Of a DNA stretch of 44,529 nt, positions 1 through 44,529 are shown piece after piece. Made by a program: the position numbers and the translations under genes. The notes under the pieces were generated by a model. It worked only from the letters and a program-made list of their open reading frames with translations, had not been told where the DNA came from and ran no database searches. Within the stretch, counting starts at the first letter, position 1. Each line of letters begins with the position of its first letter. Source of the DNA: Agathobaculum butyriciproducens (GTDB taxonomy: Bacteria > Bacillota > Clostridia > Oscillospirales > Butyricicoccaceae); assembly GCA_003096535.1 (NCBI GenBank), contig QEKJ01000022.1, positions 1-44,529 of the forward strand, in the 5' to 3' direction.

Positions 1-92
1 TACACCTGTTCCCATTCCGAACACAGTAGTTAAGCTCGTTTACGGTGACAATACTTGGCTGGCGACGGCCCGGGAAGATAACTCAACGCCTA
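1..92 (+). rRNA. rrf: 5S ribosomal RNA, 3' part
   Basis: The window opens inside a 5S rRNA. The conserved core CCGAACACAGTAGTTAAGC is at about 17-36 and the clostridial-style 3' half with GGCGACGGCCCGGGAAGATA follows. The 5' end is outside the window. A terminator follows at once, so this is the end of an rRNA operon or a solitary 5S. Confidence 0.93.
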
Positions 93-98
93 CACTTT

Positions 99-130
99 AG
101 CAGCAACGAAAGTTGCTGCTTTTTCTTTTT
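99..130 (+). terminator. 5S / rRNA operon terminator
   Basis: Perfect 9-bp stem AGCAGCAAC / GTTGCTGCT closing a GAAA tetraloop, followed by TTTTCTTTTTT. It starts a few bases after the 5S 3' end. Confidence 0.9.
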
Positions 131-219
131 TATTCTAAAAAAACAACGAGTTTTTGCTTGTGGGGAAGAAAAAGCGAAAGCGTCGATTGGAGTACGAGAG
201 AAGCCTTCTGATATAATGA

Positions 220-258
220 GAAAGCGACGCCAGCCGTTTGCGGTTGGCGTCGCTTTTA
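220..258 (+). terminator. Strong hairpin with T-tract, probable terminator
   Basis: AAGCGACGCCAGCCG pairs with CGGTTGGCGTCGCTT around a TTTG loop (one G-T pair). TTTT follows on the plus strand and AAA precedes it, so it could act both ways. It lies between the 5S terminator and the leftward permease gene. I see no coding region in 131-390. Confidence 0.6.
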
Positions 259-389
259 TGCGCCTTTAGGCGCTGCTATACCTTAGTTGGGTTGTTATGC
301 ATATCTGAGGAGGGGCTAAGTAAATAAGAAAGCTATGGGCGCGGTACGCTGCGCTGAACGCGTCTATCGCCGTTCTGAGAAGGAGCCGC

Positions 390-455
390 TTCCGGACGAC
401 TTTGGAACGCGTGGGGCGTTCCTGCTTGCCGGCGGGACTGTTGTCCCGCCGGCAG
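390..455 (+). repeat. Dispersed structured repeat R1, copy 1 (right part only)
   Basis: CCGGACGACTTTGGAACG is followed by two hairpins: GGAACGC / GCGTTCC (404-410 / 416-422) and TGCCGGCGGGAC / GTCCCGCCGGCA with a TGTT loop (427-454). The same order recurs at 9421-9485 with compensatory changes in both stems. Here it sits just downstream of the leftward permease gene, so the second hairpin may also end that transcript, although no T-tract follows on the minus strand. Confidence 0.7.
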
Positions 456-472
456 TCGCAAACAGGAGGGAT

Positions 473-1249
473 TTATGCCAGTCTGGAGAATACCATAACA
501 GCAATTCCCAGTACGACGAGAATAACACCGGTCGCACGGTTAAGCGTTTTCGGTGCCGCCTTATTGGCAAAAACCGCTGCGATACGAGCCCAGACAAGCG
601 TGAAAATCACGCAAAGCACCCACACAAGCGGATCCGGCATGCCGCCGATGGCGAAGTGCGAGACTGCACCGGTCAGCGCGGTGAACGTCATGATAAATAC
701 GCTGGTGCCGACTGCGGTTTTCAGTTCGTAGCCGAGCACGGAGGTCAAAATCAACAGCATCATCATGCCGCCGCCGGCACCGACAAAACCGCAGATAAAC
801 CCGATCAGCACACCGCAGACGATGGACTGCACAGCACGCCTGTGCGCAGATACGCCCATCATTGCCTCTTTGGTGGTCATAACCGGACGGACGATGAATT
901 TTACGCCGAGCAGGAAGGTCATAAACACGGAAAAGCTGCCCATTGTCCGAGAGGGCAGCAGGCTGGCGATGTAACTGCCGACCACGGTGAACGTAAGCAC
1001 GCTGACCATCATCAGCAGGCCGTTTTTCACATCGAGATTTTTGTTTTTACCGTAGGTGTAGGCGGACACAGCGCTCGCCAGTACGTCGGACGACAGGGCA
1101 ATGCCGACCGCCATGTACGGGTCCATGTGCAGGAAGGTGATGAGCATGGGGCTGATGACGGCGGCAGCACTCATGCCCGCAAAGCCGGTGCCGAGTCCGG
1201 CACCCATGCCTGCGAAAAACGTAACAATAACCGTGAAAAGCAGGGTCAT
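473..1249 (-). CDS. TSUP-family (TauE/SafE-like) membrane permease
   Basis: About 258 aa, nearly all hydrophobic, with two related halves each carrying a glycine-rich loop (GMGAGLGTGFAGM near the N-terminus and GFVGAGGGMMM near the middle). That is the hallmark of the sulfite / organosulfur anion exporter family TSUP, with about eight predicted membrane helices. The start is set at 1249 (MTLLFTV) because AGGAGG lies nine bases before it; an upstream ATG at 1276 would put that site inside the gene. It begins one base after the stop of the MarR-type gene, so the two are cotranscribed and probably translationally coupled. The substrate cannot be read from sequence; a small sulfur- or carbon-containing anion is the family expectation. 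Confidence 0.85.
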   Translation of the reverse strand: MTLLFTVIVTFFAGMGAGLGTGFAGMSAAAVISPMLITFLHMDPYMAVGIALSSDVLASAVSAYTYGKNKNLDVKNGLLMMVSVLTFTVVGSYIASLLPSRTMGSFSVFMTFLLGVKFIVRPVMTTKEAMMGVSAHRRAVQSIVCGVLIGFICGFVGAGGGMMMLLILTSVLGYELKTAVGTSVFIMTFTALTGAVSHFAIGGMPDPLVWVLCVIFTLVWARIAAVFANKAAPKTLNRATGVILVVLGIAVMVFSRLA

Positions 1250-1250
1250 A

Positions 1251-1685
1251 TCAGTGTACCTCCTGCAGAATTTCATCTAAATTGTGATTGATAACTGCGG
1301 CCGCATCGGCAAACGCCTGCCGCTGTCTTTCGCTCATGCCGGAGAGCAGCCGCGCGGCAAACTGTGCCTGCAGCGCGCGTCCCTTGTCGATGATCGGCTG
1401 CGCCTGCTTGGTGCACAGCAGACGGGTCTTGCGGCGGTCACCGGGCACGGGTTCACGGTGCAGATAGCCTTCCTCGACCAGTCGGTTGACGTTGACCGAC
1501 ACAAGATTCGCCTTGATCTTGCGCAGTTCTACAATGTCGCTTGCTGTGTCGCATTCCGGATTGTTAGCGAGGAACAGCAGGATGTCAAACGCAGTCTGCG
1601 GCAGGTTCAGCTCGCGGCACAGCGAGTGACACAGCGCACTGTATGCCAGATCGGTCTTGTGCGCAAATTCCATGTATGGATTCAT
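1251..1685 (-). CDS. MarR-family transcriptional regulator
   Basis: 144 aa winged-helix repressor. The DNA-binding core is at about residues 33-90 (LPQTAFDILLFLANNPECDTASDIVELRKIKANLVSV region), with a wing ending in GDRRKTRLL, the typical MarR wing signature, and C-terminal dimerisation helices. AGAGG precedes the ATG at 1685. It is the first gene of a two-gene operon with the TSUP permease and is driven by a near-consensus promoter with a palindrome at the start site, which suggests repression of itself and the exporter until a ligand binds. The ligand is unknown. Confidence 0.88.
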   Translation of the reverse strand: MNPYMEFAHKTDLAYSALCHSLCRELNLPQTAFDILLFLANNPECDTASDIVELRKIKANLVSVNVNRLVEEGYLHREPVPGDRRKTRLLCTKQAQPIIDKGRALQAQFAARLLSGMSERQRQAFADAAAVINHNLDEILQEVH

Positions 1686-1696
1686 GAAAACACCTC

Positions 1697-1755
1697 TTCA
1701 AAAATAGATAGTCTAAATTTGAAGTAATTATAACATGGGACAGCGAATGTGTCAA
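1697..1755 (-). promoter_or_regulatory. marR-permease promoter and overlapping palindromic operator
   Basis: On the minus strand: -35 TTGACA (1750-1755), 17-bp spacer, -10 TATAAT (1727-1732), an exact consensus match. Directly downstream, covering the expected start site, is a 27-bp palindrome (1697-1723) with arms TTCAAAAATAGA / TCTAAATTTGAA around TAG, matching at 10 of 12 positions. Placement fits autorepression by the MarR protein. Confidence 0.75.
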
Positions 1756-1785
1756 TCACATATCAGCAGAAACAAAAAGAAATAA

Positions 1786-1819
1786 AAAATACCCTTATTC
1801 CGAAGAATAAGGGTATTTC
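1786..1819 (-). terminator. gap terminator
   Basis: Perfect 14-bp stem AAATACCCTTATTC / GAATAAGGGTATTT with a four-base loop. On the minus strand it is followed by ATTTTTTATT, 30 bases past the gap stop. Confidence 0.88.
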
Positions 1820-1849
1820 TATTCACTGTATTACGCCAGTGGGCAACAA

Positions 1850-2893
<1,044 letters not shown>

Positions 2894-2929
2894 CTAAATG
2901 TTTTGATGAAGTTCTCTGTTGATGTTATT

Positions 2930-2959
2930 ATTATACACTAAATGCGCAGTTTGCCGCAA
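2930..2959 (-). promoter_or_regulatory. gap promoter
   Basis: Minus strand TTGCGG (2954-2959), 18-bp spacer, TATAAT (2930-2935), about 50 bases before the gap start codon. Confidence 0.65.
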
Positions 2960-3015
2960 GGTGTAATATTTGTGATTTTCTTGTCATTCTGCCTTGCATT
3001 TTTGTATAATTTTCT

Positions 3016-3045
3016 TTGCAATGACAGTAGCGGCAGTGGTATAAT
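3016..3045 (+). promoter_or_regulatory. Promoter for the kinase-like gene
   Basis: TTGCAA (3016-3021), 18-bp spacer, TATAAT (3040-3045). It leaves an untranslated leader of about 215 bases before the start at 3271, in which I recognise no riboswitch. Confidence 0.55.
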
Positions 3046-3270
3046 AAACACATCGTACAAAATATGGGGATTCGGTTTGTATAATCCCCCGATTTTCGGG
3101 ATGAGAAAAGCACAGCGCGCGCCGTGCTGTTTTTTCACATCCTCGAAGACAGAGATTAGTATGCCAAATACCGCGCAGCATATACCGGACGCAGGAAAAC
3201 ATGATCGAGAATGACAGCAGCTTTCCCACAGTACAAAGGTAAAATTACACGGTGTTTTGGGAGGATAATG

Positions 3271-4350
3271 ATGGAAGACGCATTTTTTTCGCAGCTGGAC
3301 GGCAACGCAGTCCGCGAGCTGCTGCTGCGCACCGAGCTGCGGCATGCGGCGCTGTTCGCAGTGAGCGATACGCTGCGTATCGAGCGGTGCAGCGACGCGG
3401 CACAGCAGCTTTCCGGTCTGCACCCGATGGAGGAGCTGGATCCGTTCCTGAGCGGCAGCACGCGGAATATACTGCTCCGGTGCATAAATACACAGTCTGC
3501 CTGCACCGCAGAGGAGGACATCGACGGAACGGTCTACACGGTCGAGATGATCCCGCACCGCGGCGGTGCACTGCTGGCGTATCTGCGGCGCGACCGTGCC
3601 GCCTATGACGGCAGCCTGCGGGTCATTCAGGACAAAAGCTCGCGTTATCTGGGCGCTTTGATGGCCGAGGCCGAGCAGGTGGAGGATCCTGCATTGGCAG
3701 ACGGGCTGCGGCGGCAGTGTATGCGGCTGTACCGGCTGCTGACGCACTCGGATTTACTGCACGATCCGCTGCTGACCGAGCAGCTTTCTCTGCGGCGCTG
3801 CGACCTGTCAGCGCTCTGCCGCGATGCCGTACAGCAGGCTGAGACGCATGCGCCTGTGGGCAGTGCAAAATTCATCGTACAGGTGCCGGAGCACGCAGAC
3901 GCGCTCATTGACACGAGACTGGTGCGTACGGCAATCTATAACCTGCTGACAAACGCGCTGCGCGTAACACCGGAGGACGGTGAAATCACGGTTTCGCTGA
4001 CCGATACGCGGGATTTTGTGACGATTGCGGTTGCCGATACCGGTCCGGGACTGGATCCGGCGAAGTTCGATGACCTGCTTTCCGGCTGGCGGCGCACCAC
4101 CTCGATGGACGATTACCGGGCGCTCATGCGCGGCGGCACACCGCTTGGTCTTGGCCTGCCGCTCGTGGGTCAAATTGCGCAGGCGCACGGCGGACGGCTG
4201 CTGCTCACACAGAGAGAGGGCGGCGGCAGCGTGCTGCACCTGTGTCTGGCGCATTTGCCGCATACGCTCGAGGATGACCTGTTCCGTGCACCGACTATCA
4301 TCGAGGACGGCTATACCGTCGAAGAAATTGAATTTTCCATCATGGAATGA
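3271..4350 (+). CDS. Histidine-kinase-like ATPase protein without a recognisable H-box
   Basis: 359 aa, no signal peptide or membrane helix, so cytosolic. Residues 1-110 resemble a small sensory (PAS-like) region. The HATPase_c domain is at about 200-330: N-box YNLLTNAL (223-230), G1 box VADTGPGLD (254-262), G2 GTPLGLGLPLV (289-299). The dimerisation region (about 118-170) contains no HE-type phosphoacceptor motif: QDKSSRYLGALMAEAE stands where it would be expected. No response regulator lies nearby. The start is placed at the second of two adjacent ATGs because GGGAGG lies six bases before it. It may be an orphan or degenerate kinase, or an anti-sigma-type ATPase; the target is unknown. Confidence 0.7.
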   Translation: MEDAFFSQLDGNAVRELLLRTELRHAALFAVSDTLRIERCSDAAQQLSGLHPMEELDPFLSGSTRNILLRCINTQSACTAEEDIDGTVYTVEMIPHRGGALLAYLRRDRAAYDGSLRVIQDKSSRYLGALMAEAEQVEDPALADGLRRQCMRLYRLLTHSDLLHDPLLTEQLSLRRCDLSALCRDAVQQAETHAPVGSAKFIVQVPEHADALIDTRLVRTAIYNLLTNALRVTPEDGEITVSLTDTRDFVTIAVADTGPGLDPAKFDDLLSGWRRTTSMDDYRALMRGGTPLGLGLPLVGQIAQAHGGRLLLTQREGGGSVLHLCLAHLPHTLEDDLFRAPTIIEDGYTVEEIEFSIME

Positions 4351-4355
4351 AATAA

Positions 4356-4397
4356 AACAGCCTCAGAGGCGTGCAAAAATCACGCTCTGAGGCTGTT
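4356..4397. terminator. Bidirectional terminator between convergent genes
   Basis: AACAGCCTCAGAG(G)CGTG pairs with CACGCTCTGAGGCTGTT around CAAAAAT. The minus-strand exit has TTTTATTT. It separates the kinase-like gene from the leftward small gene, whose stop lies at 4401. Confidence 0.8.
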
Positions 4398-4400
4398 CTC

Positions 4401-4724
4401 TTATGTGTTGTCGGGAGAGGTGTACGAACCGCGGTAGACCTTAATGGACTCCGGCAGCCAATGCCCGTCCACAGGTTTCTGAATCTCGGTAATGGTGTAT
4501 GCCAAACCGCGGTATTTGGCGTATACGATGGAGGTTTCGCCGTCGTACACGGCGATTTTCGTACCGTCAGGCATGGTTTTCTGCCGGACAGTGAACGATT
4601 CACCATCCAGTGTGCATGTACTGATAAAAAGCAGGCCGCCGGCCGGCATATAGCTGATGTTCAGACTTGCAGCCAGTACGCACAGCAGCGGAACGATCAG
4701 CAGGAATGCAATGCGTTTTTTCAT
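4401..4724 (-). CDS. Small exported or membrane-anchored protein, unknown
   Basis: 107 aa. The N-terminus MKKRIAFLLIVPLLCVLAASL is a charged-then-hydrophobic export signal or membrane anchor; the rest (about 75 aa) is a compact domain rich in beta-type residues. The start at 4724 is chosen over an upstream ATG at 4769 because AGAGGTG lies before it and the upstream codon sits on the -10 box. I do not recognise the family. Single-gene transcript with its own promoter. Confidence 0.7.
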   Translation of the reverse strand: MKKRIAFLLIVPLLCVLAASLNISYMPAGGLLFISTCTLDGESFTVRQKTMPDGTKIAVYDGETSIVYAKYRGLAYTITEIQKPVDGHWLPESIKVYRGSYTSPDNT

Positions 4725-4767
4725 AGAGCCGTCACCTCTTTCGCAGAAGCTGTCTCTCGGTATCTGC

Positions 4768-4796
4768 ACTATAGCAGATAAAACGTATTTTTACAA
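4768..4796 (-). promoter_or_regulatory. Promoter for the small exported protein
   Basis: Minus strand TTGTAA (4791-4796), 17-bp spacer, TATAGT (4768-4773) preceded by TGC (extended -10). Confidence 0.6.
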
Positions 4797-4847
4797 TTCG
4801 CGTTTTGACTGAAAACTGTGACGTGGAATTGACGTCCCAAAGACATA

Positions 4848-4886
4848 GCAAAACCACCTGTTATCACTGATAACAGGTGGTTTTGC
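4848..4886 (-). terminator. Terminator of the SLH gene
   Basis: Perfect 18-bp stem GCAAAACCACCTGTTATC / GATAACAGGTGGTTTTGC with a three-base loop, four bases beyond the stop at 4890. Confidence 0.8.
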
Positions 4887-4889
4887 ACA

Positions 4890-5681
4890 TTATTTGATCT
4901 GCTGAGACAGGTTGTACAGCACCTGTGCCAGCTCAACCGACTTGATCTGTCCCTTGGGATTGAATGCGCCGTGATTGTCGCCGTTCATCAGCTTGCTGGT
5001 CTGACAGAACGCAACGGCATCCTTCGCCCACGGAGCGATCAAAGAAGCATCGGTAAACGCGGTATTCGCACTCGTATCAGTCGAAACCGTAATCTTTCCG
5101 GCTTTTTCGAGCAGCGTGATGTAGCGCTGCAGCACTGCCGCGAACTCCTGACGGGAGATGGAGTCATAGGGACGCAGGTAGTGCTGGCTGTCACCGGTCA
5201 TAATGCCGGATTCAAAGCAGAATGTCATGCCGGGACGATCAGATTCATAAATCTGGTTGTAGTCAGGTGCTTCCTTGATGGCCATGCCTGCATAGGATGC
5301 AGTCAGTTCAGGGTCAATGAGCTTTGCGCTGTTATAAATCGCGTTGGCAACCGCATAACGGTTCTCCGCCGGATTGAACCACGGGAAATATTCTTTACCG
5401 TCGATATGACCCGCCGGCAGCATGATGTTGTTCTCAATCACATAGCGGACTGCGGGCGTGAACCACGAGTTCTCCGGCAGCTCGTATTTCTGCTCGAACT
5501 CGGCATCGGTCAGGTCCTTGTCGTTCCTGGTGTAAAGGTTGTTTTCCTGCTCATCGGCGGTCTGTGTGGCGGATACGGTGGTATCAACGTTATCCGGAAG
5601 GTCGGCAGCGAGCGCGGTGGTGCTTATGGAGAGTGCCGTTGCACCGGTGAGGAAAAATGCCATTACCTGTTGAAATTTCAT
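4890..5681 (-). CDS. Secreted S-layer-homology (SLH) domain protein
   Basis: 263 aa. A Sec signal peptide (MKFQQVMAFFLTGATALSIS then an ALA|AD cleavage site near residue 26) is followed by two or three SLH-like modules, for example WFTPAVRYVIENNIM with NRYAVANAIYN, and APWAKDAVAFCQTSKLMNGDNHGAFNPKGQI with VELAQVLYNL. SLH modules bind pyruvylated secondary cell-wall polymer. There is no extra catalytic domain, so it may be a surface-layer component or a cell-wall-bound protein of unknown role. The start at 5681 follows AGGAGG by seven bases; longer in-frame starts lack a ribosome site. Confidence 0.82.
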   Translation of the reverse strand: MKFQQVMAFFLTGATALSISTTALAADLPDNVDTTVSATQTADEQENNLYTRNDKDLTDAEFEQKYELPENSWFTPAVRYVIENNIMLPAGHIDGKEYFPWFNPAENRYAVANAIYNSAKLIDPELTASYAGMAIKEAPDYNQIYESDRPGMTFCFESGIMTGDSQHYLRPYDSISRQEFAAVLQRYITLLEKAGKITVSTDTSANTAFTDASLIAPWAKDAVAFCQTSKLMNGDNHGAFNPKGQIKSVELAQVLYNLSQQIK

Positions 5682-5752
5682 AGAGTGTACCTCCTTGTCT
5701 GCGGCAGAGCCGCAAGCCGATAGATGTATGACGTATATCATACTCTGTGACT

Positions 5753-5780
5753 ATTATAGCATGGTCTGGCGGCAATACAA
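5753..5780 (-). promoter_or_regulatory. SLH gene promoter
   Basis: Minus strand TTGTAT (5775-5780), 16-bp spacer, TATAAT (5753-5758). Confidence 0.6.
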
Positions 5781-5811
5781 GCGGTGTAACACAGATGTAA
5801 CGCAAACGACA

Positions 5812-6012
5812 CAAAGTCGTCCGAAAGTTCCGCCCGTTGGTTGAAACTTTCTCCCTCTCAAAGTCAAAAAGTCAGCGCTATCCTTGCGCGGCTTCTTGGC
5901 CGCGCTGCGCGGTACACGCCCCGACTTTTGCTCTCATTAAATATTTTTAAGGATAGAGGCCTACGGGCTGGCATTTGCAATGCAAATGCTATTTAACATG
6001 CGCTATCGCGCG
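5812..6012 (-). repeat. Dispersed structured repeat R1, copy 2
   Basis: Read on the minus strand, this gene-free stretch starts with CGCGCGATAGCGCATG and AAATAGCATTTGC..TGCAAATGC (6012-5971) and ends with GAGGGAGAAAGTTTC plus GGAACTTTCGGACGACTTTG (5857-5812). Both ends recur, in the same order, at 9311-9435. The middle differs and holds a hairpin GCGCGGC..GCCGCGC near 5887-5905. Confidence 0.65.
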
Positions 6013-6039
6013 AAAATGTGTTAGCAACTGCCGTTATCG

Positions 6040-6068
6040 AAAAAAGAGCGGACCAATCGGTCCGCTCT
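6040..6068 (-). terminator. Alcohol dehydrogenase terminator
   Basis: AGAGCGGACC / GGTCCGCTCT stem with an AATC loop; the minus strand continues into TTTTTTC. It lies 12 bases after the gene's stop. Confidence 0.88.
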
Positions 6069-6080
6069 CAGCGTATTCGC

Positions 6081-7223
6081 TTAAATGCTTTCGGTGATGA
6101 TGTCCATAATTTCCTCGCGGGACAGCGTGCGCGGATCGACACGGAACAGGGCACCCATGGTGCTTGCTGCGTTGTCAGCAAGTTCGCCTGCGTCTTCCGG
6201 CTTTACGCCGTAGTCGGACAGGCGCAGCTTGTCCACGCCGCACGCCTGCTGCAGCTCAGCCAGCGCAGCGAGAAAATCGCCGTCCGCACGTCCAAGTGCG
6301 TGTGCAATGGCCTGCAGGCGGTCAGCCGAGGTGTCCTTGAAGCGGCTCCAGTATGCCTTGGACAGCATGATCAGACCCGCGCCGTGTGGCAGATCGGGAT
6401 GGAATGCGCTCAGCGCATGCTCGATGGCGTGCTCGCCGCTGCAGCTCGACAGCGTTTCGACAAAACCTGCCAGTGTGTTCGCCAGTGCCACATCCGCGCG
6501 CGCATCGGCGTTGCTGCCATCCTTAACAGCCGCTGCCAGCGATTTGCCAATCAGCGTAATTGCCTGCAGCGCGAACATGTCACTCATGGGGCTTGCAGTC
6601 TTAGCCAGATAGCCTTCGGCCGCATGGAAGAATGCGTCAAAGCCCTGGTATGCCGTCAGATGCGGCGGAACGGTCATCATAAAGTCCGGATCGACGATCG
6701 AAATGGTCGGGAAGCACTTCTCACCGCCGCCGCCGATCTTTTCCTCACCGTTGGTGATAACTGTGAACGGGTCAGCCTCTGTGCCCGTGCCTGCGGTCGT
6801 CGGAATGGCAACAATCGGCAGCCCGGCATTGACCATGCGCTTGCCGCCGCCCGTGCCGCCGTGGATGTAGTCCCACCAGTCGCCGTCGTTGGTCGCCATA
6901 ATGGCAACCGCCTTGGCTGTGTCGATGGACGAGCCGCCGCCGAGACCGACAACAAATGCAATGTTCTGCTCACGGCAGAGCGCAGCGCACTCGCGCACGC
7001 CCTCAATCGTCGGGTTCGGCTGTACCTTGTTGTATACCACGGTCGGATGACCGGCTTCCGCCAGCGTATCCGCCACCTGGGCTACATAGCCCAGTTTGGT
7101 GGTGGAGGTGCCGCCGGTGATGATCAGACCCGTGCCCTGCGGCAGACGTACCTTGGCCAGACGCTTGACCGATCCGGCACCGAAAAATAAGCGTGTCGGC
7201 ATGTAAAAGCTAAAGTTTTCCAC
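6081..7223 (-). CDS. Iron-containing alcohol dehydrogenase (group III)
   Basis: 380 aa, family length. NAD(P)H-dependent alcohol / aldehyde oxidoreductase, cytosolic. The N-terminal nucleotide-binding domain carries GLGGGSSIDTAKA and the adjacent AIPTTAGTGTEADPF. The C-terminal helical metal domain supplies the expected Fe ligands in TEADPF, DAFFHAAEG, SGEHAIEHAL and LPHGAG. The start is set to a GTG at 7223 (MENFSFYMPTRLFFG) because AGAGG lies eight bases before it; a TTG at 7241 in the same frame lacks a site. Which alcohol is used (ethanol, butanol, propanediol) cannot be read from sequence. Confidence 0.9.
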   Translation of the reverse strand: MENFSFYMPTRLFFGAGSVKRLAKVRLPQGTGLIITGGTSTTKLGYVAQVADTLAEAGHPTVVYNKVQPNPTIEGVRECAALCREQNIAFVVGLGGGSSIDTAKAVAIMATNDGDWWDYIHGGTGGGKRMVNAGLPIVAIPTTAGTGTEADPFTVITNGEEKIGGGGEKCFPTISIVDPDFMMTVPPHLTAYQGFDAFFHAAEGYLAKTASPMSDMFALQAITLIGKSLAAAVKDGSNADARADVALANTLAGFVETLSSCSGEHAIEHALSAFHPDLPHGAGLIMLSKAYWSRFKDTSADRLQAIAHALGRADGDFLAALAELQQACGVDKLRLSDYGVKPEDAGELADNAASTMGALFRVDPRTLSREEIMDIITESI

Positions 7224-7429
7224 TATATAGACCTCTTTCAATTAATAATTAGGAATTAGTAGTTAGTAAATTTGTTAGAGTGAAGAGTAAAGAAAATGTA
7301 AGGATTTACCTTATTCTCCGCAAGCTTTCAGCAATCTGCTGAGATAGATTGTTTGTGCCACCCATTTCATGATGCTGTGGGCGCACACTGTGCGCCCCTA
7401 CGGGTACACGGGTGCAAATGAATTTACAA

Positions 7430-7499
7430 ACGGTGCGCCGAGGTCGTACCCCAGGGCACCTTCTCTTGCCCTAACAGGCAATTCACCTTGTCGCACCGT
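7430..7499 (+). repeat. Structured repeat module R2, copy 1
   Basis: ACGGTGCG (7430-7437) pairs with CGCACCGT (7492-7499), closing a module that contains TCTCTTGCCCT..CAGGCAATTCACCTTGT with an inner TTGCC / GGCAA hairpin. The same core occurs at 20634-20662 inside another stem-closed module. The rest of 7242-7733 holds an AT-rich stretch after the dehydrogenase start and no gene I can support. Confidence 0.6.
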
Positions 7500-7733
7500 A
7501 CGGTAAAGATTACTGATAATTGTAACTCGGAGGTGTCATCCGTTATATCCGGACCAGCGAGTTGCGCGCCATACCCGTGCCGCACCCGCGCGGCGTCAGC
7601 ACAGGGTACGCTCGCTTCGCAAGCCCCAACACTTTTATTATACCAAATTCCACACTTGGAGAAAAGAGCCAAATCACCGAAATGAACGGCTTTTTGTTGT
7701 GCAATATGCAGCCTGAAAAGTCGTAAAAAACGC

Positions 7734-7762
7734 TTGACGTTGTGCAATATTGATGATATTAT
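7734..7762 (+). promoter_or_regulatory. Promoter of the large structured RNA candidate
   Basis: TTGACG (7734-7739), 17-bp spacer, TATTAT (7757-7762). No start codon with a ribosome site follows; the transcript would run to the terminator at 8551-8590. Confidence 0.6.
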
Positions 7763-7768
7763 AATGAC

Positions 7769-8590
7769 ACAGAAAAGATAAAGGCAAACACCAAAGGCAA
7801 AGTAAAACAGGGGTTTTACTCCAAAAGGCGCAAACCTTCATCTAATCTGAAGGATGTCAATCCGGTTTGATACCCACGAAAGAGGTGAGTCCAATGGTAT
7901 CAGAAGAGGCATCTTACCAGTTCGCGGGACTCGCCGCGGCGCTGTGACCGAAACGATCAAGGTGATAGCTGAAAAAATGAGCGAGTTCCAATTCCACAAT
8001 TTGAACCGCCTGAAAAGCGCGATCGGCTTCTAAGCAAAGGTAACAACAACGGTAACTTTGGGGAAGCTATCCTCGTGAATTTAACTATCCGTACATGGCA
8101 TACTAAGACAGTCAAGCGGATCGAGGCAGCAGGAAAGTAAGGTTCATACATGACAGAACCCTGATATTTGATGCGCCGGCGAACAAAACGAAGTATCTTA
8201 CGATACCTGCCGGATGCTGCACCAGCCGATGGGCATACTGATGAGTATCTGCAGCATAGACATACCGCATCGGAACGAGATGATATCAAAGTCCGAGTAA
8301 CATCCGGTTCGACAAGGCAGGCTGTATCACATCTTCCGCCGAGCAGTGACGCATCACCCACTGGAAATAGAGTTCCCGAATGTAGGAAAGGCAACCAAAC
8401 GGATTATGTAGTTTGTGCAGTAAACGAACCTTAGCCGGGCGGTTCCGCGAACGTAAGATCGAAAGATGCCGAAAAAACAACCGAATACCAATCCAAATGC
8501 GATGGGAAATATCCTGTCGGGAAAAGAGGATCTATGGAGATTTGGAAGTAAAAGCCCTCGTTCATGTGTCTGTGAATGAGGGCTTTATTT
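7769..8590 (+). ncRNA. Large (~820 nt) structured noncoding RNA candidate
   Basis: No credible ORF on either strand, but a promoter at the 5' end, an intrinsic terminator at the 3' end and a dense series of local helices. Perfect ones include AGTAAAAC/GTTTTACT (7801-7820), CCTTCA/TGAAGG (7835-7853), TGGTA/TACCA (7895-7919), GTTC-AATT/AATT-GAAC (7985-8006), CCGGC..GTATC[TTAC]GATAC..GCCGG (8176-8213) and ATGCTGCA..ATACT[GATG]AGTAT..TGCAGCAT (8214-8257). Longer-range pairs: GGTGAGTCC with GGACTCGCC (7884/7927), GATAGCT with AGCTATC (7964/8065), CCTCG with CGAGG (8071/8122). Size and ornateness recall the ROOL or GOLLD classes, but I cannot confirm a family. It is not tmRNA, RNase P, SRP or 6S by their signature sequences. 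Confidence 0.6.
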
Positions 8591-8595
8591 TGTCC
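8551..8595 (+). terminator. Terminator of the large RNA candidate
   Basis: AAAGCCCTCGTTCA pairs with TGAATGAGGGCTTT (one mismatch) around an 8-base loop, followed by ATTTTGTCC. Confidence 0.85.
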
Positions 8596-8676
8596 TTTTT
8601 GTCAATGGCAAAATAGATAAAATAAACGCTGAAAATCTGTATAACTGCACGAAAACACGGTTTTGGGTAAAGTTGC

Positions 8677-8707
8677 TTTGACGAAACTGTCAAAACCCTG
8701 CTATGAT
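8677..8707 (+). promoter_or_regulatory. Promoter with inverted repeat over the -35 box
   Basis: TTGACG (8678-8683), 18-bp spacer, TATGAT (8702-8707). The perfect inverted repeat TTTGAC-GAAACT-GTCAAA (8677-8694) covers the -35 element and could be an operator. Confidence 0.55.
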
Positions 8708-8747
8708 AAAAATGCGATGTAGTGCAATATATAGAGGAGCGATACTT

Positions 8748-9098
8748 ATGAAAATAGACGGAAACGAACTGGCCATCCTGCAGAACGACCTTGATCGCGA
8801 GGGCAAGAAGGAAGAAGCGCTCAAGATTAAGCTGGAATTTCTGCGTCAGGTGCGCGAATCCGGTGACCACTGCCCGTGCAAGGAGGCGTGCCGCCATCAC
8901 GGCAACTGCTTCGAGTGCGTGACTATCCACCGCGGACACCGCGACCATTTGCCGATGTGCCTGTGGGATATGGTAAATGAGCGGCTGGCGGCTCTCAGCC
9001 ACATGACCGAAGGCACGCTGCGCGCCTACGAGGACCGCAAGGCCGCGGAAGGCACCGAGTGCGGTGACTGTTCCGACTGTCCCGGCTGCGGAGAATAA
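8748..9098 (+). CDS. Small Cys-rich protein, probable metal binder
   Basis: 116 aa. The central part reads CPCKEACRHHGNCFECVTIH..LPMC, a CxCxxxCxxHGxCxEC arrangement resembling small Cys-rich bacterial proteins of the DUF6485 type; a second cluster CGDCSDCPGCGE forms the C-terminus. The N-terminal 35 residues are a charged helix. Metal or Fe-S binding is likely from the cysteine spacing; function unknown. The start at 8748 follows GAGGAG by seven bases, preferred over an upstream ATG at 8703 that lies in the -10 box. Monocistronic. Confidence 0.75.
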   Translation: MKIDGNELAILQNDLDREGKKEEALKIKLEFLRQVRESGDHCPCKEACRHHGNCFECVTIHRGHRDHLPMCLWDMVNERLAALSHMTEGTLRAYEDRKAAEGTECGDCSDCPGCGE

Positions 9099-9104
9099 AA
9101 ATAT

Positions 9105-9136
9105 AACGGACAAACCAAAGCAGTTTGTCCGTTTTT
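9105..9136 (+). terminator. Terminator of the Cys-rich gene
   Basis: Perfect 11-bp stem AACGGACAAAC / GTTTGTCCGTT, then TTT. Confidence 0.9.
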
Positions 9137-9235
9137 ATCTGCCGATAAGTGCATATGGCGCAAAGCCAATCAATTTGCGCGGCAGCGCGCGTTCCATTCC
9201 TCTTGTCGGCTGAAATGACGTTTTGTGACAGTATG

Positions 9236-9267
9236 AAAAAAGGACTTGAGTGAAAACTCAAGTCCTT
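9236..9267 (-). terminator. Terminator-like hairpin, distal copy
   Basis: AAGGACTTGAGT / ACTCAAGTCCTT with GAAA loop; the minus strand runs into TTTTTT, so it is a proper leftward terminator. An extra copy lies at 9491-9520, nearer the IolH-like gene, with repeat R1 between them. Confidence 0.7.
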
Positions 9268-9310
9268 CTGTCTGTCGAAAAAGTCGTATAGTCAGCATTT
9301 TTCAGCATTT

Positions 9311-9486
9311 CGCGCGGCAGCGCGCATGAAATAGCATTTGCTCTGCAAATGCTCAAAAAGGGGGAGCATGTATCACCATTTTTGAACTTCTGGAGGGAGA
9401 AAGTTTCTGTATAGGAACTTTCGGACGACTTTGGAACGGCCCACGGTCCGTTCCTGCTTGTCGGCGAAACTGTAGTTTCGCGACAG
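9311..9486 (+). repeat. Dispersed structured repeat R1, copy 3 (fullest)
   Basis: Left module CGCGCGGCAGCGCGCATG with AAATAGCATTTGC..TGCAAATGC (9311-9352). Right module GAGGGAGAAAGTTTC..GGAACTTTCGGACGACTTTG (9393-9433), then hairpins GGAACGG/CCGTTCC (9433-9454) and TGTCGGCGAAAC/GTTTCGC-GACA with TGTA loop (9459-9485). Compared with 390-455, stem bases change in pairs while loops and linkers stay. Confidence 0.7.
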
Positions 9487-9490
9487 CCTC

Positions 9491-9520
9491 AAAGGACTTG
9501 AGTGAAAACTCAAGTCCTTT
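9491..9520 (-). terminator. Terminator-like hairpin, proximal copy
   Basis: AAAGGACTTGAGT / ACTCAAGTCCTTT with GAAA loop, identical in stem and loop to the hairpin at 9240-9267. It lies 22 bases past the IolH-like stop; its minus-strand T-tract is weak. Confidence 0.6.
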
Positions 9521-9541
9521 TGTGTATTCAGAAAGTATTCT

Positions 9542-10456
9542 TTACAGCAGCTCGTGCTTAATGCGGTCGAGTGCCTCCGGAGCCTGCTGATCCATCTTCT
9601 CCGGGAAGCCGAAGTAGGATACGCAGATGATATTGTCGCCGCCAACCTTCGGTGCGTCCGGCTTCAGCTGCTTGTTTGCGAAGTCCATATCACGCAGGGT
9701 CTCGAAGATGCCGTCGAAATCAACCTCGCCTTCACCCATAGCGGTGTGCTGATGGATGGTGTAGTCAGCACGGCCGTGCTGGTTCAGCCAGGGCGGATTT
9801 ACGATGTAGCGGCAGTCCTTGGTCTGGTTCCAGGTGTCAGCCAGAAGAACGTGGGTCAGCTCATCGCCGGCGTACTTCAGCATGTGGCGAACGTCGCCCT
9901 TGCCCTGATCGTAGAAGAAGCCGTGGGATGCGGAGTAAACGTAGCCCAGGTTCTTGGAACGGAAGGACTTAACGATGTCGCAGGCCTCGTCGTTCAGCTC
10001 TACGAAGTCATACGGATGGGACTGGCACTCTACGCGGATGCCCTCACGCTCGATGATCGGGAGAAGCTCCTCCATAGACTTGAAGAACATGCCGTTGCAG
10101 ATCTCCTGCTGGTTCGGGTCGCCGGAGAACTCGGTGTTGATGACCGGTACACCCATGTCAACCGCGATTTCGATCATACGCTTCCAGTTTGCAACTGCGT
10201 GCTGGCGCTGCTCCTCGGTCGGGCCGGACCAGCGGTAAACAACGATGAAAGAGGAAATCTCTACACCGGTCTCCTTGAGAGCCTGCTTGTACTCCTGCTG
10301 GCACTCCTTGGAGAACAGCGGGTGCTTGTAGAACGGGTTGATGCGCGGATGCGGGGACTGCTCGATGTACTTGTAGCCCCAGTCTGCTACCTTGTGAACA
10401 TAATCGTTGATGGACATCTGCTTGGCAAGAACGTCAACGTCAAATGCGATTTTCAT
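9542..10456 (-). CDS. iolH: IolH-like sugar phosphate isomerase/epimerase
   Basis: 304 aa xylose-isomerase-like TIM barrel (AP endonuclease family 2 superfamily). The start MKIAFDVDVLAKQM and the blocks YRWSGPTEEQRQHAVANWKR, SMEELLPIIEREGIRVE, THVLLADTW and RYIVNPPWLN match what I know of Bacillus IolH, a member of the myo-inositol catabolic operon whose exact reaction is unsettled. Likely metal ligands are in the E/D/H clusters ECQSHPYDF and HVLLADTW. AAGGAGG precedes the ATG. It is divergent from an AraC regulator, which probably controls it; the other inositol genes of the window are 32 kb away. The symbol is by family resemblance. Confidence 0.78.
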   Translation of the reverse strand: MKIAFDVDVLAKQMSINDYVHKVADWGYKYIEQSPHPRINPFYKHPLFSKECQQEYKQALKETGVEISSFIVVYRWSGPTEEQRQHAVANWKRMIEIAVDMGVPVINTEFSGDPNQQEICNGMFFKSMEELLPIIEREGIRVECQSHPYDFVELNDEACDIVKSFRSKNLGYVYSASHGFFYDQGKGDVRHMLKYAGDELTHVLLADTWNQTKDCRYIVNPPWLNQHGRADYTIHQHTAMGEGEVDFDGIFETLRDMDFANKQLKPDAPKVGGDNIICVSYFGFPEKMDQQAPEALDRIKHELL

Positions 10457-10516
10457 AAGAATGATCCTCCTTGTCTGTTTGCCATATCAAGGGTGGCTTC
10501 CCTGTTTGATGGCTCT

Positions 10517-10545
10517 ATTATAAAGCGTTTCTGCCGTCTTGCCAA
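10517..10545 (-). promoter_or_regulatory. Promoter of the IolH-like gene
   Basis: Minus strand TTGGCA (10540-10545), 17-bp spacer, TATAAT (10517-10522). It shares the short divergent region with the AraC promoter. Confidence 0.65.
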
Positions 10546-10588
10546 TGATACAAATTACCCTAAACCTGCGAAATCCTGCTATTCGCTA

Positions 10589-10617
10589 TTGCATCAAACG
10601 GATACTTCTGGTAGGAT
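10589..10617 (+). promoter_or_regulatory. Promoter of the AraC-family regulator
   Basis: TTGCAT (10589-10594), 17-bp spacer, TAGGAT (10612-10617). It lies back to back with the leftward promoter, about 45 bases apart. Confidence 0.5.
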
Positions 10618-10639
10618 AGAGACAAGGAGAGTGACCGCT

Positions 10640-11506
10640 ATGCTGATTCCCGAATTAGGTGTCCATCAGACCTCGGAACGGTACTTTTTTACGCCGTCTT
10701 CGCTTGCAAAGGAGCTTTTTTATTACCCAACGCGGCTCGGACATTACTTCTGCAGCAGCCGGTATTCCTTCAATCATCGGTCGGAAATTGCCTTGCAGGG
10801 TGACCACAACCAAAATATCATGCTGTTTTTTGTGCATGATGGCGCAATGGAACTGACGCTGAACGGTACGCCTGCCATCGCCGGCGCCGGACAGATTGTG
10901 CTGTTTGACTGCCGTGAGCCATACAGCTATGCCGCCTCGGACGGACTGGAGTTCACCTGGCTGCTGTTCAACGGCCTGAATGCCCGCGCATTCTATCAGA
11001 AAATCCTGCAGGCACGCGGCCGCAGGGCATTTTCGCCGGCCGCACCGGCGGAGATTGCGCAAATGCTGGATTCTCTGCGGAGCGCCTGCGCCGAGGACGC
11101 GCGGCTGAGCGAGGCACGGTGCTCGCAGCTGATCCACCGACTGCTGTGCCTGCTCTTGCTGGACGAGACCACCGAGAGCACCGCAGGCGGCGATCGTATT
11201 GCACAGGCCATCCGCTATATGAACCGGCATTTGTTCGAGCCGATCGGCGTGCAGGACGCGGCAGCAGCCGTCAGCCTGAGTCCATCGCATTTCTCACGGC
11301 AGTTCAAGGCGCGGACCGGCTATTCGCCATATGAGTATATCGTGCTGCGCCGCATCGATAAGGCGAAGTATATGCTGGCCTCTACCGAATTGTCGGTCAA
11401 GGAAATCGCCTACGCGACCGGCTACAACAGCGAGGAGAATTTCATTCACAGCTTCCGCAAGAACGTTGGCGTTGCACCCGGAATCTTTCGGAAGTATCCG
11501 GTCTAA
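10640..11506 (+). CDS. AraC-family regulator with N-terminal cupin
   Basis: 288 aa. The N-terminal sugar-sensing cupin (about 35-150; IMLFFVHDGAMELTLNG, GQIVLFDCREPYSY) is followed by the AraC DNA-binding domain with two helix-turn-helix motifs (about 185-285; IGVQDAAAAVSLSPSHFSRQFKARTGYSPYEYI and LSVKEIAYATGYNSEENFIHSFRKNVGVAPGIFRK). AAGGAG lies ten bases before the ATG. The frame stays open far upstream, but only antisense to the IolH-like gene. Divergent placement makes the IolH-like gene the likely target; the ligand is probably a sugar or cyclitol. Confidence 0.92.
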   Translation: MLIPELGVHQTSERYFFTPSSLAKELFYYPTRLGHYFCSSRYSFNHRSEIALQGDHNQNIMLFFVHDGAMELTLNGTPAIAGAGQIVLFDCREPYSYAASDGLEFTWLLFNGLNARAFYQKILQARGRRAFSPAAPAEIAQMLDSLRSACAEDARLSEARCSQLIHRLLCLLLLDETTESTAGGDRIAQAIRYMNRHLFEPIGVQDAAAAVSLSPSHFSRQFKARTGYSPYEYIVLRRIDKAKYMLASTELSVKEIAYATGYNSEENFIHSFRKNVGVAPGIFRKYPV

Positions 11507-11510
11507 CCGC

Positions 11511-11539
11511 TTGACAAGTGCGAAAAACGCTGATAAAAT
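11511..11539 (+). promoter_or_regulatory. Promoter between araC-type gene and MATE gene
   Basis: TTGACA (11511-11516), 17-bp spacer, TAAAAT (11534-11539), starting only four bases after the AraC stop. A terminator follows 20 bases later. Confidence 0.6.
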
Positions 11540-11558
11540 AAAGCAGTCGAGTAGCAGA

Positions 11559-11595
11559 AGTGCGTAAATCCAGATGGATTTACGCACTTTTTTCT
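11559..11595 (+). terminator. Terminator or attenuator upstream of the MATE gene
   Basis: Perfect 14-bp stem AAGTGCGTAAATCC / GGATTTACGCACTT with AGAT loop, then TTTTC. It ends the AraC transcript, and would also stop RNA started at the 11511 promoter. Confidence 0.85.
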
Positions 11596-11663
11596 TTTGT
11601 GCAAAAGACAGGTTGTGGCAGCTTTCCGTAAAGACTCCGAAAATCCAATCAGGAGGTTTCGAT

Positions 11664-13052
11664 ATGGATCGGGACAAGGCAGAAAAACGAATGGCATCAG
11701 CGCCGGTGGGGAAGCTGATGCTGCAAATGGGTACGCCGATGATCCTCTCCATGATGCTTCAGGCGGTCTACAACATCGTGGACAGTTATTTTGTGGCGAA
11801 CATGGCGGAGAACGGCGAGATTGCAGTCAATGCGCTGACACTGGCATTTCCGGTGCAGATGATGATGGTGGCGGTCGGCATCGGCACAGGCGTGGGCGCA
11901 AATGCGCTCATCGCGCGGGCGCTCGGTCAGGGCGACCGAGAAAAGGCGGGTGCGGCAGCAGGCAACGCGCTGAGCCTTATGGGTATCATTTACGTGGTGT
12001 GCCTGCTGTTCGGTGCATTCGGTGCGGGCGCGTATATCGGCTCGCAGACGAGTGACCCGACCGCACTGGCGATGGGCAGTCAGTATCTCCGCATCTGCTG
12101 CATGGCCTCGTTCGGTATTCTGTTTTTCTCAGTGTTTGAGAAAACCCTGCAGGCGACCGGCCGCTCACTCTATTCCACGATTGCACAGGTGGCAGGCGCA
12201 CTGACGAACATCGTGCTTGACCCGATTATGATCTACGGTCTGCTCGGCTGTCCGAAACTGGGCGTAGCAGGTGCGGCATGGGCGACCGTGCTCGGTCAGA
12301 TTGCGTCTCTGGCTCTGGCAGCCGTGTTCCATTTCCACCTGAACAGGGAACTGCCGTTCAGACGCAAGGCTCTGCGCCTGCGCCGCAGTATCGTCGGCGA
12401 GATTTACTCCATCGGCGTACCGGCCATCATAGCACAGGGTGCGATGAGCGTGATGAATTATTGTGTTAATCTGATTTTCGGCAGTCTGGACAGTTCGTAT
12501 GTCACCGCTTATGGCATTGTGTACAAAATTCAGCAGTTTGTTTTGTTCGCGGCATTTGGTCTGCGTGACGCGATTACGCCGATTATGTCGTTCAGCTACG
12601 GCATGCAAAACGCGAAACGCATCCGCGAGGGCGTGCGCTGCGGTCTGTTGTATACCAGTGTTCTCATGCTGGTCTGCACTGCGGCTGTAGAAATTCTGGC
12701 GCAGCCGCTGGCAGGTATTTTCTCACTGTCCGCAGGCACGATGGGCCTGTGCGTGACCGGTCTGCGCGTGCTGGCGGTCAGTTTCGTGTTCGCAGGTGCA
12801 AACATTGCCATACAGGGCGTGTTCCAGGCCACCGAGGGCGGTGTGCAGTCGCTGCTCGTGTCACTGCTGCGTCAGCTGATCTTCGTACTGCCGGCGGCAT
12901 GGCTGTTCGCGCGCCTGCTGCCGGCCGGCGTGTGGCTGGCGTTCCCCATCGCGGAGGTGCTGACCGCAGTAATCGCCGCCGTGCTGTTGCGGCATACCGC
13001 AGGGAAAGGCCGCCTGTCACAGCAGGATCACGCTGCTTCACTGAGCAAGTAA
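11664..13052 (+). CDS. MATE-family multidrug / cation antiporter
   Basis: 462 aa with about 12 predicted membrane helices in two bundles. Typical MATE features: a start with GKLMLQMGTPMILSMMLQAVYNIVDSYFV (helix 1), ALTLAFPVQMMMVAVGIGTGVGANALIARALG, and the repeat-half equivalent around YSIGVPAIIAQGAMSVMNYCVNLIFG. Na+- or H+-coupled export of drugs or metabolites across the cell membrane is the family role. AGGAGG lies seven bases before the ATG at 11664; a longer frame begins inside the upstream hairpin and is not used. Read-through past 11595 or a weak closer promoter must drive it. Confidence 0.92.
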   Translation: MDRDKAEKRMASAPVGKLMLQMGTPMILSMMLQAVYNIVDSYFVANMAENGEIAVNALTLAFPVQMMMVAVGIGTGVGANALIARALGQGDREKAGAAAGNALSLMGIIYVVCLLFGAFGAGAYIGSQTSDPTALAMGSQYLRICCMASFGILFFSVFEKTLQATGRSLYSTIAQVAGALTNIVLDPIMIYGLLGCPKLGVAGAAWATVLGQIASLALAAVFHFHLNRELPFRRKALRLRRSIVGEIYSIGVPAIIAQGAMSVMNYCVNLIFGSLDSSYVTAYGIVYKIQQFVLFAAFGLRDAITPIMSFSYGMQNAKRIREGVRCGLLYTSVLMLVCTAAVEILAQPLAGIFSLSAGTMGLCVTGLRVLAVSFVFAGANIAIQGVFQATEGGVQSLLVSLLRQLIFVLPAAWLFARLLPAGVWLAFPIAEVLTAVIAAVLLRHTAGKGRLSQQDHAASLSK

Positions 13053-13132
13053 AATTCTGCCTGACAGAATATATGATTTTTTACACAGTTTTTTGTCGCT
13101 TCTCATGAATCATCCGACCGAGAGACTCGACA

Positions 13133-13270
13133 CTGTGCACAAGCACAGAGGATATAATCTGTGAATAGTGCCCAAACGACTGAGAAATTGTGCTTATGTT
13201 AAGCGAAAAACGCTGAAAAATGAGAAAATCTATAAAAACCTCTTTTCTTTCTGCTGTTTTATGCTATAAT
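13133..13270 (+). promoter_or_regulatory. Upstream region and promoter of the HPr-like gene
   Basis: TGC-TATAAT (extended -10 at 13262-13270) with only a weak -35 lies about 50 bases before the start codon. Further up, a perfect palindrome CTGTGC-ACAA-GCACAG (13133-13148) abuts another TATAAT (13153-13158). Nothing else is seen in 13053-13260 apart from a weak ATTCTG/CAGAAT hairpin just after the MATE stop. Confidence 0.45.
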
Positions 13271-13321
13271 GAAACTAACATAAAAGGGCTTCACGAAGTA
13301 CAATCTCAGGAGGTAGTTATT

Positions 13322-13564
13322 ATGACCAGAGGTATCCGTGTAAAGAATACGGACGACATTCAGAAGATCAACAAGATCGTAACCCGTTACGGTTTTGATA
13401 TTTGGATTCACGGCAAGAGCGGTATGGTAGACGCAAAGAGCCTGCTCGGTATGTTCCTGCTGTCCCTGAACGAGCCGCTTCAGATCGTTCTCGAGGATGA
13501 CGTTGATCCGACCGCACTGTTCAAGGATCTTAAGGATTACCTGGAGATCGACGACGAGGACTAA
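13322..13564 (+). CDS. HPr-family protein lacking His15 (Crh-like)
   Basis: 80 aa, HPr length. The middle aligns with HPr: YGFDIWIHGKSGMVDAKSLLGMFLLSL corresponds to the HPr strand-turn-helix with KSxxG, keeping the serine equivalent to Ser46 (target of HPr kinase). The N-terminal HARP active-site histidine of true HPr is absent, so it cannot pass phosphate in sugar transport. Bacillus Crh likewise lacks His15 and acts in catabolite repression; that role is possible but unproven here. The C-terminus is very acidic. The start follows AGGAGGTAGTTATT. Monocistronic. Confidence 0.8.
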   Translation: MTRGIRVKNTDDIQKINKIVTRYGFDIWIHGKSGMVDAKSLLGMFLLSLNEPLQIVLEDDVDPTALFKDLKDYLEIDDED

Positions 13565-13607
13565 TTTCTCTCGTATAACAGCTTTTGCAGTTCAATTTAA
13601 CATTTTC

Positions 13608-13648
13608 GAAACGGTGCAGTCTTATTGACTGCACCGTTTCTGTTTTCT
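13608..13648 (+). terminator. Terminator of the HPr-like gene
   Basis: Perfect 14-bp stem GAAACGGTGCAGTC / GACTGCACCGTTTC with TTATT loop, then TGTTTTCTT. Confidence 0.9.
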
Positions 13649-13738
13649 TATGCTATACAAGAGATTGAAATGATTTTTCCATTTCCTTTGCGCGGCTCCG
13701 GATGCTGTTCATACGGCGTATCCATTCCGGCGGATTAC

Positions 13739-13785
13739 AAAACCCGAAGGGGGAAACTTCTTTACGAAGTTTCCCCTTCGGGTTT
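13739..13785 (-). terminator. carB terminator
   Basis: AAACCCGAAGG(G)GGAAACTTC pairs with GAAGTTTCCCCTTCGGGTTT around TTTAC, about 20 bases beyond the carB stop. The minus-strand tail is GGGTTTTG. Confidence 0.8.
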
Positions 13786-13804
13786 CTGTTTTATTTCACT
13801 GCAA

Positions 13805-16800
13805 TCAGATGGTGTTGATATCAACCATTTCGCAGTTTTCGATCTTAACATCGCCCTCGAGGCAGCGCAGCAGCGCGGAAACCGTATCCATCGAGGTCAG
13901 GCACGGGATTGCACGCTCTACCGCGGTACGGCGGATGTGTACCGAGCCAAGCTCCGGATGACGGCCCTTGACCGAGGTAGCAACAACGTAGTCGATCTTG
14001 CCGGACTCGATCAGGTCGATGATGTTCGGGGACGGCTCATCCACATTGCGGATGGAGTTGGTTGCGACCATGTGACGGTTGAGCACGTTTGCGGTGCCGC
14101 TGGTAGCGTAAATATCAAAGCCAAGAGCCTCGAAGCGCTCACCGATGCGGATTGCCTCCTGCTTGTCCGAATCACGGACCGAGATCAGGACAGCGCCCTT
14201 CTTCTTCATCTGGAAGCCTGCGCCGGTCAGACCCTTGAGCAGTGCCTCACGGAAGGTCTTGGCAACGCCCAGAACCTCGCCGGTGGACTTCATCTCAGGG
14301 CCAAGCTGGGTGTCCAGATCACGCAGCTTCTGGAACGAGAATACCGGAACCTTGACCGCATAGTGGTCGCTTTCCGGATGCAGACCGGTGCCGCAGCCCA
14401 TGTCCTTCAGCTTTTCACCGAACATGCAGCGGGTAGCCAGATCGACCATCGGCACGCCGGTAACCTTAGAGATGTACGGCACGGTACGGGACGAACGCGG
14501 GTTTACCTCGATAACGTAGATCTGATCGTTGTACAGAACGAACTGGATGTTGACCAGACCGAGAACAGCGAGGTTCTTTGCCAGAGCCTCGGTGTACTTA
14601 ACAAGGGTGTCCTTGTGCTTCTGCTCGATATTGATGGACGGATAGATGGAGATGGAGTCGCCGGAGTGAACGCCTGCGCGCTCGAAGTGCTCCATGATAC
14701 CCGGGATGAGGATGTCGTCGCCGTCACAGATGGCATCGACCTCGATCTCGCGGCCCATCATGTACTTATCGACCAGAACCGGATTCTCGACCTTGTTGCG
14801 GGTGATGACTTGCATGAACTCGCGGACATCGGCCTCCTTGTAGGCAATCTCCATGCCCTGACCGCCCAGAACGTAGGACGGACGAACGAGAACCGGATAG
14901 CCAAGCTCGTCAGCCGCCTTGACAGCTTCTTCCTCGGTCATAACCGTGTGGCCCGCCGGACGCGGGATACCGCACTTTTCGAGGATAACGTCGAACTTTT
15001 CACGGTCCTCAGCGGCGTCGATCGACCATGCCGGCGTACCGAGGATCGGAACACCGAGCTTCTCAAGGTGAGCCGCAAGGTTGATGGCGGTCTGACCGCC
15101 GAACTGTACGATAGCGTAATCCGGCTTCTCGGCCTCGACAACGCCGGTAACGTCCTCCGGTGTCAGCGGCTCGAAGTACAGACGGTCTGCGGTGTCAAAG
15201 TCAGTGGAAACGGTCTCCGGGTTGTTGTTGATGATAACGGTCTCGCAGCCCAGCTTCTGCAGCGCCCAGACAGCGTGAACCGAGCAGTAGTCGAACTCGA
15301 TGCCCTGACCGATACGGATCGGACCGGAGCCAAGTACCAGAATCTTTTTCTTGCCGGACGGAGGTGCAACCTCGGTCTCATCATCGTAGGTGGAGTAGTA
15401 ATACGGGGTCTCTGCCTCGAACTCAGCGGCACAGGTATCAACCATCTTGTATACCGGCAGACGCTTAACGTCCGAAATGTCCTTACCGGACAGCTGCTCG
15501 ATGGTCTTGTCGAGGAAGCCCATCTTCTTGGCGCGGATATACAGATCGGAGTCGATCTTCTCTGCGGAAGCCAGCTCCTTTTCCATGTCGATGATATTCT
15601 GGAACTTATGCAGGAAGAACACGTCCATCGTGGTGATGTCGTGGATTTCTTCAATGGTCATGATGCCGCGGCGCAGAGCCTCGCAGATATGGAACAGACG
15701 CTGATCGTCTGTGCGTGCCACGCCCTTCTTAATCTCGGCGTCAGACTGCTTCTGGATGCGCGGCGCGATCATGCTGTCCAGCTTGATCTCACAGCCGCGA
15801 ACGGCCTTCATCAGCGCGCCCTCAAAGGTGTTGTCGATGGCCATGACCTCACCGGTGGCCTTCATCTGGGTGCCGAGGGTGTTGTCCGCGTAAACGAACT
15901 TGTCGAACGGCCAGCGCGGGAACTTGACAACGCAGTAGTCGAGGGTCGGCTCGAAGCACGCCTTGGTCTTGCCGGTAACGGCGTTGGAGATCTCGTCCAG
16001 ACCGTAGCCGACGGCGATCTTTGCCGTTACCTTTGCAATCGGGTAGCCGGTTGCCTTGGAAGCCAGTGCAGAGGAACGGGAAACACGCGGGTTTACCTCA
16101 ATTACGGCGTACTCGAAGGATTCCGGGTTGAGCGCGTACTGCACGTTGCAGCCGCCCTCGATGCCCAGCTCGGTGATGATGTTGAGTGCGGAGGTACGGA
16201 GCATCTGATATTCCTTGTCGCACAGGGTCTGCGACGGCGCAACTACGACAGAGTCGCCGGTGTGTACGCCGACCGGGTCAACGTTCTCCATGTTACAGAT
16301 GGTGATGGCGTTGCCCTTGTGGTCGCGCATTACCTCGTACTCGATTTCCTTCCAGCCTGCGATGCACTTCTCGACCAGAATCTCGTCAACACGCGAGTAC
16401 ATGATGCCGGAGGCCGCAATTTCGCGCAGCTGCTCCCAGGTGTAGGCGATGCCGCCGCCGGTGCCGCCGAGCGTGTACGCCGGACGGATGATGACCGGCA
16501 GACCGATCTCACGGGTGAAATCAACCGCATCCTCAACCGAGTGAACAACCTTGGAGGCAATGATCGGCTCGCCGATCTTCTCCATGGTGTCCTTGAACAT
16601 CTGGCGGTCCTCTGCCTTTGCGATGGTGGTCGGATTAGCGCCGAGCAGCTTTACGCCCATTTTATCAAGGAAACCGTTCTCGCACAGCTCCATGGCGAGG
16701 TTCAGACCGGTCTGACCGCCGAGGTTGGGCAGCAGAGAGTCCGGATGTTCCTTTTTGATGATCTCCTGAACGGCTTCGACGGTCATCGGCTCGATGTAAA

Positions 16801-16990
16801 CCTTGTCTGCCATGGCCTTGTCGGTCATGATGGTCGCCGGGTTGGAGTTTACCAGAACAACCTCCAGACCCTCCTCGCGCAGTGCGCGGCACGCCTGCGT
16901 GCCTGCATAGTCGAACTCGGCAGCCTGACCGATAACGATCGGGCCGGAGCCCAGTACCATTACCTTATGAATATCCTTGCGCAGCGGCAT
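13805..16990 (-). CDS. carB: Carbamoyl-phosphate synthase large subunit
   Basis: 1061 aa, full length. It makes carbamoyl phosphate from bicarbonate, two ATP and ammonia supplied by CarA, for pyrimidine and arginine synthesis. Two homologous ATP-grasp halves are visible: each starts with a KxLxLGSGPI.IGQxxEFDY motif (near residues 8-25 and about 550-570) and contains a VIRPAYTLGGTGGG / LVRPSYVLGGQGM element. The C-terminal MGS-like allosteric domain (about 930-1060) ends the protein. Its ATG overlaps the carA stop in TAATG, so translation is coupled. Last gene of the pyr operon. Confidence 0.97.
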   Translation of the reverse strand: MPLRKDIHKVMVLGSGPIVIGQAAEFDYAGTQACRALREEGLEVVLVNSNPATIMTDKAMADKVYIEPMTVEAVQEIIKKEHPDSLLPNLGGQTGLNLAMELCENGFLDKMGVKLLGANPTTIAKAEDRQMFKDTMEKIGEPIIASKVVHSVEDAVDFTREIGLPVIIRPAYTLGGTGGGIAYTWEQLREIAASGIMYSRVDEILVEKCIAGWKEIEYEVMRDHKGNAITICNMENVDPVGVHTGDSVVVAPSQTLCDKEYQMLRTSALNIITELGIEGGCNVQYALNPESFEYAVIEVNPRVSRSSALASKATGYPIAKVTAKIAVGYGLDEISNAVTGKTKACFEPTLDYCVVKFPRWPFDKFVYADNTLGTQMKATGEVMAIDNTFEGALMKAVRGCEIKLDSMIAPRIQKQSDAEIKKGVARTDDQRLFHICEALRRGIMTIEEIHDITTMDVFFLHKFQNIIDMEKELASAEKIDSDLYIRAKKMGFLDKTIEQLSGKDISDVKRLPVYKMVDTCAAEFEAETPYYYSTYDDETEVAPPSGKKKILVLGSGPIRIGQGIEFDYCSVHAVWALQKLGCETVIINNNPETVSTDFDTADRLYFEPLTPEDVTGVVEAEKPDYAIVQFGGQTAINLAAHLEKLGVPILGTPAWSIDAAEDREKFDVILEKCGIPRPAGHTVMTEEEAVKAADELGYPVLVRPSYVLGGQGMEIAYKEADVREFMQVITRNKVENPVLVDKYMMGREIEVDAICDGDDILIPGIMEHFERAGVHSGDSISIYPSINIEQKHKDTLVKYTEALAKNLAVLGLVNIQFVLYNDQIYVIEVNPRSSRTVPYISKVTGVPMVDLATRCMFGEKLKDMGCGTGLHPESDHYAVKVPVFSFQKLRDLDTQLGPEMKSTGEVLGVAKTFREALLKGLTGAGFQMKKKGAVLISVRDSDKQEAIRIGERFEALGFDIYATSGTANVLNRHMVATNSIRNVDEPSPNIIDLIESGKIDYVVATSVKGRHPELGSVHIRRTAVERAIPCLTSMDTVSALLRCLEGDVKIENCEMVDINTI

Positions 16991-18084
16991 TACTGAGCGC
17001 CTCCTTTCGACTTTTCAATATTTTCGATGAACTTATCAAACAGATACGAGGTATCCATCGGGCCGGGGCATACCTCCGGGTGGTACTGAACGGTGAATAC
17101 CGGACGGCCGATGTGCTCGAGGCCCTCAACGGTGCCGTCGTTCAGATTGACGTAGCGCACGCGGGCGATCTTCGGATCGACCGACTCGCCGACAACGGCA
17201 TAGCCGTGGTTCTGCGAGGTGATGTAGGTGCGGTCCGCGTCGATGTCCTTTACCGGATGGTTGACACCGCGGTGGCCGTACTTCAGCTTGGTGGTCTTTG
17301 CGTCGATAGCCAGTGCCAGCAGCTGGTGACCGAGGCAGATGCCGAAGATCGGCATGTCGGACTTCAGCAGCTCCTTGAGGTTTGCCACGATCTCAACGTT
17401 CTCCGCCGGGTCGCCGGGGCCGTTGGACAGCATCACGCCGTCGTACTTGCCGACTACGTCCTCCGGCTTGGTGTATGCCGGAACAACGGTGACTTCGCAG
17501 CCGCGCTTGCACAGCTCGCGCTCGATGTTGTACTTTACGCCGTAATCGAACAGGGCAATACGGTACTTGGTCTCACCGTCAGCGGGATAAACGATATTTT
17601 CGTCGCAGGTTACGGTCTTAACCGCATCCTTGACAACGTAAGCCTTCATTTCCGCAATGGTCTGCTCATCCGGCTCAAAGCCCTCGGTGTAGATCACGCC
17701 GTTCATAACGCCCTCGCCGCGCAGCTTGCGGGTCAGACGGCGGGTGTCGATGCCGGCAAGGCCAACGACCTTCTGAGCCTTGAGGTACTCGTCGAGCGTT
17801 ACCTTGCAGCGCCAGTTAGACGGGTATTCGCACATCTCGCGCATGATAAAGCCGGAAACCCAGCTTTTGCGGGACTCGTAGTCGTCAAAGTTGATGCCGT
17901 AGTTGCCGATGAGCGGGTATGTCATGGTAACGACCTGACCGTAGTAGGACGGGTCGGTCAGAACCTCCTGATAGCCTGCCATGCCGGTGTTGAATACGAC
18001 CTCACCGATGCTCTGTCCTTCGTAGCCGACTGCGGTACCCTCGAACAGAGTGCCGTCCGCCAGCAGTAAGTATGCTTTTTTCAC
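16990..18084 (-). CDS. carA: Carbamoyl-phosphate synthase small subunit
   Basis: About 364 aa. Glutaminase subunit feeding ammonia to CarB. The N-terminal CPSase domain has AYLLLADGTLFEG and GEVVFNTGMAGYQEVLTDPSY. The C-terminal class I amidotransferase has the nucleophile Cys in FGICLGHQ (about residue 250) and the His/Glu pair in VQYHPEVCPG (about 335-337). Start uncertain: a GTG at 18084 (VKKAYLLLADG) fits the family N-terminus but is 12 bases from GGAG; a GTG at 18093 is only three bases from it. I chose 18084. It lies about 200 bases after pyrF across several hairpins. Confidence 0.94.
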   Translation of the reverse strand: MKKAYLLLADGTLFEGTAVGYEGQSIGEVVFNTGMAGYQEVLTDPSYYGQVVTMTYPLIGNYGINFDDYESRKSWVSGFIMREMCEYPSNWRCKVTLDEYLKAQKVVGLAGIDTRRLTRKLRGEGVMNGVIYTEGFEPDEQTIAEMKAYVVKDAVKTVTCDENIVYPADGETKYRIALFDYGVKYNIERELCKRGCEVTVVPAYTKPEDVVGKYDGVMLSNGPGDPAENVEIVANLKELLKSDMPIFGICLGHQLLALAIDAKTTKLKYGHRGVNHPVKDIDADRTYITSQNHGYAVVGESVDPKIARVRYVNLNDGTVEGLEHIGRPVFTVQYHPEVCPGPMDTSYLFDKFIENIEKSKGGAQ

Positions 18085-18119
18085 TATATCCACACGCTCC
18101 TAAATGAAATTCGCGGAAT

Positions 18120-18215
18120 TTCTATTGTAATAGAACGCAGCTTGCTGCGTTCATAAAAAGTCGGGACATGTGCCTGACTTTTTATACCTCGACTCAGCGG
18201 CCTTGGGCCGCGTCC
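18120..18215 (-). other. Hairpin-rich pyrF-carA spacer
   Basis: A gene-free stretch holding, in minus-strand order, GCGGCC-CAA-GGCCGC inside a GAC/GTC and ATACC/GGTAT stem, AAAAAGTC..GACTTTTT, GAACGCAGC-TT-GCTGCGTTC, and the perfect palindrome TTCTATT-GT-AATAGAA (18120-18135). No PyrR-type CNGNGA loop is visible. The spacer may regulate carAB separately or be a repeat insertion. Confidence 0.45.
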
Positions 18216-18225
18216 GGGGGTATCA

Positions 18226-18284
18226 AAAATCAGTTTCTACCGGAACTGATTTTTGTATATAGGGGGTATTGGATACCCCCTATA
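18226..18284 (-). terminator. Two hairpins after pyrF, partial terminator
   Basis: TATAGGGGGTAT / ATACCCCCTATA (18258-18284) lies directly after the pyrF stop, followed by AAAAATCAGTT / AACTGATTTTT (18226-18255) with a TTTTT exit on the minus strand. Read-through would be needed for pyrR and pyrF to be cotranscribed with carAB. Confidence 0.65.
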
Positions 18285-18285
18285 A

Positions 18286-19203
18286 TCACTTAATGGCGTT
18301 TACGATGTCGTCGCGCATACGGATGGCTTCTGCGCGGGCGGCTTCCTTATAGTCCTCGCCGTTGTTACCGGTTTTCTTCCATGCGCACATGATGCCGCGG
18401 GAGGAGTTTACGATCGCACCGAGACCGTCGTCGTTAAACGCATTGGCGATGTCCTTTGCGGTCGCGCCCTGCGCGCCGTAGCCCGGTACGAGGAAGTAGC
18501 TCTTCGGTAGCAGCTCACGGATGATCTTCTGCTCCTCGGGATAGGTTGCGCCGACTACGGCACCGATCTGGTTGTAGCCACACGGCGTATCCAGACCCTC
18601 GCCCCACTTTGCTACCATCTCCGCCATGCGGGCGTAGAGCGGCTTGCCCTCCATGTCGCGGTTCTGCAGCTCGCCGGAGGACGGGTTAGAGGTCTTGACC
18701 AGCATAAACAGGCTCTTCTCGCGATTGCGGCACTCCTTGAGGAACGGCTCTACACCGTCGGTGCCGAGATAGCCGTTTACGGTAACCGAATCGCAGCCGT
18801 ACGGTGCGATCTCGGTATCGCCGACGCGGGTCTTGCCGAGGTAAGCCTCTGCGTAAGCGGTTGCAGTAGCGCCGATGTCGTTGCGCTTGATATCGCCGAT
18901 AACGTACATGCCCTTGGCGTGTGCGTAGTCGATGGTCTCCTTGAGCGCCATCGCACCGTAGGAGCCGAGCAGCTCGTAATACGCAGCCTGCGGCTTTACG
19001 GCCGGAACAATGTCGCACAGTGCGTCGATCAGGCCGCAGTTGAAGGCTACGACGCTCTCTGCGGCAGCGCGCAGCGTTTCGCCGTGCAGCATCATGTTGC
19101 GGCCGGAAATGTGCTGCGGGATGTACTCCAGACGGGCGTCCAGACCGGCTACGGTCGGGTTGCCCTTTTCCTTGATCTTTTCTACTAAGGTTTGGATAGA
19201 CAT
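18286..19203 (-). CDS. pyrF: Orotidine 5'-phosphate decarboxylase, type 2
   Basis: 305 aa, the long type 2 form. It decarboxylates OMP to UMP, the last step of UMP synthesis. The catalytic DxKxxD array is GDIKRNDIG (D104, K106, D109). Other family blocks: FNCGLIDAL, VTVNGYLGTDGVEPF, LVKTSNPSS and PGYGAQGATAKDI. AAGGAAG precedes the ATG. It lies 32 bases after pyrR in the same direction, so it is the second gene of the pyr operon. Confidence 0.96.
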   Translation of the reverse strand: MSIQTLVEKIKEKGNPTVAGLDARLEYIPQHISGRNMMLHGETLRAAAESVVAFNCGLIDALCDIVPAVKPQAAYYELLGSYGAMALKETIDYAHAKGMYVIGDIKRNDIGATATAYAEAYLGKTRVGDTEIAPYGCDSVTVNGYLGTDGVEPFLKECRNREKSLFMLVKTSNPSSGELQNRDMEGKPLYARMAEMVAKWGEGLDTPCGYNQIGAVVGATYPEEQKIIRELLPKSYFLVPGYGAQGATAKDIANAFNDDGLGAIVNSSRGIMCAWKKTGNNGEDYKEAARAEAIRMRDDIVNAIK

Positions 19204-19235
19204 TCGGTTCTTCCTTTCTCAGGTGCGATGTTGTT

Positions 19236-19766
19236 TTACGGATTGCGAGCTTGTATGTTTACACTGTCTTCGCCGTCCACTTCGGTCAGGCGGACAAAAA
19301 CGCGTTCATCACGCGCGGTAGGCAGGTTTTTGCCGATATAATCCGGCCGCAGCGGCAGTTCGCGGTGACCGCGATCGACCAGCACAGCCAACTGTATGCG
19401 CTCGGCGCGTCCTCGGTGAGAGATGGCTTCGATGGCGGCACGCACGGTGCGTCCGGTGTACAGCACATCGTCCACGATGATGACGGTCGCGCCTGCAATA
19501 CGCGGATCGAGATCGGGCAGAGGAGCGTCCGTGCGCGGCACGTCATCGCGCCACGGTGTAACGTCCAGCTCGAGCACAGGAGGTGCCTTGCCTTCGACCT
19601 CGCCCAGCTTGGCAGCAATGCGCTGCGCCAGATAGATACCGCGTGTTTTCACACCGGCGAGCAGCAGGTGCTCCGCGCCCTTGTTTTTCTCTACGATTTC
19701 GAACGCAATGCGGGTCAGTGCACGGCGAATGCCATCCTGATCGAGTATGATCTTCGGTTCGGTCAA
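19236..19766 (-). CDS. pyrR: PyrR: pyr operon attenuator protein / uracil phosphoribosyltransferase
   Basis: 176 aa, matching the usual PyrR length. UMP-bound PyrR stabilises a hairpin in the pyr leader and so causes termination; the fold also has weak uracil phosphoribosyltransferase activity. The PRPP loop VIIVDDVLYTGRT is at 95-107, preceded by LLLAGVKTRGIYLA and LDVTPWRDD. The start is a TTG at 19766 because GGGAGG lies seven bases before it and the protein then begins MTEPKIILDQDGIRRAL as in the family. The open frame continues upstream to a GTG at 19811 inside the attenuator, which is not a credible start. Confidence 0.95.
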   Translation of the reverse strand: MTEPKIILDQDGIRRALTRIAFEIVEKNKGAEHLLLAGVKTRGIYLAQRIAAKLGEVEGKAPPVLELDVTPWRDDVPRTDAPLPDLDPRIAGATVIIVDDVLYTGRTVRAAIEAISHRGRAERIQLAVLVDRGHRELPLRPDYIGKNLPTARDERVFVRLTEVDGEDSVNIQARNP

Positions 19767-19790
19767 TCTGCCGCCTCCCTTCAAAAATGC

Positions 19791-19829
19791 AAAAAAATGA
19801 CTCTCCGCCACAACAATTAGCAGAAAGCC
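19791..19829 (-). terminator. pyr leader terminator (attenuator)
   Basis: On the minus strand, GGCTTTCTGC pairs with GCGGAGAGTC (10 bp, three G-U) around TAATTGTTGTG, then A and TTTTTTT (19791-19797). The ribosome site and TTG start of pyrR come just after it. Confidence 0.8.
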
Positions 19830-19883
19830 GCACGAATACTACACCTGTCCCCCTTGTCTTACGGCTGACGGCGTATGCACTGT

Positions 19884-19922
19884 TTTCTGCCTTGCGCGGC
19901 TCACGGGCCGCACCTTAAAGGC
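19884..19922 (-). promoter_or_regulatory. PyrR-binding hairpin and antiterminator arm
   Basis: Minus strand: outer stem GCCTT / AAGGC, asymmetric internal loop, inner stem GCGGC / GCCGC, and hexaloop CCGTGA, which fits the PyrR loop rule CNGNGA. The base of its 3' arm runs into GCAGAAA (19884-19890), which is fully complementary to TTTCTGC in the terminator's 5' arm (19820-19826). The two structures are mutually exclusive: the antiterminator forms unless PyrR locks the first hairpin. Confidence 0.75.
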
Positions 19923-19936
19923 GGATTGTTAGATAT

Positions 19937-19965
19937 ATTATATAATATGAACATGCGATTGTAAA
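19937..19965 (-). promoter_or_regulatory. pyr operon promoter
   Basis: Minus strand TTTACA (19960-19965), 17-bp spacer, TATAAT (19937-19942). The start near 19930 puts the PyrR hairpin at the very 5' end of the leader. Confidence 0.75.
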
Positions 19966-20065
19966 TAGTCGATTGTGCCAAACAAGCAATTTTTTGCTGT
20001 GTAAAATTTGAGGGACGAGCGGGCATACTGATTCTATAAACTTTATGAAAGGCGGTAGATCTTTT

Positions 20066-20248
20066 ATGCGAATTTCACCTTTTGTTTCCGGCATTGCAAC
20101 CGGAGCGATGGCAGGCGCGGTGGTTTCGATGGTAGCGGCCGGCGCGATGCTCAATCCGTCGATGCGGCGGAATGCCAAGCACGCGGCGCATAAGGCGGAG
20201 CATGCGATGCACAGGGCGGCAGACCGGGTGGAGGATTTCATCGGGTAA
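20066..20248 (+). CDS. Small YtxH-like membrane protein
   Basis: 60 aa. One membrane segment (FVSGIATGAMAGAVVSMVAAGAM) followed by a positively charged amphipathic tail with His/Ala repeats (NAKHAAHKAEHAMHRAADRVEDF). This resembles the YtxH / gas-vesicle-like small proteins common in Firmicutes; function unknown. The start at 20066 follows AAAGGCGG by about ten bases; an ATG at 20045 lacks a site. Confidence 0.65.
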   Translation: MRISPFVSGIATGAMAGAVVSMVAAGAMLNPSMRRNAKHAAHKAEHAMHRAADRVEDFIG

Positions 20249-20263
20249 AGAGGTTCGCCATTT

Positions 20264-20983
20264 CTGGGCGAGAGATTTCGCACGCTGCGGCGTGCGGGGA
20301 ACGTGCGCCGTCCGGCGCGGGAACAAAAAGGGTAGACACCTACGGTTTCTACCCTCTTTGAACACCCGTTTCCCTTGGGGTGTAGCTCGGGTGCAGATGG
20401 TAGACTGCGTAAGCGTAGAAAAGGGGAACGGCAGAGGATTTTTTCTTCCGCGTGGTATAACACCGTTTCGCATTTCGGCTGCCGTACTGCTACACAGGCG
20501 GTAAAATTAACGCAGGCGCGGCATGACAGTGCCGCGCAACGTTTTTACCTGTGCAGATTATCTAAATCCTGCGGTTGTAGCCAATTTGCACCAGAAAACG
20601 GTTTGCGCGGCACTGTCATACTCCAGAGTACCCTCTCTTGCCCTTCAGGCAATTCACCTTGTGCCGCGCCCTGCGTAGAATAGCCGGTATGTGTAGCAGT
20701 AAATTATCCGAAATGCGAATGTGAGGATACCACGCGGAAGAAAAAAATCCTCTGCCGGACTCTTTTTCCACGCTTACGCAGTCTACCATCTGCACCCAAG
20801 CCCTCTGAAGGAAAGGCAGGAGTTCAAAGAGGAAGGGAAACCATGGGTGTCCCTTCCTTTTTGTCCTCGCGCCGGACGGCGCAACGTCTCGCTGTACCGC
20901 GGCGCAACACCTCGCTCAGATAGGCGAACCGCCTGCGCGTTTCGGGCACACCGGACAGCGGGTGTCGAGAAATACTCGCCCAG
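20264..20983. repeat. Inverted pair of structured ~230-290-bp repeats (R3)
   Basis: Left arm 20264-20496 and right arm 20690-20983 are diverged reverse complements, sharing CTGGGCGAG, GCGCCGTCCGGCGCG, CAAAAAGG, CTCTTTGAAC, GTGCAGATGGTAGACTGCGT and GAGGATTTTTTCTTCCGCGT in order. A hairpin in each arm keeps its ACC/GGT tip but has a different, still fully paired stem: GGGTAGA/TCTACCC (20330-20354) against GGAAGGGA/TCCCTTCC (20831-20857). The spacer (20497-20689) holds further nested inverted pairs and repeat module R2. No gene is supported between 20249 and 21109. Confidence 0.8.
20634..20662 (+). repeat. Structured repeat module R2, copy 2
   Basis: TCTCTTGCCCTTCAGGCAA followed by TTCACCTTGT, nearly the same as 7462-7491, with the TTGCC/GGCAA hairpin kept. 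It lies in the spacer of the inverted pair R3. Confidence 0.6.
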
Positions 20984-21049
20984 AGGGAACGTATCGCTTC
21001 GCGGGTCGCGTGCCTCGGACAGCGCGTGCCGCTGTTCATGCAATTTCCG

Positions 21050-21078
21050 TTGGAAAACCCATCAAACAATGCTATACT
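21050..21078 (+). promoter_or_regulatory. Promoter of the isochorismatase operon
   Basis: TTGGAA (21050-21055), 17-bp spacer, TATACT (21073-21078) preceded by TGC. Confidence 0.65.
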
Positions 21079-21109
21079 ATAACCACTACACAAAGGAGAA
21101 CCGTAATTT

Positions 21110-21661
21110 ATGAAAATTCTTATCGTAGTGGATATGCAGAAGGATTTTATCAGCGGCCCTCTCGGTACGGCTGAAGCGCGCGCTATCGTGCCCTATGTGG
21201 CAGAGAAGGCAAAAAATACACCGCGTGAGAACCTGTTTGTCACGCTGGACACCCACCAGCCGAACTATATGGAGACAAACGAAGGGCGTCATCTGCCGGT
21301 GCCGCACTGCATCGAAGGAACGGAAGGTCATGCACTGGACAATGCCATTGCTGCCGCTGTGGACGGCATTCCGGCGTCCCGCATCATCCGCAAGCCGACG
21401 TTCGGCTCGGTGGCCCTGCCGGACATGCTCCGCGCGCTGCCGGAACCGCCGACGGAAATTGAATTTGTCGGCGTATGCACCGGCATTTGCGTGATTTCCA
21501 ACGCCATGCTGTGCAAGGCGGCATTTCCGGAGGCGAATATTGTGATTGACGCGGCACTCTGCGCGTGCGTCACGCCGGAGTCGCACGATACTGCGCTGAA
21601 TGCGATGCGTCTGTGCCAGATGGAAATTCTGCATCAGGGTGAGGAGCCGTGGCGCAAATGA
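21110..21661 (+). CDS. Isochorismatase / nicotinamidase-like cysteine hydrolase
   Basis: 183 aa. The catalytic triad of the family is visible: Asp8 (VVDMQKDF), Lys95 (RKPTFGS) and nucleophile Cys127 (GVCTGICVIS, with the usual cis-peptide region). A PncA-like metal site is suggested by DTHQ (D47, H49) and HCIEGTEG (H66). Nicotinamide deamidation for NAD salvage is the most likely role; a general amidohydrolase is the alternative. AAGGAG lies about ten bases before the ATG. First gene of a three-gene operon; its TGA overlaps the next ATG. Confidence 0.85.
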   Translation: MKILIVVDMQKDFISGPLGTAEARAIVPYVAEKAKNTPRENLFVTLDTHQPNYMETNEGRHLPVPHCIEGTEGHALDNAIAAAVDGIPASRIIRKPTFGSVALPDMLRALPEPPTEIEFVGVCTGICVISNAMLCKAAFPEANIVIDAALCACVTPESHDTALNAMRLCQMEILHQGEEPWRK

Positions 21662-21918
21662 GCAGACCCAAGATCAAAATTACGCTGATCGACAGAAAAG
21701 GCAAGCACGGCTGTCACCGCGGGCACAAAATCGGCGACAGCTTCGACTTTGACACCGAGCGCGGGCAGCTTTGCCCGATGGCGATGCACGTTGCGTTCCC
21801 ATATATCGACATTCTGCGTTACGGCGGCCATCTTCCCGGGCAGGAGGACGGCACGGCGGTGTTTTGCTGTCCCGATGTGGACACGATCAACGTATTCCGT
21901 ATTGAAATGGTAGAATAA
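21658..21918 (+). CDS. TIGR04076-like small protein
   Basis: 86 aa. The pattern KIKITLIDRKGKHGCHRGHKIGDSFDF..GQLCPMAMHVAFPYIDILRYGG..C.CPD resembles the TIGR04076 family of small Cys-containing proteins, often next to redox or Fe-S genes; function unknown. The start is the ATG at 21658, which overlaps the preceding TGA as ATGA (translational coupling) and is preceded by GAGGAG; a GTG at 21649 is too close to that site. Confidence 0.75.
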   Translation: MSRPKIKITLIDRKGKHGCHRGHKIGDSFDFDTERGQLCPMAMHVAFPYIDILRYGGHLPGQEDGTAVFCCPDVDTINVFRIEMVE

Positions 21919-21942
21919 TCGTAAGACGGAGGGCGAAAAAAT

Positions 21943-22764
21943 ATGGATATCAAAAAAGTTACGGGTGTGTATTTCAGTCCGGCAGGAAGCACAAAGACCG
22001 TTGTTGAAACAACGGTGGATGAACTGGCGCGTCTGTTTAAGGCAGAGTGCCGGTACATATCACTCAACACGCCGTCTGACCGTGCGCAGGAGTATCAGTT
22101 TGCCCCGGATGAGCTGGTCGTATTCGGCTGTCCGGTGTATGCCGGTCGGCTGCCGAACAAGATTTCGCCGGACTTTGCTCGCTGCCTGCACGGTGAGGGT
22201 ACACCGGCGGTGGTGCTCGTTACCTACGGCGGCAGAGCGTATGACAACGCGCTTGCCGAAATGTGCGAGCTGCTGACAAAAAACAACTTCAAACCGGTGG
22301 CAGGCGGTGCTTTTTTGTGCCGGCATGTATTCTCGGACAAGCTGGCGGCAGGCCGTCCGGACGCGGCTGACCTCAGTGAACTGCGTATGCTGGCGCAGGG
22401 CGTGGCGCGCAAGCTGAGGAGCAAGGGCGAGTTCAAGGCACTCAAGGTGCCCGGCAATGCAGAGGCGGCTTACTACACGCCGCTCAAGACTGACAAAACG
22501 CCCGCAAAGTTCCTCAAGGCCAAGCCGACTACGGCGATGGTGCTGTGCGAGCACTGCGGTCTGTGTGCGAAAATCTGCCCGATGGGTGCGATTGACCCGA
22601 ACGACCCGTCTCATATTCCGGGTACCTGTATTAAATGCTGTGCCTGCACGACCTACTGCCCGAGCGGTGCAAAGAAATTCGATGATCCGGATTTCCTGTC
22701 GCACACCGCTATGCTCGAGAAATTCTGGACCGAATTCCGTCAGGAGAATGCAGTTTTTCTCTAA
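21943..22764 (+). CDS. EFR1-type flavodoxin / ferredoxin fusion
   Basis: 273 aa. The N-terminal flavodoxin-like part (1-160) begins GVYFSPAGSTKTVV, the phosphate-binding loop for FMN. The C-terminal bacterial ferredoxin has two [4Fe-4S] motifs: C202 C205 C208 C212 (CEHCGLCAKICP) and C229 C232 C235 C239 (CIKCCACTTYCP). A cytosolic electron carrier combining FMN and two clusters; partner unknown, perhaps linked to the small protein upstream. GGAGGG precedes the ATG. Confidence 0.88.
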   Translation: MDIKKVTGVYFSPAGSTKTVVETTVDELARLFKAECRYISLNTPSDRAQEYQFAPDELVVFGCPVYAGRLPNKISPDFARCLHGEGTPAVVLVTYGGRAYDNALAEMCELLTKNNFKPVAGGAFLCRHVFSDKLAAGRPDAADLSELRMLAQGVARKLRSKGEFKALKVPGNAEAAYYTPLKTDKTPAKFLKAKPTTAMVLCEHCGLCAKICPMGAIDPNDPSHIPGTCIKCCACTTYCPSGAKKFDDPDFLSHTAMLEKFWTEFRQENAVFL

Positions 22765-22836
22765 GGCGTTGCCGTAATGACGGATAATGCGGGGAACGTG
22801 TGGTATCCTGTTATCGAAAACAAGATCGAAAAGAGG

Positions 22837-22866
22837 AAAATCCCCGCCATTGGCGGGGATTTTGTT
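22837..22866. terminator. Bidirectional terminator
   Basis: Perfect 12-bp stem AAAATCCCCGCC / GGCGGGGATTTT with ATT loop; T-tracts result on both strands. It separates the ferredoxin operon from the leftward prepilin gene, whose stop is at 22865. Confidence 0.88.
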
Positions 22867-23569
22867 ATATGTTAGCTTTACTTGGATCGAATTGGTCTAT
22901 TTGCAGAGTGGCGCGCAAGCCCTCGCAAGACCACATATAAGCAGAGGTATCAGTGTATTTACCGTTGACAGGTTCCGCATCGAATACTTGATTATAATAT
23001 ACATGACCATAGTAATTGTCGATTGCATTGATGGCAACATTGCCGCCGGAAGTTTTTTCACCGTCTGTATACGCCTGATATTGCTGTGTATCACGGAAGT
23101 ATACACCTAAATAGCCGCGTCCGGAGTCATAAATCAGTGCGTGAATTTTGGCATCACTGGTAATGCAGACGAAAAAGCGACCTTTTCCGCCGGTTTGCAG
23201 GCTGGGAACCTCGGACAGCTTGGCAATTTGCTCATAACGGCTTTTTGCATCGGAAAGAATACCGATTGTTCCGGGAAACGAGGTTCCGTCTTTGCTTGCA
23301 ATGGTTTTATAATATGCATTACCGCCATCGCTGGTGCCGAGGATAGGTGAGGTCTTCCAGTTTGTATTCGACCCATAAAGTTCGACCATTTCTGTTTGAA
23401 TTGCCTCATGCAGCATTCGCGTTTCCGCGATGACCTGATCCTTTTTTGCCTTATCAATATATCCTGTCAGTGCCGGAATGAGCAGCGCCGCGAGGATCGC
23501 CAGAATGACCAGCACAACGATGAGCTCCACGAGCGTGAAGCCGCGTTTTTTGTTTTTGGAGTACAGCAT
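22865..23569 (-). CDS. Type IV prepilin / pseudopilin-like protein
   Basis: 234 aa. Short basic leader then a class III signal: KKRG|FTLVELIVVLVILAILAALLIPALTGYIDKAKK, with cleavage after Gly10 and Glu at mature position 5. The rest is a globular pilin-type domain (HEAIQTEMVELYGS, later a Tyr/Gly-rich region). The start at 23569 follows AAGGAGG by about 11 bases; upstream in-frame codons lack a site. No pilus assembly ATPase, prepilin peptidase or other pilin lies nearby, so it is an orphan here; machinery must be encoded elsewhere. Confidence 0.88.
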   Translation of the reverse strand: MLYSKNKKRGFTLVELIVVLVILAILAALLIPALTGYIDKAKKDQVIAETRMLHEAIQTEMVELYGSNTNWKTSPILGTSDGGNAYYKTIASKDGTSFPGTIGILSDAKSRYEQIAKLSEVPSLQTGGKGRFFVCITSDAKIHALIYDSGRGYLGVYFRDTQQYQAYTDGEKTSGGNVAINAIDNYYGHVYYNQVFDAEPVNGKYTDTSAYMWSCEGLRATLQIDQFDPSKANI

Positions 23570-23617
23570 TTGGAAAAGTTCCTCCTTCCCGATTGCGGGA
23601 TAAAGTTCGGTTTTCTT

Positions 23618-23646
23618 AGTATACTCGAAAATATGCAATAAAGCAA
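23618..23646 (-). promoter_or_regulatory. Prepilin promoter
   Basis: Minus strand TTGCTT (23641-23646), 17-bp spacer, TATACT (23618-23623). Confidence 0.55.
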
Positions 23647-23752
23647 GGAGATAGATACAGATAAAGTGCACAAAAAATAAAGGGTTCCTGCCAAAAACAC
23701 AAAAAAGAAATTGGTTAAATCGGAGAAAGTGTTTTGTAAAGCCGCAGAAACA

Positions 23753-23781
23753 TTGAGATTTACAGCAGGGTGTGATAAAAT
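23753..23781 (+). promoter_or_regulatory. Promoter of the structured leader
   Basis: TTGAGA (23753-23758), 17-bp spacer, TAAAAT (23776-23781). Confidence 0.55.
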
Positions 23782-23787
23782 AATATC

Positions 23788-23937
23788 AACCTGATAAAAA
23801 AGAATCACCTGCAGAGACAGGCGATGAGCAGGTCCGCACCGCGTATACAGACGCAGGTGCGCGAGCGGCAGATGCCGACGGATTGCAGCCGGTCGGTTAG
23901 TGCCGCAGCTTTCGGCAGACGGAAGCAGGAGAGAGAA
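23788..23937 (+). promoter_or_regulatory. Structured 5' leader, possible riboswitch or attenuator
   Basis: About 150 nt with four short perfect hairpins in series: ACCTGC/GCAGGT (23807-23833), CGCACC/GGTGCG (23835-23861), CGGC-AGAT-GCCG (23866-23877) and TGCCG/CGGCA (23901-23917). I cannot assign it to a known riboswitch class. It ends in the ribosome site AGGAGA of a 20-codon ORF. Confidence 0.45.
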
Positions 23938-24000
23938 ATGAAGAGAGAGTATTGGGTTACGGAAATGAAGAAATGGGGCATTGAAAATGCAAATCTATGA
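23938..24000 (+). CDS. 20-codon leader ORF
   Basis: An ATG six bases after AGGAGA opens a 20-aa peptide (MKREYWVTEMKKWG then six residues) ending in TGA at 23998-24000. It overlaps the next ORF's ATG (23987) by 14 bases in another frame, the layout of a translational-coupling or regulatory leader peptide. It is charged and aromatic with no transmembrane part. Confidence 0.45.
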   Translation: MKREYWVTEMKKWGIENANL

Positions 24001-24175
24001 CTGGGTCAGCATAGGCGTATTGTTCGTTCTCGGTATCTTGTTCTATTTCCGACCGGCATGGCTGTTGAGTGAAGACCGGCAGCAGGCCGATGGCGTGGTA
24101 AGCAAGGTACGCACTGTCAGCGCGGCTGCGGTGGTATGCGCCATGGTAATGACCGTGATCTGCGTGATCGGATAA
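23987..24175 (+). CDS. Small two-helix membrane protein, unknown
   Basis: 62 aa. Two hydrophobic segments (VSIGVLFVLGILFYF and AAAVVCAMVMTVICVIG) separated by a charged loop SEDRQQADGVVSKVR. No recognised family. It has no good ribosome site of its own, so translation probably depends on the overlapping 20-codon ORF; a TTG at 23981 is an alternative start. A terminator follows the stop. Confidence 0.55.
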   Translation: MQIYDWVSIGVLFVLGILFYFRPAWLLSEDRQQADGVVSKVRTVSAAAVVCAMVMTVICVIG

Positions 24176-24195
24176 AGAAAGAATTGGCTGCAAAA

Positions 24196-24241
24196 ACGCT
24201 CCCGTTCGGAAGGTGGATTCCGAGCGGGAGTGTTATTTTTT
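24196..24241 (+). terminator. Terminator after the small membrane protein
   Basis: ACGCTCCCGTTCGGAA pairs with TTCCGAGCGGGAGTGT (one mismatch) around GGTGGA, then TATTTTTT. It abuts the leftward spoVAE stop at 24240. Confidence 0.85.
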
Positions 24242-24596
24242 ACGACTTCGATTGCGGTCTGGACAGCAGCGCGAACAGACAGCCGAACACGATCGCGGCG
24301 GCAATACCGCCTGCCGCACCGGTCACGCCGCCGGTGAACACGCCGAGCAGACCGCTCTCCGCAACTGCTTTGGCGACGCCTTTCGCCAGCGAGTATCCGA
24401 AGCCGAGCAGCGGTACAGTCGCGCCTGCACCTGCGTAGTCCACAACTGCCTGATACCAGCCGAGCCCCTGCAGGATAACGCCGAGCACCACCAGCGAAAC
24501 GAGAATACGCGCCGGTGTCAGCTTGGTTTTGTCAATCAGCACCTGACACAGCGCACAGATCAGTCCGCCGACCCAGAAAGCGTTCAGGTAGTTCAT
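24240..24596 (-). CDS. spoVAE: Stage V sporulation protein AE
   Basis: 118 aa membrane protein with about four hydrophobic segments; FWVGGLICALCQVLIDKTKLTPARILV and PLLGFGYSLAKGVAKAVAE followed by GGVTGAAGGI are typical of SpoVAE (AEb-type). SpoVA proteins form the dipicolinic-acid channel of the spore inner membrane and are made in the forespore. Its ATG overlaps the spoVAD stop in ATGA. It has been cut off from spoVAC and the 5' part of spoVAD by the insertion next door, so its normal promoter is missing here. Confidence 0.92.
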   Translation of the reverse strand: MNYLNAFWVGGLICALCQVLIDKTKLTPARILVSLVVLGVILQGLGWYQAVVDYAGAGATVPLLGFGYSLAKGVAKAVAESGLLGVFTGGVTGAAGGIAAAIVFGCLFALLSRPQSKS

Positions 24597-24988
24597 GCTT
24601 CGCTCCTTTCCAGCACGACGGCGTGGCAGATGCCCGCAATCGGCTGTCCCTGCTGCACCGAGGTCGGACTCATCATCGCACCCGTGCCCGCAAACACCAG
24701 CCGATGGATTTTGCCGCGATGCATATCGCGCAGCAGCGGTCCGCAGAGAACTGCCGCTGAGCAGCCGCAGCCCGAGCCGCCTGCATGCGCGTCCTGCTCG
24801 TCACCGAAAATCAGGCTGCCGCAGTCCGAGTAGACCGGGGACAGGTCGATGCTGTCGCCGCGCAGCAGCGTCAGCAGAAGGTCCGCGCCGATGTGACCGA
24901 GGTCGCCGGTAACGATGCAGTCAAAGTCCCGCGGCTGTGCGCCGAGATCCTCCAACAGCGCGGAAAGGGTGTCGGCAGCAGCGGGGGA
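24593..24988 (-). pseudogene. spoVAD: spoVAD C-terminal remnant, cut by an integrative element
   Basis: About 130 residues corresponding to the last third of the thiolase-fold dipicolinate-binding protein SpoVAD: PAAADTLSALLEDLG, FDCIVTGDLGHIGADLL, SDCGSLIFGDEQDAHAGGSGCGCSAAVL, FAGTGAMMSPTSVQQGQPIAGICHAVVLE. Family homology begins at the conserved PAA-D motif and ends upstream at about 24986; beyond lies the recombinase C-terminus. About 200 N-terminal residues are absent from the whole window. An in-frame ATG at 25057 gives an artificial ORF, not the real start. Either the gene is dead or it is restored by excision. Confidence 0.85.
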
Positions 24989-25004
24989 AGATGGAGTTTT
25001 AGGA
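24983..25004. other. Putative attachment-site junction in spoVAD
   Basis: The switch from spoVAD homology to recombinase lies in GCGGGGGAAGATGGAGTTTT, about 15 bases from the recombinase stop (25005). Large serine integrases normally lie beside their att site. The core dinucleotide cannot be fixed without the partner junction. Confidence 0.6.
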
Positions 25005-26669
25005 CTATGCGGTCTTTCCGTGCTTTTGAATATAGTCCTGTGCTGCCGCATAGGCATCCGAAAATTTGAATTTTATCGTGATTTTACCGCCTTCGTGTAC
25101 ATAAATCATGTCGATCAGCTCAACAACGACCTCGCGCGTCAGCGTTTGTAGGCTGCGGTATTTGACGAACTGCGACAGGAACGAGTTGGTCTCGTTCACG
25201 CCGTTCTGCACCTCGTCGATGCGCGATTGCAGGGACGCAAGGCGCGTGTCCAGCTTGGCCTGCTGCTGCTCGAACTGCTCTTTCAGCCGATGGTATTCCT
25301 CGCGGGAGATGTCTCCGGCTTTCCAGTCCGGATACAGGGACAACTTCATCTGCTCGATGCGCTCGCGCTCGGTTTCAAGCTGTGCCCGCTCGGTCTGCAG
25401 ATGGTCTGCGGAACGGCTGCACGCGCCGCTGCGGTTGATCTCGGCAATCAGTTCATCCATCTCGACCGCCAGAGCGATCTGGCTGCGGAGCGTTTCGAGC
25501 ACGGCCTGCTCCAGACGGTCGCTGCGGATGGTATGCTTCGTGCAGGCGCCGCTGTGCTGCTTCTTAAACGTCGAGCAGATATAGTAGTAATAGTCGCGAT
25601 GCGGCTGGGAAATCAGCTTTCGGTTCATTGCCTTGCCGCAGTCGGCGCAGCGAAGAAAGCCGGAGAACAGGTAGACTTTGGGCTGCGTTGGTGCGGTGCG
25701 CGTATCGCGCTCAAAAAGCGCCTGTGCTTTGTCGAACAGTTCGATGGGGATGATGGCCTCATGTGTCTGTGCAACAGTGATCCATTCATCCTCGGGCACG
25801 GCCTCGCTGATGTGCAGCTTGTAGCTTTTCATGCGGTTTTTGCCCTGTACCATCGTACCCGTGTACAGCGGATTGCGCAGAATGCGGCGTACTGAACTGT
25901 CCGGCCACAGATCATCCAGCCTGTCCGAGGTCGGATGGCGGTAGTTCATGCCTTGCTGCCGCTTGTAGGCGGATGGATTCGGGACGCCCTGTTCGTTCAG
26001 TCGCTTTGCGATGCCGAGTACGCTCGTTCCGCCGATGAACCAGTTGAAAATATCGCGCACGACCGCGGCGGCCGCCTCGTCGATCAGCAGCCGGCTGTGG
26101 TCGTCGGGGTCTTTGCGGTAGCCGTAGGACGCGAACGAGCCAATGAATTTGCCCTGGCGGCGCTTCAGGTCAAGCGAAGCGCGGACCTTGTTCGAGATGT
26201 CTCGGGCGTATTCATCATTTAGAATGTTCTTGAACGGTACGACGAGATTGTTCACCGAGCGTGGGTCAAGATAGCTGTCCACGCTGTCGCTGACCGAGAT
26301 GAAGCGCACGTTCAGCAGGGGAAAAACGTGTTCCAGATACTCGCCGACGCCGACATAGTTTCGGCCGAAACGTGACAGATCCTTGACGATCACGCAGTTG
26401 ATGATGCCTGCGCGCAGGTCATTGAGCATGCGCTGAAAGTCCGGCCGGTCGAAATCCGTGCCGGTGTAGCCGTCATCGGTATACAGACGGGGCGCAGCCA
26501 TGTCGGTTTGCGTATTTGCAAACTCGGTCAGCAGTTCGCGTTGGCTGGCGATGCTGTTGCTTTCTTCGCGGTCGCCGTCCTCACGCGACAGGCGGATATA
26601 CAGCGCCGGTTTCCACAGGGCTGTGGATAATTTTGCGGATGACGGTTCATATTTACTTTTTCGTGCCAT
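25005..26669 (-). CDS. Large serine recombinase (site-specific integrase)
   Basis: 554 aa. Resolvase catalytic domain with Ser28 in YIRLSRED, DDGYTGTDFDRPDFQRML and VKDLSRFGRN; recombinase domain (about 190-290) with YGYRKD and GTSVLGIAKRLNEQGVPNP; zinc-ribbon CADCGKAM..YYYYICS..HSGAC (about 370-400); a long coiled coil (about 440-510) as used for synapsis control; then the C-terminal strand region. It integrates and excises DNA via a covalent serine-DNA link. AAGGAGG lies seven bases before the ATG at 26669. The stop is adjacent to the interrupted spoVAD. Confidence 0.95.
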   Translation of the reverse strand: MARKSKYEPSSAKLSTALWKPALYIRLSREDGDREESNSIASQRELLTEFANTQTDMAAPRLYTDDGYTGTDFDRPDFQRMLNDLRAGIINCVIVKDLSRFGRNYVGVGEYLEHVFPLLNVRFISVSDSVDSYLDPRSVNNLVVPFKNILNDEYARDISNKVRASLDLKRRQGKFIGSFASYGYRKDPDDHSRLLIDEAAAAVVRDIFNWFIGGTSVLGIAKRLNEQGVPNPSAYKRQQGMNYRHPTSDRLDDLWPDSSVRRILRNPLYTGTMVQGKNRMKSYKLHISEAVPEDEWITVAQTHEAIIPIELFDKAQALFERDTRTAPTQPKVYLFSGFLRCADCGKAMNRKLISQPHRDYYYYICSTFKKQHSGACTKHTIRSDRLEQAVLETLRSQIALAVEMDELIAEINRSGACSRSADHLQTERAQLETERERIEQMKLSLYPDWKAGDISREEYHRLKEQFEQQQAKLDTRLASLQSRIDEVQNGVNETNSFLSQFVKYRSLQTLTREVVVELIDMIYVHEGGKITIKFKFSDAYAAAQDYIQKHGKTA

Positions 26670-26726
26670 TGGTGTGCCTCCTTCAAAAAAACAGGCGGCA
26701 CGCTGATGGCTGTGTTTTGCACGTTT

Positions 26727-26755
26727 ATTGTACCACAGTGCGCAGCGTACCGCAA
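26727..26755 (-). promoter_or_regulatory. Recombinase promoter
   Basis: Minus strand TTGCGG (26750-26755), 17-bp spacer, TACAAT (26727-26732), between the recombinase and the upstream 71-aa gene. Confidence 0.55.
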
Positions 26756-26785
26756 GTTTCGGGACGTAATATCCGTTTTTTGACA

Positions 26786-27001
26786 CTATTGCAGCTGCCT
26801 GCACATGTCGGTCAGGCAGGCTTGCAGGCTGGGCGCGCTGTCGTCGAACAGCACCTCGACCTCAGTGTCGCCGACGCGGAAGCGGTGCGGATCGCCGATG
26901 GCGGCGGCGAACAGGCGCAGCCGCTCGTTCACCGGCAGGGTCGGGTCGATGCGTGCTTCGCGGATGTCGGGGAGAGGGCAGGGAAGTGTGGACTTGAGCA
27001 T
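26786..27001 (-). CDS. Small element-borne protein, unknown
   Basis: 71 aa. It contains DIREARIDPTLPVNERLRLFAAAIGDPHRFRVGDTEVEVLF, a pattern (IDP.LP...R...F...IG.P..FRVGD..V.V.F) I associate with a small protein widespread in Firmicutes integrative elements, function unknown. AGGAGG lies eight bases before the ATG. Same strand as the recombinase. Confidence 0.65.
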   Translation of the reverse strand: MLKSTLPCPLPDIREARIDPTLPVNERLRLFAAAIGDPHRFRVGDTEVEVLFDDSAPSLQACLTDMCRQLQ

Positions 27002-27171
27002 AGGGTTGACCTCCTTTGGTTTGGGTGGATAACAGAGACATTGTATATTCTTTCCATTGTTATACTATATATACGACTGGTGGAGGATAATCGGATTTCG
27101 CCGTATCAGACACCTGCGGAACCGCGCCTGTGCTGCGGCTCGATGCCGCAGGTGCTATACTGAGATTGGGA

Positions 27172-28935
27172 TTACTCGCGCGCCTGTTCTGCGAAAAGTT
27201 CATATTTCTCGGCGTTGTCACGCAGAGTCTGCACATCAATCCGCAGGACTCGCGGCAGAATGCGGCCTTTTTTATCTTTTCCCAGATGACAAGTGTTGCT
27301 CTTTTCCTCCTGCAGCGTCAGAGCACCGGTATCTCTCAGATAGTCGGTAATCTTTCGGCTGGAGTAGTTCTGATAACCGTTCTGATTGCGGATAAACTGC
27401 ACGAGTGCGGTCGGTTTGATGCCGACCTCGACAGGCCTTCCGCGCTTGTCCTCCTTCCAGATAATGCCGTTCCGTTTGAAGAGGTTCGTCTTTTTGCGGC
27501 ACAGATCAAACTCGTCGCTGTCGATTGCTTCGCAGAGGAGGAAAGCAATATTTCCTTCATTGAACTTCGATTGAATCCTGCGGAATTCCGTAACCTGCTT
27601 GCGGACAGATCGGTGAACCGCCTCCCAAAACTTCTCGTTGAGAGCATGCTCATCACTGGAAGGCAATTCCATGCGCGCTTTGATCATCTCAATCATACCC
27701 ACAAAGGCCCACTGGAGCAGAGCGAGGTTATCCTGAATGCGGCGCTCGCGCGTAAGCAGTTCAGTGAACTCATCCGCACCATCAACTCGAAGATTTTTTA
27801 GAATATCCGGCGAGTCAGCGATTTTATGAAGCAGTTCGATGGCGTGCTCATAGTTATCCGCGAACCAGTCGGCAAAATCTTCAAGGATCGCTCCAATCAG
27901 AGCTGGACGGACGTCCTCGGACAGATTTAGCTGTTTATCAAGGTACACGAAAATGCTTCGCGTGAGCTCCGAAACGCCGTCCAGCACGAACTCAGCCGTC
28001 AGAGCAATTCCGGCAGCGCAGTCGTGATGATCGGTCTTACCGGAACTGTTTTTCTTAGTCGAGTCGCCTTCGTTGGCAGCCAGACGGAGCATGGCTCCGC
28101 CGAGCTTCCTGCGATGTGCTTCGATGCTACGCGTGGAGGACTTTGCGAGATCATCAATGATCACGACGCAGCCTGGATTCTCCGAAAGGGTATCGCGCAC
28201 GGATGCCTCTGTGCTTACAGCCTCCAGCATAAGTGCCGGTTTACCCGGGGTTCCGATACGTTCCGTGTATCCGAAGATACGACGGGCAAGCGTCGTCTTG
28301 CCGCTCGACTGAACGCCGGTTATGTACAGACCGCCCTGCAGCGGATGCTGCTCGGCAGTCAGAACATCGCGACGCGAGACAAGCAGGGCATAGGCCACAG
28401 GCAAAACCAGAGCTGCATCGTTCCCTAACAGGGCGTTGACGAGGGTTTGCACTGGGTTTTCTATGCGGTTCACGATCTGATAATTGCTGTTCGGCTTGAT
28501 TACATACGGAACCTTGAATTCGCTCGAGCCTGCGACACGTCCGTTCCACACGGTGATGTGCTGATCATCCGCCAGGCGGTAGGTTCCATTGCCCGGCAGG
28601 TAGAGACCGCGTTGGCACTCGCCGGGACGCCCTGCCTTGGAAAGCTGGTCAACGATGTACTTCTGTATGAGAGGTGCGTAGCCAGTCTTGAGGAGCACGG
28701 CGCGCGGCTCTTCGGCGACAATTCTGCGTGCCAGATTTGAGGTCATGGGTAGGGTAAGTCTGCGCATGGAACCGTCCTCTAAAATCAGCTCAATGCCCAG
28801 ATATGCCGGGATGTCCTGCGGACCCTCCAGATTAAAATAAGCGGTTTCGATTACAGGGGTGAAATTCGTCGCCTGCTTGGGCTCGTGCTCGCCGTCCTGA
28901 ACATACAGTGCGTAGTCAGTGTTATAAACTTCCAT
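27172..28935 (-). CDS. P-loop ATPase of DUF927 / replicative-helicase-like type
   Basis: 587 aa. Walker A GVQSSGKTT (207-215) and Walker B CVVIIDDLA (256-264) with RLAANEGDSTKKNSSGK following; the N-terminal region reads like a primase/helicase loader fold and the C-terminal about 150 residues include a possible winged helix (NGYQNYSSRKITDYLRDTGAL). Such proteins drive replication or strand separation in plasmids, prophages and integrative elements. AGGAGG lies before the ATG and overlaps the stop of the preceding gene. The exact family is uncertain. Confidence 0.7.
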   Translation of the reverse strand: MEVYNTDYALYVQDGEHEPKQATNFTPVIETAYFNLEGPQDIPAYLGIELILEDGSMRRLTLPMTSNLARRIVAEEPRAVLLKTGYAPLIQKYIVDQLSKAGRPGECQRGLYLPGNGTYRLADDQHITVWNGRVAGSSEFKVPYVIKPNSNYQIVNRIENPVQTLVNALLGNDAALVLPVAYALLVSRRDVLTAEQHPLQGGLYITGVQSSGKTTLARRIFGYTERIGTPGKPALMLEAVSTEASVRDTLSENPGCVVIIDDLAKSSTRSIEAHRRKLGGAMLRLAANEGDSTKKNSSGKTDHHDCAAGIALTAEFVLDGVSELTRSIFVYLDKQLNLSEDVRPALIGAILEDFADWFADNYEHAIELLHKIADSPDILKNLRVDGADEFTELLTRERRIQDNLALLQWAFVGMIEMIKARMELPSSDEHALNEKFWEAVHRSVRKQVTEFRRIQSKFNEGNIAFLLCEAIDSDEFDLCRKKTNLFKRNGIIWKEDKRGRPVEVGIKPTALVQFIRNQNGYQNYSSRKITDYLRDTGALTLQEEKSNTCHLGKDKKGRILPRVLRIDVQTLRDNAEKYELFAEQARE

Positions 28936-28938
28936 TTG

Positions 28939-29223
28939 TTACTCCTCCTCGAATTCGTCGATATTGGTTTCGGTCCAGTCCCAGCCTGCTGCTTCGTCCT
29001 CAGCGGATGCCGGAAGCGCCGGGCGATCGGTCAGCTCCTCCATTGCGGTGTCAGCAGCGATCACATCGGGCGGCGCCTCGACGGCAGTTTTGTCCGATTC
29101 CTGCTTCGGATGCAGGGAGGGGACAATGAACAAGTTGACGCTGCCGACAGCGCGGCGGCGCGCAGCCTTCTTGCCGTCGTGCGGTGGGTCTGACCAACGG
29201 TTGTAATGTTTGAGATGATTCAT
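28939..29223 (-). CDS. Small protein with acidic tail, unknown
   Basis: 94 aa. Basic N-terminal third (MNHLKHYNRW..GKKAARRRAVGSVNLFIVPS) and a strongly acidic C-terminus (TETNIDEFEEE). No recognised family; a DNA- or partner-binding accessory of the downstream ATPase is possible. AAGGAG lies eight bases before the ATG. Its stop is three bases from the ATPase ATG, so they are cotranscribed. Confidence 0.6.
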   Translation of the reverse strand: MNHLKHYNRWSDPPHDGKKAARRRAVGSVNLFIVPSLHPKQESDKTAVEAPPDVIAADTAMEELTDRPALPASAEDEAAGWDWTETNIDEFEEE

Positions 29224-29248
29224 AGTATATTCTCCTTATATTTCGCTT

Positions 29249-29273
29249 ATTTCCGGGGATTGTCCCCGGAAAT
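29249..29273. other. Perfect hairpin in the divergent region
   Basis: ATTTCCGGGGA / TCCCCGGAAAT with TTG loop, upstream of the leftward 94-aa gene. No T-tract, so an operator or RNA hairpin rather than a terminator. A run of ten G lies at 29323-29332; the rest of 29274-29540 shows a CAATG/CATTG hairpin near 29374 and a TATAAT at 29445-29450 without a good -35. Confidence 0.45.
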
Positions 29274-29544
29274 AACATGGTTCACACACTTGCTCCTTTG
29301 CAGGGAGAGAAGGTGAGGGAACGGGGGGGGGGTACATGAGCTGACATGAGAGAGACCTCTGATGCAGGAGATCAATGTGGCCATCATTGACCTCGGTGAA
29401 AGGGCTGACGTGGTTTGTCATCCCTTTGTCTTGACGAGGTATAGTATAATCTAAGAAGAAAAGATGTGTTCGTTGAAAAACGAAAAAAATAAGATGAATT
29501 CTGGTGCTTTTCAACGAGTTAATGCAATGGTATGAAAGGACGAT

Positions 29545-31287
29545 ATGATGGAACAAATTGATAGAACGTTCTGTGATAACGTATTTGATTTTGGAAGTGC
29601 TAATTTATCGAAGAAAAAACTTCGACGTAAGCTCGAACAGCTGATGCCTGAATTTGCGAAATTCGTTGAAAACAGTAATATTCCGGGATACAAGGATAAA
29701 AATTTCCGTATTCTTACAGCTCTTCTGACCGAGCCCAGCAAAAGGGAAGGCTTGAGCACGGATGGGCTTCAGTTTCTCTATATGAGACTTGTTTTGGGGA
29801 CGGAAGAAGATATTACCAAAATTAATATGCGCAGCTATGATGATGAAGCCGACATGAAGTCCTACAGACTGCTGTTGAAAATTCATGATGAAAATGATTA
29901 CCTGTTTCAGGCAATCAGTAATATGGCGCATCTGCTGAGCCGTTCAGAGACGAGCAACAAATGGCATGACTATGAGGATAATGGAAAAGAAAACCTGATA
30001 AAGAAAATTACAGAGGATATCAATAATTGCTATCGACGATTTGATAACGAATTGCTGTACAAAGGCGTGCCTGTAAGGAAGAGAACAGTTTGTAGTAAGA
30101 CAAGGTGCAACGTAGTTTTTTCGACACCTTATATCTACCCTGTACTGCCACTGCTGTTCGTATTAAATGCTATATATAAAGTCAAGGGGGACGGGAATAA
30201 GCACGATAAAGCGGAGCTGCTGAAGTACAATACCTCATGCTCTTTAACAGATAATGTGTATGAAACTTTTGTAATAAGCGAAGCGGCTGAGCACCTTCTG
30301 GAGAGAGTAGAGGATGTGCTGGTAAAACATTTGGTTCTGTATAAAAGAACTGTATTTCCCATTCGAAAAGATTGTTATGAAGATTTTGACTATCAGGAAT
30401 CGAAAAGGAATGAAAGCACTTTGTTCAATCGACGTATAGCGTTTGCGTTTCCTTTTTGCAGGGTGAGAAAACTAGCGGCGGATATCGTAAAGGAATGCTC
30501 TTTGGATGATAGACAAGCAGCAGAACTTACCCGAAATTTGCCAAAGTATCTGCTGAACAAAACATATGGAGAAAGCAAGATTGAGGAGAAGTATGGGAAA
30601 AAGACGCTGGATATTATAAAGGGCTTTCGGATTCTTGCGGATCCGACAACATATTATCAGGATAAAAAACTCACTGAAATTTATAAAGCAGACGTATGGA
30701 GTAAGCTGAAAGTATCCACAAAAAAGATGTTCGTCAATCCGGATGCAGACCTCAAAAATTACCCGGAAAGGCTGTATGGTTTCCTTGGAAAGTATTTCGA
30801 GTATCTTTCTTTGTCGAAATATATTCTCTTTCATTCAGCACCGTATTACCCGCTGTATGGGAAGGAACGGCTGCTGCCTGAACATTACAGAAAGCTGTTT
30901 CATGAGTTTAAAAATAACTGTCGAAAAGATGAATACAAGGATAGAGAAGAAATATTCGAAGATATCAAATGGGAAAACGTTAAGGAAATGCGTCCAAGCC
31001 TGAAAAGTGATATCCTGCGTTCTTTTACGCCCCAGAGCGCTATAGATTATTTGCTTGCTGATCTCGAGCGAAAACCAAACGATGAATCGAATTTACTGCA
31101 GCAGATTAACATATATCTGAGCAAACATACTACGATTGAAAGGTTTCAGAAGGGCAGCAATGCCCTTTGCGCTGTGCATAAGCTGATGCGGAAAACGGCG
31201 GTTAACGTTGTTGGTCATTATGCGGCTGCCATGATTGTATCCTTGCATATTCAGGAACTGCAACGTCGAAATTGTGAAGAGGAGTGA
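29545..31287 (+). CDS. Unrecognised 580-aa protein of the accessory region
   Basis: 580 aa, no signal peptide or clear membrane segment. Charged, Lys/Glu/Asn-rich and visibly richer in A+T than flanking genes, a sign of transfer. Mostly helical by composition; features include FSTPYIYPVLPLLFVLNAIYKVKGD (about 190-215), LFNRRIAFAFPFCRVRKLAADIV (about 290-315) and FTPQSAIDYLLADLE near 495. I find no catalytic motif I can name. AAAGGA lies four bases before the first of two adjacent ATGs, seven before the second (29548). Transcribed away from the recombinase genes. A cargo or defence-type gene is possible, but that is a guess from position only. Confidence 0.75.
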   Translation: MMEQIDRTFCDNVFDFGSANLSKKKLRRKLEQLMPEFAKFVENSNIPGYKDKNFRILTALLTEPSKREGLSTDGLQFLYMRLVLGTEEDITKINMRSYDDEADMKSYRLLLKIHDENDYLFQAISNMAHLLSRSETSNKWHDYEDNGKENLIKKITEDINNCYRRFDNELLYKGVPVRKRTVCSKTRCNVVFSTPYIYPVLPLLFVLNAIYKVKGDGNKHDKAELLKYNTSCSLTDNVYETFVISEAAEHLLERVEDVLVKHLVLYKRTVFPIRKDCYEDFDYQESKRNESTLFNRRIAFAFPFCRVRKLAADIVKECSLDDRQAAELTRNLPKYLLNKTYGESKIEEKYGKKTLDIIKGFRILADPTTYYQDKKLTEIYKADVWSKLKVSTKKMFVNPDADLKNYPERLYGFLGKYFEYLSLSKYILFHSAPYYPLYGKERLLPEHYRKLFHEFKNNCRKDEYKDREEIFEDIKWENVKEMRPSLKSDILRSFTPQSAIDYLLADLERKPNDESNLLQQINIYLSKHTTIERFQKGSNALCAVHKLMRKTAVNVVGHYAAAMIVSLHIQELQRRNCEEE

Positions 31288-31339
31288 CATGAATTCAAAA
31301 GGCTTTTAGACATTTTTCACCTGTTCTGTCCAAAATTCC

Positions 31340-31368
31340 TTGACATTTTCATAGTAAACGAGTATGCT
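31340..31368 (+). promoter_or_regulatory. Promoter of the PepX-SLH gene
   Basis: TTGACA (31340-31345), 17-bp spacer, TATGCT (31363-31368), giving a leader of about 100 bases. Confidence 0.7.
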
Positions 31369-31473
31369 TAAAAAGCATTTGTATTAAAATTCGAAGGAAC
31401 GGTAAAATATCCATCTTTGAATGATAAAGACAGGTGTAGAAATCCTATATTTACCACGAAAGAGGGAGTACAC

Positions 31474-34400
31474 ATGAAGAAGAGAGCGGCCAGCATCGCG
31501 CTGGTGCTTTCCATGATCCTGTCGTTCACCTGTCAGGCGGGCGCTGTTGATGCAAACAGCGGCGATGACGGACAGCAGGTATCGACCTATGCGGCGCTCG
31601 AAGCTTCGGCACAGAGCGGCGGCTTGACCAAACTGAATGCGGTCAAGTACATTCTGCTGGATTGCGGTATGAAGGAAACGCAGTTCCCGAGCGGCGACAG
31701 CGACTACATCGCTATGGCGAAGAGCGTAGGCATCGCAGATGACAAGTTCGACGGTTCCGCAGCCTGCTCGCTGGAAGAGCTGCACACGATGGAAAACAGC
31801 ACGGCAGCTGTTAACCTGCGCAATGCAGTAAAGAACGGCACTCCGCTGTTCGTAGACGGTGTGGCACAGCCGATTTTTCCATACACGAGCGGCGTTCCGA
31901 CCAAGGACGGCTACAGCAATGATAAGAGCGACATCATCCGCTACTCGGTTTACGTCGAGACCAACTACGACACCGACGGTGATGGCAAGCTTGATCTGGT
32001 AAAGGCTCTGGTGCAGATTCCCCGTGCTGCAGCTAAGAACCGGGATAATCACAATTTTGCAACCATTATGGACGCACGTCCGTATATTACGGGCTGCACG
32101 GATAACGGCGATGACCGCAAGTTCACCTATAAGGAGGGTGATCTGGGCTACGACTTGAATAGCCTGTACGGTTCGGCAAAGTATCAGCGCGTTTCCACTG
32201 GAGAAATGAGCACGATGGACGCGGCCGAGAAAGCAAAGGCAGGAGAGTGGTACTATCTCAGTCCATATGAAAGCTCTCCTAAATACCCGTTCTACGATTA
32301 CGAGGACCTCGACTGGTACGACTACTTCCTCGTTCGAGGCTACGCGGTGGTTGAGGTAGGCGGTCTGGGCACCCGTGGTTCCGAAGGCCTGGAGACTTGC
32401 GGCGCTGACGTTGAGACCGACGCATTCAAGTGCGTTATCGAGTGGCTGACCGGTGACCGTGCTGCTTATACCGACAGAACCAGCAATATTGCAATTAAAG
32501 CCGACTGGTCGAACGGCAATGTCGCTATGACCGGCCGTTCCTACGGTGGCACGACTGACTTCGCAGTCGCTTCCACTGGTGTTAAGGGCCTTAAGACCAT
32601 CGTTCCGGTTGCAGGCATTGCAAGCTGGTATGAGTACACCAACTCGCAGGGTATCTCTACTGGCAGTAATCCGGCATATTCGGATAACCTCGGTTTCTAC
32701 TGCGCTGGCCGCTACATTGACGAAGATGACTGGAACAGCATCAAAGACACCTATCAGGCATATCTTAACCGTATTTATAATGACCAGATTGAGCTGAACG
32801 GTGACTACGGCACGCACTGGGCAACCCGTGACTACACCGCAGGCAACGCAGGTAAGAGAACTGATGATAAAACCACCTATGATAACTTCAAATGCCCGGC
32901 GCTGATTGTTCACGGTCTGAACGACGATAACGTTCGCACCAAGCAGTTCCAGCTGATGTATGACGCATTTAAAGGTAAGGGTCAGGACGTCAAGCTGCTC
33001 CTGCATCAGGGCGCGCATATCACCCCGGATTACGATTCTCATAAGACTTCGCTGCTGATTGGCGACGAGACCTACAACAGCATTCTGAACAAGTGGTTCA
33101 GCCATTATCTGTATGACCAGGACAACGGTGCAGAGAAGATGGCAACCGTTACCGTACAGAGCAACATTGTTGACGGCGGCTGGTCCACCTCGGATACATG
33201 GCCGACCTCGGATGAAGCATCGGCATATGCCAATACGCTGACTCTGACCAACAATGAAACCGGTACGACCACCATCAACAGCAACATGACCGGTATTTCC
33301 AGCTGGCGTGATGCGTTCACGGCTGCGTCCACCTCCGCGAGCGCAATGTACACCTATGATGTCAAGGACGATACCGTTATCAAGGGTACGGTCAAGGTAA
33401 AAATCAAGGCGACTCCGATTCAGCATCCGGATAAGCAGGCTGTCGAAGCAGCTGATTTCGATGCAGTCGAAGCTGCTCCGCGCGGCGTGGATCATGAAGA
33501 GATCATGAATCCGGACAATCAGGTTGCGGACGAAGAAGAATATGACGCTGAAGATGAGTATGGCATTGCAGTCATGAGAGCAGGCAGCAACAGCCGTGAT
33601 GCGCTGATGATGAGCGCAATGCTGGTTGACGTATCTGACGAGGCATTCCAGAGCTACACCACCAGCGTCACCGAGGACAAGACCGGTGCGGTCAACTGGG
33701 TCGGCAGCGGTGCTGAGGATTACGATGTAATCAAGTTCAAGCCGACTACCTCCAAGTACAAGATTATTGCACGCGGCTGGATCGACCTTGCAAACCCGGA
33801 CGCAGGTTTCAGCTCTGCTTCCGCAGCGAACGAGATCGAACTTGAGGATGGCACGTACAACAACTACACCGTATATCTCCAGCCGAACTACTACACCGTA
33901 AAGGCAGGTCACAAGCTGGCTCTGGTTGTTTACACCTACGAGCCGGGCAAGGTAGATGACGAACACTTCGAGAACTACGGCATTACGATTGACAATACTG
34001 CACTGTCTGCCGTTATTCCGGTAGAAAACGGTCAGTACACTGCGACTATGTCCGCAGTAGACAACAAGTACTGCGTAAGCACCAGCGCAAAGAACGGCAA
34101 GGTTACCGGTCTGGAGAGTAGCATGGTTGCAGCAGGCACGGAAGTCACCCTCACCGCGACCGCAGACAGCGGCTATGACTTCAGCGGCTGGACGGTAAAC
34201 GGCGAGGCAGTTGAGGGCGGCGCTACGAAGACCTTTACCATCAACAGCAACACCACCATCACCGCAAACTTCACCGTGCATCATTCGAGCAGCGGCGGCG
34301 GCTCGTCCTCCGGCTCGAGCACCACGGTTTCCGCTTCCAAGTCGGATAACGGTTCGGTTTCGATCGACAAGACCTCGGCTTCCAAGGGCAGCACGGTTAC

Positions 34401-35070
34401 TGTTACCGTAAAGGCAAAGGACGGCTACAAGCTCGACAAGCTGACGATCACCGACGCAAAGGGCAATACCGTCGAAGTGACGGACAAGGGCAACGGCAAG
34501 TACACCTTCACCATGCCGGAGGGCAAGGTAACGGTTACTCCGACCTTCGTTGCCGACAACGGCAGTCAGACCGAGAGCAAGTCTTACTCTGACGTCAAGA
34601 CCGGCGACTGGTATGCTGACGCGGTCAAATACGTTTCCGACAAGGGCCTGATGAGCGGCACGGGCAGCGACAAGTTTGCGCCGAGCGCAACCACGACCCG
34701 TGCAATGCTGATGACGGTTCTCGCGCGCTACGCAGGCGAGGACACCACCGGCGGCGCTACTTGGTACGAGAAGGGCATGAACTGGGCGAAGGCCAAGGGC
34801 GTTTCCGACGGCACCAACCCGAACGCCAACATCACCCGTGAGCAGCTCGTTACCATGATGTACCGCTACGCCGGCTCTCCGAAGGCAGATGGCAAGCTCG
34901 ACAGCTTCTCTGATGCAGCTTCCGTCAGCACCTATGCAGCAGATGCAATGCAGTGGGCAGTTGCCAACGGCATTGTCAACGGCTCCAATGGCAAGCTGAA
35001 CCCGCAGAACAACGCAACCCGCGCACAGGTTGCCGCAATCCTCATGCGCTTCTGCGAGATGAGCAAGTAA
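31474..35070 (+). CDS. Secreted SLH-anchored X-prolyl dipeptidyl-peptidase-like protein
   Basis: 1198 aa. Sec signal peptide MKKRAASIALVLSMILSF to about residue 25. Peptidase family S15 domain: catalytic Ser356 (TGRSYGGTTDFA), Asp484 (VHGLNDDNV) and His515 (LHQGAHITP), with PVAGIASWYEY typical of PepX. After a beta-rich S15 C-terminal domain come two bacterial-repeat modules (GYDFSGWTVNGE..TFTINSNTTITANF; and the GYKLDKLTITDAKG..MPEGKVTVTPTF type), a Ser/Gly linker, and three SLH modules (about 1045-1198) that bind the cell-wall polymer. It would clip X-Pro dipeptides from peptides outside the cell. GAGGGAG lies five bases before the ATG. Confidence 0.92.
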   Translation: MKKRAASIALVLSMILSFTCQAGAVDANSGDDGQQVSTYAALEASAQSGGLTKLNAVKYILLDCGMKETQFPSGDSDYIAMAKSVGIADDKFDGSAACSLEELHTMENSTAAVNLRNAVKNGTPLFVDGVAQPIFPYTSGVPTKDGYSNDKSDIIRYSVYVETNYDTDGDGKLDLVKALVQIPRAAAKNRDNHNFATIMDARPYITGCTDNGDDRKFTYKEGDLGYDLNSLYGSAKYQRVSTGEMSTMDAAEKAKAGEWYYLSPYESSPKYPFYDYEDLDWYDYFLVRGYAVVEVGGLGTRGSEGLETCGADVETDAFKCVIEWLTGDRAAYTDRTSNIAIKADWSNGNVAMTGRSYGGTTDFAVASTGVKGLKTIVPVAGIASWYEYTNSQGISTGSNPAYSDNLGFYCAGRYIDEDDWNSIKDTYQAYLNRIYNDQIELNGDYGTHWATRDYTAGNAGKRTDDKTTYDNFKCPALIVHGLNDDNVRTKQFQLMYDAFKGKGQDVKLLLHQGAHITPDYDSHKTSLLIGDETYNSILNKWFSHYLYDQDNGAEKMATVTVQSNIVDGGWSTSDTWPTSDEASAYANTLTLTNNETGTTTINSNMTGISSWRDAFTAASTSASAMYTYDVKDDTVIKGTVKVKIKATPIQHPDKQAVEAADFDAVEAAPRGVDHEEIMNPDNQVADEEEYDAEDEYGIAVMRAGSNSRDALMMSAMLVDVSDEAFQSYTTSVTEDKTGAVNWVGSGAEDYDVIKFKPTTSKYKIIARGWIDLANPDAGFSSASAANEIELEDGTYNNYTVYLQPNYYTVKAGHKLALVVYTYEPGKVDDEHFENYGITIDNTALSAVIPVENGQYTATMSAVDNKYCVSTSAKNGKVTGLESSMVAAGTEVTLTATADSGYDFSGWTVNGEAVEGGATKTFTINSNTTITANFTVHHSSSGGGSSSGSSTTVSASKSDNGSVSIDKTSASKGSTVTVTVKAKDGYKLDKLTITDAKGNTVEVTDKGNGKYTFTMPEGKVTVTPTFVADNGSQTESKSYSDVKTGDWYADAVKYVSDKGLMSGTGSDKFAPSATTTRAMLMTVLARYAGEDTTGGATWYEKGMNWAKAKGVSDGTNPNANITREQLVTMMYRYAGSPKADGKLDSFSDAASVSTYAADAMQWAVANGIVNGSNGKLNPQNNATRAQVAAILMRFCEMSK

Positions 35071-35099
35071 AAACTGAAAAAGTAAATCAGTAACATGCA

Positions 35100-35141
35100 G
35101 CCGCCGGGTTCCCCGTATTTGGGAGACCCGGCGGTATTTTA
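35100..35141 (+). terminator. Terminator of the PepX-SLH gene
   Basis: CCGCCGGGT..CCCC pairs with GGG..ACCCGGCGG around GTATTT, followed by TATTTTAT. Confidence 0.88.
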
Positions 35142-35165
35142 TCCTGAGATTCGAGATAACAGCTA

Positions 35166-35193
35166 TTGCATCATAGCATTATTAGAGTATAAT
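35166..35193 (+). promoter_or_regulatory. Toxin-antitoxin promoter
   Basis: TTGCAT (35166-35171), 16-bp spacer, TATAAT (35188-35193), followed by near-palindromic AT-rich sequence ATAATTATGATATTA that could bind the antitoxin. Confidence 0.6.
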
Positions 35194-35226
35194 ATAATTA
35201 TGATATTACTATATGGAGGTGCTTTT

Positions 35227-35508
35227 ATGAATATCAAACCGAGTGCAAGTATTCGTCAGAATTACAATGATATTGCCGAGCTGTGCAGATCCACCGGAGA
35301 GCCGGTTTATCTGACCAAGAACGGCGAAGGTGATCTCGTTGTAATGGATATCAATTCATTTACAAAACGCGAAAAAATGCTAAAGCTACGCGAGGAACTG
35401 CTTGCTGTTGAGGAAGACCGCTTACACGGTGCACCGGACTACTCGGTGGATGAAGTCGCTTCCATGATGGATCAGGCAATTCGGGAGACCTGCCATGCCG
35501 GAGCTTGA
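35227..35508 (+). CDS. Phd/YefM-family antitoxin
   Basis: 93 aa. The N-terminal DNA-binding part (IKPSASIRQNYNDIAELCRSTGEPVYLTKNGEGDLVVMDINSF) matches the Phd/YefM fold; the C-terminal half (about 50-93) would be the flexible toxin-neutralising part. GGAGG lies eight bases before the ATG. Its end overlaps the toxin gene by 14 bases. Autoregulation by the antitoxin or complex is usual for the family. Confidence 0.9.
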   Translation: MNIKPSASIRQNYNDIAELCRSTGEPVYLTKNGEGDLVVMDINSFTKREKMLKLREELLAVEEDRLHGAPDYSVDEVASMMDQAIRETCHAGA

Positions 35509-35815
35509 AAACAAATTCCAGGTTATCGTATCCAAGCGAGCAGCGCAGCAGCTGGTTGAGCATGCGGTATTCATGGCACGGTTAGAAGAACGATTGGCAC
35601 GCCAATTGGCAGCTGACTTCTGGAAAGCGGCAGATTCTCTGCAAAGCTTTCCATATCGAAACCCAATCTTGCGTTCGAGTGTTTTCGTAACAGAAAAGTA
35701 TCGCAAAATGGTGTTTGGTAAATGGTATCTACTCATTTATCAAATTAAAGGCGAACGAGTTTTTGTTGAATACGTGATTGATGGACGGCAGGATTATCAA
35801 TGGCTGATTCAGTAA
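35495..35815 (+). CDS. RelE/ParE-superfamily toxin
   Basis: 106 aa, typical size. VIVSKRAAQQLVEHAVFMAR..LA..FWKAADSLQSFPYRNPIL and KYRKMVFGKWYLLIYQIKGERVFVEYVIDGRQDY match the compact RelE/ParE beta-sheet fold; the central P.R and the final D.RQD.. strand motif are as in ParE-like toxins. Whether it is an mRNA interferase (RelE) or gyrase poison (ParE) is not clear. Overlapping the antitoxin, cotranscribed. Confidence 0.88.
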   Translation: MPELENKFQVIVSKRAAQQLVEHAVFMARLEERLARQLAADFWKAADSLQSFPYRNPILRSSVFVTEKYRKMVFGKWYLLIYQIKGERVFVEYVIDGRQDYQWLIQ

Positions 35816-35834
35816 AATTCCAATACAACATCTG

Positions 35835-35868
35835 ACGAGCGCAGGCAGAAATGTCTGCGCTCGTTCTA
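35835..35868. terminator. Hairpin after the toxin gene
   Basis: Perfect 10-bp stem ACGAGCGCAG / CTGCGCTCGT with a ten-base loop; short TTCTAT tail. It lies between the toxin and the convergent resolvase. Confidence 0.65.
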
Positions 35869-35889
35869 TAGCGCTTACTCGTACTCGCA

Positions 35890-36471
35890 TTATATGGATT
35901 GGATGCGTTTAAGCGCAAGAGAAGTCTGGGAGCACCTGCGGTAAAATGTGTTTGCCTTCAGTCCTGTCTGTCGCATGGCCTCGGCTGCCGTAATCTCTCC
36001 TGCCCGCCAGCGAGCAACCACTCGCTCGAAATTGTCCGGCAGAGGCATTGGCTTGCGGCCGGTGTATTTACCTTGCTCTTTAGCAATAGCGATGCCCTCG
36101 CGCTGACGCTGGAGGATATACTCGCGCTCAAGCTCCGCGACCGCCGCGAACACGGTGAGCATAAACTTGCCGGTAGGTGTGGTTGTGTCAATAGCCTCTT
36201 TGCGGCTGACAAATTCTACTTGTTTCTCGGTCAGCTGTTTCACGAGATCGAGCAGGTCGCGCGTGTTTCTCGCGAAACGGCTGATTGACTCAATAATCAC
36301 GGTATCGCCGCGCCGGACGTAGTTCATCATGCGGGTAAGCTCCGGGCGGTCCGCGTTTTTGCCGCTCGCCTTGTCGATGAAAACCTCGTCAACACCGAGT
36401 TCGCGCAGTAGAACTTCCTGTCGAGCGGTATTCTGCTCCTCGGTGCTGACACGGATGTAGCCAATTTTCAT
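35890..36471 (-). CDS. Small serine recombinase (resolvase / invertase)
   Basis: 193 aa. Catalytic Ser9 in YIRVSTEEQNTARQ, then SGKNADRPELTRMMNYVRRGDTVIIESISRFARNTRDLLDL and the E helix, ending in a Hin-type helix-turn-helix (GRKPMPLPDNFERVVARWRAGEITAAEAMRQTGLKANTFYRR). A resolvase or DNA invertase; it stands alone, with no transposase or obvious invertible segment nearby. AAAGGAG lies before the ATG. Divergent from the MNT-HEPN gene with only 55 bases between start codons. Confidence 0.93.
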   Translation of the reverse strand: MKIGYIRVSTEEQNTARQEVLLRELGVDEVFIDKASGKNADRPELTRMMNYVRRGDTVIIESISRFARNTRDLLDLVKQLTEKQVEFVSRKEAIDTTTPTGKFMLTVFAAVAELEREYILQRQREGIAIAKEQGKYTGRKPMPLPDNFERVVARWRAGEITAAEAMRQTGLKANTFYRRCSQTSLALKRIQSI

Positions 36472-36493
36472 GGTGTATCTCTCCTTTAAGTAT

Positions 36494-36501
36494 GGTATAA
36501 T
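36494..36501 (+). promoter_or_regulatory. Extended -10 promoter element of the MNT-HEPN gene
   Basis: GG-TATAAT at 36494-36501 with a poor -35. An in-frame ATG at 36500 overlaps this box, which argues for the start at 36527. Confidence 0.4.
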
Positions 36502-36526
36502 GAAAATAATAAGGACGGTGACGCTG

Positions 36527-37189
36527 ATGGATAAGACAATCGAACAGGTAAAACGGTTGGCGCACCGTTATGGAGTGCCGAAACTGGTATTATTCGGTTC
36601 GCGTGCCCGCGGCGATTATCGCGCCCGTAGCGACTACGATTTTGCGGTCTGGGGCTGCACAGCGCAACAGCGTGCGCAATTCAGCGATGCTGTCGAAAAT
36701 GATCTGGACTCGCTGTATTCGGTTGATCTGGTGTTTGTCAGCGAACATACCGATGCCGCATTGCTTGAAAATATAGAAAAGGACGGGATTTGCTTGCTGG
36801 ACCGTTACAATACGAAATTCGAAAATCTCACCAATGCTGTAGAACGCTTGCGTGAAGGCGTGCAGGCGTATCAAGAGAATCCGGCCAAAATCATTCGCGA
36901 TGGTGTAATCCAGCGTTTTGAGTTCACCTGCGAACTGGCGTGGAAAACCACTCGTGAGTTCTTACTTGACCAAGGTTTTACAGAGTTGAACAGTCCGAAA
37001 GCAACGATGCGCAAGGCGTTCTCGTATGGCCTGATTGATGATGAACAGGCGTGGGTTGTATTGCTGAATGCTCGCAACCAAACCTCGCACCTTTATGATG
37101 ATGCAACCGCACAGGAAATTTACTCGCAGATTGAGAGCGAGTTTGTATCGCTGTTTGACAAGCTTATCGAGCAGTTGAAATGCGGTTAA
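36527..37189 (+). CDS. Single-chain MNT nucleotidyltransferase - HEPN protein
   Basis: 220 aa. Residues 1-95: minimal nucleotidyltransferase with GSx10DxD (GSRARGD at 24-30, SDYD at 35-38, third acid D67 in VDLVF). Residues 97-220: HEPN / HI0074-like substrate-binding domain (FEFTCELAWKTTREFL, SPKATMRKAFSYGLI) ending in RNQTSHLY (R183, H188, Y190), the Rx4HxY motif of HepT toxins. In two-gene MntA-HepT systems the nucleotidyltransferase AMPylates that tyrosine and silences the RNase. Here both are fused, with no intervening stop. The start at 36527 follows AAGGA by about 11 bases. Confidence 0.88.
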   Translation: MDKTIEQVKRLAHRYGVPKLVLFGSRARGDYRARSDYDFAVWGCTAQQRAQFSDAVENDLDSLYSVDLVFVSEHTDAALLENIEKDGICLLDRYNTKFENLTNAVERLREGVQAYQENPAKIIRDGVIQRFEFTCELAWKTTREFLLDQGFTELNSPKATMRKAFSYGLIDDEQAWVVLLNARNQTSHLYDDATAQEIYSQIESEFVSLFDKLIEQLKCG

Positions 37190-37206
37190 TTTGAGAATTG
37201 CTTACT

Positions 37207-37380
37207 ATGCCGAATATACAACAGACTAAGATTACCGAAATTCTTAATAACATTGCCATGTCCTGCCGCATGGAAGGACTGGAGATGACCGATGAAATAC
37301 GGGCAATGTGCCTTGCTATCTATAACGGCAGCACAACTTTACAGGATTGCCTGCATAAGATCAATGCGAAATACCTTTGA
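37207..37380 (+). CDS. VbhA-like antitoxin-domain protein, orphan
   Basis: 57 aa. TKITEILNNIAMSCRMEGLEMTDEIRAMCLAIYNGSTTLQDCLHKINAKYL matches the three-helix VbhA antitoxin pattern (S..MEG...T.E.......Y..G..T..D....I..KY). Normally it sits beside a Fic toxin; none is found here. A short gap after the MNT-HEPN gene and a weak ribosome site suggest read-through expression. An antitoxin that outlived its toxin, or a partner for a toxin elsewhere. Confidence 0.55.
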   Translation: MPNIQQTKITEILNNIAMSCRMEGLEMTDEIRAMCLAIYNGSTTLQDCLHKINAKYL

Positions 37381-37388
37381 AACTCATT

Positions 37389-37454
37389 TATGTCAATAGG
37401 ATCGCCGCACATTTTGACATATTTCAAAAGCCCGAAAACGACCCTATTGACATA
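37389..37454. repeat. Inverted repeat around a 42-bp spacer
   Basis: TATGTCAATAGG (37389-37400) and CCTATTGACATA (37443-37454) are perfect inverted copies, extended by TCG/CGA after one mismatch. The spacer contains TTTTGA-CATATT-TCAAAA. Between the VbhA-like gene and the tiny-peptide operon. It could be the terminal repeats of a lost insertion, or an operator. Confidence 0.6.
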
Positions 37455-37495
37455 GTTTTTCGTTGTTTCAGATGGGCATAGCCTAATGACACGCT

Positions 37496-37531
37496 CAAAA
37501 AATACCGGCTCTTGATGAGTCGGTATTTTTG
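37496..37531. terminator. Terminator of the amidoligase / peptide operon
   Basis: AAAATACCGGCTC pairs with GAGTCGGTATTTT around TTGAT (one mismatch). The minus-strand exit is TTTTTT. It lies four bases after the last peptide stop. Confidence 0.85.
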
Positions 37532-37534
37532 TGT

Positions 37535-37609
37535 TCAATCATCGTCGATAAGGTCGGCGAGCAGACCGATGATGGTCAGCGCACCGAGAATGACTTTTCC
37601 TGCGTTCAT
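37535..37609 (-). CDS. Tiny acidic hydrophobic peptide, 24 aa
   Basis: A 24-codon ORF: MNAGKVILGALTIIG, more hydrophobic residues, then a C-terminus ending IDDD. One Lys, four Asp; an amphipathic helix or membrane peptide is likely. GAGG lies seven bases before the ATG. It begins 14 bases after the 28-aa peptide gene and is followed at once by a terminator, so it is the last cistron of the operon. No family recognised; too short for usual annotation. Confidence 0.6.
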   Translation of the reverse strand: MNAGKVILGALTIIGLLADLIDDD

Positions 37610-37623
37610 CTGTTCACCTCACT

Positions 37624-37710
37624 TTAGCTATCCGAAAAGTTTTCGACGGCTTCGATGATAAGATCAACCACCGCGCCTACAGCCTGGAAAATTGGGCCTA
37701 ATGGAATCAT
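37624..37710 (-). CDS. Tiny acidic hydrophobic peptide, 28 aa
   Basis: A 28-codon ORF: MIPLGPIFQAVGAVVDL, then a further helix ending VENFSDS. No Lys or Arg, four acidic residues, one Gln (Q9). AAAGGAGATGCTGCTT-ATG is an excellent ribosome site. It sits 18 bases after the glutamine amidotransferase stop. Like the neighbouring 24-aa peptide it is hydrophobic with an acidic tail, so the two may be paralogous substrates, pore-forming peptides or small membrane partners. Confidence 0.6.
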   Translation of the reverse strand: MIPLGPIFQAVGAVVDLIIEAVENFSDS

Positions 37711-37728
37711 AAGCAGCATCTCCTTTCC

Positions 37729-38667
37729 TTAATACGCGTAAAGTAATTCGCCGGTCATCTCATGGAGCAAGGTCGGGTCGTACAGCATTTCCTCGACTTC
37801 TTCCTCGGAACAGCCATAGTCGAGAAGTGCTTGCACTTCGTCAGCGGTTACGCCGAATGCTTTCGCCACGCTGAATAAATCATCGTAGCTTACAGGCGTG
37901 TCCTCGTAGTAGTTGCGGTAATAAGGATAGTGTCGCCACCAATGTTCGTAGCTGGTTTTCGGTGTAAATGCGCCAGTGGTGATACGGCCTGCTCGGTCGA
38001 TTTTCAAAATTTCACCCTCCTTCGGCTCCAGAATGTCAGAGGGCGCTTTCAGCCGCAGTTTCTTGATGGTCTTACAGAGGATTTCCTGCGTCGAGGCGTA
38101 AATCAGAAAGCCATCATAGAACATCACGCACAGTGGATTGTCCCCGACGACGAACCAGATGGAGTTATCCTTATCCAGAACCGTAAACACAAAAGAACCC
38201 TCGACTGCTTCAGCCATAGATTTCAGGCTGCCGAAGTCGAGGGTCTTGTTTTTCTCTAAAAGCTGCACCGCAACGTAGCTGTCCGTCTCAACGCTCGTCA
38301 TCGGGAGATTTTCTTCCATGCGAAGCTCCTTGTCATTCCAGAGCACGCCGTTATGTGCGAGGGCGAAGCTGTTTCCGTCAACGTGACCAAGGAACGGGTG
38401 GTTATTCTGGTTAAACTGCGCATTACCCTGTGTGGTCATACGCGTATGTCCCATGACCACGTTTACACCGTGCGGAATATGAATCTTCATCTTTCGAGCA
38501 GGCAAAGGACGTTTGTAGATCCGCAGACGGTCATTGAAGTTGTAGGCAATGCCGGTCGCATCCGTGCCGCGCACCTGGCATTCACGCGCTAACGTGTTCA
38601 AAATTTTGTTCTTCGTATGGGTGCTCAGGCACTCCTTAAAGTCGATTAAGCCGAATAAACTGCACAT
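37729..38667 (-). CDS. Class II glutamine amidotransferase (Ntn-type)
   Basis: 312 aa. The N-terminal nucleophile is Cys2 (MCSLFGLIDF), exposed after Met removal. Other family elements: RGTDATGIAY, MGHTRMTTQGN, LAHNGVLWND and TDSYVAVQLL, as in the glutaminase domain of GlmS/PurF. There is no synthase domain; the C-terminal third (about 220-312) is Tyr-rich and ends in acidic helices (YDDLFSVAKAFGVTADEVQALLDYGCSEEEVEEML). It would release ammonia from glutamine, presumably for the amidoligase encoded one base upstream. The target is unknown. Confidence 0.85.
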   Translation of the reverse strand: MCSLFGLIDFKECLSTHTKNKILNTLARECQVRGTDATGIAYNFNDRLRIYKRPLPARKMKIHIPHGVNVVMGHTRMTTQGNAQFNQNNHPFLGHVDGNSFALAHNGVLWNDKELRMEENLPMTSVETDSYVAVQLLEKNKTLDFGSLKSMAEAVEGSFVFTVLDKDNSIWFVVGDNPLCVMFYDGFLIYASTQEILCKTIKKLRLKAPSDILEPKEGEILKIDRAGRITTGAFTPKTSYEHWWRHYPYYRNYYEDTPVSYDDLFSVAKAFGVTADEVQALLDYGCSEEEVEEMLYDPTLLHEMTGELLYAY

Positions 38668-38668
38668 A

Positions 38669-39760
38669 TTACTCCTCCTCCGAAGTGTTTACAGGTTCAT
38701 TAACATAAAGCCGACGCTCTTTCAAATACTGAATAAGCTCCGGCTCGTTGATATCGTCCAGAAAATCAAACCAGCTAAGCTCCTGTACAGCGGTGTCAGA
38801 CATAGAAACAGCCACCTCGACGAGATGGTTGACCATCTGCAAGGTGGCTTTGAGAGTATTCAGTTTGAGCGTGCCGCGGAACATCCGGATTTCAACGGTA
38901 TCTGCGTTCGTGAGATTGACCGCCGTGTAACGTCCGGCACAGGAGTTTTTAGCGTGGCTCATTTGTTCGGACGGCGTAAGGCGAATGCCGTACCGAGCGG
39001 CCCAACGGTTCATCTGGCTCTGTGTGCGGCGGCTGAACCGCAACAGCTCCGCCCAGAATTTTTCGACGAAGTACAGCAGGCGAGCAATCGCGGCCTCCTG
39101 CTGCTCATAAGTGCAGCCAAACGCCAGACGTGAGATATGAACGTGCAGTCCGCAGGTTCCTGCCGCATGGCTGAGGTACCCCATGCTCTGCGCTTTACGC
39201 AACACCTCCGCCCACGGCATTTCGTTCAAATGGTATTCGAGCGTCATTGGATGGGTAACAAGCTCCAAGCCTTCATCCAGACTGCCGTCCGTCTTGATGT
39301 AGAGATTTTCTGCGTCCTTGTTCGCGATGTCGAGCAGCTTCTGCGCATTGCTGTTGACCGTACCGCCGTCGTCGATTTCAAGCTCAACGCCGAAATGACG
39401 CAGACCTTTGCCGTGGAACACGAGGTCGGGCGTGTAATTGTACTCGTGAATAATTTGACAATGCTCATCCCAGCAGGATGCGCAGTAGGCGTTGTCGTCA
39501 TTGTCCCAATACGCGCGGTCACGATGAATAATACGGTTGCAGTCCTCACAGCGGACGTAGTATTCATCAAAGCAGTGGTCGCAAAGCGTGTGCGTGTCAT
39601 CCTCGACGGCATTTTCCTCGTAAACCCGCTCGGCACAGTGGTCACAGATTACGGTCAGGCAATCCGCGCAGTCCTCGCAGAGCCAGTCATTTTCCACTTG
39701 GAACATTTCGTCGATCGGATGCTCCGCACCACAGTTTGCACAAATTCTTGTTTCACTCAT
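38669..39760 (-). CDS. Amidoligase (glutamine-synthetase-like fold) with N-terminal zinc ribbons
   Basis: 363 aa. Residues 1-105 hold about 13 Cys in CxxC pairs (C7/C10, C28/C31, C39/C42, C60/C63, C71/C74, C93/C96), LIM-like zinc knuckles. Residues 120-320 match the putative amidoligase family of glutamine-synthetase-like enzymes: FGVELEI (123-129), KTDGSL (156-161) with GLELVTH, CGLHVHIS (203-210), and AVNL..TVEIRMFRGT. Such enzymes are predicted to join a carboxylate and an amine using ATP. AGGAGG lies before the ATG. Next to the glutamine amidotransferase it suggests an amidation or isopeptide-forming pair. Confidence 0.85.
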   Translation of the reverse strand: MSETRICANCGAEHPIDEMFQVENDWLCEDCADCLTVICDHCAERVYEENAVEDDTHTLCDHCFDEYYVRCEDCNRIIHRDRAYWDNDDNAYCASCWDEHCQIIHEYNYTPDLVFHGKGLRHFGVELEIDDGGTVNSNAQKLLDIANKDAENLYIKTDGSLDEGLELVTHPMTLEYHLNEMPWAEVLRKAQSMGYLSHAAGTCGLHVHISRLAFGCTYEQQEAAIARLLYFVEKFWAELLRFSRRTQSQMNRWAARYGIRLTPSEQMSHAKNSCAGRYTAVNLTNADTVEIRMFRGTLKLNTLKATLQMVNHLVEVAVSMSDTAVQELSWFDFLDDINEPELIQYLKERRLYVNEPVNTSEEE

Positions 39761-39790
39761 TGGTTAGTCCTCCTTTTTGTTTAGTGAATG

Positions 39791-40078
39791 TTAATATTCT
39801 TCAGCAAGCAGCATAGTAGAATGCGTCAAATCGTCGATGATGAACACCTTCGCGTCTACGGCATCGTCACAAGGGACATCAAGCTCGTAACGGTATGTCG
39901 GCTGTTCCTGCTCGTGGACGATGTGTTGGCCAGTCGGTGTTTTCGTCAGCGTGAATACCTGCAGGTAATCTTTTTTCTCGATTTCCATTGTCAGAACCAT
40001 GTGCCACATAAGATGAACAAGCCATGCGGGAATCTCGCTTTCTATCCCGCGCGTCAGAAATTTTTGATCGTCGAACAT
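39791..40078 (-). CDS. DUF960-family protein
   Basis: 95 aa. MFDDQKFLTRGIESEIPAWLVHLMWHMV..DYLQVFTL..HIVHEQEQPTYRYEL is the signature of the DUF960 family (small proteins of phages and integrative elements; function unknown). AAGGAGG precedes the ATG at 40078; longer in-frame starts lack a site. First gene of the operon with the amidoligase, 30 bases upstream of it. Confidence 0.82.
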   Translation of the reverse strand: MFDDQKFLTRGIESEIPAWLVHLMWHMVLTMEIEKKDYLQVFTLTKTPTGQHIVHEQEQPTYRYELDVPCDDAVDAKVFIIDDLTHSTMLLAEEY

Positions 40079-40097
40079 TTTCGCTTCCTCCTTTTTG

Positions 40098-40133
40098 ACA
40101 AAAAGTAAGCTCCTGAGAATATCCCAGGAGCTT
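40098..40133 (-). terminator. Terminator between the AraC gene and the DUF960 operon
   Basis: Perfect 9-bp stem AAGCTCCTG / CAGGAGCTT with a nine-base loop; on the minus strand followed by ACTTTTTG. It ends the AraC transcript and, being only 20 bases before the DUF960 start, could also attenuate that operon. I see no strong separate promoter for the operon; TATTAT near 40141-40146 is possible. Confidence 0.75.
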
Positions 40134-40215
40134 CTACATCTATAATATATGTCCAAAAGTGGCGGAAACACAGAAAAAAACATGGTTCAAGCTATGCTTT
40201 TCTCATATTATTCTG

Positions 40216-41076
40216 TCAATGCGTTGTAATGAATACAGTTTTCCGAAACTGATACGGTGTAAGACCGGTACTTTTCTTAAATGCACGAATCAGATTAGAA
40301 GCAGAGCAAAACGCACAGTCATAAGCAATCTCTTCTATGCTGTCATCCGATTCTGAAAGCTGTAGTTTTGCATAGGATAGCCGCAGATTGAGCAGATACT
40401 CATGCGGCGATAAACCGGTTTCCTCGCGAAATCGGCGAGAAAAGTAGAACCGGCTAAGCGATACCTGCGCAGCAACTTCTTCTATTTGAATATTTTCATG
40501 AAAATGCTCGTCCATCCAGTCCTTTGCCGCCTGTATCTGCGGCGAAACGTTGTGTGCCGCGTGCCCTTGGGTATTCAGCGAGGAAAGTATATGGTGAATG
40601 ACGACCGACATGCGATCGTCTGCATTGGCATCAAGTGGCAGCATCTGCATGATCTTTTGAAAGTCCTTCTCCAAGCCATACTGCTTGCTGAACAGCGCAC
40701 CGTTGTTCTTCCACAGAAGATCGCAGTACGCCTGTGAGGCATTGCCGTGAAAATGAAACCAGCTGAACTGCGCCTCTCTCTTTGTATAGTAGTGGTGCGG
40801 AAAATTGCAGTCGATGAGCACGATATCATCGGCGCTTGCTGTGAATGTCTGATCCCGATATGTGAACTGCATTTCACCCGAATGAATGTAAAACATCAAA
40901 AATGCGTTCAAATGTTTTCTGCGCACGCTGTACGGCGCACTGCAAAGATAACGTGCACCCCAGAGACCATAAAACAGGTGCTGCTGCGCAAAAGCCGAAG
41001 CAGTATGAAAATAGATCCCTTCTTTTTCTATGATACCGGGTTCAAATCGAATAACACCCTGCTGACGAATATCCAT
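40216..41076 (-). CDS. AraC-family regulator, probably of the inositol-type operon
   Basis: 286 aa. N-terminal cupin (about 60-150: NAFLMFYIHSGEMQFTYRDQ, ADDIVLIDCNFPHHYY, FHFHGNASQAY) and C-terminal AraC domain (about 180-282) with IQIEEVAAQVSLSRFYFSRRFREETGLSPHEYLLNLRL and SIEEIAYDCAFCSASNLIRAFKKSTGLTPYQFRK. AGGGGT lies before the ATG at 41076; a GTG at 41121 has no site. Divergent from the Gfo/Idh-iolE operon; overall plan like the AraC protein at 10640. Confidence 0.92.
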   Translation of the reverse strand: MDIRQQGVIRFEPGIIEKEGIYFHTASAFAQQHLFYGLWGARYLCSAPYSVRRKHLNAFLMFYIHSGEMQFTYRDQTFTASADDIVLIDCNFPHHYYTKREAQFSWFHFHGNASQAYCDLLWKNNGALFSKQYGLEKDFQKIMQMLPLDANADDRMSVVIHHILSSLNTQGHAAHNVSPQIQAAKDWMDEHFHENIQIEEVAAQVSLSRFYFSRRFREETGLSPHEYLLNLRLSYAKLQLSESDDSIEEIAYDCAFCSASNLIRAFKKSTGLTPYQFRKTVFITTH

Positions 41077-41124
41077 AACAGCACCCCTAATGTCAGAGCA
41101 AAAATTGCATATTTTGTGCACGCA

Positions 41125-41160
41125 TTACACGTGACAGCTTTCGTCTCTTATGATATCATA
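41125..41160 (+). promoter_or_regulatory. Promoter and palindrome before the Gfo/Idh gene
   Basis: TTACAC (41125-41130), 18-bp spacer, TATGAT (41149-41154). The -10 box is half of a perfect palindrome TATGATATCATA (41149-41160), a possible operator. Confidence 0.5.
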
Positions 41161-41213
41161 GGCACAACAGAAAGGCAAGAAACCTTCCGATCGTTCAAAA
41201 GGAGAAGATACTT

Positions 41214-42344
41214 ATGAGCAAGGAAATTAAAATCGGTCTGATCGGCGCTGGCTGGATGGGCAAGGCTCACACCACCGCATTCCACAACGCACGCATGATC
41301 TTCGGCGATGATATGCCGGTATTTGAGCTGGTAAGCGACGTCAGCGAGGATGCAGTAGCAAAGTTCGCCAAGAACATGGGCTACAACCGCTACACCACCA
41401 ACTGGATGGACGTTGTCACCGATCCCGAAATCGACCTGGTTGACGTTGCAACCCCGAACTGCATGCACTACGAGATGGCAAAGGCTGCTCTGGAGCACGG
41501 CAAGCATGTTTTCTGCGAGAAGCCGCTGTCTCTGTCTGCTGAGCAGTCCCGCGAGCTGGCTGATCTGGCCAAGGGAAAGGGCGTAGTCAACTACTGCGGT
41601 TTCTCCAACATCATGAACCCGGCAAACCAGTACGTTGCAGAGCTCGTCAAGTCCGGCAAGCTGGGCAAGATCATGCGCGTACACGCTACTTACGATCAGG
41701 ATATGCTGCTCGATCCGTCCATTCCGATCGCATGGCGTCACATCAACAAGCTGGCAGGTTCCGGCGCACTCGGCGACCTGTGCAGCCACCTGCTGAGCGT
41801 TTCCCAGATGATCATGGGCGACATGAGCGAGGTGCTCGGCGTGCAGTCCATCGTTATTCCGGAGCGTCCGGTCAAGGCAGGCAGCACTGAGATGGGCAAG
41901 GTTGAGAACGACGACCTCATCACCTTCCTCGTTAAGTATGAAAACGGTGCAATTGGTGACTTCTCGTCCTCCCGTGTTGCAACCGGCCGCAAGAACTACT
42001 TCTATTACGAGATTCAGGGCACCGAGGGCTCGGTAGTATACGATCTGGAGCGCATGTGCGAGGTTCAGGTTTACTTCAAGGCTGACGCAGACAAGGACAA
42101 CGGCCGTGACTGCGGCTTCCGCACCGTACTGCTCAACCCGCAGCACAAGGGCTTCAAGTACTTCCAGCCGGCAGGCGGCATCGCAATCGCATTCGACGAT
42201 ATGAAGACGCTGCAGGCTCACGCACTCATGCAGGCTATGCACGGCGGCGAGTACATCTGCAACTTCGAGATGGGCGCCAAGGTTGACGGCATTATCAACG
42301 CAGTGCTCAAGTCCGTTAAGTCGGGCACTTGGGAAAAGTGCTAA
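41214..42344 (+). CDS. Gfo/Idh/MocA-family oxidoreductase
   Basis: 376 aa. N-terminal Rossmann fold with GLIGAGWMGKAHTTAF (8-23), VDVATPNCMHYEMAKAALEHGKHVFCEKPLS (the EKP motif with catalytic Lys near 104) and the C-terminal barrel with GSGALGDLCSHLL (catalytic D/H) and GAIGDFSSSRVATG. NAD(P)-dependent oxidation of a sugar or cyclitol; beside iolE an inositol or scyllo-inositol dehydrogenase role is likely, unproven. AAGGAG lies before the ATG. First gene of the operon. Confidence 0.9.
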   Translation: MSKEIKIGLIGAGWMGKAHTTAFHNARMIFGDDMPVFELVSDVSEDAVAKFAKNMGYNRYTTNWMDVVTDPEIDLVDVATPNCMHYEMAKAALEHGKHVFCEKPLSLSAEQSRELADLAKGKGVVNYCGFSNIMNPANQYVAELVKSGKLGKIMRVHATYDQDMLLDPSIPIAWRHINKLAGSGALGDLCSHLLSVSQMIMGDMSEVLGVQSIVIPERPVKAGSTEMGKVENDDLITFLVKYENGAIGDFSSSRVATGRKNYFYYEIQGTEGSVVYDLERMCEVQVYFKADADKDNGRDCGFRTVLLNPQHKGFKYFQPAGGIAIAFDDMKTLQAHALMQAMHGGEYICNFEMGAKVDGIINAVLKSVKSGTWEKC

Positions 42345-42359
42345 GGGAGGTTCAAGGCT

Positions 42360-43250
42360 ATGTTTAATAATGTAAAACTCGGCATTGCGCCGATTGGCTG
42401 GACGAATGACGATATGCCGCAGCTCGGCGGCGAGCTGACCTTCGAGCAGATGGTTTCCGAAGCGGCTCTGGCAGGCTTTCAGGGCACCGAGGTCGGCGGC
42501 AAGTTTCCGACCGACCCGGCGGTGCTGAACAAGGCGCTCGACCTGCGCGGCATCAAGATTGCATCCCAGTGGTTCTCGAGCTTCCTGTGCTCGACCCCCT
42601 ACGAGGAGAACGAAAAGGCATTTATCGAGCAGCTGGACTTCCTCGAGGCTGTCGGTGCAAGCCGCATCAACGTATGCGAGCTGACCCGCTGCCTGTTCGC
42701 AGAGGAGTGCTCGATGTTCGGTGACAACAAGCCGATCGCCACCGACGAAGAGTGGGATAAGCTGTGCGACGGTCTGAACAAGCTGGGCAAGATTGCTGCT
42801 GACCGCGGCTTCAAGCTGTGCTTCCATCACCATATGGCAACGGTTGTACAGACCTTCGAGGAAACCAAGCGCCTGATGGACAACACCGATCCGCGCTACG
42901 TTTACCTCTGCTTCGACACCGGCCACTTCACCTTTTCCAAGGAAGATGCCGTCAAGGCAGCCAGGGAGTTCGGCCTGCGTATCGGCCACGTTCACCTCAA
43001 GGACATCCGTCCCGACATGATGGAAAAGGCTTACGCCGAGGGCTTCAAGTTCCGCAAGGCGGTTCTGGAAGGCTGCTTCACCATTCCGGGTGACGGCTGC
43101 GTCGACTATCCGGGCGTATTCAAGGCTCTGCACGATGCACACTACGAGGGCTGGTTCATCGTAGAGGCCGAGCAGGACCCGGCAAAGGCAAATCCGCTCG
43201 AGTATGCCAAGATGGCACGCGAGTATATCAAGAAAACCGCAGGTATCTGA
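42360..43250 (+). CDS. iolE: myo-Inosose-2 dehydratase (IolE)
   Basis: 296 aa, family length. TIM-barrel of the xylose isomerase type; the N-terminal LGIAPIGWTNDDMPQLGGE is the IolE signature. Metal-binding residues lie in FHHHMATVVQ, CFDTGHFTFS and GHVHLKDIR. It dehydrates 2-keto-myo-inositol (scyllo-inosose) to a trihydroxycyclohexadione derivative in inositol catabolism. The start follows GGGAGG by ten bases. It lies 15 bases after the Gfo/Idh gene, supporting an inositol role for the pair. Confidence 0.92.
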   Translation: MFNNVKLGIAPIGWTNDDMPQLGGELTFEQMVSEAALAGFQGTEVGGKFPTDPAVLNKALDLRGIKIASQWFSSFLCSTPYEENEKAFIEQLDFLEAVGASRINVCELTRCLFAEECSMFGDNKPIATDEEWDKLCDGLNKLGKIAADRGFKLCFHHHMATVVQTFEETKRLMDNTDPRYVYLCFDTGHFTFSKEDAVKAAREFGLRIGHVHLKDIRPDMMEKAYAEGFKFRKAVLEGCFTIPGDGCVDYPGVFKALHDAHYEGWFIVEAEQDPAKANPLEYAKMAREYIKKTAGI

Positions 43251-43323
43251 TTACAGACTGTAAAAGCAGAGAAAAGAGAAAACAGAAAACAGCATACGTG
43301 CTGACTGATAGGAGGAAATAAAA

Positions 43324-44340
43324 ATGACTAAGATGACGAAACGAATTGGTGCAGCAATGCTTAGTACAGCGCTGCTTCTGGGCGCACTGACCGGCTGCGG
43401 TGGCAATACCTCGTCATCGACGGACGGCGATAACGCTGCAAGCACTTCCACCGAGAATCCGCACATCACCGTTGTTCTGAAAACCTTGGCTTCCGAGTAC
43501 TGGGCCTATGTAGCCAAGGGATGCGAGCAGGCTGGCAAGGACCTCGGCGCTGAGGTTGATGTACAGGGTGCGACCTCGGAGACCGCGTACGACGAACAGC
43601 TCTCCATGATCGAAACCGTACTGAACGCAAGCGGCACGGATGCAATGGTCGTTGCACCGCTGCAGTCCGAGACGGTTGCAACCCAGATCGCAAATGCGGA
43701 AATTCCGATCATTGCGATTGACACCAACGTAGAATCCGATAAGGTTCTGAGCTTTGTAGGCTTCGATAACGAGGCTATGGCCTCCATGGGCGGCGAAGCT
43801 GCAGTAGAAGCAGCTAAGGAAGCCGGCTGGGATACCATTACCGCAATTGGTATTGCGGGTGTACAGGGCGACTCCACCTCCGAAGCACGCATGGGCGGCT
43901 ACAAGGCAGGTGTTGAAAAGGCTGGCGGCACTTATCTGGATGCGGAGACCCAGTACGCTGACGGTGTATCCGACAAAGCTGTAACCGCAATGGAAGCGAT
44001 CATCCAGAGCCATCCGGAGGGTATTGCGATCGTTGTCTGCAATAATGACGACATGGCCGTCGGCGCTGCACGTGCAGCAGCTTCCTATCCGGCTTACAAG
44101 AACACCATTTTCGTTGGCTGTGGCGGCAATGTTGCAGCACTCGATGCAATCCTTGCAGGTCAGGAGACCATGACCGTTGCTGTTGACGGCTACGACGTAG
44201 GCTACCGCGGTGTTCAGGCAGCAGTTGACGCACTGAACGGCAAGACCCTTGATAAGTTTATCGCTTCTACCGCTTCTATCGTAACTGCCGACAACGCAGA
44301 AGAGCAGAAGGCGATCGTTGAAAAGAAACAAAACGGCTAA
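43324..44340 (+). CDS. Sugar-type ABC transporter substrate-binding lipoprotein
   Basis: 338 aa. Lipoprotein signal with lipobox LTGC (Cys25), then a Ser/Thr-rich linker and a periplasmic-binding-protein type 1 (ribose/xylose/inositol) fold: ITVVLKTLASEYWAYVAKGCEQAGKDLGAEV, MVVAPLQSETVATQIANAEIPIIAIDTN, GIAIVVCNNDDMAVGAARA, MTVAVDGYDVGYRGVQAA. Membrane-anchored on the outside; from operon context the ligand is probably inositol or a related polyol. AGGAGG lies seven bases before the ATG. Confidence 0.93.
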   Translation: MTKMTKRIGAAMLSTALLLGALTGCGGNTSSSTDGDNAASTSTENPHITVVLKTLASEYWAYVAKGCEQAGKDLGAEVDVQGATSETAYDEQLSMIETVLNASGTDAMVVAPLQSETVATQIANAEIPIIAIDTNVESDKVLSFVGFDNEAMASMGGEAAVEAAKEAGWDTITAIGIAGVQGDSTSEARMGGYKAGVEKAGGTYLDAETQYADGVSDKAVTAMEAIIQSHPEGIAIVVCNNDDMAVGAARAAASYPAYKNTIFVGCGGNVAALDAILAGQETMTVAVDGYDVGYRGVQAAVDALNGKTLDKFIASTASIVTADNAEEQKAIVEKKQNG

Positions 44341-44369
44341 ACCGAATTCTGTCATCACAGATCCGTAAA

Positions 44370-44412
44370 AGCAGGCGGGCATATGTGCAAGCGTGTGCCC
44401 GCTTCTTCATTT
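44370..44412 (+). terminator. Hairpin between binding protein and ABC ATPase
   Basis: GCGGGCA (44375-44381) pairs with TGCCCGC (44396-44402); TTCTTCATTTTG follows. An imperfect T-tract fits partial termination or mRNA stabilisation, which commonly keeps binding-protein levels above those of the transporter core. Confidence 0.55.
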
Positions 44413-44434
44413 TGTGAAAGAAAAGAGTGAAAAG

Positions 44435-44529
44435 ATGAGTGAATACGTAGTAGAACTGAAAAACGCGACCAAGCGTTTTCCGGGCGTAGTGGCTCTGAAA
44501 AACATGCAGCTTTCCGTCAAGCCGGGCGA
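44435..44529 (+). CDS. Sugar ABC transporter ATP-binding protein, N-terminal fragment
   Basis: 31 codons before the window ends: MSEYVVELKNATKRFPGVVALKN.. SVKPG, the usual start of RbsA/MglA/XylG-type double ATPases just before the Walker A loop. The ribosome site is modest (AAGAG). It would energise uptake with the binding protein upstream. Confidence 0.85.
   Translation, partial: MSEYVVELKNATKRFPGVVALKNMQLSVKPG

What the first reader, a model, noticed from the sequence alone, without database searches (positions are those of the whole stretch)
37535..40078. Compact operon of DUF960, Zn-ribbon amidoligase, class II glutamine amidotransferase and two tiny acidic peptides
Five consecutive minus-strand cistrons with spacings of 30, 1, 18 and 13 bases end in a terminator. 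The two last ORFs (28 and 24 codons) have excellent ribosome sites and similar build: a hydrophobic, probably helical body with an acidic C-terminus. Amidoligases of the glutamine-synthetase-like fold and class II amidotransferases have been predicted by comparative genomics to work together in forming amides or isopeptide bonds. Tiny peptides made in the same operon are natural candidates for the substrate: amidation, crosslinking or tagging of Asp/Glu/C-terminal carboxylates. If so, this would be a peptide-modification system that normal annotation misses because the peptides are too short.
Basis: partly seen in the sequence, partly recalled or inferred. Interest (0 to 1): 0.85.

Follow-up and report, generated by a model that had tools for sequence, protein, structure and literature searches.

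The report
Amidation enzymes with tiny partner peptides
A bacterial gene cassette makes two enzymes that should attach ammonia to carboxyl groups, together with one or two conserved peptides of only about 22 to 36 residues that were found only beside these enzymes, so the peptides are probably the enzymes' substrate or a small working part of them.

Summary
On the minus strand, DUF960, a Cys-rich amidoligase, a class II glutamine amidotransferase (GAT) and two tiny ORFs follow one another and end in a terminator-like hairpin. The tiny ORFs are real genes. In a tree of 63 distinct GATs, the 28-row clade holding the window has a short hydrophobic ORF after GAT in 28 of 28: 27 of the window's two families (A, B), one of another sequence. 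The frames are under purifying selection. A peptide profile run over 87 whole genomes gave 30 significant places, all behind a GAT, no orphan. More distant GATs carry other short peptides in 8 of 35 rows.

So the peptides go with the amidoligase-GAT pair. What they do is not shown. I rank substrate of glutamine-dependent amidation slightly ahead of a small helical subunit or membrane tether; a free-standing toxin is unlikely. The enzyme pair is known or predicted; in the paper listings seen (some capped) I met no account of the peptides.

The parts
40107..40149 (-). promoter-like TATATTATAG followed at once by a 12-pair hairpin and a T run, between the AraC-type gene and DUF960: operon leader, possibly an attenuator
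   Evidence: one search lists the hairpin as terminator-like (7 such sites in 36500-41500 against 5.8, sd 2.5, in shuffles, so the number alone means nothing); a hairpin at the same place in 12 of 12 leaders folded, with stems of different sequence; 2 further leaders (L036, L052) lack it; the loose pattern occurs at 5 other places of the genome
39791..40078 (-). DUF960 protein, 95 aa
   Evidence: PF06124, 81.2 bits; the ORF cluster of DUF960 is in 16 of 35 loci compared
38669..39760 (-). amidoligase, 363 aa: N-terminal Cys-rich (LIM/zinc-ribbon-like) part and glutamine-synthetase-like ligase domain
   Evidence: PF12224 29.9 bits; 12 invariant Cys in the first 100 residues of 18 homologs plus invariant E126, E128, K156, D158, H206, H208, R244, E290, R292; Foldseek to YbdK, GS, GmaS, Dop/PafA and LIM proteins; weak LIM matches at 37-102
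37729..38667 (-). class II glutamine amidotransferase, 312 aa, Cys2, with C-terminal helices
   Evidence: GATase_6; invariant C2, GHTR, N106-G107, D129 in 24 rows; PurF/GlmS glutaminase domains
37624..37710 (-). peptide A, MIPLGPIFQAVGAVVDLIIEAVENFSDS, 28 aa
   Evidence: identical in protein to own-genome copy L035 although 12 of 87 bases differ; profile hit E 7.2e-10
37535..37609 (-). peptide B, MNAGKVILGALTIIGLLADLIDDD, 24 aa
   Evidence: 7 synonymous and 1 amino-acid change against L035 after the first codon; profile hit E 3.4e-6
37497..37527 (-). terminator-like hairpin AATACCG..CGGTATT with T run
   Evidence: read, folded; not listed by the scan
37381..37499 (.). res-like inverted-repeat region (TATGTCAATAGGGTCG ... 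CGATCCTATTGACATA) next to the cassette
   Evidence: fold -42.6 kcal/mol; by eye, similar repeats follow GAT in L039, L044, L050, L054, L057, L150-L153, L157, L169

Best explanation
The cassette is a glutamine-dependent amidation module with its own dedicated micropeptides. Inferred working: GAT hydrolyses glutamine and hands ammonia to the amidoligase, which activates a carboxylate with ATP and turns it into an amide. The operon's last product, a probably helical peptide of about 22-36 residues, is made next to GAT and serves only this pair. Of the two ways that can be, I hold it slightly more likely that the peptide is the carboxylate substrate (Asp/Glu side chains in or behind the helix, or the C-terminus) than that it is a small helical subunit or membrane tether. 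Amidation would remove negative charge and so change its membrane or partner binding. Shown: the genes, their conservation, purifying selection, and genomic dependence on GAT. Inferred: enzyme chemistry, from family and conserved residues. Not shown: any contact with or modification of the peptide.
For: 28 of 28 distinct GATs of the clade (support 100/98) are followed by a short peptide (16 B, 9 A, 2 A+B, 1 unrelated). All 30 significant profile places in 87 genomes lie behind a GAT; they fall in 16 of the 18 genomes with a GAT hit and in 0 of the 69 others. pN/pS is 0.03-0.32 in the groups tested, and the selected frame is the peptide frame even where no ATG/GTG/TTG exists (0.12 against 1.85 and 4.5 in the other frames). 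Motif residues of both enzymes are invariant. Peptide type changes 4 times on the tree of the clade (states A, B, A+B, other), and own-genome copy L036 has a GAT 90% identical but an unrelated 32-aa peptide: exchangeable cargo suits a substrate better than a tightly fitted subunit. The fold is that of ligases acting on carboxylates, more weakly also Pup ligase/depupylase.
Against: No invariant column in 20 aligned A and B peptides; the L185, L187 and L036 peptides lack the mid-helix acidic pair seen in others (sequences). Most family A tails are basic or neutral. 27 of 63 GAT rows have no peptide, so the pair must work on something else there. The peptide lies behind GAT in every case seen, which also fits a subunit. 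A read-through GAT+A model showed a helix but no confident place for it (block pLDDT 48-64), which says little either way.
Confidence: 0.42

Rival explanations
1. The peptides are small helical subunits, regulators or membrane tethers of GAT/amidoligase (as small subunits are in other amidotransferases, recalled), and the real substrate is elsewhere, for instance a cell-wall or host molecule.
For: The peptide gene follows GAT in every case seen, mostly with gaps of about 5-35 bases or an overlap (L163, L172, L177); no orphans; amphipathic cores: the hydrophobic moment is reached by fewer than 5% of shuffles in 10 of 18 peptides; enzymes without the peptide exist, as for an optional accessory.
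Against: Nearly identical GATs (90%) with unrelated peptides (L036); A and B exchange within the clade; no confident docking in the one model made; 8 of 18 peptides are not significantly amphipathic.
Confidence: 0.35
2. The peptides are membrane-active effectors (toxin-like, as in type I toxins) whose activity the amidoligase-GAT pair switches on or off.
For: Size and hydrophobic body are like those of small membrane toxins (resemblance recalled, not tested); a nucleotidyltransferase/HEPN toxin-antitoxin-like gene and a resolvase lie next door.
Against: No orphan copies in 87 genomes, unlike free-standing toxins; no family hit in Pfam or NCBIfam; antisense RNA not testable here.
Confidence: 0.15
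3. The tiny ORFs are spurious.
For: They are very short; 7 of 14 rows of the second clade and 20 of the 21 rows outside both clades have none.
Against: 28 of 28 clade members, purifying selection confined to the peptide frame, genomic linkage.
Confidence: 0.02

Closest known systems
Amidoligase_2 (PF12224) plus class II GATase pairs in phages and mobile elements (predicted by Iyer et al. 2009: recalled, and seen only as cited in passages of PMC11318856 and PMC10580990 and in the reference list of PMC7824862)
   Same: Same two enzyme families side by side; same predicted chemistry
   Different: Here a Cys-rich N-terminus, DUF960 upstream and conserved micropeptides after GAT; the passages I saw do not mention such peptides
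Pup ligase/depupylase (PafA, Dop) and Pup
   Same: Glutamine-synthetase-like fold (Foldseek: Dop E 1.7e-3, PafA E 1.8e-2) and a small dedicated protein partner (recalled)
   Different: No peptide read ends in GGE or GGQ; peptides of about 22-36 aa; a GAT as partner; no sequence-family match
MurT-GatD (amidation of peptidoglycan glutamate; PMC3267633 and PMC5871853, search listing only)
   Same: Ligase plus glutaminase making an amide from a carboxylate
   Different: Other enzyme families (recalled); no micropeptide known to me
Graspetides and other ribosomal modified peptides (PMC8939145, search listing only)
   Same: Short peptide encoded with an amide-forming ligase
   Different: No ATP-grasp match among the window's operon proteins
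LUZ24-like phage UFV-P2 (PMC3890496, passages)
   Same: Amidoligase and GAT near each other, with small ORFs of 72 and 34 aa behind GAT
   Different: Those ORFs are listed as hypothetical proteins and were not compared here

Membership tests
Amidoligase_2 (PF12224), glutamine-synthetase-like ligases | profile match above the curated cut-off | tested here: met
   29.9 bits, cut-off 22
Amidoligase_2 (PF12224), glutamine-synthetase-like ligases | fold and conserved acidic/His/Arg positions of the superfamily | tested here: met
   (YbdK E 1.2e-4, GS, GmaS; 5 matches with E up to 0.001), though TM-scores are low (about 0.26-0.38); invariant residues; their catalytic roles are recalled
Amidoligase_2 (PF12224), glutamine-synthetase-like ligases | ATP-dependent amide formation | not testable with these tools
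   no biochemistry
Class II glutamine amidotransferase | Cys at position 2 and conserved glutaminase motifs | tested here: met
   C2, GHTR, N106-G107, D129 invariant in 24 of 24 aligned rows
Class II glutamine amidotransferase | PurF/GlmS-type Ntn fold | tested here: met
   E 2.7e-10 by sequence profile; E 3e-14
Pup ligase system | Pup-like partner ending in GGE or GGQ (feature recalled) | tested here: not met
   none of the A, B or other peptides read ends so
Pup ligase system | sequence membership of the ligase in the PafA/Dop family | tested here: not met
   no such family among Pfam or NCBIfam hits at E up to 0.1
Graspetide-type peptide modification | ATP-grasp ligase in the operon | tested here: not met
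   none among the family hits of the window's five operon products; other loci were not annotated by family
Type I toxin-antitoxin | free-standing toxin peptide with antisense RNA | tested here: inconclusive
   no orphan peptides; no Rfam match in 37000-41500; antisense RNA not testable

The most novel reading that the evidence does not exclude
A new kind of ribosomal peptide modification: a mobile, glutamine-fed amidoligase module that amidates or crosslinks its own 22-36-residue helical peptides (or attaches them to targets, as the fold-related Pup ligase does), with the peptides exchanged between modules like cartridges and one lineage starting them at AUC/AUU codons.
Probability: 0.27. Interest if true: 0.87.

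Novelty: new variant of a known kind. Interest (0 to 1): 0.62.

Why it matters
Amidoligase-GAT pairs occur in phages and mobile elements, and their substrate is an open question. A strictly linked, conserved and testable micropeptide gives a concrete candidate substrate or subunit, and it shows that genes below the usual length limit can be the missing part of an annotated system.

Tried and rejected
Free-standing toxin: no orphan peptide in 87 genomes. One common origin of families A, B and the distant peptides: looked suggestive by eye, but cross-profile scores were weak and not clearly above shuffles, so I do not claim it; likeness of the L036 peptide to the L188 type failed the shuffle control (58 of 200 shuffles as good). 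A GAT C-terminal extension as marker of the peptide: true in the window's clade, but peptide-bearing GATs of the second clade lack it and some extended GATs have no peptide, so dropped. Docking of peptide A on GAT by a read-through fusion: no confident contact. Plasmids: 12 records, all under 60% identity and none covering 80% of GAT. Sequence search of solved structures gave no ligase relative of the amidoligase, only weak matches, mostly of its Cys-rich part. The C. difficile phage gene after its amidoligase (L067) is not a GAT by eye. Rfam: no match. The leader pattern is not specific to the cassette.

Rows left out of the tree of 63: truncated or broken GATs (L040, L055, L060, L062, L072, L162, L164, L165, L173, L191), GATs over 345 aa (L076, L077, L103), weak matches (L088, L102, L130), identical GATs counted once, and late loci L196, L206, L209 (no peptide seen). 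L210 was not examined downstream; L199, L200, L202-L204, L207 and L208 come from contigs already examined.

Full report
What is there. The minus strand carries, from 40078 down to 37535, DUF960 (95 aa), an amidoligase with a Cys-rich N-terminus (363 aa), a class II glutamine amidotransferase (GAT, 312 aa), peptide A (28 aa) and peptide B (24 aa), with gaps of 30, 1, 18 and 14 bases. Families were assigned by Pfam; the two peptides match nothing in Pfam or NCBIfam. A hairpin with a T run closes the operon at about 37527-37497. At the other end a promoter-like TATATTATAG is followed at once by a strong hairpin with a T run before DUF960.

Are the tiny ORFs genes? Homologous loci were collected in the order (19 of 245 genomes by amidoligase), the family (18 of 87 by GAT at E up to 1e-30), the class (15 of 391 at 1e-50), the phylum (3 of 398 at 1e-40) and in viral contigs. 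I read the stretch after GAT in the loci listed. A tree of 63 distinct GATs (labels of duplicate loci corrected; labels are mine from that reading) has a 28-row clade with the window, support 100/98. In it 28 of 28 GATs are followed by a short hydrophobic ORF: 16 of family B, 9 of family A, 2 with both, and one (own-genome copy L036, tree row L166) with an unrelated 32-aa peptide. In two loci of one genome a 95-aa ORF stands between GAT and B. A second clade of 14 rows has other short peptides in 7; of the remaining 21 rows one has a doubtful candidate (L181). So 27 of 63 rows have none.

Selection. Between the window and own-genome copy L035, peptide A is identical in protein although 12 of 87 bases of the ORF (stop included) differ; B has 7 synonymous and 1 amino-acid change (the script's pathway averaging prints one nonsynonymous step for A, although the two peptides are identical). 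The 35 bases after B are identical and the res-like region is 94% identical, so the DNA is not specially frozen at the ORFs; it is the protein that is kept. The other groups give pN/pS of 0.04 to 0.32. In six distinct loci of the same genus the A frame has no ATG, GTG or TTG; at the expected start, 3-5 bases after the ribosome site, stands ATC or ATT. There the peptide frame has pN/pS 0.12, the other two frames 1.85 and 4.5. A rare start codon, or a frameshift from an ATG/GTG in another frame, would both explain it; I cannot decide.

Dependence on the enzymes. A profile of 20 A and B peptides (A4) run over 87 whole genomes gave 30 places with E up to 1.5e-5 in 16 genomes, and then nothing better than 0.06. 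Compared by hand with the GAT places, all 30 lie downstream of a GAT: 26 directly behind it, 2 as second peptide behind A, 2 after the 95-aa ORF. Two GAT genomes have no significant hit: in G138 the GAT breaks off near residue 88 into what looks by eye like an integrase gene (L040), and G273 has only a distant partial GAT. Since the profile was built from members of these loci, finding known copies is no surprise; the absence of orphans is the informative part, within the reach of a short profile and the tool's first look.

What the enzymes are. The amidoligase has twelve invariant cysteines in its first 100 residues and invariant acidic, His and Arg positions in the ligase part over 18 homologs. 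Its model (mean pLDDT 86.5) matches YbdK, glutamine synthetases, GmaS and, more weakly, the Pup enzymes Dop and PafA, besides LIM proteins; the TM-scores are low, so this is a superfamily statement. GAT keeps Cys2 and the glutaminase motifs in 24 of 24 aligned rows and matches PurF and GlmS. That such pairs make amides from carboxylates with ammonia from glutamine follows from the families; it was not measured.

How it may work. Three readings survive: substrate, subunit or tether, membrane effector. For the substrate: exchangeability of peptides between near-identical enzymes, acidic residues in most peptides, fold kinship with ligases that act on a small protein. For the subunit: the place behind GAT in every case seen, tight coupling, the amphipathic build (10 of 18 peptides with a hydrophobic moment that under 5% of shuffles reach; 8 of 18 not). 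For the effector: physical likeness only. Peptide-free enzymes in 27 rows mean that the pair can do without this peptide, which weighs against a peptide as the only substrate. A read-through model of GAT with A gave a helix (324-346) without a confident place. I therefore give 0.42, 0.35 and 0.15, the rest open.

Mobility. The window stretch 37284-40201 is 85.5% identical to a copy on contig C20 of the same genome; the resolvase and nucleotidyltransferase part lies next to it in the window but about 6.9 kb away in C20. In the C16 copy the similarity (79.9%) ends within ten bases after the GAT stop codon, just where the peptide is replaced. An ORF of the cluster that holds the window's resolvase is in 17 of 35 loci compared, and res-like inverted repeats follow many cassettes (by eye). 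That the cassette is mobile is inferred from this.

Literature. The paper that predicted amidoligase-GAT systems (Iyer et al. 2009) is not held; I know it by recall and by citation. Passages of PMC11318856 and PMC10580990 report the idea that phage amidoligase and GAT modify the cell wall against superinfection; passages of PMC3890496 list a phage with amidoligase, GAT and small ORFs. The listings showed no paper on micropeptides linked to this pair; some searches listed only 15 of 33, 10 of 37 and 10 of 1,074 papers, and most subscription journals are not in that library.

Noticed in passing
window 40149-40107 and leaders of L035, L038, L039, L040, L042, L044-L049: Promoter-like TATAnTATA-type box followed after a few bases by a strong hairpin and T-rich stretch in front of DUF960; the stem differs in sequence (GAAGCC..GGCTT, GAACCC..GGGTT) but forms in all 12 leaders folded; L036 and L052 lack it. 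Possibly an attenuator. The loose pattern also occurs at 5 other places of the genome, one of them with a strong hairpin.
   Followed up: partly
L039, L150, L151, L152, L153, L168: Peptide A frame is conserved but has no ATG/GTG/TTG; ATC or ATT stands at the expected start.
   Followed up: partly
window 35890-37500: Small serine resolvase, res-like inverted repeats and a fused nucleotidyltransferase-HEPN-like ORF (TIGR01987) next to the cassette; related ORF clusters occur in other loci.
   Followed up: partly
L040 (G138): GAT gene breaks off near residue 88 into what looks by eye like an integrase gene.
   Followed up: no
own genome contigs C16, C20, C10: Two further full copies of the amidoligase and a decayed one; the C16 copy has an extra short Cys-rich match upstream and another peptide after GAT.
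   Followed up: partly
L041, L043: A 95-aa ORF of unknown kind between GAT and peptide B in one genome.
   Followed up: no
L179, ending about 110 bases upstream of the amidoligase match: SD-led hydrophobic ORF of 40 aa (51 aa from an earlier start) in a locus without a peptide after GAT; might be a relocated partner.
   Followed up: no
window 29545-31284, + strand: 580-aa ORF without any Pfam match at E up to 0.1.
   Followed up: no
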